A stretch of DNA of 64,000 bases from Bacillota bacterium (lineage in GTDB: Bacteria; Bacillota; Negativicutes; Sporomusales; CTSoil-080): assembly GCA_017889635.1 (NCBI GenBank), contig JAGGAC010000001.1:1-64000 (forward strand), in the 5' to 3' direction. The notes beneath the pieces were generated by a model. It saw nothing but the letters and a program-made list of their open reading frames with translations. It searched no databases and was not told the origin of the DNA. The position numbers and the translations under genes are program-made. Positions 1 to 64,000 of the stretch are shown one piece after another; positions within the stretch are counted from its first letter, which is position 1, and each line of letters opens with the position of its first letter.

Positions 1-206
1 ACCCAAGGTGTGACCCCAAATATTCCATTGAGATGAGACAGTTTATAACAAGCACCATCTATTATCCCTTCTCTGTTTATCGGACAGGCGAATACTGGTA
101 TATAAGCTAGTGTAAACTTCTTGCCAATGATATACACACCAAATGTAGAGAGGGCAAATCCCAAAATCAATAGCGCCCATCTTAATTTTGGAAAATGTTT
201 ATGCAT
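1..206 (-). CDS. NapH-like polyferredoxin, N-terminal part (cut by window edge)
   Basis: The complement encodes about 68 residues from an ATG at 206 and runs off the left edge. It matches almost residue for residue the start of the complete polyferredoxin encoded at 3904-4788: HFPKLRW, a first membrane span (LLILGFALSTFGVYIIG), then CPINREG and YKLSHLNG. It overlaps the end of the upstream gene by 8 bases, exactly as in the second copy. By analogy it should be a membrane protein carrying two [4Fe-4S] clusters, but the cluster motifs lie outside this window. It is one arm of a tandem duplication. Whether the full gene is intact cannot be judged here. Confidence 0.85.
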   Translation of the reverse strand, partial: MHKHFPKLRWALLILGFALSTFGVYIIGKKFTLAYIPVFACPINREGIIDGACYKLSHLNGIFGVTPW

Positions 207-1056
207 TCTTGATTCTCCTTCTATATCTTCTGACAATGCAAATAATCAAAATAATCATCCCGACGAGCAGCAAAACTACAGCGAAATCCTTAATTGCGCC
301 AATATGTTCTTGCGAAAACATACGGTGACCTTCCACCGTATAGCTGGTCAAATAAAAGATCTTATTGTGCTCATACAATACATTGACTGTATTTCGCAAG
401 GTATTCATATTAGCAAATGAAATTGCCCCTGTTGCATCTGTTTTAAGAGTATAGGATTGATTGTTGTAGAATAAGGTAACGTCTTTGTTTATCAAAGGAT
501 TCTGCTCGAAGTACAATACTAATTTGTCATTTCCCTTTAGAACAACTTCGAAAGGAAAGCGTTTATCGTTAAAATAAGTATTTACCACTGTAAATCCTCG
601 TGTGAAAATTGTATCTGCTTTAGCGGACGCCACCAGCTTTTCCGGTTGACCGTCATTATTTACATCAACGGATAGCATCTTTGTTGTCGCAATAAATGAA
701 CCGTTGGAATTGTTGAGAATTTCACAGGGATTTTCTTTAGCCATTTCCTTGATAGACCCGTCTTGCTGATTTGCGAATATTCTGATGTCTTTCTTTTTAA
801 TTGCTAGATTGTCATAGTTGAGTCTGATTACATCATTTTCAAAGCTCCACCAGAATATTTGATTAGGACAACTTGATGTACTGTTCTGCGCTATATCAAA
901 TGTTCTGGTTTTGATATCCCCTGCACTAGAAAAGAACGCTATTTTATCATTAAAAAAGCCGCAAAAAAAGTATGCTGCTATAATTGATGCGCCGATGATC
1001 CAAAGAAGGGGTCTTTGTCTGAAACGCATATACGCTTTGTTGAGTGACGTCCTCAT
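199..1056 (-). CDS. Two-span membrane protein, copy 1 (function unknown)
   Basis: A 285-residue protein I cannot assign to a named family. It has an N-terminal membrane span near residues 17-35 and a second near 253-276 followed by a basic tail (RRYRRR), so about 215 residues lie between them, probably outside the cytoplasm. The middle contains DVNNDGQPEK (131-140), a D-x-N-x-D-G loop of the calcium-binding kind seen in EF-hand and VCBS/FG-GAP-type proteins. Its start codon overlaps the stop of the dehydratase-like gene by 4 bases (ATGA), and its end overlaps the polyferredoxin start by 8. The three genes are therefore translationally coupled. A close paralogue lies at 4781-5647. A role as an extracytoplasmic partner of the polyferredoxin is an inference from gene order only. 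Confidence 0.8.
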   Translation of the reverse strand: MRTSLNKAYMRFRQRPLLWIIGASIIAAYFFCGFFNDKIAFFSSAGDIKTRTFDIAQNSTSSCPNQIFWWSFENDVIRLNYDNLAIKKKDIRIFANQQDGSIKEMAKENPCEILNNSNGSFIATTKMLSVDVNNDGQPEKLVASAKADTIFTRGFTVVNTYFNDKRFPFEVVLKGNDKLVLYFEQNPLINKDVTLFYNNQSYTLKTDATGAISFANMNTLRNTVNVLYEHNKIFYLTSYTVEGHRMFSQEHIGAIKDFAVVLLLVGMIILIICIVRRYRRRIKNA

Positions 1057-2333
1057 CCAATCCTCCGGTTTTCTTTTCTATTAACTTTTCGGGATTTTAT
1101 CATCTCTCCAAAAGCCTCAATCCGTATCCTCAATTGTTCGATATCCTGATAATTGTAGTCAGTCTCCACCCTTAATACCGGAAGACCGTTTTTAATAAAC
1201 AGATTCTCTATCTTCTCAAATTCGAAATCAACAGTCACTTGGCCTCTGATTACATGGTATATTAATGCTTCGGCATCACCAGCAACAATACTTGCCTGCA
1301 AAGAGTCCATTCTAGCGCTGTTGTTTGTGAATGCTTGTGAAGTGTCATTTTCGTAGTAACTTCTTGCGATGTCTCCAACCATATCCTTAAAAAACAGCCT
1401 TTTTTCAAGTTCCACATCTATGAGCAAATGATTAAACGCTTCTGTTTCAAAGTTTGATATTGCAAGTCCCGCATCGGTTAGCAATCTAGGAAGCTTCATA
1501 TTGGGAAAAAGAATGGAAGAACCGGCCAGCACAATATTAGATCTGCTTCCCAATGCTTTGAAACTCAAAAGTTCTCCACTAGATAGCTTCTCGATATCAT
1601 CATTTAAGGCTCTGAGGTGCAATGTCCATTCTTCTAGGTCATCTGCCATATAGTATGTATTTAAAATCATAATAAAAATTTCTGCTGTTAATAGATTCTC
1701 AATGTCAACATAATGAGCAACAAAACGCTGGAGCTGTTTTTTGGCTCGGGATACCTTTTTTGCTGCATGCAGTAAATCTGCTTTGCTTGGTCGCTTTCCT
1801 GTTATAAAGGATATTTCCTCAACAAGCCCAAGCATTTGAGCACACCATCTCTTAACTGATGTCGCTCTTCCTTTAACGGACGGAATATCCAATGTTAAAG
1901 TATTAAACTGCTTTGCGAGAATCCTTGCTACTTTTCGCATGGAATCCGAATAAACGGGGATCAATACCAGATCGATCTCATCAAGCCTAGGCATTTCACC
2001 GCTTAACATCATGCCAATGGCAGATTTAACAGCCGGATCGGTATCCCTTGCTAATAAGCTATCCCCATATAAGGTTGCCTCGGTGCTTCCACCTATTATC
2101 CATACTGGTTTTGCACCACAGGCTATGATGAGTTCTTCTGGTATATTGAACCCCATAAGTGCTACTTTTTTGGAAGATGTTTTTTCTTCACTTACTGAAT
2201 AAGTTGCTGCAACTTTAAAGAAATATTTGAGATATTTTGATTTAAACTTAAGTTGATTCATATCCAGGTTGTCGAATACATCAACAACTTCACTACTACC
2301 AGGACGCATCAATTTCATAATATCTTTTTTCAT
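1053..2333 (-). CDS. 2-hydroxyacyl-CoA dehydratase (HgdB/FldC-type) family protein lacking the cluster cysteines
   Basis: The 426-residue product aligns by eye with the D-component family of 2-hydroxyacyl-CoA dehydratases and benzoyl-CoA reductases: PEELIIACGAKPV near residue 65, VKSAIG in place of the usual CPLIKSS, and a C-terminal block GLPVLRVETDY followed by EQLRIRIEAF. In catalytic members three cysteines bind a [4Fe-4S] cluster. At the positions I would match (RDTDPAVKS for xxxCPLIKS; VYSDSMRK for TTCDGKKK; GQVTVDFE for the third) no cysteine is present, and the protein has only two cysteines elsewhere. I chose the ATG at 2333, behind AGGGTGG, rather than the upstream GTG at 2342. No second subunit and no ATP-dependent activator is in the window, so a non-catalytic role is plausible. 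Confidence 0.75.
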   Translation of the reverse strand: MKKDIMKLMRPGSSEVVDVFDNLDMNQLKFKSKYLKYFFKVAATYSVSEEKTSSKKVALMGFNIPEELIIACGAKPVWIIGGSTEATLYGDSLLARDTDPAVKSAIGMMLSGEMPRLDEIDLVLIPVYSDSMRKVARILAKQFNTLTLDIPSVKGRATSVKRWCAQMLGLVEEISFITGKRPSKADLLHAAKKVSRAKKQLQRFVAHYVDIENLLTAEIFIMILNTYYMADDLEEWTLHLRALNDDIEKLSSGELLSFKALGSRSNIVLAGSSILFPNMKLPRLLTDAGLAISNFETEAFNHLLIDVELEKRLFFKDMVGDIARSYYENDTSQAFTNNSARMDSLQASIVAGDAEALIYHVIRGQVTVDFEFEKIENLFIKNGLPVLRVETDYNYQDIEQLRIRIEAFGEMIKSRKVNRKENRRIG

Positions 2334-3058
2334 AATAGCCACCCTCTCTAATCAAACTATTTTGAATATCAGAACAGCGAAAAATTATCCCAAGAGAATG
2401 GTATTCAATTACACCCTATCCTAACTTTAACATATCATTCAATATTTAACAACATGGTCAACGTGCTTGAGAGCTAAATACAGTAACATAAGCAGAAGAA
2501 TGCTTGATATATCTTGTTTTACTGCGAATTATTTGATGTATCAGCCAGTTAGTGAAAGCACGAAAACGATGCAAAAACTAGTTATGTTAACGATTGAATG
2601 TTGATTACAGGTGTGTTAATAGAGAAAAATTAAAACTCGAAATCTCCCGTAAATCTATTGTGAAAATTATTGATAGTCGTAGTTTGTTCGTAATAATAAA
2701 TGAATTTAAAATTAACCTTATGTTTTTTAATGGTTAGCAGATAGTAGAGAAAGTATGGAAATCGGTTTAGATTCCTTGCTTAGTGCTGGAACTGATAAAA
2801 AAGGAATATTGATAGAGATGTTATGCGTTAAATATCAAATAATTATATTAGTGATAATCGAAAATATGCACTTGGTTATGGTTTCCTAATATTTTCAACC
2901 CCAAACTGTTCTCCTTCGAGTGCTATCCTCGTGACACCTAAAAAGACTTTTGGTAGCAAATTAAAGCAATTTTATGGTAATTCATAATTTAAAACATTAG
3001 AAAAAAATATTCTGCCTATCGTAAATTAACGAAATCTGAATCGCGCAATGAAGGTTCT
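2334..3058. other. Noncoding upstream region of duplication copy 1
   Basis: No credible ORF. Bases 2334-2876 are repeated, with small deletions, at about 5787-6246 upstream of the second copy, so this is duplicated leader or promoter DNA rather than a lost gene. Past about 2880 the two copies diverge. The stretch is very AT-rich. Confidence 0.6.
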
Positions 3059-3400
3059 GTGGAAATTCGCCGGTTACAATACTTTCTCGTGTTAGCAGAA
3101 AAAGTGAATTTTACTAGCCCGGCTAAATACTTATTTATTACTTGTCATCTTTAAGCCAGCACATTGCTGATCTGGAACAAAAAAATCGGTGTACAACTTT
3201 TCAAGCGTAACCGCCATGCTATCGTTGAGTTAACAGCAACTGGGAAATACTATTGCCAAAGGCAGGCTGATTCTTTCTCGATGCGATGAAGCTATTGAAA
3301 TTACCCGTCAGGCAGCACTGAGGTCTGACGGCACTCTTAAAATAGGAGTGCTTGGTTCGCTATATACCGGTGAAATAGATATCGGATTTACCGTGATATC
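3059..3400 (+). pseudogene. LysR-family regulator remnant
   Basis: Starting at a GTG at 3059, the translation shows a LysR winged-helix start (IRRLQYFLVLAEKVNFT, then AKYLFIT), a stop, then in shifted frames QHIADLEQKIGVQLFKRN and VELTATGK, the wing and linker region of LysR proteins. Later fragments include EIDIGFT from the effector domain. At least two frame changes and a large internal loss separate the pieces, so no functional protein is possible. It probably once regulated the neighbouring dehydratase-type genes. Confidence 0.8.
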
Positions 3401-3464
3401 GAATATAACAAAAGCTGCCTTTGCGCAGCTTTGTTATAAAATCGTTTATTCAGATAAACTTTTC

Positions 3465-3905
3465 TTTGCTGGAGACGATAAAACTATGGCAATTATTGCC
3501 TGTTGGAAGCAACTCCATTGTTGCGCATCCCATGACCGCTTTAACCAATAGGCAAGGCCTTGATGGCGTTACTTCATTCCTTATGGCTGCAGATACATGG
3601 CTTCCTCCCTAAAGCTTGACGGTAATACCGCCAGTCGCGTAAACAGGTTCTGCGGGAATCGTAACGCAAAACAGCCCGAAAGTCATGCGGTCTGTCCCTC
3701 GACCGATATCTTCCATATCGGAGTAAGTTTTCTTCAAAAGATTAAAAAATAAGTCATGCCATAGAGCGGAAAATGATTTTGAACGCCCAATTTTCTGAGC
3801 ATTTTATTAGCATTCATGACCGTGCTTTTCAGAACGATTGCTCTTCTTTTTTCCACTCTGGGTTTTGGTTCTTCTACGTTAGTGGTTTTCAACTTGTTTG
3901 TTTTT
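3465..3905 (-). pseudogene. 2-hydroxyacyl-CoA dehydratase subunit remnant (N-terminal part)
   Basis: On the complement, between about 3740 and 3465, the reading MTFGLFCVTIPAEPVYATGG followed by ITVKL and, after a stop, GGSHVSAAI, NEVTPSRPCLLVKAVMGC resembles the N-terminal domain of HgdB/FldC-type proteins. Here the cysteine of the CPLIKSS-type motif (PCLLVKA) is kept. Upstream pieces (3900-3745) are frame-broken. The gene lacks the rest of the family's roughly 400 residues. It lies just downstream of the polyferredoxin at 3904-4788 and on the same strand, so the ancestral cluster probably encoded a dehydratase subunit here. Confidence 0.55.
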
Positions 3906-4788
3906 AAGGCTCATCTTTCTTTCCTTGCAATCCGCTGTTGTTATAGAAGAAGGCCTCCCGTGATGAGGTATAAATTGCTTTCCCTAAAAATGTAATTTTT
4001 AGAGCCTGGTCTTCAGGACACACTTTTATACAGTCGCTGCAAAACAAACAATCACAGGTAGTGATATTGCTTTTTTTTCGCTCGGTATAAATACTTTTGA
4101 TTTCCATAGGGCAAGCCTCATAGCAGTAGCCACACTCCGTGCAGGCTTGGCAGTTCTTCTTTAACCGAAACAACGAAAACTTATGAAACACGCCGACGAA
4201 ATACCCTAAAGGACAAACATTGCACCAAAACCTGTATTTAAAGAATGATCCTACCACAACTATAACCGTAACAAAAAAGGACATATGGAGCTCTAGCTTG
4301 CCTCCTGCGATGAGCGGCGTAACCGCCTTAACGGGGCAAAGGTCACAAAAGTTTATGCCAAATGCACAGATGCCAAAGAATACGAATAAAAATCCCCACT
4401 TGACCAGATTGACAGAAGAATTATCTCTGCTGCCAAACCTTATTACACTACTGCCGTTTATACTGCTTCGAAACTTGAATACCAAATCCTGAATAAAACC
4501 CAATGGGCACAAAAACCCGCAAAGCATTCTTCCAAAAATCACGATGAATAACGCTACCCCAAGAAAAAACAATCCAATATCCACCCAAGGTGTGACCCCA
4601 AACAATCCATTAAGATGCGACAGCTTATAACAAGCGCCGTCTATTGTCCCTTCTCTGTTTATCGGACAAATGAATACTGGCACATAATCTTGTGTAAACC
4701 GCTTGCCGATGATATACACACCAAATGTAGAAATGGCAAATCCCAAAATCAATATCACCCATCTTAATTTCGGAAAATATTTATCCAT
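3904..4788 (-). CDS. NapH/CcoG-like membrane polyferredoxin
   Basis: A 294-residue membrane iron-sulfur protein. It has about four spans in the first 190 residues, interleaved with the short cysteine motifs CGFLCPLGF, CDLCPVKA and CNVCPLGY typical of NapH, NosR and CcoG-type proteins. Two classical ferredoxin motifs follow (CQACTECGYCYEACP and CDCLFCSDCIKVCP, about residues 213-260), each binding one [4Fe-4S] cluster. It should pass electrons between a membrane donor and a cytoplasmic acceptor. It is the last intact gene of the second copy of the duplicated unit and overlaps the preceding gene by 8 bases. Its partner is unknown; a 2-hydroxyacyl-CoA dehydratase-like protein is suggested only by gene order. 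Confidence 0.85.
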   Translation of the reverse strand: MDKYFPKLRWVILILGFAISTFGVYIIGKRFTQDYVPVFICPINREGTIDGACYKLSHLNGLFGVTPWVDIGLFFLGVALFIVIFGRMLCGFLCPLGFIQDLVFKFRSSINGSSVIRFGSRDNSSVNLVKWGFLFVFFGICAFGINFCDLCPVKAVTPLIAGGKLELHMSFFVTVIVVVGSFFKYRFWCNVCPLGYFVGVFHKFSLFRLKKNCQACTECGYCYEACPMEIKSIYTERKKSNITTCDCLFCSDCIKVCPEDQALKITFLGKAIYTSSREAFFYNNSGLQGKKDEP

Positions 4789-5647
4789 TCTTGATTCTCC
4801 TTCTATACCTTCTAAAAATGCAAATGATTATAATAATCACCCCAGAGACCAGCAAAATTATAGCTAAATCTTCAATAGCGCTAATATGTTCTTTCGAAAG
4901 CATACGATGACCTTCCACCGTATAGCTGGTTAAATAAAAAGTCTTATCGTGTTGATACATGATATTGACAGTATTTCGCAAGGTATTCATATTATCAAAC
5001 GAAATTGCGCCCGTTGCATCTGTTTTAAGAGTAGAGGAATAATTATCATAGAACACGGCAACTTCTTCGTTTATCAACGGATTTTGCTCGAAATATACTA
5101 CCAGTTTGTCATTTCCTTTCAGAACGACTTCCAAAGGAATTCGTTTATCGTTAAAATGAGTATTCACCCCTGCAACTATCGCTGCAAGCTTCCGGGTAAA
5201 AATGGTATCTGCTTTAGCAGACACCACCAACTTCTCCGGGTGACCGTCATTGTTCACATCGACAGTGAGCACCTTTGTTGTCGCAATAAACGACCCATTG
5301 GAATCCTCGGGAATTCCAGGGGAATATCCTTTAGCCAGCTCTGTGATAGACCCATCTTTTTTCTTGTAAAATATTTCGATGTTTTTCTTATTGATAGCCA
5401 GATGGTCGTAGTTCAGCCTAATTACATCATTGTCAAAGCTCCATCCAAATATTTGATTAGGACAACTTGATGTACTGTTCGGCGCTATATCAAATGTTCT
5501 GGTTTTAATACCCCCTACAGGAAAAAGCGATATTTTATCATTAAAAAAGCCGCAAAAAAAGTAAGCTACTATAATTAATACGCTAATGATCCAAAGAAGG
5601 GGTCTTTGCCTGAACCGCATATATGCTTTGTTGAGTGACGTCCTCAT
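4781..5647 (-). CDS. Two-span membrane protein, copy 2 (function unknown)
   Basis: A 288-residue paralogue of the protein at 199-1056, with the same architecture: N-terminal span (PLLWIISVLIIVAYFFCGFF), extracytoplasmic domain with the calcium-loop-like DVNNDGHPEK, and a C-terminal span followed by RRYRRR. The reading frame is intact, and many differences from copy 1 are conservative, so it has probably stayed under selection after duplication. Its ribosome site (CGGAGG) lies inside the tail of the disrupted dehydratase-like gene upstream. That tail overlaps its ATG by 4 bases, so the deletion next door did not remove its translation signals. Confidence 0.8.
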   Translation of the reverse strand: MRTSLNKAYMRFRQRPLLWIISVLIIVAYFFCGFFNDKISLFPVGGIKTRTFDIAPNSTSSCPNQIFGWSFDNDVIRLNYDHLAINKKNIEIFYKKKDGSITELAKGYSPGIPEDSNGSFIATTKVLTVDVNNDGHPEKLVVSAKADTIFTRKLAAIVAGVNTHFNDKRIPLEVVLKGNDKLVVYFEQNPLINEEVAVFYDNYSSTLKTDATGAISFDNMNTLRNTVNIMYQHDKTFYLTSYTVEGHRMLSKEHISAIEDLAIILLVSGVIIIIICIFRRYRRRIKNG

Positions 5648-5792
5648 CCAATCCTCCGGTTTACTTTTCTATTAACATTTCGGGATTTTATTGTTGCTCC
5701 AAAAGCCTCAATACGATATCTATGTTGTCGAATGCATCAACAATCTCGCTACTACCAGGACGCATTAATTTCATAATATCTTTTTTATAATA
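5644..5792 (-). pseudogene. Dehydratase-like gene, copy 2, internally deleted
   Basis: Only the first few and last about 20 codons of the gene corresponding to 1053-2333 remain. The tail reads IKSRNVNRKVNRRIG and stop, and the head reads as in copy 1. The join is at a short ATATC shared by both flanks, consistent with microhomology deletion of about 1.1 kb. The ATG of copy 1 (AATAGCC preceded by CAT on the plus strand) is TAT here, so the start codon is also lost. It is clearly non-functional. Confidence 0.85.
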
Positions 5793-6246
5793 GCCACCCT
5801 CTCTAATCAACCTATTTTGAATATCAGAACGGCGAAAAATTATTTCAAGAGAATGGTATTCAATTACACCCTATCCTAACTTTAACATATCATTCAATAT
5901 TTAACAACCGAGTCAACGTGCTTGAGAGCTAAATACAGTAACTTCAGCAGAAGAATGCTTGATATATCTTGATTTACAGCGAATTATTTGATGTATCAAG
6001 CATTCGGCGAAAGCGCAGAACCGATGAAAAAACTAGTTATGTTAACGATTGAACGCTGATTACAGGCGTGCTGAGAGAAAAATTAAAAACCTATATTTTT
6101 AATGGTTGGTTGATAGTGGAGAAAGTGCGGAAATCGATTTAGGTTTCTTGCTCGACAGTGAAACTAATAAAAAGGAATATTGATGGAGACATTATGCGTT
6201 AAATATTAAATAATTATATTAGCAATGATCAAAAATATGCACTTGG

Positions 6247-6701
6247 TGTATATTTTCGTTAGGATGGCGATGGGAGGGGATGGGGGTTTTTAAGCTAGAG
6301 TTACATTCTTAGCGATCAGCTCACGAGTTGGAGTTCGAAAAGGCCCTCTGAAAGCGAAAGCCTTTCGGAGAGCCTTTTCGGCATGCAATATTATCTCATG
6401 TTACTTTTGGGGCGTTTTCCCCACGACACATAAGGTGTTGGCGGTGGAGGATCACCCAAAAAGCATCAGCGCGTTTGGAATGAACAAATGTCCCTGTTTC
6501 GCTGATGTTGTATTTAACGCGGCGTTGGTATTATTTTGATGTTTCCCTGCTTGACGGGTATGAAAATTTTATTTATTAGAATATTTTAAATTAACATAAA
6601 ATAATTGTTATTGAAAGCTAAGTAAGCATCGAAGGTAAAGGGAAATCGTAGATATAATTCAAAATATTAGCGAATACTTCTGGTTTGGTTGATAAAAAAT
6701 G
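6247..6701. other. Noncoding stretch with one hairpin
   Basis: No supported gene. A 19-base stem with two mismatches (6336-6354 with 6362-6380, core GAAAAGGC/GCCTTTTC) could be a bidirectional terminator. A second, weaker pairing (CATCAGCG with CGCTGATG) lies in 6465-6515. The rest shows no recognisable motif. Confidence 0.4.
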
Positions 6702-6737
6702 TTTAGTTGTGTATAATAACTAGTATACATAACTAAA
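6702..6737. promoter_or_regulatory. Large operator-like palindrome upstream of the MFS exporter
   Basis: Two 14-base arms (TTTAGTTGTGTATA at 6702-6715 and TATACATAACTAAA at 6724-6737) pair with a single mismatch across an 8-base spacer. It lies 146 bases before the exporter start. Size, symmetry and TTAGTT half-sites fit a MarR- or TetR-type operator. No regulator gene is adjacent, so the binding protein is unknown. Confidence 0.6.
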
Positions 6738-6813
6738 ATGGTAAAAAGAGGTGCTGCCCATTGTTTAATTTGTGGGCTGGGTGATCGCAAAAATAAATTA
6801 TATTGATCACGCG

Positions 6814-6847
6814 ATGAAAGATAGAAAGCTATCTTTCATTTTTTCTT
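6814..6847 (+). terminator. Terminator-like hairpin in the exporter leader (possible attenuator)
   Basis: A perfect 11-base stem, ATGAAAGATAG/CTATCTTTCAT, with a 4-base loop is followed at once by TTTTTTCTT. It sits between the operator palindrome and the exporter start (6883), so transcription from the upstream promoter must pass it. It may be an attenuator, or the terminator of a short leader RNA. Confidence 0.6.
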
Positions 6848-6882
6848 AAAAATAATCTATTTGCTATTACGAGGTAAACATC

Positions 6883-8280
6883 ATGAACAACTTTAAAGAA
6901 ACAGAACAACAAACGATTATTGCTGTTGTGGCTATTGCTATTATTACCTTTATGGGAATACTTTCGGAAACGGCGTTGAATATTGCCTATTCCCGGCTGA
7001 TGGATCAATTTAATATTTCGGCGGCAACCATTCAATGGCTGACTACGGGATATTTGTTGACTTTATCCGCGTTTATTCCCCTCTCTCCGATTCTCGTAAA
7101 ATGTTATCGAACAAAAAAATTATTTCGAACTGCGGTTATAATTTTTTTGACGGGAACGCTCTTATGCGGTTTTGCCTTAAACTTTGGAATGCTGTTGCTA
7201 GGCAGGATCATTCAGGCTGTTGGTACCAGTATTACCCTGCCGTTAATGGTTAATATTATCTTGGAAAAAATCCCTGTTTCTCGCCGGGGCAAGATTATGG
7301 GAATCGTCGGACTGGTTACTTGTTTTGCTCCGGCCTTAGGCCCTACTTTTGGCGGAGTTGTAATTGAATGGATAAACTGGCATTGGATTTTTATTCTGAT
7401 GTTGCCGGTGTTGATGCTAGCCTTTGGTTTAGGCAGCAAATATATTATGGATATTCACACTACTGATCAGATTGTGATTGACTATCCATCCATCATTTTA
7501 TCCACGATCGGGTTGGTGGGAATTGTTTACGGTGTCAGTATCTCGGCCGATTTTGGTTGGCTTGATCCGAAGGTCTTAGGCTGTTTGGCGATTGGCCTCT
7601 TAAGCTTAGGCGGGTTTATTTATAAACAACTGCAGTTGCCTAATCCGTTGATTGAAGTGCGGGTATTTACCTATCCGATGTTTACACTTGGTATGGTCAT
7701 TGTTATGATCAGCATGATGACAGTCTTGGCGGCTGGTTTTATTTTGCCTTTGTATTTGCAGAAGTCGTTAGGCTGCTCCAGCCTGGTAACGGCTTTGGCG
7801 ATGCTGCCTGGTGCGGCAATTAATGGAGTTATGTCGCCGGTTACCGGCAAGTTTCTTGATAAACACGGTCCTAAGTTACTGCTTTCTGTGGGGTTTCTCT
7901 TGGTAAGTCTTATGGTTTATATGTTTGCGTTTTTTAATTGTAATTTTTACGACGTGATTATTATATACGCTGTGTTTATGTTTGGCGCATCGATGTTGGC
8001 TATCCCTGCTCAATCCAATGGGCTAAATCAACTGCCGAAAGAATATAATGCCGATGGGTCGGCTATTGTAAATACTTTACAGCAAGTGTCGGGGGCGGTT
8101 GGCACGGCTCTGGCTTCCAGTATTTTTACGATTAGTTATACCAATTTCCAACAATCGTTTTCTAGCGTAACGCTTGAAGTTATGCATCAGGCAGGCTCGT
8201 TCGGCGTCCATAATACGTTCGTGTTTTTTTTATTTCTGTCGCTTGTGGGTTTTGGTTTAGCCTTAAAAGCACGTAGATGA
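6883..8280 (+). CDS. MFS multidrug exporter, DHA2 (EmrB/QacA) family
   Basis: A 465-residue transporter with about 14 hydrophobic segments. The family's motif C (ALGPTFGGVV) lies near residue 150, and the loop SRRGKIMGIVG matches the motif A region. DHA2 proteins use the proton gradient to expel drugs or other amphiphiles across the inner membrane. The ATG at 6883 follows GAGGT. The long leader contains an operator palindrome and a terminator-like hairpin, so expression is probably inducible. No membrane-fusion adaptor gene lies beside it. The substrate cannot be predicted. It ends just before a hairpin terminator. Confidence 0.9.
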   Translation: MNNFKETEQQTIIAVVAIAIITFMGILSETALNIAYSRLMDQFNISAATIQWLTTGYLLTLSAFIPLSPILVKCYRTKKLFRTAVIIFLTGTLLCGFALNFGMLLLGRIIQAVGTSITLPLMVNIILEKIPVSRRGKIMGIVGLVTCFAPALGPTFGGVVIEWINWHWIFILMLPVLMLAFGLGSKYIMDIHTTDQIVIDYPSIILSTIGLVGIVYGVSISADFGWLDPKVLGCLAIGLLSLGGFIYKQLQLPNPLIEVRVFTYPMFTLGMVIVMISMMTVLAAGFILPLYLQKSLGCSSLVTALAMLPGAAINGVMSPVTGKFLDKHGPKLLLSVGFLLVSLMVYMFAFFNCNFYDVIIIYAVFMFGASMLAIPAQSNGLNQLPKEYNADGSAIVNTLQQVSGAVGTALASSIFTISYTNFQQSFSSVTLEVMHQAGSFGVHNTFVFFLFLSLVGFGLALKARR

Positions 8281-8298
8281 ATTGAAGATTAAACAAGA

Positions 8299-8328
8299 CA
8301 AGCCGTTGGTGGTGCGGCTAACGGCTTG
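8299..8328 (+). terminator. Hairpin after the MFS gene
   Basis: CAAGCCGTT at 8299 pairs with AACGGCTTG at 8320-8328, 19 bases after the stop codon. The T-rich tail is weak. Confidence 0.5.
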
Positions 8329-8450
8329 GTTATACAGATAATAAATAAAAATTTACTAATTTTTGAAGAGTGGTATAATAAATGTATCAATTGGCATAAT
8401 GCGCTTATAGCGTAGTACTAAGTAATAACTGACATTTTCGGAGGCGTCTA

Positions 8451-8879
8451 ATGGAAACGTGGTTAGTGAATAAAGTAGAAGAACTTTTTAAAAATAATCC
8501 GCTGTCATCAAGGTTAGATATTAATATATTATCGCTTGGGCATGGCGAAGTAACTATGTCTATGCCGATAACTAATGAGATTCATACAAATGTTTATGGC
8601 TTTATTCATGGCGGATCTTTTTCTACATTGGCTGACTCTGTAATGGGAGTAGCTTGTCTAACTGTTGGAAAACTAGTAGTTACAAGTGATATGAGTGTAA
8701 AATTTATTTCGAATTCTAAAACTAGCCCAGAAATTATCGGATTAGGTAAGATTATTCATAATGGAAAGAATCTGATAATTACTGAAGCTGAGATTCGTGA
8801 TAAAAATCAACATCTTCTTGTTAAAGCCCAAGGAAGCTATTTTGTTCAAGGTTCAATAGAAAAAGCATCACTTTTATAG
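8451..8879 (+). CDS. PaaI-type hotdog thioesterase
   Basis: A 142-residue hotdog-fold protein. It shows the PaaI/YbgC-like pattern NVYGFIHGGSFSTLADSVMG (residues about 45-64), where HGG and the following acidic residue form the acyl-CoA thioesterase active site, then DMSVKFI and the strand-rich C-terminus. It should hydrolyse small acyl- or aryl-CoA thioesters in the cytoplasm. The start follows CGGAGGCG. It stands alone between two noncoding stretches, so no pathway is indicated by context. Confidence 0.88.
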   Translation: METWLVNKVEELFKNNPLSSRLDINILSLGHGEVTMSMPITNEIHTNVYGFIHGGSFSTLADSVMGVACLTVGKLVVTSDMSVKFISNSKTSPEIIGLGKIIHNGKNLIITEAEIRDKNQHLLVKAQGSYFVQGSIEKASLL

Positions 8880-9511
8880 TTCAATAATTAAGTTTAATGT
8901 AGTGTAGTTTGATTTCTGGTAAATTTCCAAAATGATATTGCTAAGCATATTTTGTTTAGGCGCTAAAAGGACGCTTAATAAAGACGCGAATACCGTGATG
9001 GTACTCGTGTCTTTTTGTATTCATAATATTAATGAAATCTTGGCAGTTCTAGCGTTATCGACGGTTTGGTGTTAGCGGCGAGCTCCACTGTATTGATAGA
9101 ATGGCTGATATTGTTTGAAGTTATTGAATAAGAAACACGTTTGAACTTAACGTGTTTCTTGCAACTTGTATAGCAGCACGACATAATTATAAGTGAATAA
9201 ATAATAAAAAAAGAGTAAAAAACAAAGGATTTTCTCTAAAAATAATAGAACAAACTATAAAAATACTAGTAAAGTAAGAAAAGTGCATTGCGAATAAAGG
9301 ATGATTGTTATTGCTTAATGTTAATTGATGGACATAAACATGGTTTGAGAGTTTATGTACAAAAGTTTCGGATTTATAGATAATAGCGAATTAGTGTTGC
9401 ATCTGTCGAATTTCAGGCGAACAGTCTCTGTGGCTGATAATCCGTTGGCCAAAGAAGCGGCGCTGATGCGGGTTAATAAAGCGTGTTAGTGGCTGTAGCA
9501 GGAGGGGTTGA
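8880..9511. other. Noncoding stretch with two hairpins and a coding fragment
   Basis: Two terminator-like hairpins are visible: AAAGACGCGAATACC with its complement at 8980-9014 (followed by TTTTT), which probably serves the thioesterase gene, and AAGAAACACGTT/AACGTGTTTCTT at 9130-9160. A short open stretch at 9391-9487 (ending VADNPLAKEAALMRVNKAC and stop) looks protein-like but has no start or ribosome site, and I cannot identify it. The remainder shows nothing recognisable. Confidence 0.5.
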
Positions 9512-10789
9512 ATGAGATTATCTAAATATTTTCCACTAGCGGTTTTTTTTGTTCCTTTAATTGTACTCATTATGTTTGTTTCTGAACTCAGTGAAGCACT
9601 TAAGAAGCATGATATAGAAGAGTTTTTTTTCATCTTAGGAGTTGTAATATTTCAATTTCTAATCGCTTTTGTTTGTTATAGAGTTCTGATTCAAAATTTT
9701 GTAGATTTGACGGACGCGGAGAAAAGTAAATTTCGACAATATGGAAAAAAATACTGGACCGAATTTAGCTGCGTCAAAACAAAATGGGGAACGAAATTTA
9801 ATAAGGCGCCGGTTGCAGTTGTGTTTGCACAATTGGTTGATACTCTCTCTGGTAAAATTCGAAGTTTTCGCAGCAGAACTATTTGGATATCGGATACTGC
9901 TGTTTATCAAGCGATGCAGAATCTTCAATTGTTGGATAATATGAGGAAGTGTTATATTCCGGTATATGTTGATCCGGTGAATCCAAAAAAATATTTTCTG
10001 GATGTTGAAAACTTAGTTTTGGAACCAGAAGATTTTAACCCAGCTTTTGAAAAACTGGTTTACCATGAGAATAACGTTAATATAGTGACAGAAAAACGTA
10101 AAGCTAACAAATGGCGGCTAGTGGCTCGCGTGGTAGTTGTTTTAGTTGTATTAACGATTGGTATGAGGGTATTAATAATCTTTAACCGTGACGTTTGTAC
10201 GGCATTTATTCAATGGATGCCAACTTGGTCTTTTCTTTATTATGATCGAGGCTATGACTATTATGTGAAAAAGAACTATTTAAATGCGATAGCTGATTTT
10301 TCAAAGTATCTTGAAGTAGAAAGACATAATGGCCGAGTTATTCCGAAAAATGTTGATGTGCATTTTTATCGTGGCAATGCCTTTCTTGAAAGTGGGTTTC
10401 TTCTGCAAGCCATAGCGGATTATACAGTGGCAATTAAACTTAATACTAATATCGCTGAGGCTTTTGATAACCGTGGCTGCTGCTTCGTTGAGTTAGAAGA
10501 ACATGAAGTAGCAATCAGTGATTTTAAACAAGCTATCCAAATGAATCCGAATAGTGCAAAGCCTTATTATGATATTGCGGTTGAATATGATCGGCTTTGG
10601 CGTATTGATGATGCAATTGAAAATTATGAAAGGTTTTTAGAACATGCAGATCCGCTGAAGTATGTGACTAATAGTCATAATGGTGTTACTAAAGTTTATT
10701 ATAATGATTCGGTTTCTCGAAACATTCCGGCAGTGAAACGGCGGCTTCAAGAGCTCATAAATGAACGAAGTAAGCAGGCTGAAAATTAA
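9512..10789 (+). CDS. Membrane-anchored TPR protein 1
   Basis: A 425-residue protein with two N-terminal spans (about 6-25 and 40-62), a soluble segment with the block KCYIPVYVDPVNPKKYFLDV near residue 150, a third span (about 197-220), then at least four tetratricopeptide-like repeats (for example AIADFSKYLEVE, AIADYTVAIKLNTNIAEAFD, AISDFKQAIQMNPNSAKPY). TPRs bind other proteins. The start has an excellent site (AGGAGGGG). The next gene encodes a paralogue with the same plan, and the four genes 9512-15661 run in one direction with short gaps. The role is unknown; scaffolding of an envelope complex is a guess. Confidence 0.8.
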   Translation: MRLSKYFPLAVFFVPLIVLIMFVSELSEALKKHDIEEFFFILGVVIFQFLIAFVCYRVLIQNFVDLTDAEKSKFRQYGKKYWTEFSCVKTKWGTKFNKAPVAVVFAQLVDTLSGKIRSFRSRTIWISDTAVYQAMQNLQLLDNMRKCYIPVYVDPVNPKKYFLDVENLVLEPEDFNPAFEKLVYHENNVNIVTEKRKANKWRLVARVVVVLVVLTIGMRVLIIFNRDVCTAFIQWMPTWSFLYYDRGYDYYVKKNYLNAIADFSKYLEVERHNGRVIPKNVDVHFYRGNAFLESGFLLQAIADYTVAIKLNTNIAEAFDNRGCCFVELEEHEVAISDFKQAIQMNPNSAKPYYDIAVEYDRLWRIDDAIENYERFLEHADPLKYVTNSHNGVTKVYYNDSVSRNIPAVKRRLQELINERSKQAEN

Positions 10790-10837
10790 AAGAGCGATCT
10801 GATGGCTAGGTTTTGGGATGCCAACAGGGGGTGTAAG

Positions 10838-12334
10838 ATGCAAGGGGATGATAATATGAGAATGGCGAAATTAGGTATCCTTATTATGGTGGTCGTTATT
10901 GCTGTTTTTTGCGATAAGGGTTATTATGCTTGGGCGAATAATTCAAGCATAAATGAATTAGTGGAATACGGTGGGATCATCTTAATTTGTGTGGGTATTA
11001 CGTGTTTGGTTCATCAAATATTAGAGGCAGTATTATCTAGCAAGAGGAAACAGCGCTGGCGCGAGCGGGGGCAGAAAGTATTAGCTGTTGTAGTAGCAGT
11101 TGATACTAAGGAGCGGCGAGCGCTAAGCGGAGAAACCGCTGTTGTTATAATGTGTAAGGGTATTGATGTTGCTACAAAAACCATACGCACCTTTAAGAGT
11201 CAAAAGCTGTGGTTTGCTTTTGATGGTTCTGATGATCTTCTATATCAGGCTATCCAAAGGTTAATGCAATCAGGTTCGGCACAGAATGCTTGTGTTCCGG
11301 TGTATGTAGATGCTAAAAAACCGCAAAGATATTTTGTTGACGTGGAAAATTTTATTATTGACCAGCAAATGGCTGATGCTATTATTCATTCTTTTATACA
11401 AGCAAGCCCTTCTACACAGCAGGAGGACAGTTATTCTAGTTTAGGAAGCGGCGCATATAGCGTGTTCGGGTCGGTAGTCTTTTTGGTTGCCGGCTTTATC
11501 TTGGTTGCGGTGGCAGGAGCGTTCAGCAATCAGTCAATTTGCACAGCAGTACTAAAATTGTCTCCTAATAGCGGTGCCGTACATTATTCTCGAGGGTTAT
11601 CTTACTATGATAATATGGACTATAATCAAGCAATAGCTGATTTTGATAAATGTATTGAACTTGGATGGGACGCGGAAAAGGTATACTATAAAAGAGGCTC
11701 AGCCTATTATCAGCTTGGTTATAATGCTCAGGCAATTAGCGATTATACAAAAGTAATTGAACTAAATACGGATTTTGAGGAAGTTTATGAGGAACGCGGC
11801 TACCTGCTTGATTTGGTGGGGGAACATGAAAGAGCGGTAGCCGATTTAAATGTAGCAATAAAATTGTCTCCTCATAAAGCCCGGCCTTATTATTTTCTAA
11901 TTGCTTCCTATATTTATAGCGGAACAGAGGAAGCGGCAGATTCGGCTATTAACGTTTATGAGCAATTTTTAACTAGCGTTGGCGATTCTGCGGCTGATAA
12001 TGCTAGTCGTATTCAATTAAAAGCCATGATGGCTGAAATGTATTTTTTCCGTGGACTTGCTGAACAGAAAAAAGAAGAATACGACAAGGCGATTGCTGAT
12101 TATAATATGGTAATTGAGATGGAACCAAATGCTGCGGAAGCCTATAATAATCGTGGCAAAGTTTTAACGGCAATAGGGGAGTATGAAAAGGCCATTAATG
12201 ATTTCGAGACCGCAATCAAATTGAATCCCAAAGAGGAACAGGTTTATATTGAGTTGGCGCATGTTTATGAACGGTTGCAGCGTAATGATGAGGTGAATCA
12301 AGTTTATCAGAAGCTATCGGATATAAAAAAATAG
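10838..12334 (+). CDS. Membrane-anchored TPR protein 2
   Basis: A 498-residue paralogue of the previous product: N-terminal spans, the same ACVPVYVDAKKPQRYFVDVE block, another span near residue 210-235 (VFGSVVFLVAGFILVAVAGA), then six or more TPR units ending with EAYNNRGKVLTAIGEYEKA and NDFETAIKLNPKEEQVY. The ORF is open back to 10802, but GGGGGTG before the ATG at 10838 favours that start; an ATG at 10856 is also possible. The paralogous pair points to an old tandem duplication followed by expansion of the repeat domain. Confidence 0.8.
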   Translation: MQGDDNMRMAKLGILIMVVVIAVFCDKGYYAWANNSSINELVEYGGIILICVGITCLVHQILEAVLSSKRKQRWRERGQKVLAVVVAVDTKERRALSGETAVVIMCKGIDVATKTIRTFKSQKLWFAFDGSDDLLYQAIQRLMQSGSAQNACVPVYVDAKKPQRYFVDVENFIIDQQMADAIIHSFIQASPSTQQEDSYSSLGSGAYSVFGSVVFLVAGFILVAVAGAFSNQSICTAVLKLSPNSGAVHYSRGLSYYDNMDYNQAIADFDKCIELGWDAEKVYYKRGSAYYQLGYNAQAISDYTKVIELNTDFEEVYEERGYLLDLVGEHERAVADLNVAIKLSPHKARPYYFLIASYIYSGTEEAADSAINVYEQFLTSVGDSAADNASRIQLKAMMAEMYFFRGLAEQKKEEYDKAIADYNMVIEMEPNAAEAYNNRGKVLTAIGEYEKAINDFETAIKLNPKEEQVYIELAHVYERLQRNDEVNQVYQKLSDIKK

Positions 12335-12382
12335 AGTAATTATTGGGTAGGTTCTTTAACAACCTCTGGAAGGGGGAAAGAT

Positions 12383-14329
12383 ATGAAAAATCCGCCGTTG
12401 CAACGCTTGCTTAGAATGTGGACAGTGTTACTTATCGTTGTGCCAAGCTTATTAATTATGACTATTTATACTGTTGGACAAATTAAGTTAGCAAAGCAGG
12501 AAAACTTGGAGCAGATTAGGCAATGGGTTGACTTTCAAGAGCGGGTGATATCCTCCTGGCTAGTAGAACGGGCGGCAACTATTCATGAGTTGGGCCAACA
12601 AGCAGCTTTTCGTAACTTGGATGAACGACAGATGCAAAACGAATTGAGGTTAAAACAGCAAAATGATCCAAACTTTGACTCGCTGTCCTTTGTTGATAAG
12701 GATGGATTTGTTAGGCTATCTACGCTACAGAATGAAATGAGCAGTCCGGCAACTCGCGATAAGCTTTATTATGAGATGGCGTTAGCGGGCAGTGCATTCA
12801 TTTCTGATGTTGTTATTGGCCGAAATAGTGACAAAAAGATAATTAACTTTTCTACCCCTATTTATGATTATGCTGGGAACTTTCAGGGATTGATTATTGG
12901 CGCGGTGAAAACTACAACACTAGAAGTTATTTTGAAAGAAAACTGGATTGGTCAAACAGGTGAGATACTTGTAGTTAATCGTGAAGGTACTCTGCTTACT
13001 GAGCCTAGATATATAGACGGAACAAGCAATAAAGGTCTTGGTGTGGATAGTGCTAAAAACAGATTAAAAATATCTAAGGATGTCTTGCATAATATCCAGC
13101 TAGGTGAATCGGGAACGGCTACTTGGGTTGATTATTCAGGAAACGGGATATTGGGAGCATATAAAACTGTTCCTGATTTGGACTGGACGCTTATTGGAAA
13201 GATTGATGAAGCAGAAGTTCTTCTTCCTATATATAAGCAGTTGGTGCTAATGGCTGGGTGGACATTTATTTTATTTTTACTGATTTTGCCGCTTGCGTCT
13301 CGTTTAATAGATCGAATTAAACGCCCTGTCGAGTGGTTAATTGAACAATCAATCTTAGTGGCGCAAGAAAAATATGAGCTGGCAGTACAACCTAATAATC
13401 TAGGGGAGATGCCAAGTGAGCTAAAGACATTGTGCGAAACTTTCGTCACTATGAGTCGCAAGATTGAGAACACTGTTGGTCTCTTAAAAGAAAATGAGGC
13501 TAACCTTGAGGGGAAAGTAATAGAGATACAGGACATTAACGCTTTGCTTGAAGAGGAAATAGCGGAACGACAGTCAGCTCAGGACGCACTTCAGCAATTA
13601 AACGCTGCTCTTGAAGATAAAGTGTCAGAACGTACCAGACAACTTCAAGAAATTAATGATGCTCTCAAAATGGAAATCGTCGAACGACAAGCTGCACAAG
13701 AGGAAACGCTTAAAAGCCGGGATGCGCTTGTTACGAGTGAGCAACAACTGAAGAAGAACTCTGAAAAACTGGCGGCTACAAACAAAGCATTGCTGTTTTT
13801 AAACGAAGAACTGAGGCGGATATCTCTATTAGATGGATTAACCGGCATTGCTAATCGACGCTATTTTGATGAGTATCTTGAAAAGGAATGGCAACGCGCA
13901 AAACGGGAAAAGGCGGCTTTAACCTTTATTATGGTAGATATTGATTATTTTAAGGGCTATAATGACGCGTATGGACATTTGGCTGGCGATGACTGCCTAA
14001 GAATGATCGCCGGAGTGCTGAACAATATGCCAAGACGATCGACTGATATTGTTTCGCGGTATGGGGGAGAGGAATTTGCCATAATATTGCCTGATACGGA
14101 TAAGCAAGGTGCTGCTGTTATCGGAGAAAAGGTTAGAAGTTGTGTTGAAAATTTAGGTATTAAGAACAAGGCATCGTTAATTAGCGAGAATGTTACAGTA
14201 AGCGTTGGTATTGCAACATTTATACCGGAGAAGGATGCTTTGCCGTCTATTATAATTGCTTCTGCTGATAAGGCTCTTTATCAGGCGAAACACGAAGGTC
14301 GCAATAGGATAAGGATTGCGGAAGTCTAG
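12383..14329 (+). CDS. Membrane diguanylate cyclase with Cache sensor
   Basis: 648 residues: N-terminal span (about 13-32), an extracytoplasmic dCache-type sensor (about 40-280, with FSTPIYDYAGNFQGLIIGAV), a second span (about 287-306), a long coiled coil (about 375-475) and a C-terminal GGDEF domain. The active-site signature is GGEEF (about residue 560), a competent form. The product-inhibition I-site RSTD lies five residues before it, so the enzyme should make cyclic di-GMP from GTP and be inhibited by it. The start follows AAGGGGGAAAG. It lies between the TPR genes and a secreted hydrolase, which suggests that cyclic di-GMP signalling is linked to an envelope process. Confidence 0.93.
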   Translation: MKNPPLQRLLRMWTVLLIVVPSLLIMTIYTVGQIKLAKQENLEQIRQWVDFQERVISSWLVERAATIHELGQQAAFRNLDERQMQNELRLKQQNDPNFDSLSFVDKDGFVRLSTLQNEMSSPATRDKLYYEMALAGSAFISDVVIGRNSDKKIINFSTPIYDYAGNFQGLIIGAVKTTTLEVILKENWIGQTGEILVVNREGTLLTEPRYIDGTSNKGLGVDSAKNRLKISKDVLHNIQLGESGTATWVDYSGNGILGAYKTVPDLDWTLIGKIDEAEVLLPIYKQLVLMAGWTFILFLLILPLASRLIDRIKRPVEWLIEQSILVAQEKYELAVQPNNLGEMPSELKTLCETFVTMSRKIENTVGLLKENEANLEGKVIEIQDINALLEEEIAERQSAQDALQQLNAALEDKVSERTRQLQEINDALKMEIVERQAAQEETLKSRDALVTSEQQLKKNSEKLAATNKALLFLNEELRRISLLDGLTGIANRRYFDEYLEKEWQRAKREKAALTFIMVDIDYFKGYNDAYGHLAGDDCLRMIAGVLNNMPRRSTDIVSRYGGEEFAIILPDTDKQGAAVIGEKVRSCVENLGIKNKASLISENVTVSVGIATFIPEKDALPSIIIASADKALYQAKHEGRNRIRIAEV

Positions 14330-14422
14330 AAGGAGACATTGTAGGCATAATTTTTCCAGGAGGGGAATAGAACGAAGATAGCTAAATATATGCATTATAC
14401 TTATAGGTGGAGGCGAGGATTA

Positions 14423-15661
14423 TTGAATCAGGCAAAAACTATTGCAATTACTATTTTGTTAATGCTGATAACCTTAACGGCATTTGCCAAGGAAGGGAAA
14501 GTACAGATAGTATGGCCGAGTGCAGTAGATGCAGTGATGTATGAGTTAGAGATAGCGCGCGCTCCCGTAAAGATAAATACTAGTGCTCCCCAAGATCAGG
14601 TAGTATATACTACGACCACAATTTATACCCCTGGTGTGGAGTTAAGCCTAGATTTGTTTAAAGACTACGAGTTAAATAAGCTATATTATCGCGTTCGTCC
14701 GCTGGATTTGGACAAGAAACCGGTAGGAAATTTTTCTCGCCCGGTTGCGCTGGATAAGATGATATTAAACCCAATAAAGCCGATGCCGACAGCTAAATTT
14801 AAATATAGTCCGGCTCCGTTATATCCGGTATATTCCTGGATTCCGGTATTAGAAGCTGAGGGATACGAGATTGAGGTAACTAATCATAAACCGGAGAATC
14901 CTAATGGCAATTTGCCATCGCGATATCGAGTCCGGTCCTACAACATTGAAAAGGGTTTTGACTTATATGATCTAAAAGCGTTTAATGAGGATGGAAATTA
15001 CTACTGGCGGGTAATTGCTCTTGACAGCGCGAGACAACCGATTGGGGTGTATTCGGATGCAATAGCCTTTAAAGTGCAAAAACGAGGCTATAAATGGGCT
15101 GCTTTTGGTGACAGTATTACTCATGGCGGAGGAGCGATCTCTAATCCGCCATCTGATCCGCGGTTTAACTATTTTTACTATCTGCCGTTTAGTGTGAAAA
15201 ATTTGGGCCGTAGCGGTGATACCGCGGCGATGTTAGTCGGTCGCTTTGAGCAGGATGTATTGCCATTTAAGCCTAAGTATCTGCTGATTTTAGGTGGAAC
15301 CAATAGTATTAGAGAAGGAAGCCGTGCTGAGGATGTTATTGCGTCACTCACGGTAATCAAGGAGAAATGTTTAGAGAACGGTATAAGGCCGATTTTCTTA
15401 ACTGTTCCACCGCTAAATCCGGAACGAATGCAGCGTGTTTTCAACCAATCTCCGGCTGAAAAATGGCAGCAAGAATTAGCAAAAGTAAATAACTTTCTTA
15501 AAACCCAGCCGGATGTTATCGATATATATTCAGTTTTAGCTGATGAAAAAGGTTTTTTGCCGGTAAAGTATTCGCAAGACGGGCTTCATCCCGATATTGC
15601 AGGCAAGAAGGTCATGGGGAACTGCATTAAAAACTATTTAAAGACCTATAATATTCAATAG
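14423..15661 (+). CDS. Exported SGNH/GDSL hydrolase with fibronectin-like N-terminal region
   Basis: The TTG at 14423, behind GGTGGAGGCGAGG, is preferred over the ATG at 14390, which lacks a ribosome site. The product is about 412 residues. It begins with a signal peptide (TIAITILLMLITLTAFA), then two beta-rich segments resembling fibronectin repeats, and an SGNH hydrolase domain with FGDSITHGGG (serine block), LGGTNSIREG (block III) and DGLHPDIAG (Asp-x-x-His pair). It probably removes acyl or acetyl groups from an extracytoplasmic glycan or ester. It ends the TPR/cyclase operon and is followed by a terminator. Confidence 0.85.
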   Translation: MNQAKTIAITILLMLITLTAFAKEGKVQIVWPSAVDAVMYELEIARAPVKINTSAPQDQVVYTTTTIYTPGVELSLDLFKDYELNKLYYRVRPLDLDKKPVGNFSRPVALDKMILNPIKPMPTAKFKYSPAPLYPVYSWIPVLEAEGYEIEVTNHKPENPNGNLPSRYRVRSYNIEKGFDLYDLKAFNEDGNYYWRVIALDSARQPIGVYSDAIAFKVQKRGYKWAAFGDSITHGGGAISNPPSDPRFNYFYYLPFSVKNLGRSGDTAAMLVGRFEQDVLPFKPKYLLILGGTNSIREGSRAEDVIASLTVIKEKCLENGIRPIFLTVPPLNPERMQRVFNQSPAEKWQQELAKVNNFLKTQPDVIDIYSVLADEKGFLPVKYSQDGLHPDIAGKKVMGNCIKNYLKTYNIQ

Positions 15662-15678
15662 TTATTCTGTAAAAATGA

Positions 15679-15718
15679 GGATATTCGTTAAAAAACAAAC
15701 GAATATCCTTATTTTTTT
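15679..15718 (+). terminator. Intrinsic terminator of the TPR-cyclase-SGNH operon
   Basis: GGATATTCGTT (15679-15689) pairs with AACGAATATCC (15698-15708), followed by TTATTTTTTT. No comparable hairpin interrupts 9512-15661. Confidence 0.9.
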
Positions 15719-15849
15719 GTATCTTGCGGACATATTTTTACAATAAATTGTATTAAATTGATCAAATGTATAAAATTTTACATTTTTTTAAAGGGATTTA
15801 AAAGATAATAGCGAAAATTTAAAAGATTATATCAATACAGGAGGCAAAA

Positions 15850-16683
15850 ATGAACAAGTTGGAGGCGTTAGCTGCTTCGGCTGATATTATGATAGCAGCA
15901 AATCCACATTCCTGCGGAATAACTGTCGTTACTAAGGAGGGAATAATTCTATTTTCCCAGACACCTGATTTTTTGCCTGGTGACAATCCGTTCAAGGTCG
16001 GAACGCAGCATGTATTTCCGCCTGATAACGGTATGGGGCAGTGCATAGCAACGAAGAAACCGATTTTTGAGACAGTGAAAAAAGATGATAGATTGCCGGT
16101 TAGCTTCAAGGCGCATTGTATGCCGGTTTTTGCTGAGGATGGAGAATTTCTGGGCGCTTTCAATATGCTTGTAAGTTATGAAGCACAGGATACCCTTTAT
16201 ACTGCAGCACAGACTATTGCTGCAACGGCAGAACAAATGAACGCCACTACCGAAGAATTAGCGACGACGGCAGTTAGATTAGCCGAGGATCTTGGCGAAG
16301 TAAAACGCGGCGGCGAAAATGTATTGGAAAAGATTAATAAGACTGATGACATCTTGAAATTTGTCAGTGACGTTGCCGCAAACTCTAATTTGCTGGGCCT
16401 TAATGCTGCTATTGAAGCCGCGAGAGCAGGCGAACAGGGGAGGGGCTTTGCTGTTGTAGCTGATGAGATTCGTAAGATGGCGGTAAACAGTGCTCAATCG
16501 GTTAGCGAAATCAAAAAAATCCTTATTGATATCCATAAGGATACTACCGGGGTAGTGAAAACAATCCAGAGTACATCAGAGCTAAGTGAGCGCCAGGCGG
16601 CGGCGACGGAAGAAATCTCGGCAACGCTGCAATCGCTGGCAGCTACGGCTAACGAGGTCGAAAAAATAGCTGAAGTGGTGTGA
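15850..16683 (+). CDS. Soluble methyl-accepting chemotaxis-type transducer
   Basis: 277 residues without any membrane span or HAMP domain. The first ~115 residues form a small sensory domain ([20 protein letters not shown], later [11 protein letters not shown]). The second half is the MCP signalling hairpin with the conserved tip [20 protein letters not shown] and [12 protein letters not shown], which contacts CheA/CheW. It is shorter than classical MCPs and should sense an intracellular signal. The start follows CAGGAGGCAAAA. It is monocistronic, with a shared terminator against htpG. Confidence 0.88.
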
Positions 16684-16707
16684 TGATAAGGTTTTCATTG
16701 CATTACA

Positions 16708-16751
16708 AAAAAAGCGCAGCGCAATCATGTATGATCGCGTTGTGCTTTTTT
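16708..16751. terminator. Bidirectional terminator between MCP and htpG
   Basis: Arms of 21 bases (16708-16728 and 16731-16751) start with AAAAAAGCGCAGCGCAATC and pair with three mismatches. A-rich and T-rich ends on both sides suit the two convergent genes. Confidence 0.85.
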
Positions 16752-16844
16752 GTGTCTGAGTGGCTGTATGTGGGCGAGTAATTTTTCGCTTTTATAATTG
16801 GCGGGGCGGATAAGCTTTTTCATTGTCCGTGAGGCATCAAGTGG

Positions 16845-18806
16845 CTACTTATCTGTGTCAGCCATAAGTTTTGCGACCTTGATGGCAAAAGCAGCCGGAT
16901 CTTCTGGGATTAATCCTTCCATTAGCAAGGCTTGGCCGTATAATAGTTCACAATAATCTTTAAAAGCATCGGAAGAACTATCGGTTTCGTACTGCTTTTT
17001 TAATGCTGCGAAAACTTGGTGGGTAGGATTTAGTTCTAAAATCCTATTGGCTTTATATAGCGGTTTGTCCATCTCTGCTAAGATTTGTTCCATGGCAAGG
17101 CTGATGCCGTTACTACTGCTGACAAGGCAGACTGGGCTAGACTTTAGGCGGCTGCTGATCTTGACCTCAGTGATTTTTCCGGCCAGAGCTTCTTTGACGG
17201 CGCTTAGTAAAGATTGGTTTTCTTTCGCGGTATCATCTGCAGCTTGTTTCTGTTCCGGAGATCCGATGTCATCAAGATTTAAATCGCCGCGGCTGATTGA
17301 CTGGAATTTTTTCTCCTGATAATTGCCCAAAGCCTCGATAGCAAATTCATCAACCCGATCCAGAAGGTAGAGGACTTCGATATTCTTTTCTTTGAGAAGC
17401 TCCATCTGTGGCAGGCGTTCGACTTGTGCCCGGTCTTTACCGGTGGCATAGTAAATGACTGCCTGACCTTCGGCCATGCGTGATATGTAATCAGCAAGGG
17501 TAGTTAACTCAGTCGCAGCGTGCGAAGAGGGGAATAAGAGCAGGTTCTGCAGTTTATCACGGCTGTGGAAATCTGAATAAACACCGCTTTTGATGGCTTT
17601 GCCATATTCGTGCCAGAACTTCTCATATTTAGGCCGATCTTTAGTTATCATTGTTTCGAGGGTCTTTAAAACGCTTTTTTCAAGATTTTTTCCGACCAGT
17701 TTTAACTGGGAGCTTTGCTGGAGTAGTTCCCGTGAAATGTTTAGGGAAAAGTCAGGGGAGTCTACCAAGCCGCGAATGAATCGTAGATATTCTGGTAAGA
17801 GATCCAGGCAGTTATCCATAATAAAGACATTTTTCGAATATAGTTGAATGCCTGAGGTGGATTCCCGCTGGTAGAAATCAAAGGGGGCATGGGCAGGTAT
17901 GAAAAGTACGGTAGTGTACTCAACCGCACCTTCAACTTTAGAATGAATGATTTCCAACGGATCTTCCCAGTCATGAAAGAGGTTCTTATAAAAAAGACTA
18001 TACTCTTCCTGGGTGATTTCATTTTTGTTGCGGGTCCATAAGGGAGTCATGGAATTTAGGGTGCGAACTTCAATGGTTTCTTTGACCGGCGCATCTTCGA
18101 TTACTTTACCATCAGCATCCAATGGTTTTTCTTCTTTAATAAAGTTCATCTTAATTGGATAGCGGATGTAGTCGGAGTATTTCTTCACTAGGGATTCAAG
18201 GACATGTTTGTCAAGGAAATTTTCGTTAGGGTGGTCGCTGGACGCATGTTCATCTTGCAGAGTCAGAATAATGGTTGTACCCCGAGTGTCCTTATCGCAC
18301 TCTTCTATGGTATAGGAACCGTCGCCGGTGGATTCCCAGCGGATGCCCCTGGCTTGGCCTGGAGCGCGGGTCTGCATGGTTACCTTTTTTGCGACCATAA
18401 ACGCAGAATAAAAGCCGACACCAAATTGGCCGATAAGATCATTGTCGTTACTAGAACCGTTTTCTTTCAATTTTTCTAGGAAGACTTTAGTTCCTGATTT
18501 AGCGATAGTGCCGATGTTCTGAATGACCTCGTCGTAGGTCATTCCGATGCCATTATCAGAGATTGTCAAGGTGTTAGTAGCTTCGTCAGGTAGAAGAAAG
18601 ATTTCAAAATTGCTATTCCCTTCCAGAAGATCCTGGTTTGTTAAGGATTCAAAACGAATTTTATCAAGAGCATCTGAGGCATTAGAAATGAGTTCCCGTA
18701 GGAAAATTTCCCGATTGGTATAAATGGAATGTACCATTAGGTCTAATAATTGTTTGGTTTCCGCTTCGAATTTTCGGTTTTCTTTGGCAGTGGCTGCCTG
18801 AGTCAT
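16845..18806 (-). CDS. htpG: Chaperone protein HtpG (Hsp90)
   Basis: 653 residues from the ATG at 18806, which has AAGGAGGCGG just upstream; the longer ORF to 18872 is unlikely to be translated. The N-terminal ATPase motifs of Hsp90 are complete: ELISNASDALDKIRFESLT, DNGIGMTYDEV and GQFGVGFYSAFMVA. Middle and C-terminal dimerisation domains follow (NISRELLQQ near residue 345). HtpG is a cytoplasmic ATP-dependent chaperone acting with DnaK. A perfect CIRCE element lies 70 bases upstream, so control by the HrcA repressor is expected. Confidence 0.98.
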   Translation of the reverse strand: MTQAATAKENRKFEAETKQLLDLMVHSIYTNREIFLRELISNASDALDKIRFESLTNQDLLEGNSNFEIFLLPDEATNTLTISDNGIGMTYDEVIQNIGTIAKSGTKVFLEKLKENGSSNDNDLIGQFGVGFYSAFMVAKKVTMQTRAPGQARGIRWESTGDGSYTIEECDKDTRGTTIILTLQDEHASSDHPNENFLDKHVLESLVKKYSDYIRYPIKMNFIKEEKPLDADGKVIEDAPVKETIEVRTLNSMTPLWTRNKNEITQEEYSLFYKNLFHDWEDPLEIIHSKVEGAVEYTTVLFIPAHAPFDFYQRESTSGIQLYSKNVFIMDNCLDLLPEYLRFIRGLVDSPDFSLNISRELLQQSSQLKLVGKNLEKSVLKTLETMITKDRPKYEKFWHEYGKAIKSGVYSDFHSRDKLQNLLLFPSSHAATELTTLADYISRMAEGQAVIYYATGKDRAQVERLPQMELLKEKNIEVLYLLDRVDEFAIEALGNYQEKKFQSISRGDLNLDDIGSPEQKQAADDTAKENQSLLSAVKEALAGKITEVKISSRLKSSPVCLVSSSNGISLAMEQILAEMDKPLYKANRILELNPTHQVFAALKKQYETDSSSDAFKDYCELLYGQALLMEGLIPEDPAAFAIKVAKLMADTDK

Positions 18807-18875
18807 GGAACCGCCTCCTTGGTAGTGTTTTTTCTTGACCTTGCGTCTTTGTTCGCAAGGGATCAAGGACACTTA

Positions 18876-18902
18876 TTAGCACTCCTTCTTCGGGAGTGCT
18901 AA
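18876..18902. promoter_or_regulatory. CIRCE element (HrcA operator) of htpG
   Basis: TTAGCACTC (18876-18884), nine bases, GAGTGCTAA (18894-18902): an exact match to the CIRCE consensus. It lies in the leader of htpG on the minus strand. No other CIRCE copy was seen in the window, including upstream of clpB and hsp20. Confidence 0.97.
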
Positions 18903-18945
18903 TATAATGATAACCATACTGGTAAAAAAAATCAATTATTAGGCG

Positions 18946-18993
18946 AAAAAAAGAACGGTCAAAGTTGTGCCGGCGGGTGACGGAGCTTTGACC
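18946..18993 (-). terminator. Terminator of the TPR gene at 19000
   Basis: On the complement GGTCAAAG (18993-18986) pairs with CTTTGACC (18964-18957), followed by GTTCTTTTTTT. It isolates htpG from the upstream gene. Confidence 0.75.
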
Positions 18994-18999
18994 TTTCTA

Positions 19000-19953
19000 T
19001 TATAATTTCGGAATTTTTTTCTTACAATGTTCTTTTCGCTTGGAAAAGTAATTAATAATTTCATCATACAATGATGCGGCATGTTCCGGTTCGCAGTAGT
19101 CGATACTTAATCCCATTCTGGTAAACGTCTGATGAAGTCCTTCCATGTTGCCTAGCATTAAAAATAGTTTTCGCGCACTTTCAAAATGTTCAAAGGCCTC
19201 TTTATGTTTTCCCCATTGCTGATAACATACACCACGTGCCAATGCTAGTTCGGCAGCATCGCTAGGATAATTCTTATCATGTGAAAAATATGCTTCAGCG
19301 CTGGCATAAGCTGTTAAAGCCAAGGAGAAATTACCAATGTGGCAGTACGCCGCGCCTAATGCCATTGATATTCGAGCAATTTCACGAAAATCATCAGTGT
19401 TTTTTAAAACACTGAGGGCATAGTCGTAATATGTTAATGCCTCTTGCAGTTGACCATTTTGGCTCAAAAGATCGGCTTTTTTGATAACTTCCGTCGTGCT
19501 TAGTTTTCTTAAACTTAGCTGATTAAGTCTGGCTGCGCCTTTATCAATGGACCACTTGGCCGCAGTTTTAAAGCCGCGAACTTCATCCTTTACTGACGCA
19601 GAGCGATCTAAATCCAAGGCGGTTCGAATGCAATCAGGCCAAGGAGTCTTTGGAATTTTAAAGTCACTACTATCAGCCACGTCGGAGTTATTCTTCAATA
19701 AATATGCGACTTTGTCGATATCATCTAAAGAAAGAAAATAAAGAATTCCAGCTTCGATTACCTCGGAAATAGGCACCTCTGCTTGCTTTAAGATGTTAAC
19801 AGCGGCTGCGCTGACTCTTGCGCTGACTGTTGTTTTTTCATCAGTAAATTCAGACTGTTTAGCTATTATCAGCACCTTCTTTCTTAATATAAAGAATATA
19901 TCATAAATAGTCCGAGTAAACAAATGTTGTGAATTATTTTTAGCTTGTAACAC
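19000..19953 (-). CDS. TPR protein with ribbon-helix-helix-like N-terminus
   Basis: The open frame is 317 codons, but the start is uncertain. The region up to 19953 has no ribosome site, while AAGAAGGTG near 19880 suggests a start near there, possibly at a rare codon. The predicted mature part begins with TTVSARVSAAAVNILKQA and ISEVIEAGILYFL, which resembles a ribbon-helix-helix DNA-binding fold. Several TPR-like helical repeats follow (QEALTYYDYALSVLKN, SLALTAYASAEAYF, KEAFEHFESARKLFLMLGN). The plan is like Rap or other TPR regulators, but no partner peptide gene lies next to it. Function unassigned. Confidence 0.65.
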   Translation of the reverse strand: MLQAKNNSQHLFTRTIYDIFFILRKKVLIIAKQSEFTDEKTTVSARVSAAAVNILKQAEVPISEVIEAGILYFLSLDDIDKVAYLLKNNSDVADSSDFKIPKTPWPDCIRTALDLDRSASVKDEVRGFKTAAKWSIDKGAARLNQLSLRKLSTTEVIKKADLLSQNGQLQEALTYYDYALSVLKNTDDFREIARISMALGAAYCHIGNFSLALTAYASAEAYFSHDKNYPSDAAELALARGVCYQQWGKHKEAFEHFESARKLFLMLGNMEGLHQTFTRMGLSIDYCEPEHAASLYDEIINYFSKRKEHCKKKIPKL

Positions 19954-20085
19954 AGCTGTATTGTTTTAAGAAAAAAATGGGATTATTTATGATAAAATCT
20001 ATTTACAATAATACGAACATGAGATAAAATAATACAAGACAGATAAATTGTAATACAATATACCGACAGATAAAAGGAGAAAATC

Positions 20086-20505
20086 ATGAAACAAAAAATT
20101 ATTGCAGCTATTTTTGGGTTAATGGTAATGGCTAACGCCGCTATCCCGAATATCACAAGTGCCAACAGCTATTGTCAGTGGTGGGTTGAGATGGATGAAT
20201 TTATTGGCAATGTAGGAGAAACAGTGGGTCTTTCAAAAAGTAATGTTCGCTATTTAATGGATGAGGGGTATAGTCCGCGTGATATTGCTACCGCTGGAAT
20301 TTTGGTTCTAGACAATGCAGCTAAGGAAAGAGCTTCAGTTACTAATAACAAAGGGTCACTTTATGCTGTTACTCAAATACTGGTGATGAAGAATAAGGAT
20401 AATAGCTGGAACGATGTATCAAAGAGCTTAAATATTCCTGCAGAAAACTTTAAACACGATATGGAGAAAGTGGATAAGCTCATTAGGAAAGAACCTAAAT
20501 TATAG
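20086..20505 (+). CDS. Small exported protein, function unknown
   Basis: 139 residues with a signal peptide (IIAAIFGLMVMANAAIPNIT, cleavage likely after TSANS) and a mature part of about 110 residues that looks helical, with no cysteines beyond one and no known motif. GYSPRDIATAGILVLDNAA and NDVSKSLNIPAENF recall small helical repeat proteins. The start follows AAAGGAGAAAATC. It is followed by a terminator and appears monocistronic. The surrounding DNA is AT-rich but not otherwise unusual. Confidence 0.8.
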   Translation: MKQKIIAAIFGLMVMANAAIPNITSANSYCQWWVEMDEFIGNVGETVGLSKSNVRYLMDEGYSPRDIATAGILVLDNAAKERASVTNNKGSLYAVTQILVMKNKDNSWNDVSKSLNIPAENFKHDMEKVDKLIRKEPKL

Positions 20506-20589
20506 ATGCTGTGTAAGCCTAATCCATTGTGTATAGCAGTTAAGACGGCTTGGGAAGTTTCAGCCAATTTTTAATTGAGTAAAAGAATG

Positions 20590-20634
20590 AAATCCCTCTT
20601 AGTAGACTTCTGTTTCTACCAAGGGGGATTTTTA
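20590..20634 (+). terminator. Intrinsic terminator
   Basis: 17-base arms, AAATCCCTCTTAGTAGA (20590-20606) with 20615-20631, two mismatches, then TTTTT. Confidence 0.85.
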
Positions 20635-20990
20635 CAAGTTATCTATTGACTTGATGCATAAGGTTTTCTTTTGAAGAAGAATCTGGTCTTGGCTTGAAGA
20701 AGTCATTGATGTTGATCATTATAATAATGTTTTTTTGGTATATGTAATATCCGCTAAATGAATTTCTATTTGGTTAATAAAAGGGTTATAATTATCTCAA
20801 AATTCATGAGTTTCAGAAAACAGATTGTAATACAAAACGTTAACTTATAATGGAGGGATGCTGAGGAGTAGGAGAATAAGTAATAAGATTGAATACTAAT
20901 TATTTGAAGGTGGAACAATTAATAACGAATGTGTCTACTGGATATTGGGAAACTAGATTTAAGCTGATTATGATATTGGAGTGAAATGCC
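20635..20990. other. Noncoding leader of hbd
   Basis: No ORF or structured element recognised. The stretch is AT-rich. Confidence 0.5.
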
Positions 20991-21839
20991 ATGGTGGTTA
21001 GTACAATTGGGGTATTGGGAGCAGGCGCGATGGGGGGAGGAATTGCCCAGGCGGCGGCACTGAATGGTTTTAATGTTATCCTTTGTGATGTTGAAAAACG
21101 ATTTGTTGATGACGCTATTAAGAAGTTTGAAGCCCATCTTGACAAGTGTATCAAAAATGAAAAGATGACTATAGCTGAAAAGGCAGTAGTCATAGGGAGA
21201 GTTACGGCGACAATTCAAGTGGCTGATTTTAGTGCTGCTGATTTTGTTATTGAGAGTGTAGTCGAGGATATTACTATTAAGAAGAATGTTTTTGCGGCGT
21301 TAGATAAAGCTTGTCGACCAGATGTTATTCTTGCCACAAACACTTCATCTATGTCGATTACCGATATAGCGTCTGCCACAACTAGGCCTGAGATGGTTGC
21401 TGGACTGCATTTTTTTATTCCGCCAACAATAATGGACGTGGTTGAGGTTACCCGGGGATATTACACTAGCGACAGTACAGTGCAACAAGTGAAAAATGTA
21501 GCCGAGCAAATGGGGAAAAAATGTGTTGAAGTGAAGAAAGATACGCCAGGATTTATTGCCAACCGAATATACACGCCGCTTTTATTAGAGGCCTTCAAAG
21601 TATATGAAGAAGGCATAGCTTCTAAAGAAGATATTGATGCGGCAATGAAACTGGCTTATAAGCTTCCTATCGGCCCGTTTGAGTTGGCGGACTACATAGG
21701 ACTTGATACTTTGAATAATGGTCTGAAATACTTCCAAAGCGAGCTTGGGCCTCAGTGGAGTCCGCCGCAAACTCTCAAGCGGTTAGTAAAAGCAGGGCGT
21801 TTAGGGCGAAAGGTCGGTAAAGGCTGGTATGATTACTGA
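20991..21839 (+). CDS. hbd: 3-hydroxybutyryl-CoA dehydrogenase
   Basis: 282 residues, the usual length. The NAD-binding motif GVLGAGAMGGGIAQ is at the N-terminus. The catalytic segments ESVVEDITIKKNVFAALDK, NTSSMSITDIA and GLHFFIPPTIMDVVEVTRG (catalytic His) are all present, and the C-terminal dimerisation domain ends LGRKVGKGWYDY. It oxidises or forms 3-hydroxybutyryl-CoA in butyrate or crotonyl-CoA metabolism. No crotonase, thiolase or acyl-CoA dehydrogenase gene lies beside it, so it is detached from the usual bcs operon. Its last 7 bases overlap the end of the convergent LysR gene. Confidence 0.95.
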   Translation: MVVSTIGVLGAGAMGGGIAQAAALNGFNVILCDVEKRFVDDAIKKFEAHLDKCIKNEKMTIAEKAVVIGRVTATIQVADFSAADFVIESVVEDITIKKNVFAALDKACRPDVILATNTSSMSITDIASATTRPEMVAGLHFFIPPTIMDVVEVTRGYYTSDSTVQQVKNVAEQMGKKCVEVKKDTPGFIANRIYTPLLLEAFKVYEEGIASKEDIDAAMKLAYKLPIGPFELADYIGLDTLNNGLKYFQSELGPQWSPPQTLKRLVKAGRLGRKVGKGWYDY

Positions 21840-22780
21840 GTCGGAGACGGCATGGTATTATTGCAAGTTTGATATGTAGGCCGGATAAAAGTATGGCGGG
21901 TATTTTCGAATTCAGTTAGAAACGGAACTAGTGCCGGGTTGGACATATCTTTTTTCCAGGCTATTACAACATCAAACTTACAGTCTTCACCACAAAGGTC
22001 AACATAACGTACAAATGGGCTTGCGTAAATTTGGGTATGTCGAGGCAAAAAGGTAATTCCTGTACCCATTTCCATCATAAGTAGAATGGTAATTGTATTA
22101 GGAATTTGCTGAACAACATTAGGGGTAAAGCCACGGGATTTACATACTTCAAAGGTATGAGCAAAGCCCTGGGGAGTATTATCGCGAGACAGCAATAAAA
22201 AGCGTTGATCAGCCAGAATCTCGGCATCGATAACTTGCTCGCTGGACAGAGGATGGCTATAATGCATTACTGCAGAGGTAACATCGCTGTAGACGGGTTT
22301 CCAATTAAGCCCGGAAGTATTAGGAAGCGCCAGTGAAAGAGTAATGCTAATATCTACTTCATTACGCTGCAAGGCAGTCATAAGCGTCGGAATATATTCA
22401 TAGGCAAATAAGTGTAGCTGGACTTGGGGATAAACGCGGTTAAAGTGGTTGGCAAACGGTACTAAAAACTGTTTCGAGGCTGCATCTAAATAACCGATTC
22501 TGATACTTCCTGCCTCGCCAGAAGAGTGTAGCTGAACCTTTTTGAGAAGCTGAGTGTGGTGTTCAAGAAGAGCGCGGGCCTCACAAAGGAGAAGATTACC
22601 GGCAGCTGTCAACTGAACTGAGCGTTTATTACGTGTAAAAAGCTGTACCCCAAGTTCCCGTTCTAGTTCGGCAATATGTCGTGTAAGAACAGATTGGGTA
22701 AGAAACAGATGTTTGGCTGTTTCGGTAAAATTCAAGTGTTCTGCAAGAATAGAGAATTCGCGTAATTGCCAAAGCTCCAT
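21833..22780 (-). CDS. LysR-family transcriptional regulator
   Basis: 315 residues from the ATG at 22780 (AGGAGGATTT upstream); the longer frame to 23179 runs through the divergent promoter and is not real. The winged-helix domain reads WQLREFSILAEHLNFTETAK, HLFLTQSVLTRHIAELEREL, and the effector-binding domain follows. It is divergent from the dehydrogenase gene at 22932 with a 151-base gap, the classic LysR target arrangement. The co-inducer is unknown. Confidence 0.93.
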   Translation of the reverse strand: MELWQLREFSILAEHLNFTETAKHLFLTQSVLTRHIAELERELGVQLFTRNKRSVQLTAAGNLLLCEARALLEHHTQLLKKVQLHSSGEAGSIRIGYLDAASKQFLVPFANHFNRVYPQVQLHLFAYEYIPTLMTALQRNEVDISITLSLALPNTSGLNWKPVYSDVTSAVMHYSHPLSSEQVIDAEILADQRFLLLSRDNTPQGFAHTFEVCKSRGFTPNVVQQIPNTITILLMMEMGTGITFLPRHTQIYASPFVRYVDLCGEDCKFDVVIAWKKDMSNPALVPFLTEFENTRHTFIRPTYQTCNNTMPSPTQ

Positions 22781-22931
22781 AAATCCTCCTGGAAGATCGG
22801 TAATACATGGCAGAGTCTTTTGATCTTTATAATATATATTATATTGCATCATAAATGTTATGAAAATACTGACTTTAAATAAAATAATGCATCTAAAAAA
22901 TTTGGGTGGATATGAAAGGAACTTGATTACA

Positions 22932-23693
22932 ATGAATAGATTAGAAGGCAAAGTTGCAATAGTAACGGGAGCGAATTCAGGAATCGGTGCGGCTACAGCA
23001 GAGTTGTTTGCAAAAGAAGGGGCTAGTGTTGTTATTGTAGATCTTATGAAAGACAATTTTAATGAAGTTGCCGACAGAATTATTGCAAATGGCGGAAAAG
23101 CGATGGCAATTCCCGGTGATGTTGCATCTTTAGAAGATTGTATTAAGGTATTTAACGAAACTATAAGAAGGTTTGGCAAGGTCGATATACTTGTTAATAA
23201 TGCAGGAATAGGCGACTACACTATTCCTACAATAAGATTGACAGATGTGGCTTGGGAAAAGAGTATTGCTGTAAACCAGACCGGTCCCTTTCACTTCTGC
23301 CGCGAAGCTCTAAAATATATGACTGAGGCAAACTACGGAGTTATTGTAAATGTAGCTTCGGTGGCAGGTGTGTATGGCAATGCCGGTGCCGCTTACTCTG
23401 CGACAAAGCATGCAGTAGTGGGGCTAACTAAAAATATTGCAATACAGTATGCAGGAAAAGGTATTCGCTGCAATGCAGTATGTCCAGGAGCAACTTTGAC
23501 CTCGATGCTCAATCCTGAAAATGAGAAAAAATTTGACCAAGAGATGTGGGCTACTGTTCAAAAGCATCAGTGCGAGGATATTCCGCTGATTGATGCTTTT
23601 GACCAGGCAAATGCAATTCTGTTCTTTGCGAGCGATGAATCGAAATCTGTAACCGGCCAGATAATGGTAGTAGATAACGGAAGATTTCTTTAA
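22932..23693 (+). CDS. Short-chain dehydrogenase/reductase
   Basis: 253 residues from the ATG at 22932 (AAAGGAAC upstream). It has the classical SDR pattern: TGANSGIG cofactor loop, acidic residue after the second strand (VVIVDLMKD, predicting NAD(H)), NNAGIG, a Ser near residue 140 and YSATK (catalytic Tyr and Lys). The substrate is not predictable. The divergent LysR gene is the probable regulator. A perfect hairpin terminator follows. Confidence 0.9.
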   Translation: MNRLEGKVAIVTGANSGIGAATAELFAKEGASVVIVDLMKDNFNEVADRIIANGGKAMAIPGDVASLEDCIKVFNETIRRFGKVDILVNNAGIGDYTIPTIRLTDVAWEKSIAVNQTGPFHFCREALKYMTEANYGVIVNVASVAGVYGNAGAAYSATKHAVVGLTKNIAIQYAGKGIRCNAVCPGATLTSMLNPENEKKFDQEMWATVQKHQCEDIPLIDAFDQANAILFFASDESKSVTGQIMVVDNGRFL

Positions 23694-23712
23694 TTGAATT
23701 TTGTTTTATGGA

Positions 23713-23757
23713 AAAAGCGCAAGTATGCACGAAATATAAATGCATACTTGCGCTTTT
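23713..23757. terminator. Perfect 17-base hairpin terminator
   Basis: AAAAGCGCAAGTATGCA (23713-23729) pairs perfectly with 23741-23757 across 11 bases. A and T ends allow use by both the SDR gene and the convergent queF. Confidence 0.88.
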
Positions 23758-23814
23758 AGTGTTTCACGGCTTTAAAGGATCTATTTTATAAGAGGAAGTG
23801 TAAAATGATACATA

Positions 23815-24312
23815 TTATCTGTTGTCAATCTTGTCCAATGAATGAAGGTCATGTTCCTGCATTCTGTACCAGGCCAAATTTTGATATTTGGTATCGGTGT
23901 TGCCGTAGTTGCAATAAGGGTCAATAGAAATACCTCCGCGCGGAAGGAATTTACCCCAGACTTCAAGATAGCGCGGCTGCATTAACCGGACCAGGTCCTT
24001 CATAATAATATTAACGACATCCTCATGAAAGTCGCCATGATTACGGAAACTCAAAAGATATAATTTCAGTGATTTGCTTTCAACCATTTTGATGTTAGGA
24101 ATATAGTTTATATAAATGGTGGCAAAGTCGGGCTGCCCGGTTATCGGACAAAGGCTGGTGAATTCAGGGCAGTTGAATTTTACCCAGTAGTCATTTCCGG
24201 GATGCTTATTGTCGAAAACCTCCAGTACCCCGGGATCGTAGGCATAATTGTATTTGGTATTGTTATTGCCTAACAGAGTTATACCGTCTAATTCTTCATT
24301 ATTTCTTGGCAT
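23815..24312 (-). CDS. queF: NADPH-dependent 7-cyano-7-deazaguanine reductase (QueF)
   Basis: 165 residues, the short unimodular type. The catalytic cysteine lies in [13 protein letters not shown] (Cys55, Asp62), and the family signature ESKSLKLY starts at residue 78; [10 protein letters not shown] gives the later conserved His-Glu. It reduces preQ0 to preQ1 for queuosine in tRNA. Its first 14 bases overlap the end of the molybdoenzyme gene, so the two are coupled. The other queuosine genes (queC, queD, queE) are not in the window. Confidence 0.95.
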
Positions 24313-26323
24313 ATCGGTTCTCCTTTACTAATGGTTTAACATTAACCTTGACATCATAAAAAGTACTTCCATTGCCTTTGTCTGTAAGGCGCTGAGATGT
24401 AAGGGCATTGACTGAACGATTTCCAGGTCCATGTTCGAGCCCCCATATTCCTTCAGTAACAACAACTCCAGGTGGGATTTTGTCGGTAATTTTCAGGGTG
24501 AAAATTACTTCGCCGCGCTTGTTGAAGGCAAGGATTAGTTGGCTGTTCATTAAACCTAGGGTATCAGCGTCGCCTGGATTCATCTGTAATACCATTTTGT
24601 TTGTTGCAGTTAAATCTGTTCGTTCATTAAACGACGAGTTTAATAACCTCGCGTCAGGTGAATTAATTAGCCAGAAAGCGGCATCATCACTGTGAGGCTT
24701 GGTATATTTAGGCAGCGGGCAGTCTTCTTTGGGATTAAGAATTTCGATTTTAGCAGAGGGAGTCTTAAACCTAGTCTTATAATCTGTAGCAAGTGGTAAT
24801 TCGAGCGGACGCCCTGCAAACAGCGGTTGGATATTGGTATTCTTCAGCCAGGGCGAGTTTTCTCCCAAAATGCTGTCAATTAAATTATCTGCCGATTGGC
24901 TAAAAAAAGATTTCTTTATACCCATCGCAGATGCCAACAGGCTGAATACATCCCAGTTGGATTTAGCCTGTCCTATTGGAGGAATAATCGGGTAGGCCCG
25001 TTGAACGGTGTAGTGACCATAGGCGCGGTATATATCGCTATGTTCAAGTGAAGCAGTGGCTGGTAACACAATATCAGCATACTTTGCTGTGTCAGTCATA
25101 AACCGCTCGTGGACTACTGTAAAGAGGTCATTCCTTGCTAAGCCTCTAAGCACTTGGTTCTGATCAGGTGCTACGGCAACAGGATTGGAATGATATACAT
25201 AAAGGCTCATTAGCGGCGGTTTTGTCAGTTCATTTAAAGCTTGGCCCAATTTGTTCATATTTATAATCCGGGTTGTGCCTTCTTGAAACTCTTCATGTGT
25301 TATAAGTTTTGTATTAAAGGCGCTTGACGTTGAAATATCAGCCAGTAACCCGCCACCGGGTTTATTCCAGGCGCCAACAAGTGCAGGTAAACAAGTGATT
25401 GTGCGTACCGTCATTGCGCCATTACCATAGCGGGACAGGCCACTGCCAAGTCTTATAAAAGGGGCATGGGCAGCGGCATATTGCCTGGCCATTTCTTCGA
25501 TAATGGGGGTAGGTACGTCGGTTATTTCACTTACTCTTTCAGGGGGATAACTTGGCAAAACCGTCAGATTCAGTTCATCATAACCCTGCACAAACCTTCG
25601 AATAAAATCCAGATTAGCTAGATTTTCCCGGGCAATCACGTGCATCATACCAAGTGCTAGCGCTCCATCTGTACCTGGACGAACAATGAAAACTTTGTCT
25701 GCCGTCTTAGCCGTCGTTGTTGTATAAGTATCGATTAGCCACACCTTAGCACCTTGCTTCTTAGCTGCAGCTATATCCTGCATAATGTGAATATTGGTTG
25801 CTAATGCATGAATACCCCATAAAATAATCAAGTCGCTTTGCAGAATCTCATTAGTATGGGGTGCCATGGTTTCCCCCATTACTGCATTCCAGCCGTACCC
25901 TTTGGCCGGTGAACAGATAGTACGATCCAATCTTGAGGCTCCTAGACTGTAGAAAAAAGCATGGCCGGCGTTGCGCTGAACAAGACCTAGTGTTCCAGCA
26001 TACGAGTAGGGCAATATTGCTTCGGCAGTGTACTTCGCAATAATTTCATGCCAGCTAAGTTTAATGCGGTCAAGTGCATCTTCCCAGGAGATAGGAGTAA
26101 ATTTGCCGCTTCCCTTAGGCCCGCTTCTAAGTAAGGGTGTTTTAAGTCGATATGGCGAGTAAACAGTTTTTTCATAATGCCCCATTTTGGCGCAAAGTTT
26201 GCCCCTGGTGAACGGATGTTCAGGATCGCCCTGGATTTTTACAACTCTGCCGTTTTCCACATAGATAAGTAGACCGCACGTATCGGGACAATCATATGGG
26301 CAAACCGAACGTAGAACTTGCAT
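24299..26323 (-). CDS. Molybdopterin oxidoreductase (DMSO reductase superfamily)
   Basis: 674 residues. The N-terminal motif CPYDCPDTC plus LCAK binds a [4Fe-4S] cluster. The molybdopterin domains follow ([31 protein letters not shown] in the C-terminal cap). The residue at the usual metal-ligand position appears to be within [11 protein letters not shown], probably cysteine or serine. No twin-arginine signal is present, so it should be cytoplasmic. No electron-transfer or membrane subunit is adjacent. The substrate is unknown; formate, polysulfide or thiosulfate-type activities are all possible. It overlaps queF. Confidence 0.88.
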
Positions 26324-26515
26324 ATTATAGTCCTTCCTGAAGAATAGGGGGTATCTATCCTTTACAAAATATTCTTAGTGTACCAATTATAGTATTAACT
26401 ATGTATAAAGTCTAGGCTGATTCTATTGGTTATCTATACTCAAATTCCAAAAATCGAATAGTGGAATAAATAACGGATATCATATATTTATCAGTCGTAT
26501 TAAAGGAGAATTGAG

Positions 26516-26944
26516 ATGAAAAGTGATGCTTTTATTGGGGCGGTATATGCTGGCGTTTTAGCAGCAATAGTATCTAGTGTAGTGCAGCTAGGCCCTATAT
26601 TAATAGGGGTGCAAACTATTTCTATAGTTGTTGTAGCCGCCGGAATTTTTTTACCGATAGGTCAAATTTTTACTCCGCTTGGAATTATACTGGGTATAAT
26701 TGGTCATCTAATAATTGGGGCAATATGGGGAATAGTTTTGTATGCCATTTTTTATATATTTGGACTGGACAAAAGTGTTCAAAAGGGTCTTTTGTTAGGC
26801 ATATTTATTTGGTTTTTTGGTACGGAAATGATGAGGTGGAATACAACTAACTATATAATTTGGGGGGATATTGAGCAAGTTTGGAAACTAATTCATGATA
26901 TGATTTTTGGCACTGGAACGGAATCTTATTCAGCCAGCATATAA
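26516..26944 (+). CDS. Small integral membrane protein, unknown function
   Basis: 142 residues with about four membrane spans (residues 5-27, 33-50, 55-80, 95-113) and a short hydrophilic tail. GAVYAGVLAAIVSSVVQLGP and GIILGIIGHLIIGAIWG are glycine-rich. The start follows AAAGGAGAATTG. I do not recognise the family. It stands alone. Confidence 0.7.
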   Translation: MKSDAFIGAVYAGVLAAIVSSVVQLGPILIGVQTISIVVVAAGIFLPIGQIFTPLGIILGIIGHLIIGAIWGIVLYAIFYIFGLDKSVQKGLLLGIFIWFFGTEMMRWNTTNYIIWGDIEQVWKLIHDMIFGTGTESYSASI

Positions 26945-27114
26945 ACCAACACCAGAGTCAGATGGGAACAAAAATGATACTTAAAGGAATATATAAAAGT
27001 CGCGCTAGTTTCATACTAAAGTTTCCGTCAGTGCGGATTTTAATTTGCAAATAACAATAATTATTGCTATTATACTAATTAAAGAATTGCATTGATTAAG
27101 AGGAGGTATTGATT

Positions 27115-27702
27115 ATGAAATCACTAAAAGCAACTAAAACTGCAGAAAACCTTATGAAAGCTTTTGCTGGTGAATCTCAAGCCCGCAGTAGGTATACATA
27201 TTATTCCAGTGTTGCAAAAAAACAAGGTTATAATCAAATTGCTAATATTTTCTTAGAAACTGCTGAGCAAGAGAAGGAACATGCTAAACGCTTTTTTAAA
27301 TTCTTGAAAACAGACTTACAAAATGAAGCAGTTGAAATTACCGCTTCTTTTCCGGTTGCACTTCACGAAGAAACGAAAGAAAACCTAAAGGCTGCAGCTA
27401 ACGGTGAAAAAGAGGAATGGTCAGAGTTATATCCGGAATTTGCCAGGGTGGCTAAAGAGGAAGGTTTTGAGGAGATTAGCACAGCTTTTGAAATGATTGC
27501 TAAAGTAGAAGTTGGACATGAGAATAGATATCTAAAATTACTTGCTAACCTTGAAAAAGGTTCAGTTTTTGTAAAAGATAGGGAGGTTCAGTGGAAGTGC
27601 GCTAACTGTGGTTATATCCATACCGGCACTTCTGCCCCTGAGTTGTGTCCGGCATGTGTTCATCCCCAAGGCTATTTTGAACTTTTTTGCGAAAATTACT
27701 AG
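27115..27702 (+). CDS. rbr: Rubrerythrin
   Basis: 195 residues from the ATG at 27115 (GAGGAGGT upstream). The N-terminal four-helix domain has the diiron ligands in GESQARSRYTYY, ETAEQEKEHAK, EEGFEEISTAFE and EVGHENRY. The C-terminal rubredoxin domain has CANCGY and CPACVHP binding one iron. Rubrerythrin reduces hydrogen peroxide in anaerobes. It is monocistronic with a strong terminator. Confidence 0.95.
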   Translation: MKSLKATKTAENLMKAFAGESQARSRYTYYSSVAKKQGYNQIANIFLETAEQEKEHAKRFFKFLKTDLQNEAVEITASFPVALHEETKENLKAAANGEKEEWSELYPEFARVAKEEGFEEISTAFEMIAKVEVGHENRYLKLLANLEKGSVFVKDREVQWKCANCGYIHTGTSAPELCPACVHPQGYFELFCENY

Positions 27703-27718
27703 ACCCGTTAGAAAGTTG

Positions 27719-27753
27719 AGGACTGACGTGATAAATAACACGTCAGTCCTTTG
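27719..27753 (+). terminator. Terminator of rubrerythrin
   Basis: Perfect 12-base stem AGGACTGACGTG/CACGTCAGTCCT with an 8-base loop, followed by TTTG. Confidence 0.85.
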
Positions 27754-27963
27754 CATATCAAAGAGCCTCTTAATAGATGTTGATTTTAGGCATAAAAGTC
27801 AAAAAGTCAAAGAATTGATGCGATTTTTAAATATTTAGCCTGAAAAACTGGATATTATAGGCATAAATAACCAGTTTCGATGATGCAACCGGTTTTTATT
27901 AATAATGATTTTTTGCTACCATGGAATTAAGAAGAAACGTTATATAATAGGGAGGCAAACTAT

Positions 27964-30561
27964 ATGGCGCAAGATAAATTTACCCAAAAAGCGTCGGCTG
28001 TTATTCAGGAAGCCCAGCAGTTAGCTGCTATGAGTTACCACCAAGAGCTTACTACTCGTCATCTTTTATTGGCGCTGGTAAAAGATAATGAAGGGATTAT
28101 TGCCTACATTTTGTCGCAGCTAGATATTCAAAATCAGGTATTCAAGGCTAAACTGGAGCAACTATTGAAGAACATGCCTGTTGTACGGGGGCAGGATACT
28201 ATTCTTAGGATGAATACAGCGACGGTGCGGGTGCTGGCGTTGGCTGAAAAACAAGCATCAGCAATGAAAGATGAATACGTTAGTGTTGAGCACTTGCTCC
28301 TGGCTATTGCCGAAGACGGTGACACCGATGTCGTCAGCGTTTGCAAAGAATTTGGCCTGTCTCGCAGCCACATCCTTCAGATCATTAGTAATTTCCGCGG
28401 TGGCGATAATGTTACTACAGATAACCCTGAGGAAAGAATGCAAGCCCTTGCTAAATATGGCCGTGATCTTACCGTCTTAGCCAGTCAGGGCAAACTCGAC
28501 CCGGTGATTGGCCGGGACGAAGAAATCCGCAGGGTGATAGAAATATTATCGCGCCGTACTAAGAATAACCCAGTACTTATCGGCGAGCCTGGAGTTGGCA
28601 AAACGGCAATTGTCGAAGGCTTAGCCAGGCGAATAATTGCAGGTGATGTACCGGAAAGTCTAAAAAATAAAACAGTATATTCGCTTGACATGGGATCAAT
28701 GCTAGCCGGTGCAAAATATCGGGGTGAATTCGAAGAACGCTTAAAGAATGTGCTGGCTGAAATTGCTAAGTCAGAAGGTAACATTATCCTGTTTATTGAT
28801 GAGCTGCACACAGTAGTCGGAGCGGGCGCTGCCGAAGGGGCCATGGATGCCGGCAATATCCTTAAACCTATGTTGGCACGAGGCGAACTACGCTGTGTTG
28901 GAGCTACTACCTTGAATGAATACCGTAAGCACATTGAAAAAGACGCCGCCTTGGAACGCCGCTTTCAGCCGATTATCGTTGATCAGCCTGGGGTGGAAGA
29001 CACTATTTCCATTCTGCGAGGTTTGTGTGATCGCTACGAATTGCACCACGGCGTTAGAATTAAAGACGCTGCTTTGGTTGCTGCCGCAGTATTGTCTGAT
29101 CGCTATATCTCCGATCGGTTTTTGCCGGACAAGGCTATTGATCTGATAGACGAGGCAGCAGCTAAGCTTCGGACTGAAATTGACTCTATGCCTAGCGAAC
29201 TGGACGAGGCAATGCGGCGGGTTATGCAGCTAGAGATTGAAGAGCAGGCGCTAAAAAAAGAAAATGATTTTTCTTCTCAGGAGAAACTTGAGCGCATCCG
29301 CGAAGAATTAGCAAACATAAAACAACAAGTTGACTCTCTTAAAGCTCAGTGGAAAATGGAAAAGCAGGGCATTGTACGTTTGCGAGAACTGAAAAAAGAA
29401 ATTGAAGCAGTTCGTAAAGAAATGGAAGTAGCTGAACGAAACTATGACCTAAACCGCTTGGCCGAATTAAAATATGGCAGATTACCTGAATTGGAGCAAC
29501 GACTTAAAAGCGAAGAAGGTTTAATTACAGAAAAACGCTCCCATAAAACTATGCTGAAAGAAGAAGTAGACGAAGACGATATTGCTAGGATTGTCAGCCG
29601 TTGGACTGGGATTCCGGTTACCAGACTGCTGTCTGGCGAACGGGAAAAACTCAGCCGCCTCGATGCTATTCTCCACCAACGTGTCGTAGGCCAAGACGCT
29701 GCCGTTACGGCTATTAGTGAAGCAATTATTCGCGCCAGAGCAGGAATCAAAGACCCAAGTCGGCCAATTGGCTCATTTATTTTTCTTGGCCCTACCGGAG
29801 TTGGTAAAACCGAACTGGCAAAATCCCTAGCTGAAGTATTGTTTGACGACGAACGCAGCATGATCCGGCTTGATATGAGCGAATATATGGAAAAACACGC
29901 CGTTTCGCGGCTTGTTGGTGCTCCTCCAGGATACGTAGGCTATGACGAAGGCGGTCAGCTCACCGAAGCGGTGCGTCGGCGTCCTTATAGCGTCATTCTT
30001 TTGGATGAAGTGGAAAAGGCCCATAGTGATGTTTTTAATGTTCTGCTCCAGATCTTAGATGATGGCCGCCTTACCGACGGCAAAGGTCGCACCGTCGACT
30101 TCAAGAACACTGTTATTATTATGACTTCTAACCTTGGTTCACATGAAATTCTGAATAACGATTTTACAGTAGCTAAAGAACGTGTTCTTGAAATGCTTAA
30201 AACATATTTTCGCCCTGAATTTCTAAACCGTATTGACGATATCGTCGTATTTAACGCTCTTAATCGCGCCCAAGTCGCCGAAATAGCAGCGATATTGCTT
30301 AAGAGTCTTAGCCGGAGGCTTAATAAACAACTCAACATCAATCTCTCCTGGAATAGTAAAGCCTTAGATCTTTTGGCTCAAGAAGGATATGATCCTAACT
30401 TTGGTGCGCGACCGCTGAAGCGGCTAATAAGTCATTTAATAGAAACAGAACTTGGTAAAAAGATAATCAAAGGCGAGGTGCCGGAAGGCAGTCAGGTAGA
30501 ATTAAGTGCTGAAGGCGATAGAATAAAAATTGAGGTAATACTCAAACCGGATAACGTATAA
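27964..30561 (+). CDS. clpB: Chaperone ClpB (Hsp100 disaggregase)
   Basis: 865 residues, the full ClpB length. Clp-N repeats are followed by the first AAA+ module ([29 protein letters not shown]), the long coiled-coil M domain (about 400-530) that distinguishes ClpB from ClpA/ClpC, and the second module ([26 protein letters not shown]). It rescues aggregated proteins with DnaK. The ribosome site is AGGGAGG. A TATAAT at 27943 may be the -10 box. hsp20 follows after 67 bases, forming a stress operon. No CIRCE is present. Confidence 0.98.
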
Positions 30562-30628
30562 ATATAGGGCAGCTTGGAGATTATATAGGTTAAAACTAAG
30601 GTATATTAATTAGAAGGGAGTTAAGTTT

Positions 30629-31069
30629 ATGTTTGGGTTAATACCATATCGAGATAAAGGTTTACTGACAAGAGATCATTTTAGTCAACTTATGCACAGT
30701 TTTCTTGAAGATGATTTATTTGTTCCAATGGCAAATGGTGTTTCCGGCTCTTTTCAAGTAGATCTTCGGGAAACCGAAGCTGAGTATATTGTCGAAGCTG
30801 ATTTACCAGGGATTAAAAAAGAAGATATTACCTTAAGATATGAGAATAAATACTTAACGATTGCAGCACAAAGGAATGAAACGCAGGAATTAACGAACGA
30901 AGGCTATGTTCGTAAGGAACGGCGCTATGGGCAATTCCAGAGAAGTATATATGTAGATAATGTCGTTGAAGAGAGGATTGCGGCAAAATTCGATGAAGGT
31001 GTTCTTACTGTAGTGTTGCCTAAATCGGATAAGGGAGAAAAAAGAAGGGGAAATATTCAAATCAATTAA
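30629..31069 (+). CDS. hsp20: Hsp20/alpha-crystallin small heat-shock protein
   Basis: 146 residues. The alpha-crystallin domain (about 40-135) shows VDLRETEAEYIVEADLPGIK, KEDITLRYENKYLTI, YGQFQRSIYV and the typical GVLTVVLPK. It holds unfolding proteins for ClpB/DnaK. The site AGAAGGGAG precedes the ATG. It is downstream of clpB, probably co-transcribed, and followed by a terminator. Confidence 0.95.
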   Translation: MFGLIPYRDKGLLTRDHFSQLMHSFLEDDLFVPMANGVSGSFQVDLRETEAEYIVEADLPGIKKEDITLRYENKYLTIAAQRNETQELTNEGYVRKERRYGQFQRSIYVDNVVEERIAAKFDEGVLTVVLPKSDKGEKRRGNIQIN

Positions 31070-31082
31070 AGTCTAAGTATAG

Positions 31083-31128
31083 CCCAACTAAGAAGTAAGG
31101 TTAACCTTGCTTTTTAGTTGGGTTTTTT
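31083..31128 (+). terminator. Terminator of the clpB-hsp20 unit
   Basis: 18-base arms CCCAACTAAGAAGTAAGG (31083-31100) with 31105-31122, two mismatches, TTAA loop, then TTTTTT. Confidence 0.9.
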
Positions 31129-31363
31129 CGGTGTAATAATATAGTGATGATAGAGGTACTAGTGGGACGTGCTGCTGCAAATAGCGAATTTACTAATTTT
31201 ATCTTGTTATAGCCTATAACACTTAGAACGAATTTATATTTTGCAATTTCCTCCAGAGTAATTAATCTTTAAAGGTTATTGTAAGTTTTTGACGAATAAA
31301 AATAAAAGGAATTAGTATGCATTTGCGTTGCAACCCAAACACTAGGAAGAGGGAACTATAGAA

Positions 31364-32044
31364 ATGGATAATGAAAGAATTATAGATAAAATTCGCAAGC
31401 TGCTGGCCAAGTCTAGCAGCTCTTTTTCGAACGAAGCAGAGGCTTCGATTTTAAAAGCCCAGGAGTTGCTTGCAAAACATAAACTAACAATGGCTGATTT
31501 GGAAGGACAAAACGACAGACGCCAAGTAAAAGAAGAAATAGTGGCTGAATTTCAAAAACGCCCTTGGTACGCGGGAATTCTTTCCGCAATCATTGCCGAT
31601 AATTTTCGCTGCTACTCGGTCTACTTTAAAAAGAATCGAAGCAGCAGATTGTGTTTTATTGGACAGGAAGAAGATACGGCCATAGCACGGGAAGTATATA
31701 TGTTTGCTTTTGATGCTATAACCAATAAAGCTCAAGCCATCCGATCAGGCCAGGATAGGGCAAGCGGCTTTGCCCAGGCCAATGACTATATAAAGGGCTT
31801 TCTAGATGGCTTGAGCCGGAAATTTAATGAGCAGGTAGAGAGAAACCAATGGGGTTTAATACTGGTAAAAGATAATGAAGTAACCGAATTATATGAAAGC
31901 TATCGCCCCAAAGCTGCGAAGCCAGTTAGAATCAGGCGATCAGACAACAATAATATATACAGTGCAGGTTACAGGGATGGATATAACTTTCAGCATAAAT
32001 CCGATAAGCTGCAGATCGGTGATGGGAACGCCGCAACACATTAA
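31364..32044 (+). CDS. DUF2786 domain protein
   Basis: 226 residues. The first ~45 (IDKIRKLLAKSSSSFSNEAE, ASILKAQELLAKHKLTMADL) match the DUF2786 helical domain found in phage and plasmid proteins. The rest (RPWYAGILSAIIADNFRCYS, CFIGQEEDTAIAREVY) matches the domain that usually follows it. The biochemical role is not known. The start follows AAGAGGGAAC. It is monocistronic with its own terminator; no other phage genes surround it. Confidence 0.85.
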   Translation: MDNERIIDKIRKLLAKSSSSFSNEAEASILKAQELLAKHKLTMADLEGQNDRRQVKEEIVAEFQKRPWYAGILSAIIADNFRCYSVYFKKNRSSRLCFIGQEEDTAIAREVYMFAFDAITNKAQAIRSGQDRASGFAQANDYIKGFLDGLSRKFNEQVERNQWGLILVKDNEVTELYESYRPKAAKPVRIRRSDNNNIYSAGYRDGYNFQHKSDKLQIGDGNAATH

Positions 32045-32057
32045 TATTTTGCCCTAA

Positions 32058-32103
32058 ATAAAGCGCAAGCTAGTGCATTTAATTGTACAGGCTTGCGCTT
32101 TAT
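32058..32103 (+). terminator. Intrinsic terminator
   Basis: ATAAAGCGCAAGC (32058-32070) pairs perfectly with GCTTGCGCTTTAT (32091-32103). Confidence 0.85.
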
Positions 32104-32290
32104 CGCTAATGCAGCGATTGCTTTAACAAGCATTTAAAGCAGTTCATGGATTGTTAAGAGAAAAAAACAAAATTAAGTCAGGAGATTGTAACTAAAAATA
32201 AAGAGAACTGTAGTAAGTTTTTAATATATATTTGGCCTTGGAGTACACTGGTACTATTATAGGGCCAGTGCAGGAGGCAATATAGAGAGG

Positions 32291-33361
32291 ATGGAAACTT
32301 TGGTTATATCTCTTCCTGATGTGAAAGATATTATTTTATCACTGGGAGTTTTTCTTCTGGCGAATACGGTAGGAATCGTTATTAGTAAAGGAATTTGGCG
32401 CAAACTACAGCAGATTATTATGCATGTTTCGGAAGTATATGCTGAGGTAATCCGCAAAGCTTTGCAGGGAATGCCCGTTTTATGGGGCGCGCTGGTGGGT
32501 AGTTACAGTGCAATGCACATTATTCAAATTAAAGCAGCGGGGCTGCAAATTATTGATGGTATTTTAATTGCAGTTGGAATATTTTCGCTAACAATGGTAA
32601 CAGCCCGGGTGTTTGCTGCGATTGCTGCGATATATACGCAAAAGGCAGAAGGGGCGTTTCCTTCTGTGTCAATTTTAGCTAATATTATTGAAGTAGCAAC
32701 TTATGTAATAGGAATCTTGATTATATTACAAACTTTTGGAATTTCTATTGCACCAATATTAACTGCTTTGGGAGTAGGCGGTTTAGCGGTCGCGTTAGCG
32801 CTGCAAGATACCTTGAGCAATTTGTTTTCAGGGCTGCATTTGCTGTTTGCTAAACCGATTCAGGCTGGTGATTATATAAAATTAAGTACAGGTGAAGAAG
32901 GCTATGTTATGGATATTTCCTGGCGTAATACCACTATTCAGGCGCTAGGGAACAGCATGATTATTGTACCAAACCAGAAGATTGCGTCATCAATTATCAC
33001 TAATTATGATAAGCCAAATGGGGAATTAGCGGTAAGTGTAGCTGTTGGTGTAGGTTATGGAAGTAATTTAGAGCATATAGAAAGGGAAACTTTGGCTGTT
33101 GCCAGAGAAGTAATGACTCAAATAGCACCAGGTGTAAAAAAATTTGACCCGGCAGTGCGGTTTCATACCTTTGGCGATTCTAGCATAATTTTAAATGTTA
33201 CTCTACGGGTGCAATCTTTTATCGACCAATATACAATAAAACACGAATTTATCAAGCGCCTGCATCATAGGTACCAGCAGGAAGGCATTGAATTTCCTCT
33301 TTCGATATGTAATGCTCATCTGAAAACTAGTGAGTCATGCCAAAAGCCTATTCATGAGTAA
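32291..33361 (+). CDS. mscS: MscS-type mechanosensitive channel
   Basis: 356 residues. The spans in the first ~165 residues are followed by the pore-lining helix and beta domain GVGGLAVALALQDTLSNLFS and KPIQAGDYIKL, the MscS signature, then the large cytoplasmic domain (VPNQKIASSIITNYDKP). It relieves osmotic downshock. The start has GAGAGG. It converges on cstA with a shared hairpin. Confidence 0.93.
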   Translation: METLVISLPDVKDIILSLGVFLLANTVGIVISKGIWRKLQQIIMHVSEVYAEVIRKALQGMPVLWGALVGSYSAMHIIQIKAAGLQIIDGILIAVGIFSLTMVTARVFAAIAAIYTQKAEGAFPSVSILANIIEVATYVIGILIILQTFGISIAPILTALGVGGLAVALALQDTLSNLFSGLHLLFAKPIQAGDYIKLSTGEEGYVMDISWRNTTIQALGNSMIIVPNQKIASSIITNYDKPNGELAVSVAVGVGYGSNLEHIERETLAVAREVMTQIAPGVKKFDPAVRFHTFGDSSIILNVTLRVQSFIDQYTIKHEFIKRLHHRYQQEGIEFPLSICNAHLKTSESCQKPIHE

Positions 33362-33417
33362 ACGCCATATTGTTAATGGGGACACTCGGTAACGAAATAT
33401 TATTTTATGGTAAAAGT

Positions 33418-33456
33418 AAAACCTGCAGGAAATTAGTTTATTAGTCCTGCAGGTTT
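33418..33456. terminator. Bidirectional terminator mscS/cstA
   Basis: AAACCTGCAGGA (from 33418) and TCCTGCAGGTTT (33445-33456) form a perfect stem. Confidence 0.8.
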
Positions 33457-33504
33457 ATTGATTTGGCGAAAGGTAAGCGGGAAGTTACGACTAATAGGAA
33501 TTTG

Positions 33505-35304
33505 TTATTTAGATGATTCTGCTGCTACCTGTTGGGCTGAAGTTTGGTTTTCTGAAGTAATGATTTTTCGCCATACTCTTATTGCATCGCCGATTACAAA
33601 TACTACAAGTACAATCATGAGTGCGCTTGCTCCTGCAAGGAGATAGTTGTCTTTCGGCAGGTAGTTTGTAGTAATGTTTAGGTAACCGGCAGCAATTGTT
33701 GTAACTGCAACGAAACATAACGGTATAAAAGTTGTCCAGGCATAGTGCCGTTTTCCCATTCTGAATAAGACTGTTGTACCGATTGCCAAGGCCATGCTGG
33801 CTAAAAGCTGGTTGGCTACGCCAAAGAGCGGCCAAATTGTGGCGATCGAGCCTTGGTAAAGGAGATAGCCCCAAGCGAAAGAGATTGCGCCGCTGGTAAG
33901 AATGGTACCAGGAGTCCAATGGGGATTTTTTAGCGGTTTATAAATCCGTCCGCCGAGTTCCTGCAGCAAATAGCGGCCTACCCGTGTGCCGGCGTCAAGC
34001 GCGGTGAGGATGAATAGTGCCTCAAACATTATGACGAAATGATACCAGAAAGATAATAAGCTTTGCATGCCAGGTATTTTACCGAAAATGTGTGCCATGC
34101 CGACAGCAAGAGAAACGGCACCACCCGGGCGATCGGCAATTTCTTCGCCAACCATTTGTGCTAACATTGGTAGTTCGTTAATTGACATGCCAAGGTTAGC
34201 AAAGACCTTGGCAGAAGAGTTAATGGCAAAGTAGTCAGCCGGATATAAGCTGGTAGCAGCAATAAACGCCATTAGGGCTACAAAACATTCAATAAGCATG
34301 CCGCCAAAGCCAATTAACTTAATTTCGCGTTCATTATTTAACATTTTTGGCGTAGTACCTGAGGCTATTAGCGAGTGAAACCCTGAAACAGCGCCGCAGG
34401 CAATGGTTATAAACAAAAAGGGCCACACGGGGCCTGGTATAATGGGACCGCCGCCATAGATAAACGGGGTGAAAGCAGGCATTTGGATTTCGGGGCGGAC
34501 AAAAATAATTCCTACCGCTAAAGCTAAAATAGTACCGATTTTCATGTACGAACTAAGATAATCGCGGGGAGCTAATAGTAGCCAAACCGGCAGAGCTGCG
34601 GCGATAAAACCATAGATGGCAAGTATGACCGATAGTTGGCTGCGGCTAAAAGTCAGATAAGGAGCTAGCCAGGAGGTTTGAACCGCTGGTCCGAAAAAGA
34701 CGCCCAAGAGAACTAGTATGACTCCGATAAACGAGGCCTCGCCGATCTTTCCAGGACGTAAATAGCGCAGATAGATACCAATAAAAATAGCGATTGGAAT
34801 GGTGGCAGCCACAGTGAAGGTTCCCCAGGGGCTGGCGTAAAGGGCGTTGACAATAGCGATTGCTAAACCGGCCATTGCGATAATCATAATGAATAATACA
34901 CCGATGCTTGTAGCCAAGCCTGAGGCTTTACTAATTTCTATTTTGGCGATTTCGGCGATTGATAGGCCGTCATGGCGAATTGAGGCGAACAAGATAACCA
35001 TATCATGGACTGCTCCAGCTAATACAGCGCCAATTAATAGCCAGATAGTTCCTGGCAAGTAACCGAATTGGGCGGCCAGCACAGGACCGATCAGCGGCCC
35101 GGCTCCGGCAATAGCAGCAAAATGGTGACCAAAAGTAATCCATTTGTTTGTTGGAACATAGTCGCGTCCATCGTTATAACGTACGGCTGGTGTTGTTCGC
35201 TCAGAATCTAAGACCAGGACTTTTGCCGCCATGAAGGAGCCGTATATCCGGTAAGCTAATGTGAGTACAAGAGCGGCAATAATAACAAGGGTTATGGCGT
35301 TCAT
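33505..35304 (-). CDS. cstA: CstA-family peptide/pyruvate transporter
   Basis: 599 residues with more than 12 membrane spans. Family landmarks include NDGRDYVPTNKWITFGHHFA followed by AIAGAGPLIGPVLAAQFGYLP, and SGFHSLIASGTTPKML. CstA and its homologue BtsT take up pyruvate or peptides when carbon is short. The length is between CstA (about 700) and the shorter CstA-like proteins. The start has a GAAAGGAAGAAAG site. No BtsSR- or YpdAB-type two-component genes are adjacent. Confidence 0.92.
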   Translation of the reverse strand: MNAITLVIIAALVLTLAYRIYGSFMAAKVLVLDSERTTPAVRYNDGRDYVPTNKWITFGHHFAAIAGAGPLIGPVLAAQFGYLPGTIWLLIGAVLAGAVHDMVILFASIRHDGLSIAEIAKIEISKASGLATSIGVLFIMIIAMAGLAIAIVNALYASPWGTFTVAATIPIAIFIGIYLRYLRPGKIGEASFIGVILVLLGVFFGPAVQTSWLAPYLTFSRSQLSVILAIYGFIAAALPVWLLLAPRDYLSSYMKIGTILALAVGIIFVRPEIQMPAFTPFIYGGGPIIPGPVWPFLFITIACGAVSGFHSLIASGTTPKMLNNEREIKLIGFGGMLIECFVALMAFIAATSLYPADYFAINSSAKVFANLGMSINELPMLAQMVGEEIADRPGGAVSLAVGMAHIFGKIPGMQSLLSFWYHFVIMFEALFILTALDAGTRVGRYLLQELGGRIYKPLKNPHWTPGTILTSGAISFAWGYLLYQGSIATIWPLFGVANQLLASMALAIGTTVLFRMGKRHYAWTTFIPLCFVAVTTIAAGYLNITTNYLPKDNYLLAGASALMIVLVVFVIGDAIRVWRKIITSENQTSAQQVAAESSK

Positions 35305-35651
35305 ATCTTTCTTCCTTTCTGCTTATTTCCCCCAAAGGTTTGTTTTTGAAATTGAATTGTTTGGGGATGATTCTATTGAATGATTGCTGTTTTGTTTATT
35401 CACCAGTTTGTTAAAGGATTCCTTGTTTCTATAAAAAATAGATCTATAAAAGGGCTTTAAAATTGTGTAGTATGAAGCGGTTGGGTGATATTATCCTTGT
35501 GATGAATTAGTGAAACAAGTAACAGCTTGCCCTAGTTTTAATACTATAATAAACTAAATATAAACGATAAATTAGCCTGTTGTTGGGTGAGTAAGTATAT
35601 TGTAGCCGAATTCCCCAGGTAGGTGGCAATAATTTGTTAGGAGGATGAAGA
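35305..35651. other. Divergent promoter region cstA/flavodoxin
   Basis: 347 bases between divergent genes. It is AT-rich; I see no palindrome, riboswitch or small ORF that I can support. Confidence 0.5.
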
Positions 35652-36278
35652 ATGAAGGTTATCGGCTTTAACGGGAGTCCACATCAGAATGGCAATACAT
35701 ATGGTTCGCTTATGCTGGTGGGTGAAGAGTTGCAGCGGGAAGGGATCGATTTTGAGATTGTTCAGATTGGGAATAAGACTATCAGAGGGTGTCTTGCTTG
35801 TAACGGTTGCATAAAGAACAAAGCCGAACTTTGCATTATCGAAAACGACGAAGTTAATGAGTGCATCCAGAAAATTAAAGCTGCAGATGGAATATTATTA
35901 GGGTCACCGGTACACTTTTCGGGAATTGGTGGGACAATGAAGTCTTTCCTTGATCGGGTTTTTTATGTAGCAGCTGAATTGCTTCGTTATAAAGTCGGGG
36001 CAGCAGTTGTTGCTGTAAGGCGTTCTGGCGGTGTGGCAACTTTCGATGCCCTCAATCACTATATCAATTATGCCCAAATGATTATGCCAGGCTCTAATTA
36101 TTGGAATGTAGTTCACGGTACCGTCCCAGGTGAATTTAATCAAGATACTGAGGGTCAGCAGATCATGCGCTTGCTTGGTAAAAACATGGCCTGGCTGATG
36201 AAAGTAGTTGCTGCAGGTAAAGCACAGATTCCGGCCGCTCCAGGAGAAAAAAAGATTTTTACTAATTTTGTGCGGTAA
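35652..36278 (+). CDS. Flavodoxin-fold NAD(P)H-dependent FMN reductase / iron-sulfur flavoprotein-like
   Basis: 208 residues. The FMN-binding loop GFNGSPHQNGNTYGSL is at the N-terminus. A cysteine group CLACNGCIKNKAELC (about residues 48-62) resembles the compact cysteine motif of archaeal/clostridial iron-sulfur flavoproteins. GSPVHFSGIGGTMKSFLDR is the second flavin loop. It probably moves electrons or reduces quinone- or nitro-type compounds. The start follows TAGGAGGATGAAG. Monocistronic, with a terminator. Confidence 0.88.
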   Translation: MKVIGFNGSPHQNGNTYGSLMLVGEELQREGIDFEIVQIGNKTIRGCLACNGCIKNKAELCIIENDEVNECIQKIKAADGILLGSPVHFSGIGGTMKSFLDRVFYVAAELLRYKVGAAVVAVRRSGGVATFDALNHYINYAQMIMPGSNYWNVVHGTVPGEFNQDTEGQQIMRLLGKNMAWLMKVVAAGKAQIPAAPGEKKIFTNFVR

Positions 36279-36286
36279 TTCATAGA

Positions 36287-36325
36287 AACCCAGAATAAGA
36301 GGGCCCTTCTTATTCTGGGTTTTTA
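36287..36325 (+). terminator. Terminator of the flavoprotein gene
   Basis: Perfect 14-base stem AACCCAGAATAAGA/TCTTATTCTGGGTT, loop GGGCCCT, then TTTT. Confidence 0.9.
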
Positions 36326-36356
36326 AAGTTTTCGTTAGGTAAAGATGCTGTTGTTT

Positions 36357-37172
36357 TTACTGAAGGAAGGCTGTATAGAGTGATAATAGAATTTCTGATC
36401 CGATTAGCAGAATGACAGCCCATTCTAACCTCGTGCCCCGTTGGGCATGAGCTAACTCTGAAAATGATTTGGTAATATCCATTAATGTTTCTGATTTATG
36501 CCGAACTTTGCTGTAACGTTCATCCAGCTCAAACAATGCGCTTAACTGGTTGAAAAGCTTTTCGGCATGTTCGTTAACCCAAGTAATATAAGGCTTATCC
36601 AGCAGCTTAATATATGAAATAGTGTTAATTTTATAGCGGAAAATACTTGCAGCAATTTTGGCCAGTTTTTTATCTGATAAATTAAGGTTTCCCTGTTCCA
36701 ATAAATCAACAATGCCTTCAGCATCAGCAAGCAAATGATTAATATAGGTTTCGTTTTTTTCAAGCGCTACTGACTTGGCAAGTACTGTAGCAATAATTTC
36801 GCCGTGAAATGGTTCTAATTCTTGAGTACGCAGGAAATCATGGGAGAAAGTCGCCGCTTTATCGTTGTTAATTTCAAGTTTATATTCGTCAATGAATTCA
36901 AAGCACTTATCAATATTAATATTAGGTTCAATTTCATTTATATAGCTAACCATATGGATTATTTCCTGGTCGACGAAGTTTACAAAGACTGCTGCCCCAA
37001 AAGAAAAAATATATACTTGTTTGCCTTGCGGAGCTTCAAGAATATTAATTAAGCAATCTTCGTTAATATACAGCAAATCTTCCCACTGAAACTTCTGATT
37101 GATTCTAAAATGCTTGGCGATTTTATTTAAATCAATTTCATTTTTTAACACAATAGCTTTAAATACAAGCAT
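36357..37172 (-). CDS. RMD1/DUF155 family protein
   Basis: 271 residues. The soluble part has the DUF155 landmarks GKQVYIFSFGAAVFVNFVDQ and KLAKIAASIFRYKINTISYI, and the C-terminus is a single anchor (LEWAVILLIGSEILLSLYTAF). The family includes yeast Rmd1 and human RMND1, tail-anchored proteins of mitochondria. The bacterial role is unknown. It is monocistronic. A copy of a dispersed short repeat lies 22 bases upstream of the start. Confidence 0.85.
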   Translation of the reverse strand: MLVFKAIVLKNEIDLNKIAKHFRINQKFQWEDLLYINEDCLINILEAPQGKQVYIFSFGAAVFVNFVDQEIIHMVSYINEIEPNINIDKCFEFIDEYKLEINNDKAATFSHDFLRTQELEPFHGEIIATVLAKSVALEKNETYINHLLADAEGIVDLLEQGNLNLSDKKLAKIAASIFRYKINTISYIKLLDKPYITWVNEHAEKLFNQLSALFELDERYSKVRHKSETLMDITKSFSELAHAQRGTRLEWAVILLIGSEILLSLYTAFLQ

Positions 37173-37193
37173 ACTAAACCATCCTTTATCCCA

Positions 37194-37211
37194 TTAACAG
37201 CCTGTAAGACT
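37194..37211. repeat. Short dispersed repeat, partial copy
   Basis: The 18 bases TTAACAGCCTGTAAGACT match the first part of the 32-base repeats at 56853 and 60096. Confidence 0.6.
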
Positions 37212-37443
37212 TTGTTCTTTTAGGGCGAACACAGTCATGATTATTAAAATACAAGCAGGCCATAAGTGGCTCATGCTTTAAGGATACCAAAAAAAGGGAC
37301 ATTTGGCCACTTGGGTTTTGTTAGCTTATGAAATGTATTTAAGTACTTAAAACTAATTCGTTGAGCAGAACCATAATATATTTGTTCTGATGTGTAAAGT
37401 CAACTGATGTTCGTACGCCAAGGTTGGAAATGATAATAAATCA

Positions 37444-37490
37444 TTGACAGACTGATAGTCTGCAAATTATAATTAGACTGACGGTCAGTC
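37444..37490 (+). promoter_or_regulatory. Promoter of the tetR gene with two operator palindromes
   Basis: TTGACA (37444-37449) and TATAAT (37468-37473) are 18 bases apart. CAGACTGATAGTCTG (37448-37462) is an inverted repeat inside the spacer, and GACTGACGGTCAGTC (37476-37490) is a perfect palindrome just after the -10 box. Both share GACTGA half-sites. This predicts tight autorepression by the TetR protein encoded next. Confidence 0.85.
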
Positions 37491-37513
37491 GATACAGCTA
37501 TGAGGTGATAGGG

Positions 37514-38209
37514 ATGGTAAGAGTAGTAAAAGAACCAGAAGAACGAAGCAAGGAAATAATAGATGCAGCACAGTCCTTATTTGAAGGCATAGGCTATGAT
37601 GAAACTTCGATAAACGATATAATACAGTTAGCTGGCATAGCTAAAGGGACATTTTATTACTACTTTAAATCAAAAGAAGAAGTACTGGATGCTGTAATCA
37701 ATCGGGGGATGGATAGTCAAGTACAGTTTCTTATGAAAGTAATAGCAGATAATAGTTGCAATGCTTTGCAAAAGCTGGAGACTATTATTTGTAAAAATCT
37801 GAAGTTATGTATCGAAAATGCTGAAATATTGGAATATCTTCATCGGAAAGAAAACATCCTTATGCACCAAAAGACGTTAGTTCAGTCTGTGAAAAGATTT
37901 GCTCCTGTTTTAGCGCAAATTATTCAACAAGGAATAGATGAAGGAATATTCAATACTCGGTACCCACTTGAGGTTACGGAATACCTTTTAGTAGGAACGA
38001 ATTTCTTGTTTGATTTGTCTGTATTCCCATGGAAAAAAGATGAATATGCCGTAAGAATTGATGCTCTTACAGAGATTTTGGAAGGTACATTACAGGCCCG
38101 AAAAGGAAGCTTTAAATTTATAACTACGCAGATAAATGAGCTGTATTGTGGCAGTATATATGGAAAAAAACTTATCGCTATAGATTACACGGCTAGCGCG
38201 GAAGGTTAA
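37514..38209 (+). CDS. TetR-family transcriptional regulator
   Basis: 231 residues from the ATG at 37514 (GAGGTG upstream; the GTG at 37505 overlaps that site). The N-terminal HTH reads SKEIIDAAQSLFEGIGYDET, SINDIIQLAGIAKGTFYYYF, the canonical TetR signature. The C-terminal ligand domain is unassigned. The two GACTGA operators in its own promoter suggest autoregulation. It faces the SDR gene, which could be a target. Confidence 0.93.
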   Translation: MVRVVKEPEERSKEIIDAAQSLFEGIGYDETSINDIIQLAGIAKGTFYYYFKSKEEVLDAVINRGMDSQVQFLMKVIADNSCNALQKLETIICKNLKLCIENAEILEYLHRKENILMHQKTLVQSVKRFAPVLAQIIQQGIDEGIFNTRYPLEVTEYLLVGTNFLFDLSVFPWKKDEYAVRIDALTEILEGTLQARKGSFKFITTQINELYCGSIYGKKLIAIDYTASAEG

Positions 38210-38320
38210 CTTTTGATGAAATGCTTACGACTATTGTTATAAGATCCATCTACATACCAAATGTGAGTTAGGAAGCAACTATTTGCGATTAACAAAGCCG
38301 AGAGTTATTTCTATAAAGAA

Positions 38321-38355
38321 AACAGACTGACATATTGCTGTCAGTCTGTTTTTTA
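38321..38355 (+). terminator. Terminator of tetR carrying the operator half-site
   Basis: AACAGACTGACA/TGTCAGTCTGTT is a perfect 12-base stem followed by TTTTT. The stem contains GACTGAC and GTCAGTC, the same heptamers as the tetR operator at 37476. Confidence 0.88.
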
Positions 38356-38404
38356 TAGAGAATGATACCCTTTGATTACTAATTCTTTCTGTTTATATAT
38401 GTAA

Positions 38405-39187
38405 TTAGATGGCCGTAAAGCCGCCATCAACGAATAAAGCCTGGCCAGTGATAAAGGATGATTTGTCCGAACATAGCCATAGGACGGCGTTGGCTATTTC
38501 ATCCGGTTTAGTCAGACGGCCCATGGGAATTTTTTGTGCCATTTTATCCTGCTCATCGGGACGGGCGCTGGACATGTTTTCGCTTAGCCCGGTTTGGGCT
38601 GTAGGTCCGGGGCATATGGCGTTAACGCGAATACCGGAAGAGGCACATTCTACGGCTGCAGTTTTAGTAAGTGCGATTACACCGCTTTTGCTGGCAGCAT
38701 AAGCACCAAAGCCAGGATCAAATTTCATGCTGCCGACAGAAGAGGTATTTACGATTGTACCGCTTTTTTGTTTGAGCATCTGCCTAATTTCATATTTTAG
38801 GCAGAGCCAGACGCCTTTTAGGTTAGTGGCCATTGTGCGGTCCCAGATGTCTTCCGGGCAGTCGGCAAGTGAGACGAAGGGGATTCGTACGCCATCAGGG
38901 CCAACTCCGGCGTTATTAAAGGCAAAGTCTAACGAACCATAAAGTTCTACCGTTTTTTTAATTAGTGCTTCAACATCTTGGGCATTGGAAACATCGCACT
39001 TGATAAAACTTGCTTCTCCACCAGCGTCTTTGATTAGGCGTACAGTTTCTTCAGCACCTTTTATATTAGAGCCGGTAGTCACAATGACTTTGGCTCCTTC
39101 CCGGGCAAAGGCCTGGGCTGTTACTTTACCAATACCTGAGGCAGCCCCAGTTACTAAAGCAACTTTTCCATGGAATTTACTTGTCAT
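38405..39187 (-). CDS. Short-chain dehydrogenase/reductase
   Basis: 260 residues from the ATG at 39187 (AAAAGGAG upstream). SDR motifs are TGAASGIG, NNAGVG, a serine block NTSSVGSM and YAASKSG. After the second strand the residues VTTGSN lack an acidic residue, which points toward NADP(H). CPGPTAQTGL is the substrate loop. The specific substrate is unknown. It converges on tetR. Confidence 0.9.
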   Translation of the reverse strand: MTSKFHGKVALVTGAASGIGKVTAQAFAREGAKVIVTTGSNIKGAEETVRLIKDAGGEASFIKCDVSNAQDVEALIKKTVELYGSLDFAFNNAGVGPDGVRIPFVSLADCPEDIWDRTMATNLKGVWLCLKYEIRQMLKQKSGTIVNTSSVGSMKFDPGFGAYAASKSGVIALTKTAAVECASSGIRVNAICPGPTAQTGLSENMSSARPDEQDKMAQKIPMGRLTKPDEIANAVLWLCSDKSSFITGQALFVDGGFTAI

Positions 39188-39417
39188 CACGAATCTCCTT
39201 TTGATTTCAAGATTTTATGTTGCTGAGAATTGTAAGATGAATGCCAATTGTAAACATATATTAACTATAGGCTTAATTGACCCATTTGTCAAATATATCA
39301 AAAAAATCAATTAATATGTCTTTTTGTATAATGTTGCCTAAATTCATTCTAAATGCAACAGTTAGTAGATTGAAACTAATGAAATAAGGAGCATCTACAC
39401 AGCGCCACTCCATACCT

Positions 39418-40140
39418 TCACTCTATGGTAATTCGCCCAAGTACTTCGCCTACATTGGCCTGGATTAACAGATTAGCTTTGGAATCAGTAAGAGTAGAAG
39501 CTCGGTTAATTAGAACCAACTTGTTACCATGATAATAATCAATCATTCCTGCGGCAGGATAAACTACTAAGGAAGTTCCAGCGACAATCAGTACATCAGC
39601 TTTAGATATGTATGATACTGCCTGTTGCATTGTACCCCGATCCAGACCTTCCTCATATAAAACTACATCAGGTCTTACGATTCCGCCACAAGGACAAGTT
39701 GGAATTCCAGAACTATTCATGATAAAGTCTTCGTCAAAAATAGTCTTGCATCGTTCGCAATAATTTCTCTTTATCGAACCGTGAAGTTCTATCACCGTCT
39801 TGCTTCCGGCCATCTGATGCAATCCATCGACATTCTGCGTTATGACAGCTTTTAGTTTTCCCGCCTGTTCAAGTTCAGCCAGCTTATTATGAGCATTATT
39901 AGGCTTTGCTTGGGGAAAAATCAACTTTTCCCTATAAAAGTCAAAGAATTCGATAGTGTGTTTAACATAAAAAGTGTGGCTAAGCATCTCTTCCGGCGGA
40001 TATTTATAATGCTGATTGTAGAGACCGTTAACACTACGAAAGTCGGGTATGCCACTTTCAGTTGAGACTCCTGCTCCACCGAAAAACACAATGTTATTGC
40101 TGCTTGAAATAATTTTTTGCAACTGATCAATTTGCGCCAT
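39418..40140 (-). CDS. cobB: Sirtuin, NAD-dependent protein deacylase
   Basis: 240 residues. All Sir2 motifs are present: GGAGVSTESGIPDFRS, TQNVDGLHQMAG, ELHGS (catalytic His) and a four-cysteine zinc site (CERC, then CPCG). The sequence VRPDVVLYEE is typical of bacterial CobB. It removes acetyl or other acyl groups from lysines and uses NAD. It is monocistronic. Confidence 0.95.
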   Translation of the reverse strand: MAQIDQLQKIISSSNNIVFFGGAGVSTESGIPDFRSVNGLYNQHYKYPPEEMLSHTFYVKHTIEFFDFYREKLIFPQAKPNNAHNKLAELEQAGKLKAVITQNVDGLHQMAGSKTVIELHGSIKRNYCERCKTIFDEDFIMNSSGIPTCPCGGIVRPDVVLYEEGLDRGTMQQAVSYISKADVLIVAGTSLVVYPAAGMIDYYHGNKLVLINRASTLTDSKANLLIQANVGEVLGRITIE

Positions 40141-40361
40141 TTAAATCCTTCTTTCCAGATAATCAGATATAGGCTAACAAATAGGACATTTCAAAATAAA
40201 GTGTTAATATTATATCAATTTTAAACTTAAACAATATTTTATATTATTTTTCCTGTAATTTCCATGTAATTAAACAACTCCCTTTATATTCGCAATATAT
40301 TTTTCATTAAACAATTTTCAGTAAAATGAAGTGGGAAAGATATGTGGGGTATTCAATCGCG
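40141..40361. other. Noncoding stretch between sirtuin and small-ORF unit 1
   Basis: AT-rich; contains the sirtuin promoter region, no ORF recognised. Confidence 0.4.
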
Positions 40362-40424
40362 GGGGCAAAATAAAACAACTGTCGCACTAATTTTTTTAGT
40401 GCGACAGTTGTTTTATTTTGCCCC
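40362..40424 (-). terminator. Perfect 29-base hairpin after small ORF 1
   Basis: The arms 40362-40390 and 40396-40424 are perfectly complementary over 29 bases (inner part AACTGTCGCACTAA) around five T. It begins two bases after the stop of the small ORF and lies on its transcribed side, so it most likely ends that transcript. Its length and perfection are unusual for a simple terminator. Confidence 0.75.
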
Positions 40425-40426
40425 TT

Positions 40427-40525
40427 TTATTTGTATTCTTTAATTCGGCGTTGAAGTTCTGCGTATGAGTAGGGATACAAAGCGGTGGGCGTATATTTTG
40501 CAATAAGCTCAAATAACTTATTCAT
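40427..40525 (-). CDS. 32-residue peptide, small-ORF family member 1
   Basis: Not a listed gene type. ATG at 40525, 32 codons, TAA at 40427. AAGGAGGA lies 6 bases before the start. Recognisable blocks are FELIAKYTP and YAELQRR. Sixteen of 32 residues are identical in all three family members, and the peptide is basic with a hydrophobic N-terminal half. No signal peptide, cysteine pair or known toxin/antitoxin pattern is seen. It is a complete unit: promoter, ribosome site, ORF and a perfect hairpin. Function unknown. Confidence 0.75.
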   Translation of the reverse strand: MNKLFELIAKYTPTALYPYSYAELQRRIKEYK

Positions 40526-40553
40526 TTATATCCTCCTTACTGTTGATGGGTTA

Positions 40554-40690
40554 ATGATAACAACTGGGACAAATATGTGTCAATAATTATTTTCCGTTAA
40601 TACCAATGATCCTTTATTCAAACTATTGCGTTGACTCAGACTATTGCAAATAGTTTACGAAGTTTACTACATTAGGAGTTTTTGAAAAAC
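40554..40690 (-). promoter_or_regulatory. Promoter and conserved upstream block of small ORF 1
   Basis: On the complement, TTGACA (40583-40578) and TATCAT (40559-40554) are 18 bases apart. Directly upstream, TTAACGGAAAATAATTA is shared with the other two copies. Further out, ACTATTGCAAATAGT (40640-40654) is a palindrome of the type seen intact in copy 2. Confidence 0.75.
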
Positions 40691-40760
40691 TTGACATCTA
40701 TTCTTTGGAAGAGTAGGATATAATTAGTTAGCATAACCTAACTAATTATATCCTACTCTT
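40691..40760 (+). promoter_or_regulatory. Promoter and 23-base perfect palindrome upstream of marR
   Basis: Arms 40709-40731 and 40738-40760 are fully complementary (starting AAGAGTAGGATATAATT) around CATAAC; the inner part, TTAGTTAG/CTAACTAA, is a MarR-type operator. TTGACA is at 40691, and TAGGAT at 40714 gives 17-base spacing, so the palindrome covers the -10 box and the leader up to 5 bases before the GGGAGG site. Confidence 0.85.
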
Positions 40761-40779
40761 GTTTGGGAGGAAATTACCT

Positions 40780-41217
40780 ATGGAACAATTAATTGTTCGC
40801 TATATTAATATATTGTCTGATTCCATGCGGCAATCGATGCAAAAATTTAAGGAAGAGGCCGGGGGCAGTGAACTCTTTAACTTAACAATTACACAACTAC
40901 ATTATATTCATGCTATTCATGAACTGAAGGGGCCGACCCTAACGGATTTAGTAGAACGGTTTAATGTACAAAAATCAACGGTGACAGCTGCTGTAAATCG
41001 TCTTGTAGAGCGTAAGTATGCGTATAAGGTTCAATCTGAACAGGATTTGCGGGTATATCATATTTATTTATCTGGACAGGGGCAGCAAATGTTGGATCTG
41101 GAGAATAAGGGCTATTATAATTTTGCGTGTAAGATGACGGAATGTCTTACCGATTCCGAGACGCAAGTGTTGACGCAATTGTTAAACAAGGTGATTCAGG
41201 GAGTCGGTAATTCGTAA
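40780..41217 (+). CDS. MarR-family transcriptional regulator
   Basis: 145 residues from the ATG at 40780 (GGGAGG 10 bases upstream). The winged helix reads NLTITQLHYIHAIHELKGPT, LTDLVERFNVQKSTVTAAVN, RLVERKYAYKV, and the wing SEQDLRVYHIYL is typical. It lies directly behind a very large palindrome that should be its own operator, and in front of an exported nitroreductase-like protein and a beta-barrel gene that it probably controls. Confidence 0.94.
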   Translation: MEQLIVRYINILSDSMRQSMQKFKEEAGGSELFNLTITQLHYIHAIHELKGPTLTDLVERFNVQKSTVTAAVNRLVERKYAYKVQSEQDLRVYHIYLSGQGQQMLDLENKGYYNFACKMTECLTDSETQVLTQLLNKVIQGVGNS

Positions 41218-41329
41218 GGTAGAGCCTATAAATATAAATAATCAGTCAGAATCATATCAAATAGTTAGTTTCATGAAACTAATTTTAAAATATAATTTTG
41301 TAAGTTATTTTATGGGGGGAGCGCTGATG

Positions 41330-42442
41330 AAAAGAAGAGCTTTTTTAAAATATGTCGGGGCAGGTGCAGTAGTTATCGGTGGTAGTTCTATATTTTCGTC
41401 CTGGCTGGCTATGGGGCAGGATGACGCGTTGCGATCGACCTATATTCCAGAACAGGTAGCTGGTTTTACTGTAGAAGAAACTGACATCCTATATTTGGCT
41501 TCCTTAGCACCAAGCGGACATAATACGCAGCCGTGGACTGTGCGCGTGAAAGAACCAGGGCGGTGGATTATTGGCTCTGAGCAGTCCCGTTGGCTGCCTG
41601 CAGTCGACCCAACGAATCGTGAGCTTTTGCTGTCTATTGGAACCTTCTTGGAGAACTTAACGTTTGCGGCAGGTATGTATGGCTATTATACGGAGATAAA
41701 AGTGATCGCCCGTGATAGCCATAATGCAAATTTAGTAGAAGTCAATTTTATACCAGGGGTTTTACAAGATAATCTGCGTAGTAAAATTATAACCCGCCGT
41801 ACTATGCGCAGTACACAGCTTAGGAACGAATTGAAACAAGCAGATGTAGACTATTTACTACTAAATAAAAAAGATCAGATTGTGTATTATCCCTTAGTTT
41901 CAGAGCAAGGCCGCTATTTGGCCGAGGGGACACTGGCCGCAAATAAGGTCCAAGCCTTACGTGAATCTGCTCAGTTGGAATTGGCAAATTGGATTAGGTG
42001 GTCAAATGCGGCGGCAAAGAAATATAGAAATGGCCTTACCCCAGAAAGTATGGAGCTATCGGGATTCGCACGTTGGTACACGAAAAACTTCTTTAACCAG
42101 CAAACGGTTTTGGAGAAGTCATTTCGGGAGGAAACGATAAAAAAAATAGAAGCGCAGGCTAATAATTGTGGAGGCTGGCTAGTGGTTACCAGTCCAAGTC
42201 AGTCGATCACCGATATCATTCATGCCGGTAGAGCTCTGGAAAGAGTTTGGCTAAAAGCAAAGGACAAGAATATTGCTTTTCATCCAATGACGCAAATGCT
42301 GGAGGAAAGTCCATGGAAAGATACGTTGCGGCAAGATCTGGGACTGAAAGAACAAATTCAATTTATTATTCGCGTAGGTTATGTTGAGGCGTATTTACCG
42401 CCAGTTAGTTTGCGTATGCCGATGGGGAGTATTGTAAAATAA
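41330..42442 (+). CDS. Tat-exported Acg-type nitroreductase-like flavoprotein
   Basis: 370 residues from the ATG at 41330 (GGGGGGAGCG upstream). The N-terminus MKRRAFLKYVGAGAVVIGGS is a classic twin-arginine signal, so the folded protein is exported. The body matches the Acg/nitroreductase-related family: LASLAPSGHNTQPW, DPTNRELLLSIGTFLENL, RRTMRS. The family binds FMN, and catalysis is uncertain. In a diderm it should lie in the periplasm. It is the middle gene of the marR-oxidoreductase-barrel unit. Confidence 0.85.
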   Translation, partial: KRRAFLKYVGAGAVVIGGSSIFSSWLAMGQDDALRSTYIPEQVAGFTVEETDILYLASLAPSGHNTQPWTVRVKEPGRWIIGSEQSRWLPAVDPTNRELLLSIGTFLENLTFAAGMYGYYTEIKVIARDSHNANLVEVNFIPGVLQDNLRSKIITRRTMRSTQLRNELKQADVDYLLLNKKDQIVYYPLVSEQGRYLAEGTLAANKVQALRESAQLELANWIRWSNAAAKKYRNGLTPESMELSGFARWYTKNFFNQQTVLEKSFREETIKKIEAQANNCGGWLVVTSPSQSITDIIHAGRALERVWLKAKDKNIAFHPMTQMLEESPWKDTLRQDLGLKEQIQFIIRVGYVEAYLPPVSLRMPMGSIVK

Positions 42443-42469
42443 CAGATTGAGCGAGAGGATGTAGTATCT

Positions 42470-43291
42470 ATGAAAAAACTGATTTGGTGTATCAGTGCCA
42501 TAGTATGTGTATGTTGTTGTTTAGCATTAACGAGTTCTGCGGGAGCAACGGAAAAAGTAACTTTGGATACAGGCAAAGTTACTAAACCTAGCGGACTATT
42601 ACAGGTTGATGACAAGAAAAAATCCAAGATGTATCTGGGGGTAGAAATCCGGGCATGGTTTGTGAAAATGAGTGGACAGGAAACGCGCACTAGCCAATTG
42701 GATTTTCGTAATGAGCTAGGACATAAAAACAAGGAACTAAATACAGTTATTCTTACCTTTGCCGAAAACAATAAGTGGCGTGTAGGTTATGATAGTTATA
42801 CTTTTATTGGCGATAAAGCTATTTTCAGTTCCCAAAGCTTTGGCGGGCAGGAGTATTTGTCAGGAGACGAAGTTCATTCCGAAAAGAAGCTGACATATTG
42901 GAAAATAAACTTCCTGCCAAGTTATCAAAAGACAGAGGGTATGAATTTTTCGTGGTTAGTAGGAATTAAAGGGTACAAAATGTATAGTTCAGTCGCTGTA
43001 GCTAGTGACCGAAAAGCCGAGCAGTCATATAGCGCGGTTGTTCCGTCGCTCGGAGCGCACTATGAATGGGGCGGAACCCGTTCTACTACATATTATGCCG
43101 AGCTAAGTGGTTTGCCGCATAGTGGCAAAGGTTACAACTATGATGCCGAACTTGGTGTTCATGGACGGATATCCCCGAACGCAGTTATCTTGAGCGGTTA
43201 TCGATGGTTAACGATTTATGGCGAGAATAATAATGATCAAATGAGACTTCAGTTGAGAGGGCCATTTGTACAAGTGAATTGCAAATTATAA
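42470..43291 (+). CDS. Probable outer-membrane beta-barrel protein
   Basis: 273 residues with a signal peptide (IWCISAIVCVCCCLALTS) and a strand-rich body of alternating hydrophobic residues (RVGYDSYTFIG, YWKINFLPSYQ, MRLQLRGPFVQV). The block SQLDFRNELGHKNKELNTVI resembles TNLDFKNDLGLGKANIADLK in the frameshifted gene at 45799-46546, so the two are paralogues. It lies 28 bases after the nitroreductase-like gene. Transport or adhesion roles are both possible. Confidence 0.7.
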   Translation: MKKLIWCISAIVCVCCCLALTSSAGATEKVTLDTGKVTKPSGLLQVDDKKKSKMYLGVEIRAWFVKMSGQETRTSQLDFRNELGHKNKELNTVILTFAENNKWRVGYDSYTFIGDKAIFSSQSFGGQEYLSGDEVHSEKKLTYWKINFLPSYQKTEGMNFSWLVGIKGYKMYSSVAVASDRKAEQSYSAVVPSLGAHYEWGGTRSTTYYAELSGLPHSGKGYNYDAELGVHGRISPNAVILSGYRWLTIYGENNNDQMRLQLRGPFVQVNCKL

Positions 43292-43357
43292 ACGCAAGAT
43301 ATTATATGGAATGAAAAATTTGGTGAGGTAAATAAAACCGAGGTATTTAAAAGCGTA

Positions 43358-43402
43358 TACAAAGTATAAGCGGGAGTTGCCAACTCCCGCTTATACTTTG
43401 TA
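43358..43402. terminator. Perfect 22-base hairpin between convergent genes
   Basis: Arms 43358-43379 (TACAAAGTATAAGCGGGAG...) and 43381-43402 pair perfectly with one base between. It can end transcription from both sides; a T-run is missing. Confidence 0.7.
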
Positions 43403-43572
43403 CATAAATCTTATATTTACTTATTTCTTTTGTAAGAATTTGATAAAAGGCGTTTTTGGCGGTCCGTTCTAACCAGGGGATACGCCCACAGTTTTTTAAT
43501 AGAACCAACCCCTTCAGCTGGATGCGGGTCATAAGCGCCATGAATTGCAATGACTGATGAATCCGTTCGGTT

Positions 43573-44712
43573 TTATTGCGTTAACTCAATCGCAGCACCA
43601 TTTTTAATTTTATCAAGATTGTTTGTTATAATCATACTTTCTTGCGGGAGGTCTGATGTGATCTCAGTAAAATCACCGATAGTTTCACCAATATTTATTT
43701 GCTGACGAACCGCTATGCCATTGGCTGCTATGTAGATAAAATGACATCCTTGTTTATCTTGGAATATTGAGGCGGTAGGAACCGCGATAACTGTTCCAGA
43801 CTTTCCGGTTTCTATACGAACATTAACGGGCATTCCGGCTTTTAGCAAGCCGGACGGATTATTTGTGAGTCTAATATGGACAAGGAACGAAGTGACTTGG
43901 TTGCCCTCTACTTTAGGATAGATACTAGAAACTTGGCCGGGTAATGATTGGTTTGCTACTTCTATTATCGCCGGTGTTCCAAGGTGAGCTAGATAAAGAT
44001 CATTTTGTTCAATTTGAACAACTATTTCTACTTCCTGACCATTTCCTAGGGCCATCAGTTGCTGACCAGACTGCACCGTCTGTCCTGAGGCTATGGATAA
44101 ACCGGATACTATGCCATCAGTCGGAGCCTTAATAGTGGTGAAACTATTGACAGGTGTTGCGGTGCCTGGTGTAGAGGGGGTTGCACTCGGGCTGTTAGTT
44201 CTATTTTTTTCTGCTTCTTGAAGGCGGGCTGCGGCGGCTTCTAATTGCCGACGTGGAATTCCTCCGATATCATACAATTCCTTAAAGCGGTTATATTCTT
44301 TAAGGGCAGCTTCATAAGTATCCGGACCAGGCTGAACTTCTGGCTTAGCAGTTGTTGTTTTTATAGTTGAAGTTTCACTTGTGGCGGATTGTACTGCAGT
44401 GGCCGTAAGCTTGAATAGTGGCTGTCCGGACTTGACTGATTGACCATTTGATACATATATTTCGCTAAGGAGACCGGTAAATTCGCTATTAATGGGGACG
44501 AAGGCTGCGTTTTCAACTGACCCTGCCCGTGCGATTTGGATTGGCTTATTTATAATACTTACCGATACTGCACTAACGTTAACTGGCGGTTTCGGTTTAG
44601 TCCAAAGCGTACATGACAATAGATCATATTGAGCGGCTAACACAATGGCCACTAAGAGTAAGATTACGGTTAGTAGAATGGCCTTGCGATGTTGTTGAAT
44701 GAAGTTTCGCAC
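43573..44712 (-). CDS. HlyD/RND-type periplasmic adaptor
   Basis: 379 residues from a GTG at 44712. N-terminal anchor (ILLTVILLLVAIVLA), a biotinyl-lipoyl half-motif (GLLSEIYVSNGQSVKSGQPL), a short coiled-coil (YEALKEYNRFKELYDIGGIP, RRQLEAAAARLQEAEKNR), the second half-motif (DGIVSGLSIASGQTVQSGQQ) and a beta-barrel domain. It should bridge an inner-membrane pump and an outer-membrane channel. No pump or TolC-like gene lies beside it, so it must work with a distant partner. Confidence 0.88.
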   Translation of the reverse strand: MRNFIQQHRKAILLTVILLLVAIVLAAQYDLLSCTLWTKPKPPVNVSAVSVSIINKPIQIARAGSVENAAFVPINSEFTGLLSEIYVSNGQSVKSGQPLFKLTATAVQSATSETSTIKTTTAKPEVQPGPDTYEAALKEYNRFKELYDIGGIPRRQLEAAAARLQEAEKNRTNSPSATPSTPGTATPVNSFTTIKAPTDGIVSGLSIASGQTVQSGQQLMALGNGQEVEIVVQIEQNDLYLAHLGTPAIIEVANQSLPGQVSSIYPKVEGNQVTSFLVHIRLTNNPSGLLKAGMPVNVRIETGKSGTVIAVPTASIFQDKQGCHFIYIAANGIAVRQQINIGETIGDFTEITSDLPQESMIITNNLDKIKNGAAIELTQ

Positions 44713-44948
44713 GATGTCATCTCCAATTAATCAAAGTTTAGCAGTTATTATGTTCTCACTTTTCACTTTTGGCGTCAAGTATTGACCCAGTACTGAAGAA
44801 AATGGGAAATTTACGGGAGGTAAAAAGAACGAATTTCCGATATAATGTAAAATGAAAGAGCGTTACACTAATATAGTAAGCCATTGTCAGCTATTACATG
44901 CTTGGCGAAATATATAGGCTTCTATGGTTTTCAGGGGAGAGATACCGA

Positions 44949-45593
44949 ATGCAGATTTCGCATGAAACGCAGAATAAACAGAAGGAAGGTCATAGTTGGA
45001 AGCTAATTACTTCAAAACGCTGGATTGTCGCGCTAATTGGCGTACTTATCTTATTGCTAGTAGTGAGTTTGGCGGGCTATCATCAGTTGCATAGTGCCGG
45101 GGTTATTAAAACAACTGAGTCAAGCTCTATTCTGCTTAAAGAAAATGGACAAACTCAAAAGAATAAAGAATTGGCGAGAAGTACTGATGAGCAGGCGAGT
45201 ATACCGACTATTTGGCCTACTAGCGGAGCGATTACCTCGGGTTTTGGCTGGCGTAATTCGCCGCTAGAAAGTGGTAATGAATTGCATCAGGGAATTGATA
45301 TTGCTAACAATATGGGGATACCTGTAGTTGCTACTGCCGATGGTAAGGTTGTAAAAAGCGGCGCAGCTGGCGGCTATGGCAATATGGTACAAATCGATCA
45401 TGGTAATGGCATCGAGACAATTTATGGACATAATTCGCAAATAGTAGTAAGTGTCGGCCAAAGCGTTAGAAAAGGTCAGCTTATTTCTTATATAGGTAGC
45501 ACTGGGAAAAGTACTGGACCACATTCCCATTATGAAGTCAGGGAAAATGGTGTTGCCGTGAATCCTTTTAAATATATGGTTCAATATAACTGA
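44949..45593 (+). CDS. M23-family peptidoglycan endopeptidase
   Basis: 214 residues from the ATG at 44949 (AGGGGAGAG upstream). One N-terminal span (WIVALIGVLILLLVVSLAGY), a linker, then a LytM/M23 domain with the zinc ligands in HQGIDIANNMG and GPHSHYEVR. GYGNMVQIDHGNGIETIYGH is the central motif. It should cut peptide cross-links in peptidoglycan from the outer face of the inner membrane. Monocistronic. Confidence 0.92.
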   Translation: MQISHETQNKQKEGHSWKLITSKRWIVALIGVLILLLVVSLAGYHQLHSAGVIKTTESSSILLKENGQTQKNKELARSTDEQASIPTIWPTSGAITSGFGWRNSPLESGNELHQGIDIANNMGIPVVATADGKVVKSGAAGGYGNMVQIDHGNGIETIYGHNSQIVVSVGQSVRKGQLISYIGSTGKSTGPHSHYEVRENGVAVNPFKYMVQYN

Positions 45594-45721
45594 CGCCTGC
45601 ATATTATGAAGCTTACTAATAAATAAATCATTAGTATCTTTCCTTACATTATACATGATTGTAGCATAGTTAATTCTTTTATGTTGCTTTGTAAGGATGT
45701 AAATGCAGAAGGGTATAAAAC

Positions 45722-45785
45722 AACGCAAGCCTACTCCCTAAATTTCTCATAGCTGAAGAGAATTTAGGGGTAGGCTTGCGTTAAT
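45722..45785. terminator. Bidirectional terminator
   Basis: AACGCAAGCCTAC at 45722 pairs with GTAGGCTTGCGTT ending 45782; the inner CCCTAAATT/AATTTAGGG parts also pair, with bulges. Confidence 0.8.
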
Positions 45786-45798
45786 GCCAATAGTTTAC

Positions 45799-46546
45799 CT
45801 AAAAGCCTGATCCAAGGAACACATACATACCTTTAAGCTTAATTGTTGTACCATCTGAATTTGACGTTTCACCGGCTGTAAGTTTCTCGCCTTTGTAGCC
45901 TAAAGTAAGGGTCATCGTTTTAGTAAGCTTGGTTCTCATGCCAATATTGTAATCAAGATAGTTTCCGTGTCTACCAATAGATAATGGTTTCTGCAAAAAA
46001 GTTTATTCCTTTGCTATTTAAGCTTTCCCAACCAAGTCCTAAACTGACAGAATCGCTTTTACATTCCTTATTTCGATTAAAATTTTGAGTTATATCTTGT
46101 ATCCCGGTATGGATTGAATTGTGATTGTAACTATAAATAATTGAAAATTTACCGCCGAAGGTGATTTTTTCATTCTTAATACCGAACTGGAAGTGTTTGA
46201 CATCCACGTCAGAAGTAATCTGATCTCCGGTCGAGTAATTTCTACTATCAAAATATAAAGGTTTGGTTAGAGTTGTGGTGTTATTAAAACCTGGATTCTC
46301 GTACTTTATAAAGTATTTGGGACCATTGTCGCCTTTAAAACCTAGTTTTAAATCTGCTATGTTTGCTTTGCCAAGCCCAAGATCATTTTTAAAATCTAAA
46401 TTCGTAGCTGATTTTACCTCGCCGCTTATATGCGGATTCCAATACTCTCCTTCAAGAGAAATTTCGCCGCTGGCTGCCGCTGTTCCAGTAAATAAGAAAA
46501 AACATACTATCCAAAGGAGGCTGTTAAACTGATATTTATGTAACAT
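45799..46546 (-). pseudogene. Outer-membrane beta-barrel gene with a frameshift
   Basis: Two frames belong together: 46546-45971 (signal peptide SLLWIVCFFLFTGTAAASG, then strands) and 45996-45799 (RHGNYLDYNIGMRTKLTKTM and a barrel-like end VFLGSGF). The switch falls within about 25 bases of ACTTTTTTGCAG near 46000. Together they give about 250 residues, close to the paralogue at 42470-43291. Either the gene is broken, or it is phase-variable at the T-run, or this is a sequencing error. Confidence 0.75.
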
Positions 46547-46630
46547 TATCTTACCTCTTTCGTAGTTAAAGGTTGAGTGTTTAATATATGTAAAGATGCG
46601 GCAGAACAGGTCGACACTGCTCTATTGCTA

Positions 46631-47227
46631 TTATTTCATTAAGCGTCGCATCGAATAGTTATAAGCTACAATCTGCCACATTATTAATCCGAGAATTACT
46701 GCTGAACTAGAAATCGGCAGGCCAGTGTAGGCTAAAAGGATTTCCTTTTGTACGGTTTCCTGTGCGGCATCTGATGGTAAACTTTCTAGCAATTTAAACT
46801 TCAAATCTAATGCAATAACTTTGGTTTTCCCATCAATAGCTTTATCTGGTGGGATACTATAAACAGAAACCTGAAAGCAAGAAAGACAAAAGAGAAAAAT
46901 CAAAATTGCCAGGGTGGTAAGCATTGATGTTTTAGCGGCCTTTCCGGTAAACATGACTTCACGCTCATCGCGTTCTTTTATAAAGGTGAGTCTGGTTAAT
47001 ACCTTTTCCCGGAATGATCCAGAAAACATTAAACGAGCGCATAAATAGATTGAAAGCAGCATCCATAATGCGAGCATAATCCCGGCAAAATTATATAAGG
47101 TTATTAGGTAGTCGCTGGTAGGTGGGAACGCTTGAAGATCATATGAATACGAAAAAATAGCCAGAAGAATAATTAGTGGCAAACCATATATAAAGAATTT
47201 TAATAAAGCTGAATCAATTTTTTTCAT
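46631..47227 (-). CDS. Membrane protein paired with an XRE regulator
   Basis: 198 residues with four membrane spans (about 10-28, 38-62, 98-118, 170-190) and a hydrophilic loop after span three. I do not recognise a named family with confidence. The 14-base overlap with the XRE gene upstream matches a common Firmicutes pair in which a small Xre repressor is translated together with a membrane protein. Function unknown. Confidence 0.75.
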   Translation of the reverse strand: MKKIDSALLKFFIYGLPLIILLAIFSYSYDLQAFPPTSDYLITLYNFAGIMLALWMLLSIYLCARLMFSGSFREKVLTRLTFIKERDEREVMFTGKAAKTSMLTTLAILIFLFCLSCFQVSVYSIPPDKAIDGKTKVIALDLKFKLLESLPSDAAQETVQKEILLAYTGLPISSSAVILGLIMWQIVAYNYSMRRLMK

Positions 47228-47456
47228 TTACATTTTCCTCCTCAACTGAAAAAATAGCATTAATATCCGTTTTAAAATAACGTGCAAGACGAAAAGCGAG
47301 TTCCAAAGATGGATTATATCCACCGCCTTCGATTGCTACAATAGTTGCACGTGTTACTCCTATTTCTTTTGCAAGCTGGTCTTGAGTTATTCTGTGTTCT
47401 GCCCGAATAACGTGCAAGCGATTGGAGATTTTTAGTTGCATTGTTGATTTAGTCAT
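47214..47456 (-). CDS. Small XRE-family regulator
   Basis: 80 residues, almost only a helix-turn-helix: HRITQDQLAKEIGVTRATIV and AIEGGGYNPSLELAFRLARY. It resembles the compact YozG/Cro-type regulators. The operator-like repeat in its own promoter suggests autorepression. It overlaps the membrane-protein gene. Confidence 0.92.
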   Translation of the reverse strand: MTKSTMQLKISNRLHVIRAEHRITQDQLAKEIGVTRATIVAIEGGGYNPSLELAFRLARYFKTDINAIFSVEEENVNEKN

Positions 47457-47480
47457 TCTACATCCCCATTCAAATACTAA

Positions 47481-47520
47481 TTTACACTAATAATGTAAAA
47501 TATATTTATCTTATTGTCAA
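47481..47520 (-). promoter_or_regulatory. Promoter and operator of the XRE/membrane-protein pair
   Basis: On the complement TTGACA (47520-47515) and TACATT (47497-47492) are 17 bases apart. TTTACACTAATAATGTAAA (47481-47499) is an inverted repeat lying on the -10 box. A further TTTTACAT half-site lies near 47526. Confidence 0.8.
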
Positions 47521-47564
47521 GTTTATTTTACATTGAGGCAAATGCTGCGGAATTGGCCTATAAC

Positions 47565-47611
47565 AAAAACGAGAAACGGCCTTGGTGTAAACAAGGCTGT
47601 TTCTCGTTTTT
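47565..47611. terminator. Terminator after the MCP gene
   Basis: 20-base arms beginning AAAAACGAGAAACGGCC (47565-47584 with 47592-47611), one mismatch; A and T ends on both sides. Confidence 0.88.
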
Positions 47612-47622
47612 ACTTATTTCAC

Positions 47623-49677
47623 TCAGAATTTGAATTTGGCTACAGCACTTTGTAGTTTTTCTGCCAAATTCGCCAGATGCTGACTGGAAGAAGCAATTTC
47701 CTCCATAGACGCTGACTGTTCTTCCGTCGCGGCGGCAATGGTCTGTGACTGAGTGGCTATATCTCTGCTTATTTGCTCTGTTTCTCGTATTTGCTCAAGG
47801 ACGTTCCGGCTGGTTGCTTCTAGTTGATTCAGACCATCGGCTGCTCCTTGTGCAATTTCTGCAACTTGCTGCACATGGCCATTAATATCTCCAAAGGCCT
47901 TTCCGGCTTGGTTGACAACTTCAGCTCCCCGTCTAACTTCTTGCGTGCCGTTAGCCATCGCCGAAACAGCCTCGTTCGTCTTTTCCTGGATATTAGTGAT
48001 AAGTCCTGTAATTTTCTTCGCGGCCTCTTGAGATTGCTCTGCCAGTCTACGCACTTCTTCTGCAACTACCGCAAATCCCCGACCTTGCTCACCAGCTCGC
48101 GCCGCTTCAATTGCGGCGTTAAGCGCCAAGAGGTTGGTCTGACTGGCAATGCCAGAAATTGTTTCGACAATCTGGCCAATCTCTTTAGAGCGTTCACCAA
48201 GCTCCGCTATAACTTGCGCCGAGGTATCCACAGTTTGCCGAATGTTGGTCATCTGGCTGATAGCAGTATTTACAGACTTATTGCCTTCATCAGCAGCGCT
48301 TACCGCTCTTTTAGCAATATCTACAACATCTCTTGTCTTTGCGGCTTCTTCTTGTGCCTCAGTCGTAATTTCTTCCACTAAAGTCAAAGCCTTGGTGACC
48401 GCGTTTACCTGTTGGTTGACACCATGTGCCGTGTCAGAAATAGAAGTAGCCACTTGATTTGCGGCTTGCGCTGACTGTTCGGCACTAGCAGTGAGTTGTT
48501 CCGAAGATGCAGCGATCTGTTCTGACGATCCACTAATCTGGCGCGTCAGGCTTTGCAAATTACCTACCATAGATTCAAAGGCTTTTGCTAAACGTCCCAA
48601 TTCATCTTGAGTTGTTACTTTAATTTCGCTTACACTAAGGTCACCGCTTGCGATACGGTGGGCTGCCATCTCCAGAATTCCCAAAGGCTTAGTAAGCCTA
48701 AATGCAAGTGAGAAAATCACAAAACCTGCAATTAATATACTCACGATCAGAATAATAATTGCGATACCTCTCAGCTTATACAACTCTGAGATATATTCAC
48801 TTATAGGCATATATGTAACAATGTACATATTCAATTTATCTGATTTAACATATGCTGCGATGCATTTTGCACCATCTAATGTAAAATAACCTATCCCAGT
48901 GTCGCTCTTCTTTAACTGATTATAAAATTCTTTATAATCTCCCTGTTCCTTACTAAAATCCAGTTTAAGAATCTTTTCTGGATCATTTGAAGATGCTACT
49001 AATCCAGATGAAGACAAAATTAGTGTATTCATCTTCATTTCAGAATTCTCTGAGACTATACTTTTTGTCAAAGTATTTAATTCTACTGGCAATGTGAAAA
49101 TTGCTAATACGCGGCCCGAAACATCATCAACTACTGGACAGGCTACTACCATATCGGGCAAACCGGAGATCGGCGAGGCAACTGGGTCAGCGATGTAAAC
49201 ATTGTGGTTACTGTCACTCATAATAGGATTAAACCAGGGTTCGTCACTATTTTTATGCCCCACTGATTTCCCGTCTATCCCGTCAATAAAAATTGAACCA
49301 TTATATGAAATAAAAATATTCTCATACAGTCCATTTGATTTTTTGAGTTTTTCAGATAAGTTATCGGCGATTCTTTTTGCTTTTAGGGCATCTACCTGTT
49401 GGGTTACGTTAAATTCTTTCAAAAAATCTATAATAAAAGCATCACTTGCATTAGTTTTAGCCACATCAGCTAACCCCTTAAATGCGAGTTCAACTTGATT
49501 TTTCTTCTCAACCGCGTTGCTCTTTAATGAATCAGTTACTCCTTTTTCTATCACACTAGCGGAATATTTGTTGACAAAAAACATACTTACTAGCATTGGC
49601 ACAATCATACATGCAATAGCAACCAAGAAAACCTTGGCAAATAAACTACGTATTACTCTGTTAATCATTTTCATCAT
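47623..49677 (-). CDS. Membrane methyl-accepting chemotaxis protein
   Basis: 684 residues. N-terminal span (about 14-33), a dCache-type periplasmic sensor (about 40-300), a second span ([20 protein letters not shown]), HAMP ([20 protein letters not shown]), then the signalling hairpin with [20 protein letters not shown] and [15 protein letters not shown]. It reports an external ligand to CheA/CheW. No che genes are near. The ligand is unknown. Confidence 0.95.
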
Positions 49678-50346
49678 CCCTTCTCATAGTTCATGAATAC
49701 TTACTATAAGCAGTAGATCACTCCTTTGGAATAATAGTGAAAATTCGACTATATTCACCAATTTATAAATTTTTTAGAAATTTCGACAATTAATGTAAAA
49801 GTCCTTCGCGAATTTTGTCGAGCTGACTCAAAAGGGAGGTAGACTATATGAAAAGGAGTTGAAGACGAATGTATGGGCGATGTAAATTTTATTTGGGGAA
49901 AGAAATGGTAGTTATCGATTACTACTAGTGGTTGTAATATGCGTAATACATAATATTTTAAGTGAATCAATAAAGAGGTCGGTAACCTGATTATTAGAGT
50001 AAAATAATAAAGTTTCCTAAATGCCAAGAATAGACTAGAATTACTCTTGGCATTTAGGAAACTTATTGTAAAAGGCGGAGGATTTCTTTTTAGTGAATTA
50101 AGTCTTTTTTCTACAAATCTTAATTGAAAGGTTACGTTGTCTTTAAAGGGTATGACCAAACTGCGTTCATCTAATTTACTTTGCTTGGAGGAATCGATTG
50201 AGTACAAGTTTGCTAAGAAAATATTCTGACAGATTTGTGGATTAAAGACAGATAATCTCAACTATGTTACAATGTATAAATATATTTTCATTAGTATTCT
50301 TTAGTTAATAGTTAGTATTCTGCTAGATAGTATTGGGGGTTAAATT
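49678..50346. other. Noncoding stretch with one long hairpin
   Basis: No supported gene; a 168-codon open frame on the complement has random-looking composition and no ribosome site. AAGTTTCCTAAATGCCAAGA (50010-50029) pairs perfectly with 50045-50064. A short ORF with an AAGGAG site (49869-49922, 17 codons) precedes it, which is too small to judge. Confidence 0.5.
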
Positions 50347-50982
50347 ATGAGTATAGATTTACACAGTCTATTGTTATTTGTAATGGCAGCATTTATTTTG
50401 GTAGTAATGCCTGGCCCAAATACCTTGTATGTGATTACACGCGGAATAACCCAGGGGAAGAAGGCAGCTATGATTTCAGCTTGCGGAGCAAGTTTGGGTG
50501 ATCTTTTGTATGCAATAGTTACTGCATTAGGCCTTGTTGTTATTCTCCAAACATCGGCAACGGCATACGGTATTGTTAAAATTTGCGGTGCTTTATATAT
50601 GCTATACACTGGGATTCAAACCATTCGAAAGAATGATAATATAGTCGACAGTATTGAGAAACAAGGGGATAAAACGAGCAGAGCTTTGTTTGTCAAGGGT
50701 TTTCTTACTGCAGCATTAAACCCTAAGACTGCAATATTCTTTGTGAGCTTTTTTCCCCAGTTTATAGATGCTAATAGTGATTTTGCAGCTATTACGATGC
50801 TTCTATACGGCATAATATTTTTTTTGTTAGGATTAATAGTACTTGTTACATATGCGCAAGCTTCAAGCATAGTTAGACAGTGGCTGATCGTCAAACAAGA
50901 GTTATATCAATATTTCCGATGGTTAACAGGATCTATATTTCTAGGAATAGGGATTAAGTTGATTGTGCCGGATCATAGATAA
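50347..50982 (+). CDS. LysE/RhtB-family amino-acid exporter
   Basis: 211 residues with about six spans. The family signature MPGPNTLYVITRGITQGKKA lies near residue 22, followed by GASLGDLLYAIVTALGL and LKGF-type FVKGFLTAALNPKTAIFFVS. It should export amino acids or related metabolites. The ATG at 50347 follows TTGGGGGTTAA. Monocistronic. Confidence 0.92.
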   Translation: MSIDLHSLLLFVMAAFILVVMPGPNTLYVITRGITQGKKAAMISACGASLGDLLYAIVTALGLVVILQTSATAYGIVKICGALYMLYTGIQTIRKNDNIVDSIEKQGDKTSRALFVKGFLTAALNPKTAIFFVSFFPQFIDANSDFAAITMLLYGIIFFLLGLIVLVTYAQASSIVRQWLIVKQELYQYFRWLTGSIFLGIGIKLIVPDHR

Positions 50983-51071
50983 GTATTCATAGTTAGCTGT
51001 TTCGCAGGGTTAAACTTTTAATGCTTCTTTGTCCGGAGTCAAATAAGCGATGGCGTTTCGGTGTTATTTGA

Positions 51072-51311
51072 TTAACAATTATAAAGTGGCATAACGCTAA
51101 TAATCTGTTGGCAGCGTATAAAAATTTGCTGGGTTCCTATTTGGAGTAATATGTGGTCATGTTCGACTTCTTGCAGTTCTCCGTGCAATGAATTGCGGGT
51201 TGTTTCAATAACTACCTCCATTCCTATAAAAGAAACTAGTCTTTTTAACCAATAAGGCTCTACCGGGGTAATCATTTCTGGTAATGGAAAATTAGGTTTC
51301 ATTGCAGACAT
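51072..51311 (-). CDS. DUF2642/YuzF-like small protein
   Basis: 79 residues. The core LKRLVSFIGMEVVIETTRN, SLHGELQEVEHDHILLQIG resembles the Sm-like beta fold of DUF2642 proteins found in spore-forming Firmicutes. The start has GGAGCGAG. A spore-related role is possible but unproven. Confidence 0.7.
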   Translation of the reverse strand: MSAMKPNFPLPEMITPVEPYWLKRLVSFIGMEVVIETTRNSLHGELQEVEHDHILLQIGTQQIFIRCQQIISVMPLYNC

Positions 51312-51446
51312 TTTTTCTCGCTCCTTTGTGCAACGCTCTTATATTACATAATATGTTAGAGCGTTGGTTCAGGTTCTGATGAGATTCATTATACAGAATG
51401 CTGTTCACAAGCTAATTGATAATAAAATAAAGACTGCAAAACAACT

Positions 51447-51482
51447 AACCACGGCTTAATCAAAAATGATTTTGCCGTGGTT
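51447..51482. terminator. Hairpin upstream of the phosphoesterase
   Basis: AACCACGGC/GCCGTGGTT (51447-51455 with 51474-51482) plus an inner AT-rich extension. Confidence 0.5.
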
Positions 51483-51588
51483 ATGTTTATGTATTAGTTT
51501 TGGAAGCATGATGTATTGAGCAGATTGGAGGCTACAATTAGAGAGGGCATTAATAGAATAGTATAGTGGATCTAAAAGAGGTGAGGTT

Positions 51589-52509
51589 TTGAATAGGCGT
51601 GAGCGTGTTGAAAATATAGGGATGTATAGAGGGGGCATGAGCCTAAATGAGGCACGGGAGCAGTGTTATTATCGGATAGTTGTGTTAGGTGATCCCCATT
51701 TGCCAACACGTGCATATCAGAAAGTTAACAAGATTATTGCAGCTAAGAATAAAGTGATAGAAGATATTAATACCTGGAAGGACGTAAATCAAATCGTTGT
51801 TGTGGGTGATATCACAGCTCGATTTGGCAATAAAATGGAATATTGCTATGCAAGGCAATATTTCGCACAGTTTAATAAACCTATTTCATTTATAGCTGGA
51901 AACCATGATTATATATACTTAGATTTTGTTTCTCCAGATGGGATGCTTATTACTGGCAATGCCGCGTCCCAAGATAAAAAACTCAAGCGATTTAAGGGAA
52001 CTTTTGGACCGCTGTATTATTGTCAGAAAGTCGGGCGATACCTACTCATATTTTTGTCCCCTGATATGCTTAATCCATACTATCTTACGCAGATATCAGA
52101 ACGACAATTAGGCTGGTTTAGAAACCTAGTGTTGAAAAGTTTTAGTGCCCCAACAATTGTTTTTTTTCATGCTCCATTGGCTGGAACTTTATTTCCTTAC
52201 AATAACAATATCAATATTCCTAATTATATTCCTCAACCCCAAAAATTTATTGAAGAAGTAATTAATTATAATTCACAAATATTTCTCTGGATTTCCGGAC
52301 ATACGCATACTTCAGCTGATAATCCGAGTTATATGTCAAATGTCAATGTTTTTAAAGGACGGGTTCTAAATATTCATAATGCTGACATGGATAGATCAGT
52401 GATTTGGACTAATTCTTTGTATTTATATTCTAATAGGGTAGTGGTAAAAACCTTTAATCATACAGACGACATATGGGAGACAGATTTAGAACGGGTAATT
52501 TATGTTTAA
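51589..52509 (+). CDS. Calcineurin-like metallophosphoesterase
   Basis: 306 residues from a TTG at 51589 (GAGGTGAGG upstream). The metal-binding series is complete: GDPHLPTRAY, VGDITARF, GNHDY, FHAPLAG and SGHTHTS. No signal peptide is seen, so it should act in the cytoplasm. The substrate (nucleotide, nucleic acid or phosphoprotein) cannot be predicted. It is next to small-ORF unit 2, which is transcribed against it. Confidence 0.88.
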   Translation: MNRRERVENIGMYRGGMSLNEAREQCYYRIVVLGDPHLPTRAYQKVNKIIAAKNKVIEDINTWKDVNQIVVVGDITARFGNKMEYCYARQYFAQFNKPISFIAGNHDYIYLDFVSPDGMLITGNAASQDKKLKRFKGTFGPLYYCQKVGRYLLIFLSPDMLNPYYLTQISERQLGWFRNLVLKSFSAPTIVFFHAPLAGTLFPYNNNINIPNYIPQPQKFIEEVINYNSQIFLWISGHTHTSADNPSYMSNVNVFKGRVLNIHNADMDRSVIWTNSLYLYSNRVVVKTFNHTDDIWETDLERVIYV

Positions 52510-52547
52510 GCACTTGGAAGCAACTTTTATAATAAGAGGTTAGTAAC

Positions 52548-52577
52548 GAAAAAATCTCTAGCTGAAAAGCTAGAGAT
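52548..52577 (-). terminator. Terminator of small ORF 2
   Basis: ATCTCTAGCT/AGCTAGAGAT (52554-52563 with 52568-52577), followed on the complement by TTTTTT. Confidence 0.85.
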
Positions 52578-52584
52578 CACCATA

Positions 52585-52683
52585 TTATTTGCAAGCTTTA
52601 TTTTGGCGTTCAAGTTCGGCATATGAGTGGAAACATAAAGGGGCGGGCGTATATTTTACAATAAGCTCAAATATCTTAGTCAT
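52585..52683 (-). CDS. 32-residue peptide, small-ORF family member 2
   Basis: ATG at 52683, 32 codons, TAA at 52585; AAGGAGGA upstream. It contains FELIVKYTP and YAELER, aligned without gaps to members 1 and 3. Several codon differences are silent (third positions of Tyr21 and Ala22), as expected if the peptide, not only the DNA, is conserved. It ends with KACK. It lies between a phosphoesterase gene and the FHA/kinase cluster, with its own promoter and terminator. Confidence 0.75.
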   Translation of the reverse strand: MTKIFELIVKYTPAPLCFHSYAELERQNKACK

Positions 52684-52713
52684 TTGTGAATCCTCCTTAC
52701 TCTTTATGGTTTA

Positions 52714-52850
52714 ATGATAACAAAGTAGTCCTAATATGTCAATAATTATTTTCCGTTAATATCAATAATCATTTATTCAAACTATTGCCAATAGTTAATA
52801 AAAGTTTACTATTTTAAAAATTATTGAAACAATTTAGAAAGGTCAAATGA
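52714..52850 (-). promoter_or_regulatory. Promoter and upstream palindrome of small ORF 2
   Basis: On the complement TTGACA (52742-52737), 17 bases, TATCAT (52719-52714). TTAACGGAAAATAATTA is directly upstream. AACTATTGCCAATAGTT (52780-52796) is a perfect palindrome with a single central base, about 38 bases beyond the -35 box, a position suiting an activator. Confidence 0.8.
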
Positions 52851-53105
52851 ATGCCTCGATGGAGGTAAAGAAAATAAAAGTTTAGTGTAGTTTGCCAGAG
52901 TATAATACTAAACTTTGTTAATTTTATCATAATTAGTTAATTAATAGCAGGCAAATTTTCAAGTTAAATCGAACATAACATAAATGGAATTTGCGATTTA
53001 TTAGAGTTAAATTAAATGATGGATAATAGGCAACGAGTAGAGCAGAGCTACTGTTGGGTGTTAGCTGATGGCCTTGGTGACTAATAACAAGGAAGGTGTT
53101 AAGGA
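52851..53105. other. Leader of the FHA/kinase cluster
   Basis: AT-rich noncoding DNA up to the AAGGAATG before 53106; no structured element recognised. Confidence 0.4.
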
Positions 53106-53594
53106 ATGAGGTTGAAATTACATGGAGTATCTGGGCCATATGCAGGAGAAACATTTGAGATAGGTGAGGAGCCTATTATAATTGGGCGCAATCCTAGTGC
53201 TGCTCATATAGTATTGCCGATAAATGCTTTAGCGGTTAGTGGGAAACATGTAGCGGTATGGCTTGATAAAAAGCGCAATGTATGTATGGTTGAAGATTTT
53301 TCAACTAATGGTACTTTTAAAGTTTCAGGTGAGAGAATTCCTAAAGACCAACCGATTGCCTTCTCTGAAGGAGAACGATTTTACTTAGGTAACGTAAATT
53401 GTGTTTTTGAAGTCCAAATCGAAGATTTATGGGCTACTATTGAAAAAGAGAAAGTTGTTCAGACCGTTGTTAAAGAGAGGCAAGATGAGTTCTACGATGG
53501 AATGAGCAATGCTTCCATTGTATCTTCAAGATATAGAGGTTTAACCGGACAGTTTAGACGATTTGTTGCACGTATTATTGATAGGTTTTTTTAG
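53106..53594 (+). CDS. FHA-domain protein
   Basis: 162 residues. The forkhead-associated fold is clear in the first ~100: IIIGRNPSAAHIVLP (phosphothreonine-binding Gly-Arg), VSGKHVAVW (Ser-x-x-His) and DFSTNGTFKV (Asn-Gly). The tail is basic and short. It should bind phosphothreonine peptides made by the kinase encoded downstream. First gene of a four-gene FHA-PP2C-FHA-kinase cluster. Confidence 0.93.
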   Translation: MRLKLHGVSGPYAGETFEIGEEPIIIGRNPSAAHIVLPINALAVSGKHVAVWLDKKRNVCMVEDFSTNGTFKVSGERIPKDQPIAFSEGERFYLGNVNCVFEVQIEDLWATIEKEKVVQTVVKERQDEFYDGMSNASIVSSRYRGLTGQFRRFVARIIDRFF

Positions 53595-53698
53595 GGTTAT
53601 CTAGAGGATTAATTTTTGTAATGATTTCGTACACGATTTAATGACTGAATGTTTTAGTAGAGAAAATATAATGGCTGCAGGAGAAAAGATGTGATCTG

Positions 53699-54646
53699 AT
53701 GCGAATAATTCCAGGCAACGCACAAAATATCGGAAAGAGAACTAGCCAGCAAGATTATTTTGGTTTCTCCGATGTAACCAACAAGGAATTTACAAAAAAA
53801 TATGGTGTATTAGCGGTTTTGTGTGATGGTATTGGTGGTATGGAGCTAGGTGAACAGGCAAGTCAATTAGCGGTTAAGACTATGTTGCGTGAGTTTCCCA
53901 TTCAAGACGCAAATGAGACTGTCTATGATGCACTAAGTCGCGCTTTAATGGATGCGAACACAGCTGTTGTTGATTTAGCAAATCAGCAAAAAAAGGAAAT
54001 AGGGACGACGTTGGTTGCCGCCCTAATTCACAATGACTATTTGTATTGGGTCTCGGTTGGCGATAGCAGAATCTATTTATATCGTGACGGTAAATTAAGC
54101 AGGCTTACCACAGATCATACATATGCAATGGAACTTAGAAAAGCGGTTCAAGCTGGGCGTATGACTGTAGCGGACGCCGAGTCGCATCCTGACCGGCATG
54201 CACTGGTTAGTTATGTGGGGTTAAGCGAACTGAGGTACATTGATAGGCCGATAGAGCCTATTCAACTTGTTGCTGGTGATAAAGTAGTACTTTGCAGTGA
54301 CGGACTTTATAACAGTATAAACGACGAGGAAATTGCTGCAACGCTAATGACAGGCAATGAGGAAAAACTCATGCAGCTGGCATTGTCTAAAGCGTTGCCT
54401 TATCAAGATAATATTACTATTGAAACACTTAGATGTATGGCTGATCCTACTGATAAAAGTGCTAAAATAATGCAAGCGGAAAAGAAAGTTGGCTGTGCAA
54501 GAATTATGTCTATGGTTTTATTGGGGATTGTCATAGCGCTTATTGCCGGTGCCGGACTTTTGACTTATAAAGGCTTAACTGTTCAAGGAGTTGAAGCGGA
54601 AGCGATCCTAAGTTTTATACAAAATTATGTAGGGAGTTTTTTCTAA
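53699..54646 (+). CDS. PP2C-type Ser/Thr protein phosphatase
   Basis: 315 residues. Catalytic motifs of the PPM family: RTSQQDYFG, LCDGIGGMELGE, GTTLVAALI, SVGDSRIYLYRDG, LCSDGLYN and QDNIT. Two metals should be bound by the Asp residues. Unlike typical Stp proteins it ends with a membrane span (MSMVLLGIVIALIAGAGLLT) and a short outer tail. Its stop codon and the start of the next gene share one base (TAATG). Confidence 0.95.
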   Translation: MRIIPGNAQNIGKRTSQQDYFGFSDVTNKEFTKKYGVLAVLCDGIGGMELGEQASQLAVKTMLREFPIQDANETVYDALSRALMDANTAVVDLANQQKKEIGTTLVAALIHNDYLYWVSVGDSRIYLYRDGKLSRLTTDHTYAMELRKAVQAGRMTVADAESHPDRHALVSYVGLSELRYIDRPIEPIQLVAGDKVVLCSDGLYNSINDEEIAATLMTGNEEKLMQLALSKALPYQDNITIETLRCMADPTDKSAKIMQAEKKVGCARIMSMVLLGIVIALIAGAGLLTYKGLTVQGVEAEAILSFIQNYVGSFF

Positions 54647-55224
54647 TGGAAAGATGCAGTGAAGGACATTTTTATGACAAGGAAAAGTATACTATGTGTC
54701 CGTTTTGCGGTGTAGGCGGTTTGGATATGCAAACTAAGCTTATGAAATCAAACAGCACTATAAGAATTCCCCCAACGGCTCCGGTGGGGGATTCTGATGG
54801 CGAACTTGATAGGAAAATTGCATCTGTCGGCCCTACCCATAGAGAACCGGGTGTGACTGTAAGTTTAGTTAGAGAGAGAATAGGGTTGGACCCTGTAGTT
54901 GGTTGGTTGGTTTGCATTGAAGGGACAGAAAAGGGACATGATTATCGAATTCACAGCGAAAAGAACTCAATAGGGCGTTCGTTTTCGATGGATATTTCTA
55001 TCGATGGTGACGAAACAATTTCGCGTGAAAACCATGCCTATATTGTTTATAATCCCAAAAATTCCACTTTTCGTGTGCAGGCAGGCGATAGACGGGGGTT
55101 GGTATATCTGAATGATGAAGTAGTTATGACATATGCCGAATTAAAACCATATGACATAATCGAAATCGGAAGGACGAAGCTGTCATTTATCCCATTCTGT
55201 GGCGAGCATTATAAATGGGCTTAA
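54646..55224 (+). CDS. Zinc-ribbon plus FHA-domain protein
   Basis: 192 residues. An N-terminal CxxG-H and CPFCG element (residues 4-21) looks like a half or atypical zinc ribbon. The FHA domain (about 85-180) has NSIGRSFSMDISI, ISRENHAYIVYNP and a C-terminal strand KLSFIPF. It should read phosphothreonine marks. Translation is coupled to the phosphatase. Confidence 0.9.
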   Translation: MERCSEGHFYDKEKYTMCPFCGVGGLDMQTKLMKSNSTIRIPPTAPVGDSDGELDRKIASVGPTHREPGVTVSLVRERIGLDPVVGWLVCIEGTEKGHDYRIHSEKNSIGRSFSMDISIDGDETISRENHAYIVYNPKNSTFRVQAGDRRGLVYLNDEVVMTYAELKPYDIIEIGRTKLSFIPFCGEHYKWA

Positions 55225-55304
55225 GAAAACGACACTTTCTAGTAGCTAATGGAACAGTTAGAGCGAACTTATATTTGATTTGAACACCAGGGGTGAAAAC
55301 ATTT

Positions 55305-56774
55305 ATGATATGTCCTAATTGCTTCAAAGATAAAGAAAATGCTATAGTCTGCCCCGTGTGCCAATATGATGAATCTCATGAAACGAGAGTAGGTTGTCTG
55401 CAAAACGGAACTATGTTAGCCAATAAGTATATAATAGGGCGTCTGCTTGGAAGTCCTGGTGGTTTTGGCGTTACTTATTTAGCATGGAACCATGTAGCGG
55501 ATTTGAAGGTTGCCATTAAAGAATATTTTCCGCGCAATTTAATAAATCGAGAGGCAAGCCAAAGCCGTGTCACCTTATATAGCGAGCAGAATAAGCAGAG
55601 TTTTGACTATGGGAAGGAACAGTTTCTTAGAGAAGCGAGGATACTTACGAAATTTGATCATGCCCATGTTGTAAAGGTGCTGGACTATTTTGAGGCCAAC
55701 GGGACCGCATATATTGTAATGGAATATTATGAAGGGATGACGCTTTATGAATACATCGGACGAAAGTCCGGGCTGTTATCCCAGCAGTCGGCCATTTCGA
55801 TAATGATCCCGATAATGGATGGACTGAGGGAAGTTCACGCGCAGGGGCTAATACACCGGGATATTAAGCCCCAGAATATATATCTATCTTCAAAGGGACG
55901 GCCGATATTGTTAGATTTCGGAGCTGCGCGGCAGGCAATATCAAACCAAGAACAAAGTAATTCCGTGTTGCTTACATCCGGCTTTGCGCCTTATGAGCAG
56001 TATTCCCGAAAAGGTGCACAAGGTACATGGACTGATGTATATGGATGTGCTGCTACTTTATATTATATGCTTACAGGGAAGGTACCTAGTGATGCCCTCG
56101 ATCGACTGCAAAAGGATGATCTGATTCTGCCAAATCAGTTAGTTCCGGAACTATCGGAACAAGTCAGCAACGCGATTGTAGCAGCTATGGCTGTTTTACC
56201 TGAGCAACGGATACAAACTATAGCTGAATTTCAGAGCATATTGGTGTCATTAATTAATATTGTTCAGCCTGAAATCAATAAAGTGTCTGAAGAAAAGTTG
56301 GAGTCCGAAATTAGTCATAGTAATAATGGGATGAAAATTGAGGACGAGAAAAGCCAAGAGCCAAAGGCGATAAATGCTGCTGAAAAAGCGGCTATTGCTG
56401 AATTCGCAGAATCCGAAAATGAAAAATTAGTTGCCGAATTTGATGCCGAAAAAGCTAAACAAAAGTCTCCCCAAGTGGGGGGCAAAGTAAAAACATATCT
56501 ACGATATATGATAGCGGCAGCCGCCTGTGTCCTAATATTACTTACAGGTATATTGTATCAAACCGATATGATAAGAGTAATATTCGATGACGAAGATCTA
56601 ACTGAGTTTTTGGGGAAGCCAAACAAGGGACATGAGTTCTATGATGAACATCCCAGTAAAACTAACTCTGGTAAGTTCAAAGAGGGAAAGATAAATGGTG
56701 AAGACAGACCCATGACAAGAGATCGCCCTTTTGAAGGTCCTCCTAATAACGGTCAATTTCATGGCAACAGATAA
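55305..56774 (+). CDS. Membrane Ser/Thr protein kinase with zinc ribbon
   Basis: 489 residues from the ATG at 55305 (AGGGGTGA upstream; GTG at 55293 overlaps it). A zinc ribbon (CPNCFKDKENAIVCPVC) precedes a complete Hanks-type kinase domain: GSPGGFGVTYLA loop, AIKEYFP (Lys), HRDIKPQN and LDFGAARQ. A charged linker, one span (YMIAAAACVLILLTGILY) and a short polar, Pro/Gly-rich outer tail follow. There are no PASTA repeats, so the sensor is not the PknB/PrkC type. It should phosphorylate proteins read by the two FHA partners. Confidence 0.95.
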   Translation: MICPNCFKDKENAIVCPVCQYDESHETRVGCLQNGTMLANKYIIGRLLGSPGGFGVTYLAWNHVADLKVAIKEYFPRNLINREASQSRVTLYSEQNKQSFDYGKEQFLREARILTKFDHAHVVKVLDYFEANGTAYIVMEYYEGMTLYEYIGRKSGLLSQQSAISIMIPIMDGLREVHAQGLIHRDIKPQNIYLSSKGRPILLDFGAARQAISNQEQSNSVLLTSGFAPYEQYSRKGAQGTWTDVYGCAATLYYMLTGKVPSDALDRLQKDDLILPNQLVPELSEQVSNAIVAAMAVLPEQRIQTIAEFQSILVSLINIVQPEINKVSEEKLESEISHSNNGMKIEDEKSQEPKAINAAEKAAIAEFAESENEKLVAEFDAEKAKQKSPQVGGKVKTYLRYMIAAAACVLILLTGILYQTDMIRVIFDDEDLTEFLGKPNKGHEFYDEHPSKTNSGKFKEGKINGEDRPMTRDRPFEGPPNNGQFHGNR

Positions 56775-56797
56775 TTAACTCATCATATGGCAAGGTA

Positions 56798-56850
56798 GGT
56801 CAAAACGGAAAAGACAGGCAATTTAGTGGCCTGTCTTTTCCGTTTTGGCC
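56798..56850. terminator. Terminator of the kinase cluster
   Basis: 22-base arms beginning GGTCAAAACGGAAAAGACA (56798-56819 with 56829-56850), one mismatch. Confidence 0.85.
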
Positions 56851-56852
56851 TT

Positions 56853-56884
56853 GTTAACAGCCTGTAAGACTCGAACTTATATAT
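56853..56884. repeat. Dispersed 32-base repeat, copy A
   Basis: Identical over 32 bases to 60096-60127 (begins GTTAACAGCCTGTAAGAC), with a partial copy at 37194. On the complement it contains TTCGAGT flanked by CTTAC, which looks like a tRNA T-arm. Confidence 0.85.
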
Positions 56885-57003
56885 GGGAAACTATATCCTA
56901 TTGACTTCTTTTCTTTACGAGTTTAATGCAATAGACTCATAACATAATCTTTCTTCGTAGATACTTGTATATATGGATAAATAGGTTGCTAAGGAGGGCT
57001 AAT

Positions 57004-58494
57004 TTGAAGAAGCAAGGTGAGGACTTGTCGGCTTGGCAGTTAACAATGATGGCGTTAGGAACGGTAATCGGCGGTTCATTTTTCCTGGGCTCAGCTGTTG
57101 CTATTCGGGCCGCAGGTCCGGCAATTATAATTGCTTATATAGCCGGTGGCGCTTTAGTGTATGCCATTCTTTACGCATTGTCGGAAATGACGGTTGCAGA
57201 TCCGGCTCCAGGGTCTTTTCGTACTTTTGCAGAAAAGGCCTATGGACCTGCTGCCGGTTTTGTCGTGGGGTGGGTATATTGGACAGGATTGGTGTTGGCT
57301 ATGTCGAGTGAGGCAGTAGTCGTGTCAGAGCTGTTGAAGGGGTGGCTGCAGGGTTTTTCGCTTCCGGTTCTTGGTTCGGCGATTATCATCCTTGTCACTA
57401 TTCTTAACCTATTCGGTGCTGATCGCTTAAGTAAGTTGGAAAGTGGTCTTGCAGCTGTAAAAATTATTGCTATCGTGGGCTTTGTGGTTTTAGGTGCAGC
57501 CCTTGTTGGTGGGGTAATACCTGGTGCGAGGTTCGCGGGAGTTGGAGAAGTAATAAGGCAACCAATATTTTCCGGGGGAATTGGTGGATTGGCAGGGAGT
57601 ATGTTGATTGTGATGTTTGCATACGCTGGATTTGAGGTCATAGGGTTAGCGTCATCTGAGGCATCAAATCCCGGAAAAACAGTACCCCAAGCAATTACGT
57701 ATACAGTTTTTGGGTTAATTGGACTATATGTGACTGCTGTTGCTATCTTATTACTGATGGTGCCTACTTCTACGCTAACCACTGATCAAAGCCCTCTAGT
57801 GACAGCGCTAACAGCATGGAATTTCAATTGGGCTGGGAACATCGTTAATGTTGTACTTATAACAGCTATTCTCTCAACAATGCTTGCGGCTATGTTTGGA
57901 CTTGGCCGAATGCTGCGATCTTTAGCAGACGAGGGACATGCTCCGGCGTGGGTTAGAGATACAGGAGATATACCATATAGAGGTATTGTTTTTTCAGGTG
58001 TAATGATGCTTGCCGGGCTAGGCGTAGGCTTTTTGCTTCCGGAGCAGGTATATCTCTTCTTAGTTAGTTCAGGCGGATTCTCGCTAATTCTTTCATATTT
58101 TATTATTCTCTTAACTCATTACAAGCTGAGAAGAAAGCACGGGTGTCCTCCTCAGGGAAAGTGTCAGCTTCCAGGATATCCTGTTACTTCATGGATAGGC
58201 ATGGTAAGCATCGTACTGATTATTGTAAGTATGCCGCTGATCCCAGGGCAGGGAGCAGGACTATTTGCAGGGCTAGGATTAGTTGCTTTGTTTTCTTTAA
58301 TTTTTGTGATAAAGAAGAGCTTGGTGAAAAGCAAAACTCATGCAGTTGCTGGGGGTAAACAAAAGTGGAATAGCCGAGGGTTTCAAGTAATGAATATGCA
58401 ATTTGAAACAGCCGAGGAGCTTGTTTCAGAGAATAAGGAAACTCAAGAACAGGCAGCTAAGGGTAAGGAAAATACGAAACCAGATAATAATTGA
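57004..58494 (+). CDS. APC-family amino-acid permease
   Basis: 496 residues from the TTG at 57004, with AAGGAGGG 7 bases upstream; the frame is open to 56965 but without a site there. Twelve spans. The APC pattern GTVIGGSFFLGSAVAIRAAG is at the start, and FEVIGLASSEASNP is in the middle. The C-terminal tail is polar and glutamate-rich. It should import amino acids or act as an exchanger. A stem shared with the convergent phosphoesterase follows. Confidence 0.92.
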   Translation: MKKQGEDLSAWQLTMMALGTVIGGSFFLGSAVAIRAAGPAIIIAYIAGGALVYAILYALSEMTVADPAPGSFRTFAEKAYGPAAGFVVGWVYWTGLVLAMSSEAVVVSELLKGWLQGFSLPVLGSAIIILVTILNLFGADRLSKLESGLAAVKIIAIVGFVVLGAALVGGVIPGARFAGVGEVIRQPIFSGGIGGLAGSMLIVMFAYAGFEVIGLASSEASNPGKTVPQAITYTVFGLIGLYVTAVAILLLMVPTSTLTTDQSPLVTALTAWNFNWAGNIVNVVLITAILSTMLAAMFGLGRMLRSLADEGHAPAWVRDTGDIPYRGIVFSGVMMLAGLGVGFLLPEQVYLFLVSSGGFSLILSYFIILLTHYKLRRKHGCPPQGKCQLPGYPVTSWIGMVSIVLIIVSMPLIPGQGAGLFAGLGLVALFSLIFVIKKSLVKSKTHAVAGGKQKWNSRGFQVMNMQFETAEELVSENKETQEQAAKGKENTKPDNN

Positions 58495-58515
58495 ATTTAG
58501 GCTGTTCTCGTATTA

Positions 58516-58560
58516 AATTAAAGGACCGGCTAACAAAAAAGGTTAGACGATCCTTTAATT
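58516..58560. terminator. Bidirectional hairpin
   Basis: AATTAAAGGA (58516-58525) pairs with TCCTTTAATT (58551-58560); inner GCTAAC/GTTAG also pairs. Confidence 0.7.
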
Positions 58561-58575
58561 ACTACTATTTCGATA

Positions 58576-59973
58576 TTATTTTGAAATACCAAATTGGTCA
58601 ATGATGTATGGCTCGGCATTATTCTTGTTTTGGTCTATCTCATAGGATACAGCAGTCAACTTACTGCCATCTATAGTGATACCAATGAAGTTCTGTATCT
58701 GACCGCGCATCGGCCTTCTGGTATCATTTTTATCAGGACCGTAAACAGCAGCATGATGTTCATCAGCTACCTCGAAGAGGTCATAGTAATGGGGATCGAT
58801 CTTCTTATTTTTATAGTAAACTTTTGGTCCGGCGGTACTAGGGATTAAATAGATAGTGCCGTCGGGCTTCATAGTATATTCGATTGTTTTACCATTAAGC
58901 ATTTCGGTAATTTTGGCTGCAGGTGTTGCTGCACCGGCTTTTATGGGGCTGGTGCGTGCATAGATGTGGTCATGACCCTGGAGAACAAAGTCAATTCCTA
59001 ACTCAGCAAGTATGGGCGCAACTTTCGTTCTTACGCCATTTGCGCCCATTATGTCGTTATCGGTTGCGTGATTGGAGGTGGTGTAAGGTCCTTTGTGCAT
59101 AATTACAATGACCCATTTGGCGCCTGCGGCTTTTGCGGTTTTAACATCATCTTTCAGCCAATTGATTTGTGCTGGGGTGAAATCGGCGTATTCTGGAGAA
59201 TCTTCATTGTTATTGAGGACGATGAAGTGAGCGTTTCGGAAGTTAACGGAATAATAAGCGCCAGTAGTAACGCTAGAATTGACAGCCGGTTTGATATTAA
59301 AATGTTCTATAAAGGAATTTTTATCATCCTCATGGTTGCCGGCGCAAGGAAGAATAGTAGTGTTAAGCAGGCTTTGCTGCGAATGGCCTAATAGCCAGTT
59401 CCATTCGTTTTCATTTGCTCCGGTATCAACTAGGTCGCCGTTGATAGCAAGAAATTTTGCATTATTGACAGTAGCAACGGCTTTAGCGATTGTCTGAGAT
59501 GCAAGGATTGCTTCATCTTCGCTCTTAGCCTGAGTATCGGCTATGTCGATAAACGTAAAAGCACCTTTTTCGGGGGCTGTTTGGAATGTACCTATGTCAC
59601 TCCAAATACCACGGGCAGCATCACCGACGCGGAAGTAGTACGTGGTATTAGCCTTTAATCCTATAGCCTCGGCTTTATGGAAATACTCTGAGGGCGAATT
59701 GGTGGAAACCGAAGCTTTCCCGGTGAATTTTACCGCTTTACTGAAATCCGGAGTGGAACCGGTCTTTTTACAAACCTGCAGGTCGCTATTTGTGGAATCA
59801 AGGTTGGTATACCATGTAAAGCCTTTTGTTGTAGTAGAATCTCCGGTGAAGGTTACAACCACCTTGCTAACAGCGGTATTGGCAGCGGTAGTTGCCTGTC
59901 CCTGTACAACAACAGTGCTTAAAAGCACACCGAGTAAAAGAACAATAGACAAAGTACTTTTTATAATTTTCAC
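58576..59973 (-). CDS. Secreted metallophosphoesterase with purple-acid-phosphatase-like N-domain
   Basis: 465 residues from a GTG at 59973 (GGAGGCAAAC upstream; an ATG at 59985 overlaps that site). Signal peptide (TLSIVLLLGVLLSTVVVQGQ), a fibronectin-like domain of the purple acid phosphatase type (about 35-125, ending TYYFRVGD), and a calcineurin-type catalytic domain: DIADTQAKS, NGDLVDTG, CAGNHED, MHKGPY and GHDHIYAR. It should release phosphate from organic phosphates outside the cytoplasm. Confidence 0.93.
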   Translation of the reverse strand: MKIIKSTLSIVLLLGVLLSTVVVQGQATTAANTAVSKVVVTFTGDSTTTKGFTWYTNLDSTNSDLQVCKKTGSTPDFSKAVKFTGKASVSTNSPSEYFHKAEAIGLKANTTYYFRVGDAARGIWSDIGTFQTAPEKGAFTFIDIADTQAKSEDEAILASQTIAKAVATVNNAKFLAINGDLVDTGANENEWNWLLGHSQQSLLNTTILPCAGNHEDDKNSFIEHFNIKPAVNSSVTTGAYYSVNFRNAHFIVLNNNEDSPEYADFTPAQINWLKDDVKTAKAAGAKWVIVIMHKGPYTTSNHATDNDIMGANGVRTKVAPILAELGIDFVLQGHDHIYARTSPIKAGAATPAAKITEMLNGKTIEYTMKPDGTIYLIPSTAGPKVYYKNKKIDPHYYDLFEVADEHHAAVYGPDKNDTRRPMRGQIQNFIGITIDGSKLTAVSYEIDQNKNNAEPYIIDQFGISK

Positions 59974-60277
59974 GTTTGCCTCCATTGATAAATCTATTTA
60001 TTTCTATCAATATTATACAAGAGTGCTATAAAGTAAATATTTATTATATGTTAATTAAATGTAAATTTCATGGTTGCTGTCAGGAATTTTATCTCGTTAA
60101 CAGCCTGTAAGACTCGAACTTATATATTATTTTCACAATATTAACACTTAAAATTTAAAATTACTATACAAACTTTTGCAAAGCATGTAACAAAGTTGTA
60201 ACAATTTTACTTTAACGTTAGGTTATGTATTTTAAAAATTAAAGTACATGAGGTAGTATGTTAGAAAGGAGTAAGCA
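59974..60277. other. Intergenic region with dispersed repeat
   Basis: Contains the phosphoesterase promoter region and the repeat at 60096-60127; otherwise AT-rich with no ORF. Confidence 0.5.
60096..60127. repeat. Dispersed 32-base repeat, copy B
   Basis: Identical to copy A at 56853-56884; 3.2 kb apart, same orientation. Confidence 0.85.
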
Positions 60278-60343
60278 TTGTTCTGGCCAGACAGCATGAG
60301 TTATCAGGGCGGCACGAACGCCGGACTACAGTATACCTTCTAA
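60278..60343 (+). CDS. 21-residue ORF ending in an outer-membrane beta-signal
   Basis: A TTG at 60278 has GAAAGGAG at the right distance. The product starts LFWPDSMSYQGG and ends NAGLQYTF. The last eight residues fit the beta-signal recognised by BamA (polar, any, Gly, any, any, aromatic, any, aromatic). The full barrel is missing. It is either the truncated 3' end of a lost porin gene or a leader peptide 32 bases upstream of the Omp85 gene. Confidence 0.5.
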   Translation: MFWPDSMSYQGGTNAGLQYTF

Positions 60344-60375
60344 CGCTGGTATGGCTCAAAAACTGGAGGGAATGA

Positions 60376-61923
60376 ATGAAACTAATAGCTCGCATCAAAA
60401 AAGGCAGTTTGGCAACTTTTTTGACGGTTAGCATTGTTGTTAGCGCTATTGCGCCAGTATATGCTGCTAATCCGGTTGCTACTACGGATTTTATCGGCAA
60501 CAATATTGTTTTTAAAGGCAACACCAAGGTGTCCAACGAAAAGCTACAAAGTCTGCTAAAGATAGACAATAATAAAGCGCCTACCACAGAGACGCTGCGC
60601 GAAGGTGCACAAGCGATTGAAAAGTATTATCATGATCAAGGCTATATTTTAGCCCGGGTCAGTAATGTGTCGCCAGGCGACCACGGAACGATATTTATTA
60701 CTGTCAACGAAGGCAAACTGGAAGACATCGTTGTTAAGGGTAATAAAAAAGTCAAAACCAACGTTATTACCCGTGAAATTAAGGTTAAGCGGGGCGAGCC
60801 ATTTGACTCCAATAAAGCCCGGCGAAGTATGGAAAAATTGTACAACCTCGGCTATTTTGAAGATGTCAAAATGAAACTGAATGCCGGAGTTGAGCCTAAC
60901 TCGGTTGTTTTGGAAATCGATGTAAAAGAGCAGAAAACCGGGACATACTCTCTTGGCGGGTCCTACAGTGAGTCTGACGGCATGGGGGGATACGTTGAAC
61001 TTGGCGACACCGATTTCTTAGGTACCGGTGATAAGGCTAAAATAGGCTGGAATTTTGGCGGAGATTCAAAGATTAAAGGTTATAATTTCTCATACACCAT
61101 GCCGTGGATGGATAGTAAAGAAACTTCACTTACTTTCAATTGGTATAATATGACCAACAGGTACAGTGATTACGGTTATAATGGTGATTATTCAACGCTG
61201 CGTTCTACTTATTATAAGAATGTGCGGGGATTTGACATTACAATGGGCCGGGCGCAAGGCGAGTATGTACACAATTATCTTACTTTTAAAAACCGCAGAG
61301 ATACCTATGTAGACTATTATTCGGGGCCGGTAAATTATGCTACAACCACGGATTCCAATTATACAAGCTATTTGGATGATAACTTCGGTTTGACTCGAAG
61401 TGTAGCATTATCGCGGGTTTATGATTCGCGTGACAATGTTTTTAGTCCGACTAAAGGTACTTATTTCTCGACGACGGCAGAATTTGCCGGTCGAGGTTTG
61501 GGAGGTGATTTCAACTTTGATAAATATACGGTTGAAGATCGCAACTACTTTAAGGTTGGCCATAGTCAGGTAATCGCCACCAGGTTTATTGGCGGCTATG
61601 CTGACGGGAACATGCCGGTATCGCAAAAGTTCTCTGCCGGCGGATCTGACAGCCTGCGTGGTTATCATGACGAACAGTTTACAGGTAATAGACTGTTGGC
61701 AGCGACTACCGAATATCGCTTCCCGCTAGCTAAAAAAGTCGAGGGAGTTTTATTTGGTGACATAGGCAACGCTTGGGATGGCGGAAGCTGTAAGCTTAAT
61801 GATCTTAAAAGCGACGTCGGCTTTGGTGTACGCCTTAATACGCCGCTTGGACCAATTCGCCTTGATTATGCATGGGGCGAGTATGGCGGAAGAACTTCGT
61901 TTAGTTTCGGTGGTAAATTCTAA
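60376..61923 (+). CDS. bamA: Omp85/BamA-family outer-membrane assembly protein
   Basis: 515 residues. Signal peptide (FLTVSIVVSAIAPVYAAN), about two to three POTRA domains (IVFKGNTKVSNEKLQSLL; IVVKGNKKVKTNVITREIKV) and a 16-strand barrel with the Omp85 loop motif SLRGYHDEQFTGN and the end RTSFSFGGKF. It is short compared with proteobacterial BamA (about 800), as is usual in Negativicutes. It inserts beta-barrels into the outer membrane. The start follows GGAGGGAATG. Its presence is strong evidence for a diderm organism. Confidence 0.95.
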   Translation: MKLIARIKKGSLATFLTVSIVVSAIAPVYAANPVATTDFIGNNIVFKGNTKVSNEKLQSLLKIDNNKAPTTETLREGAQAIEKYYHDQGYILARVSNVSPGDHGTIFITVNEGKLEDIVVKGNKKVKTNVITREIKVKRGEPFDSNKARRSMEKLYNLGYFEDVKMKLNAGVEPNSVVLEIDVKEQKTGTYSLGGSYSESDGMGGYVELGDTDFLGTGDKAKIGWNFGGDSKIKGYNFSYTMPWMDSKETSLTFNWYNMTNRYSDYGYNGDYSTLRSTYYKNVRGFDITMGRAQGEYVHNYLTFKNRRDTYVDYYSGPVNYATTTDSNYTSYLDDNFGLTRSVALSRVYDSRDNVFSPTKGTYFSTTAEFAGRGLGGDFNFDKYTVEDRNYFKVGHSQVIATRFIGGYADGNMPVSQKFSAGGSDSLRGYHDEQFTGNRLLAATTEYRFPLAKKVEGVLFGDIGNAWDGGSCKLNDLKSDVGFGVRLNTPLGPIRLDYAWGEYGGRTSFSFGGKF

Positions 61924-61942
61924 ATAAGGATTTTTTAACAGT

Positions 61943-61984
61943 AAAGGGCCTCCGCTAGTTCTGTGAGCTTGCGGAGGCCTTTCC
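61943..61984 (+). terminator. Terminator of bamA
   Basis: GGCCTCCGC (61947) with GCGGAGGCC (61971), then TTTCC. Confidence 0.8.
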
Positions 61985-62135
61985 TATTAAGATAGTTGTT
62001 GTAAGTAGGTATCGGATTATAAAGTGCTTAATTCAGACGAGCTATAAAGTATGCGCAGGGTTTAAAATGGGTGAATGTATGTAAAAGCTGGCTGGACTAG
62101 AGTGGGAACAGGTTTGATAATAAACCCTTTATAAC
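61985..62135. other. Noncoding
   Basis: Nothing recognised. Confidence 0.4.
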
Positions 62136-62166
62136 GAAAAAATCCCTAGCTACGAAGCTAGAGATC
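62136..62166 (-). terminator. Terminator of small ORF 3
   Basis: ATCCCTAGCT pairs with AGCTAGAGAT (62142-62165) with one mismatch, followed on the complement by TTTTTTCG. Nearly the same hairpin ends small ORF 2. Confidence 0.85.
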
Positions 62167-62178
62167 AGTTACGCCATA

Positions 62179-62277
62179 TTATTTGCAAGTGTTAATTTTG
62201 CGTTGAAGTTCTGCATATGGGTAGAAGTATAACGGAGCGGGCGAATATTTTGCAATAAGCTCAAATAACTTAATCAT
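62179..62277 (-). CDS. 32-residue peptide, small-ORF family member 3
   Basis: ATG at 62277, 32 codons, TAA at 62179; AAGGAGGA upstream. It contains FELIAKYSP and YAELQRK and ends with INTCK. It is closest to members 1 and 2 in the N-terminal half. It lies between bamA and the porin gene, with the same promoter, upstream block and terminator layout as the other two. Confidence 0.75.
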   Translation of the reverse strand: MIKLFELIAKYSPAPLYFYPYAELQRKINTCK

Positions 62278-62308
62278 TTGTGAATCCTCCTTGCCTGTTG
62301 ATGGTTTA

Positions 62309-62440
62309 ATAATAACAACCTATCCAACCTATGTCAATAATTATTTTCCGTTAATATAAATAATCATTTATTCGAACTATTGTAAATAATTAATAAAAGT
62401 TTACTGTTTTAAAAATTATTGGAAAGATTTAAATAATTGA
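62309..62440 (-). promoter_or_regulatory. Promoter and conserved upstream block of small ORF 3
   Basis: On the complement TTGACA (62337-62332), 17 bases, TATTAT (62314-62309). TTAACGGAAAATAATTA is conserved. The outer palindrome seen in copy 2 is degraded here (AACTATTGTAAATAATT on the plus strand). Similarity to copy 2 continues to about 62430. Confidence 0.75.
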
Positions 62441-62522
62441 GTGAATGATAGTGTGAAAGTAAAGGATTGCCTCAATGTACTTTTTGGGGCCGAAATGTTA
62501 AAATATCGCCAGGATATTCCGG

Positions 62523-62577
62523 ATAAGACACGCCCAAGCAAGACTTTATAAGAAAGATTTGTTTGGGCGTGTCTTAT
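62523..62577. terminator. Hairpin in the porin leader
   Basis: ATAAGACACGCCCAA (62523-62537) pairs perfectly with 62563-62577. It lies 117 bases before the porin start and follows no plus-strand gene after 61923, so it may be a leader structure. Confidence 0.6.
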
Positions 62578-62693
62578 CTTTAAATACTTTAAGTACTAGA
62601 GGCACGAATGAATCAAACAGTAAATTAAGGAGGGGTTTGCGTATTATCAAAATATTTCCATTTGCACAAAGATTAAAAAAAGGGGAGGGTACA

Positions 62694-63812
62694 ATGAAAA
62701 GCCGTACTGTATTATTAATGCTTATGCTATCATTAGCACTCAACACTACAGCATTCGCCCAAAGTCCTGATCCTTCAGCTGAAGAGAAAGATGAGCGTTT
62801 GACCATTGGCGGTGACGTTCGTTTTCGCTTTGACAGTCAAACAAACTATAATGAACCAAATTTCGACGCCCAGAAATACAAGGTAAGACTGAATGTCGGT
62901 TATAAATTCAGCCCGGAATGGAGCTTCAACAGCCGGTTTGTTGTCGGTGAATCATTGTTTAGCGCCAATCCTCAGGGGGTTGATACCCTGCAATGTGACG
63001 TCGCTAATGTTACATATAAAAAACCAAATTGGAATATCGCCCTTGGCCGTCAAACTTTCGGCATCTTTGAAGGGCTTGCCGTCAACCTAGATAGCGGCCA
63101 TTCAACCGGCGATATCGGTTATCCCAGCAGTCTTTCCCGTTCAGATGGCGCTAGTGCAAAAAACTATGCGTCACTTGATGGAGCGAAAATGCAAAACAAG
63201 ATCGGCGCAGTGGACGTTACTTCCTTTTTCGGCAAATTAAACGCCAGAGTCAGCGGCGGAGCAGATTACAGTGTCGGCGGCATAGCGGCAATTGTTCCTG
63301 CCGGGAAAGCAAATTTTGGCGCAATGTGTTATGGATCTGACGCCTATATTTCCGATTCAAACGCTTCAACTTACGGCCTTAAAACCGGTAGAAAAACCGG
63401 TTATTCTGTTACTGCCAATACAAAATTGCTGAACGACTACTTATATACCGGTGCAGAATATATCTGGGGCCTAGCCGATAGTCATGACAAAGCATGGAAA
63501 CTAATTGTTAAAACTCCTAATACCGAAAAAGCCGGCGATATGCAATACGCTGTTGAATATAGGAACATTCAACAAAACGCCTTAGACTATGCCGGCAGTT
63601 ACGGCTCAACCGCAGCCGGCTTAACCAGCACCTATAAAAGTATCGCCTACGGCGATTATGATTACTGGGCCGTATCCGCTAAACGCCAGCTTACCAAAGC
63701 TATGTATGCTACTTTGTTTTTCGAAAAATATAATCCGCAAAACCTGGGGTCAAGCGGTGGCAGTCAGGTGGAAGAGCATGTAACCCGCCTTGAACTCGGT
63801 TATACCTTCTAA
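62694..63812 (+). CDS. Outer-membrane porin
   Basis: 372 residues from the ATG at 62694 (AGGGGAGGG upstream; the longer frame lacks a site). Signal peptide (TVLLMLMLSLALNTTAFAQS). The body is alternating strands with a porin-like pattern (FSPEWSFNSRFVVGES, WNIALGRQTFGIFEG, YWAVSAKRQLTKAMYATLFF) and ends RLELGYTF, a beta-signal for BamA. It should form a diffusion channel. There is no SLH domain at the N-terminus, unlike many Negativicutes porins. Followed by a terminator. Confidence 0.88.
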   Translation: MKSRTVLLMLMLSLALNTTAFAQSPDPSAEEKDERLTIGGDVRFRFDSQTNYNEPNFDAQKYKVRLNVGYKFSPEWSFNSRFVVGESLFSANPQGVDTLQCDVANVTYKKPNWNIALGRQTFGIFEGLAVNLDSGHSTGDIGYPSSLSRSDGASAKNYASLDGAKMQNKIGAVDVTSFFGKLNARVSGGADYSVGGIAAIVPAGKANFGAMCYGSDAYISDSNASTYGLKTGRKTGYSVTANTKLLNDYLYTGAEYIWGLADSHDKAWKLIVKTPNTEKAGDMQYAVEYRNIQQNALDYAGSYGSTAAGLTSTYKSIAYGDYDYWAVSAKRQLTKAMYATLFFEKYNPQNLGSSGGSQVEEHVTRLELGYTF

Positions 63813-63853
63813 CTAACTTATGGAGACTAAGGCATAAGCCAAAACAAGAACTA

Positions 63854-63900
63854 CAAAACTACAGGTTCGCTCATTAAACGCGGACCTGTAGTTTTGTTTT
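63854..63900 (+). terminator. Terminator of the porin gene
   Basis: CAAAACTACAGGTTCGC (63854-63870) pairs with 63880-63896, one mismatch, then TTTT. Confidence 0.9.
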
Positions 63901-63955
63901 GTTAAGTTTTGAAGGTATGATTATGGTTTATTTATTTTGTATTAAAGAATGTCAC

Positions 63956-63984
63956 TTGACTTTTGTTTGATAAGATATTAAAAT
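63956..63984 (+). promoter_or_regulatory. Possible promoter at the right edge
   Basis: TTGACT, 17 bases, TAAAAT; it would drive a gene beyond the window. Confidence 0.4.
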
Positions 63985-64000
63985 GTTGGCAAGATATGCC

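Follow-up and report, generated by a model that had tools for sequence, protein, structure and literature searches.

Several kinds of short bacterial peptide come close to the genes described here. Type I toxins (Fst/Ldr, Ibs, TisB) have about 20-40 residues and several copies per genome, with a strong promoter and a terminator. Staphylococcal phenol-soluble modulins and delta-toxin are leaderless, short, amphipathic peptides with several co-regulated paralogues, and the precursors of AgrD-type cyclic autoinducers are short, with an amphipathic N-terminal helix and a charged tail. In addition, lineage-restricted families of bacterial small proteins (sORFs) are catalogued in sORFdb (PMC11796252).

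We analysed a family of which three copies (c1, c2, c3) lie in one stretch of 64,000 nucleotides (the window). The family is like type I toxins in length, copy number, strong promoter and terminator, but its peptides have no transmembrane segment, the window copies show no consistently placed antisense promoter-like site, and the leader is short. With phenol-soluble modulins and delta-toxin it appears to share short, amphipathic, leaderless peptides and several paralogues under common control, whereas its central proline stretch would break the helix, and neither a family match nor a sign of export can be read from its sequences. Short length, an amphipathic N-terminal helix and a charged tail also recall AgrD precursors; unlike AgrD, the peptides have no invariant mid-peptide Cys/Ser, no NCBIfam match and no AgrB domain beside the examined copies. 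Compared by description, sORFdb-type families agree with it in several points: fewer than 50 residues, intergenic position, a promoter and a Shine-Dalgarno site of their own, absence from the family databases and a narrow range. The family belongs with the orphan small-protein families, and what is unusual is that each genome holds several dispersed paralogues sharing one long control element found nowhere else. Annotation libraries miss this small-protein family, which is specific to one lineage, numbers about five copies per genome and lends itself to testing. Should the copies prove to be expressed jointly, the condition that induces them would point to both their regulator and their role, and would make visible how orphan peptides increase in number and diversify within a single bacterial family.

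The window genes and their control block

Three minus-strand ORFs of 32 codons, as the earlier note had described, were recovered by translation at 40427-40525 (c1, MNKLFELIAKYTPTALYPYSYAELQRRIKEYK), 52585-52683 (c2, MTKIFELIVKYTPAPLCFHSYAELERQNKACK) and 62179-62277 (c3, MIKLFELIAKYSPAPLYFYPYAELQRKINTCK). Their alignment is gap-free with 16 invariant residues, and all three match the family profile (c1 at E 4.5e-16). The likeness of their DNA is far beyond chance (c2 vs c3, E = 1.9e-80; c1 vs c3, E = 8e-46). On the same strand, the Shine-Dalgarno sequence AAGGAGGA is present at 40531-40538, 52691-52698 and 62285-62292. The upstream block TTAACGGAAAATAATTA, which had been reported as identical, is so in 3/3 window copies. 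Block alignment, promoter model and promoter scan together place the control block with its promoter at 40553-40672 in c1 (TTGACA 40578-40583, TATCAT 40554-40559), at 52713-52815 in c2 (TTGACA 52737-52742, TATCAT 52714-52719) and at 62308-62410 in c3 (TTGACA 62332-62337, TATTAT 62309-62314), all on the minus strand. The TTGACA and TATYAT promoters claimed before score 11/12 and have TG ahead of the -10 element. The proposed terminators were also borne out, lying just 3' of the ORFs of c2 (52553-52578, GATCTCTAGCTTTTCAGCTAGAGATT plus TTTT) and c3 (62141-62166, GATCTCTAGCTTCGTAGCTAGGGATT plus TTTT) in the terminator scan; the c1 ORF is followed by a perfect 29-bp hairpin (40362-40424, minus strand), which escaped the simple consensus terminator scan and was found by hairpin search.

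Throughout the family the control block aligns in ten copies over 104-124 bp with a mean column identity of 77%, and at its end stands a strong promoter of the sigma-A type (TTGACA-like, 17-18 nt, TGnTATYAT). In the two genomes that carry the family, the promoter model has just ten strong matches, with E from 1e-18 to 1e-26, and each of them precedes a family ORF or a relic of one; no control block of comparable score was found elsewhere in either genome. The next-best match (E 0.007), beside an aspartase/fumarase-like gene, was judged to be chance. Because the same block stands before the paralogues and nowhere else, we infer that they are co-regulated, one shared condition or regulator switching them on together.

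The block exists in a long form (c1 and the sister genus) and a short one, seen in c2, c3 and the copies on contigs C40 and C41 of the same genome, from which about 18-20 nt inside the block are missing. The two forms suggest that one repeat was lost or that the paralogues are of mixed ancestry; self-similarity within the block is not significant for repeat units (12.3 vs 11.2 +/- 1.3 when shuffled). An operator search in the block gave pseudo-palindromes not above shuffled columns. Comparison with the 15-bp 7-1-7 operator of Fur/PerR gave 10-11/14 in most copies, the C40 copy not counted. The Fur/PerR sub-box does not occur generally in intergenic sequence, and feoB upstream regions spoke neither for nor against such an operator. 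Perfect matches to GAWAATNRTTATTGA in the window's own genome occur at the five units and once inside an ORF. A perfect 20-bp inverted repeat (ATTCAAACTGTTTAAAATAG / CTATTTTAAACAGTTTGAAT, 14 nt apart) precedes the ORFs on C41 and C40 (L068, L069), where it overlaps the control block in its upstream portion; other copies hold only fragments of this repeat.

Further copies, relics and taxonomic range

The family had been put at three copies, a count that proved too low: the window's genome has five, and the second genus of the same GTDB family (hereafter the sister genus), represented by the MAG CTSoil_081 (G001, JAGGAD01), has four intact and two decayed ones. A DNA search of the window's own genome gave the fourth copy, on C41, where the family's control block stands before the ORF MEKFINYISKYPPVVPSGPICLYGIIKDTSI. 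A five-unit sequence model searched over the order gave the fifth, on C40 (ORF MEKFINFISKYPPVVPFGPIYSWGIYKDNSL), and several of the CTSoil_081 copies. The intact CTSoil_081 peptides are MKKLLELIAKYPAAPFPFFYGIGYKNSK, MNKILELIARYPAVVPFPFIYGNANKNTKK, MKTLLKLISNYPQTSPFLFLYGNSMKIENSKK and MKKILEIIEKYPPFMPFAYLYGNTKKIKF; the MKKILEIIEKYPPFMPFAYLYGNTKKIKF copy stands in tandem with the MKTLLKLISNYPQTSPFLFLYGNSMKIENSKK copy and has no recognisable control block. Every intact unit except g34b is a complete transcription unit with control block, promoter, leader, Shine-Dalgarno site, ORF and terminator, in which a leader of about 20-25 nt containing the Shine-Dalgarno site is followed by an ORF of 28-32 codons and then by the terminator. 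The terminator form CCGCTAATxTAGCGG-T7 is common to the C40 copy and copies of the sister genus. Both CTSoil_081 relics are on C113 (L073 7576-7702 and 11772-11885), 4.2 kb apart; they keep the block and the first codons, and a deletion that begins at codon 3-4 removes the rest of the ORF and ends within the right arm of the terminator. Their control blocks are near-identical to each other, and their promoters are almost undecayed.

The family is narrow in range, with convincing members found so far in two related genera. Outer-membrane genes and spore-forming relatives agree with the earlier note in pointing to Negativicutes as their class. Homologues in other Negativicutes genomes, the check proposed by the earlier note, were found with a nine-member peptide profile in CTSoil_081, which together with the window's genome held the only convincing members among 380 genomes of the class. 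In a phylum sample of 398 genomes in which G001 was not listed, the profile gave no member outside the window's own genome. Other Negativicutes and the phylum yielded weak peptide matches (E 0.002-0.007), which we put down to chance. The promoter model likewise matched only the window's genome and CTSoil_081 across the class, and a promoter pattern run over about 85,000 species genomes, possibly not including the window's own, returned CTSoil_081 alone. Among weak promoter matches across the order (E 7e-5 and above), two in G004, one of them the promoter of a peroxiredoxin, were taken as chance promoter likeness, and a match on contig C60 of G001 was rejected. Phages gave matches only at E 4-9, plasmids gave no match, and viral contigs scanned with the promoter pattern gave none. 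G002, a genome of the same genus as CTSoil_081 that is 65% complete, has no copy, and the family would therefore be dispensable.

Coding evidence and competing explanations

Selection on the peptide had been argued from silent changes in the window trio, and this held across the nine-member family but not for the trio alone. The trio has dN/dS of 1.08, 0.49 and 0.73 (Nei-Gojobori), with no purifying selection detectable, and in a frame test by column shuffle 596/5000 shuffles were as good, so that the silent-change argument is too weak by itself. Over codons 2-13 of the nine members, similarity was 2.67 vs a shuffled mean of 1.31 and only 1/5000 shuffles was as good; the corresponding count was 1/5000 for the four sister-genus copies by themselves and 0/5000 for four divergent members taken as a subset, figures that are indicative since the test treats paralogues as independent rows. 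Other frames and the reverse strand scored below the N-terminal reading frame in the same test, and third codon positions vary most (12, 8, 19). The C-terminal half evolves fast and shows no signal of frame conservation in the trio. A dual-function RNA, one of the roles put forward earlier, found no backing: the RNA bodies of the intact copies are no stabler than dinucleotide shuffles (z -0.8 to +2.3), and the only Rfam matches, none of them credible, were of eukaryotic small-RNA models to perfect hairpins and stayed below threshold. Together, the nine-member frame test and the unremarkable RNA fold favour a translated peptide with its N-terminus under selection, and we consider it very likely that the family is real, translated and restricted to its lineage, with one control block common to its members.

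Throughout the family the N-terminus is conserved and the C-terminus variable. Residues 1-11 have a hydrophobic moment of 0.57-0.73, and the peptides carry a net charge of +1 to +4. As the best 19-residue hydropathy is only 0.3-1.2, there is no membrane span. Prolines near positions 12-17 split the peptide, and the amphipathic helix is not continuous. The AlphaFold model of c3 has helices at 2-11 and 19-31, which gives a hint only of two helices around a proline hinge, global confidence being low (pLDDT 71, pTM 0.25). The statement that no such family was known agrees with our searches: Pfam, NCBIfam (up to E = 1), PADLOC and, for the window copies, PHROGs gave no match, and PDB sequences gave chance-level matches only.

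The reading we prefer, with a probability of roughly 0.55, is that of lineage-restricted, jointly controlled, stand-alone small proteins that dock on the membrane or on a partner protein. The figure is no higher because this role, which is probable, is less sure than the existence of the gene family. On this view the product would stay in or at the cell. Its residues 2-11 would fold into a short amphipathic helix (MxKLLELIxKYP) that binds either the membrane surface or a partner protein and is ended by the proline stretch, and the variable tail would make the paralogues differ in specificity, after the manner of small regulatory or stress proteins. Counted against it are the two copies that lost the ORF yet kept an almost undecayed promoter, the trio without detectable purifying selection, the fast evolution of the C-terminal half, G002 without a copy, the negative operator search and the low-confidence structure model. 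The main rival places the site of action outside the producer: after export or release the peptides would be signals or small amphipathic antimicrobials or surfactants, with a conserved N-terminus that serves for export or for contact with membranes and a fast-changing C-terminus that determines specificity. The positive charge, the amphipathic start, the division into constant and variable ends and the many strongly promoted paralogues under the same control block all suit such a peptide, but a hydrophobic signal-peptide core is absent, precursor families in NCBIfam or Pfam are unmatched, there is no invariant Cys/Ser for ring closure in the family alignment, and no transporter, peptidase, receptor or modification gene recurs beside the examined copies; we regard it as unlikely. 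Rather unlikely, too, is a bolder proposal of a dedicated peptide regulon, in which a single regulator would control the dispersed paralogous peptides and no other genes, acting through an element of about 105 bp reserved for them; constant at the N-terminus and variable in the tail, these would be a new Negativicutes class of signalling or antagonistic peptides.

The relics that kept the block and lost the ORF, and a control block better conserved than the ORF, are what would be expected if the unit acted as DNA or RNA, the block titrating a regulator or the transcript being a small RNA, with the ORF incidental. This is improbable, given the N-terminal frame conserved across nine members (1/5000) and the absence of a stable RNA fold and of a credible Rfam match. 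We give as little credence to the idea that the unit is a DNA repeat, passive or selfish, which multiplies by duplication and whose peptide does nothing for the host: relic copies, dispersal at unrelated loci and patchiness (none in G002) speak for it, but terminal inverted repeats and target duplications are not seen in the alignments, the 3' ends are not common to all copies, and the reading frame is conserved across genera. Most improbable of all is that the ORFs encode toxins of the type I toxin-antitoxin kind, with an antisense RNA to silence each one. Their size, dispersed multicopy distribution, own strong promoter and terminator, and dispensability would fit, but a membrane-spanning segment is absent, the leader of about 20-25 nt leaves no long structured leader, and antisense promoter-like sites are weak or placed differently in each window copy; no plus-strand promoter-like site has a common position in the three, in a scan that would miss weak or unusual promoters.

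Flanking genes and long hairpins

The copies had been described as unconnected to their neighbours, and indeed the flanking genes differ between the examined copies and nothing recurs as a system. In the window the neighbours are SIR2/MarR (c1), metallophosphoesterase/FHA (c2) and Omp85/unknown (c3); the FHA gene has no homologue in the sister genus. Other intact copies are flanked by HXXEE/MFS, CoA-disulfide-reductase-like/DUF4291, unknown/histidine kinase, aminotransferase and unknown/UbiD, and the relics by zinc-ribbon, PocR-domain kinase, FMN-binding and sigma-factor genes. No AgrB domain was present among the scanned neighbours. A leader-peptide attenuator was ruled out because the genes that follow c2, c3 and the C40 and C41 copies are on the opposite strand. 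Histidine kinases lie downstream of two different units, which we took as chance.

Long hairpins with arms of 22-29 bp that are 88-100% complementary occur in the window at 40362-40424, 40709-40760, 43358-43402, 50010-50064, 56797-56851 and 62522-62578. These six are mostly intergenic and are probably bidirectional terminators. Two perfect long hairpins bracket c1, and the C41 ORF is followed by a similar one.
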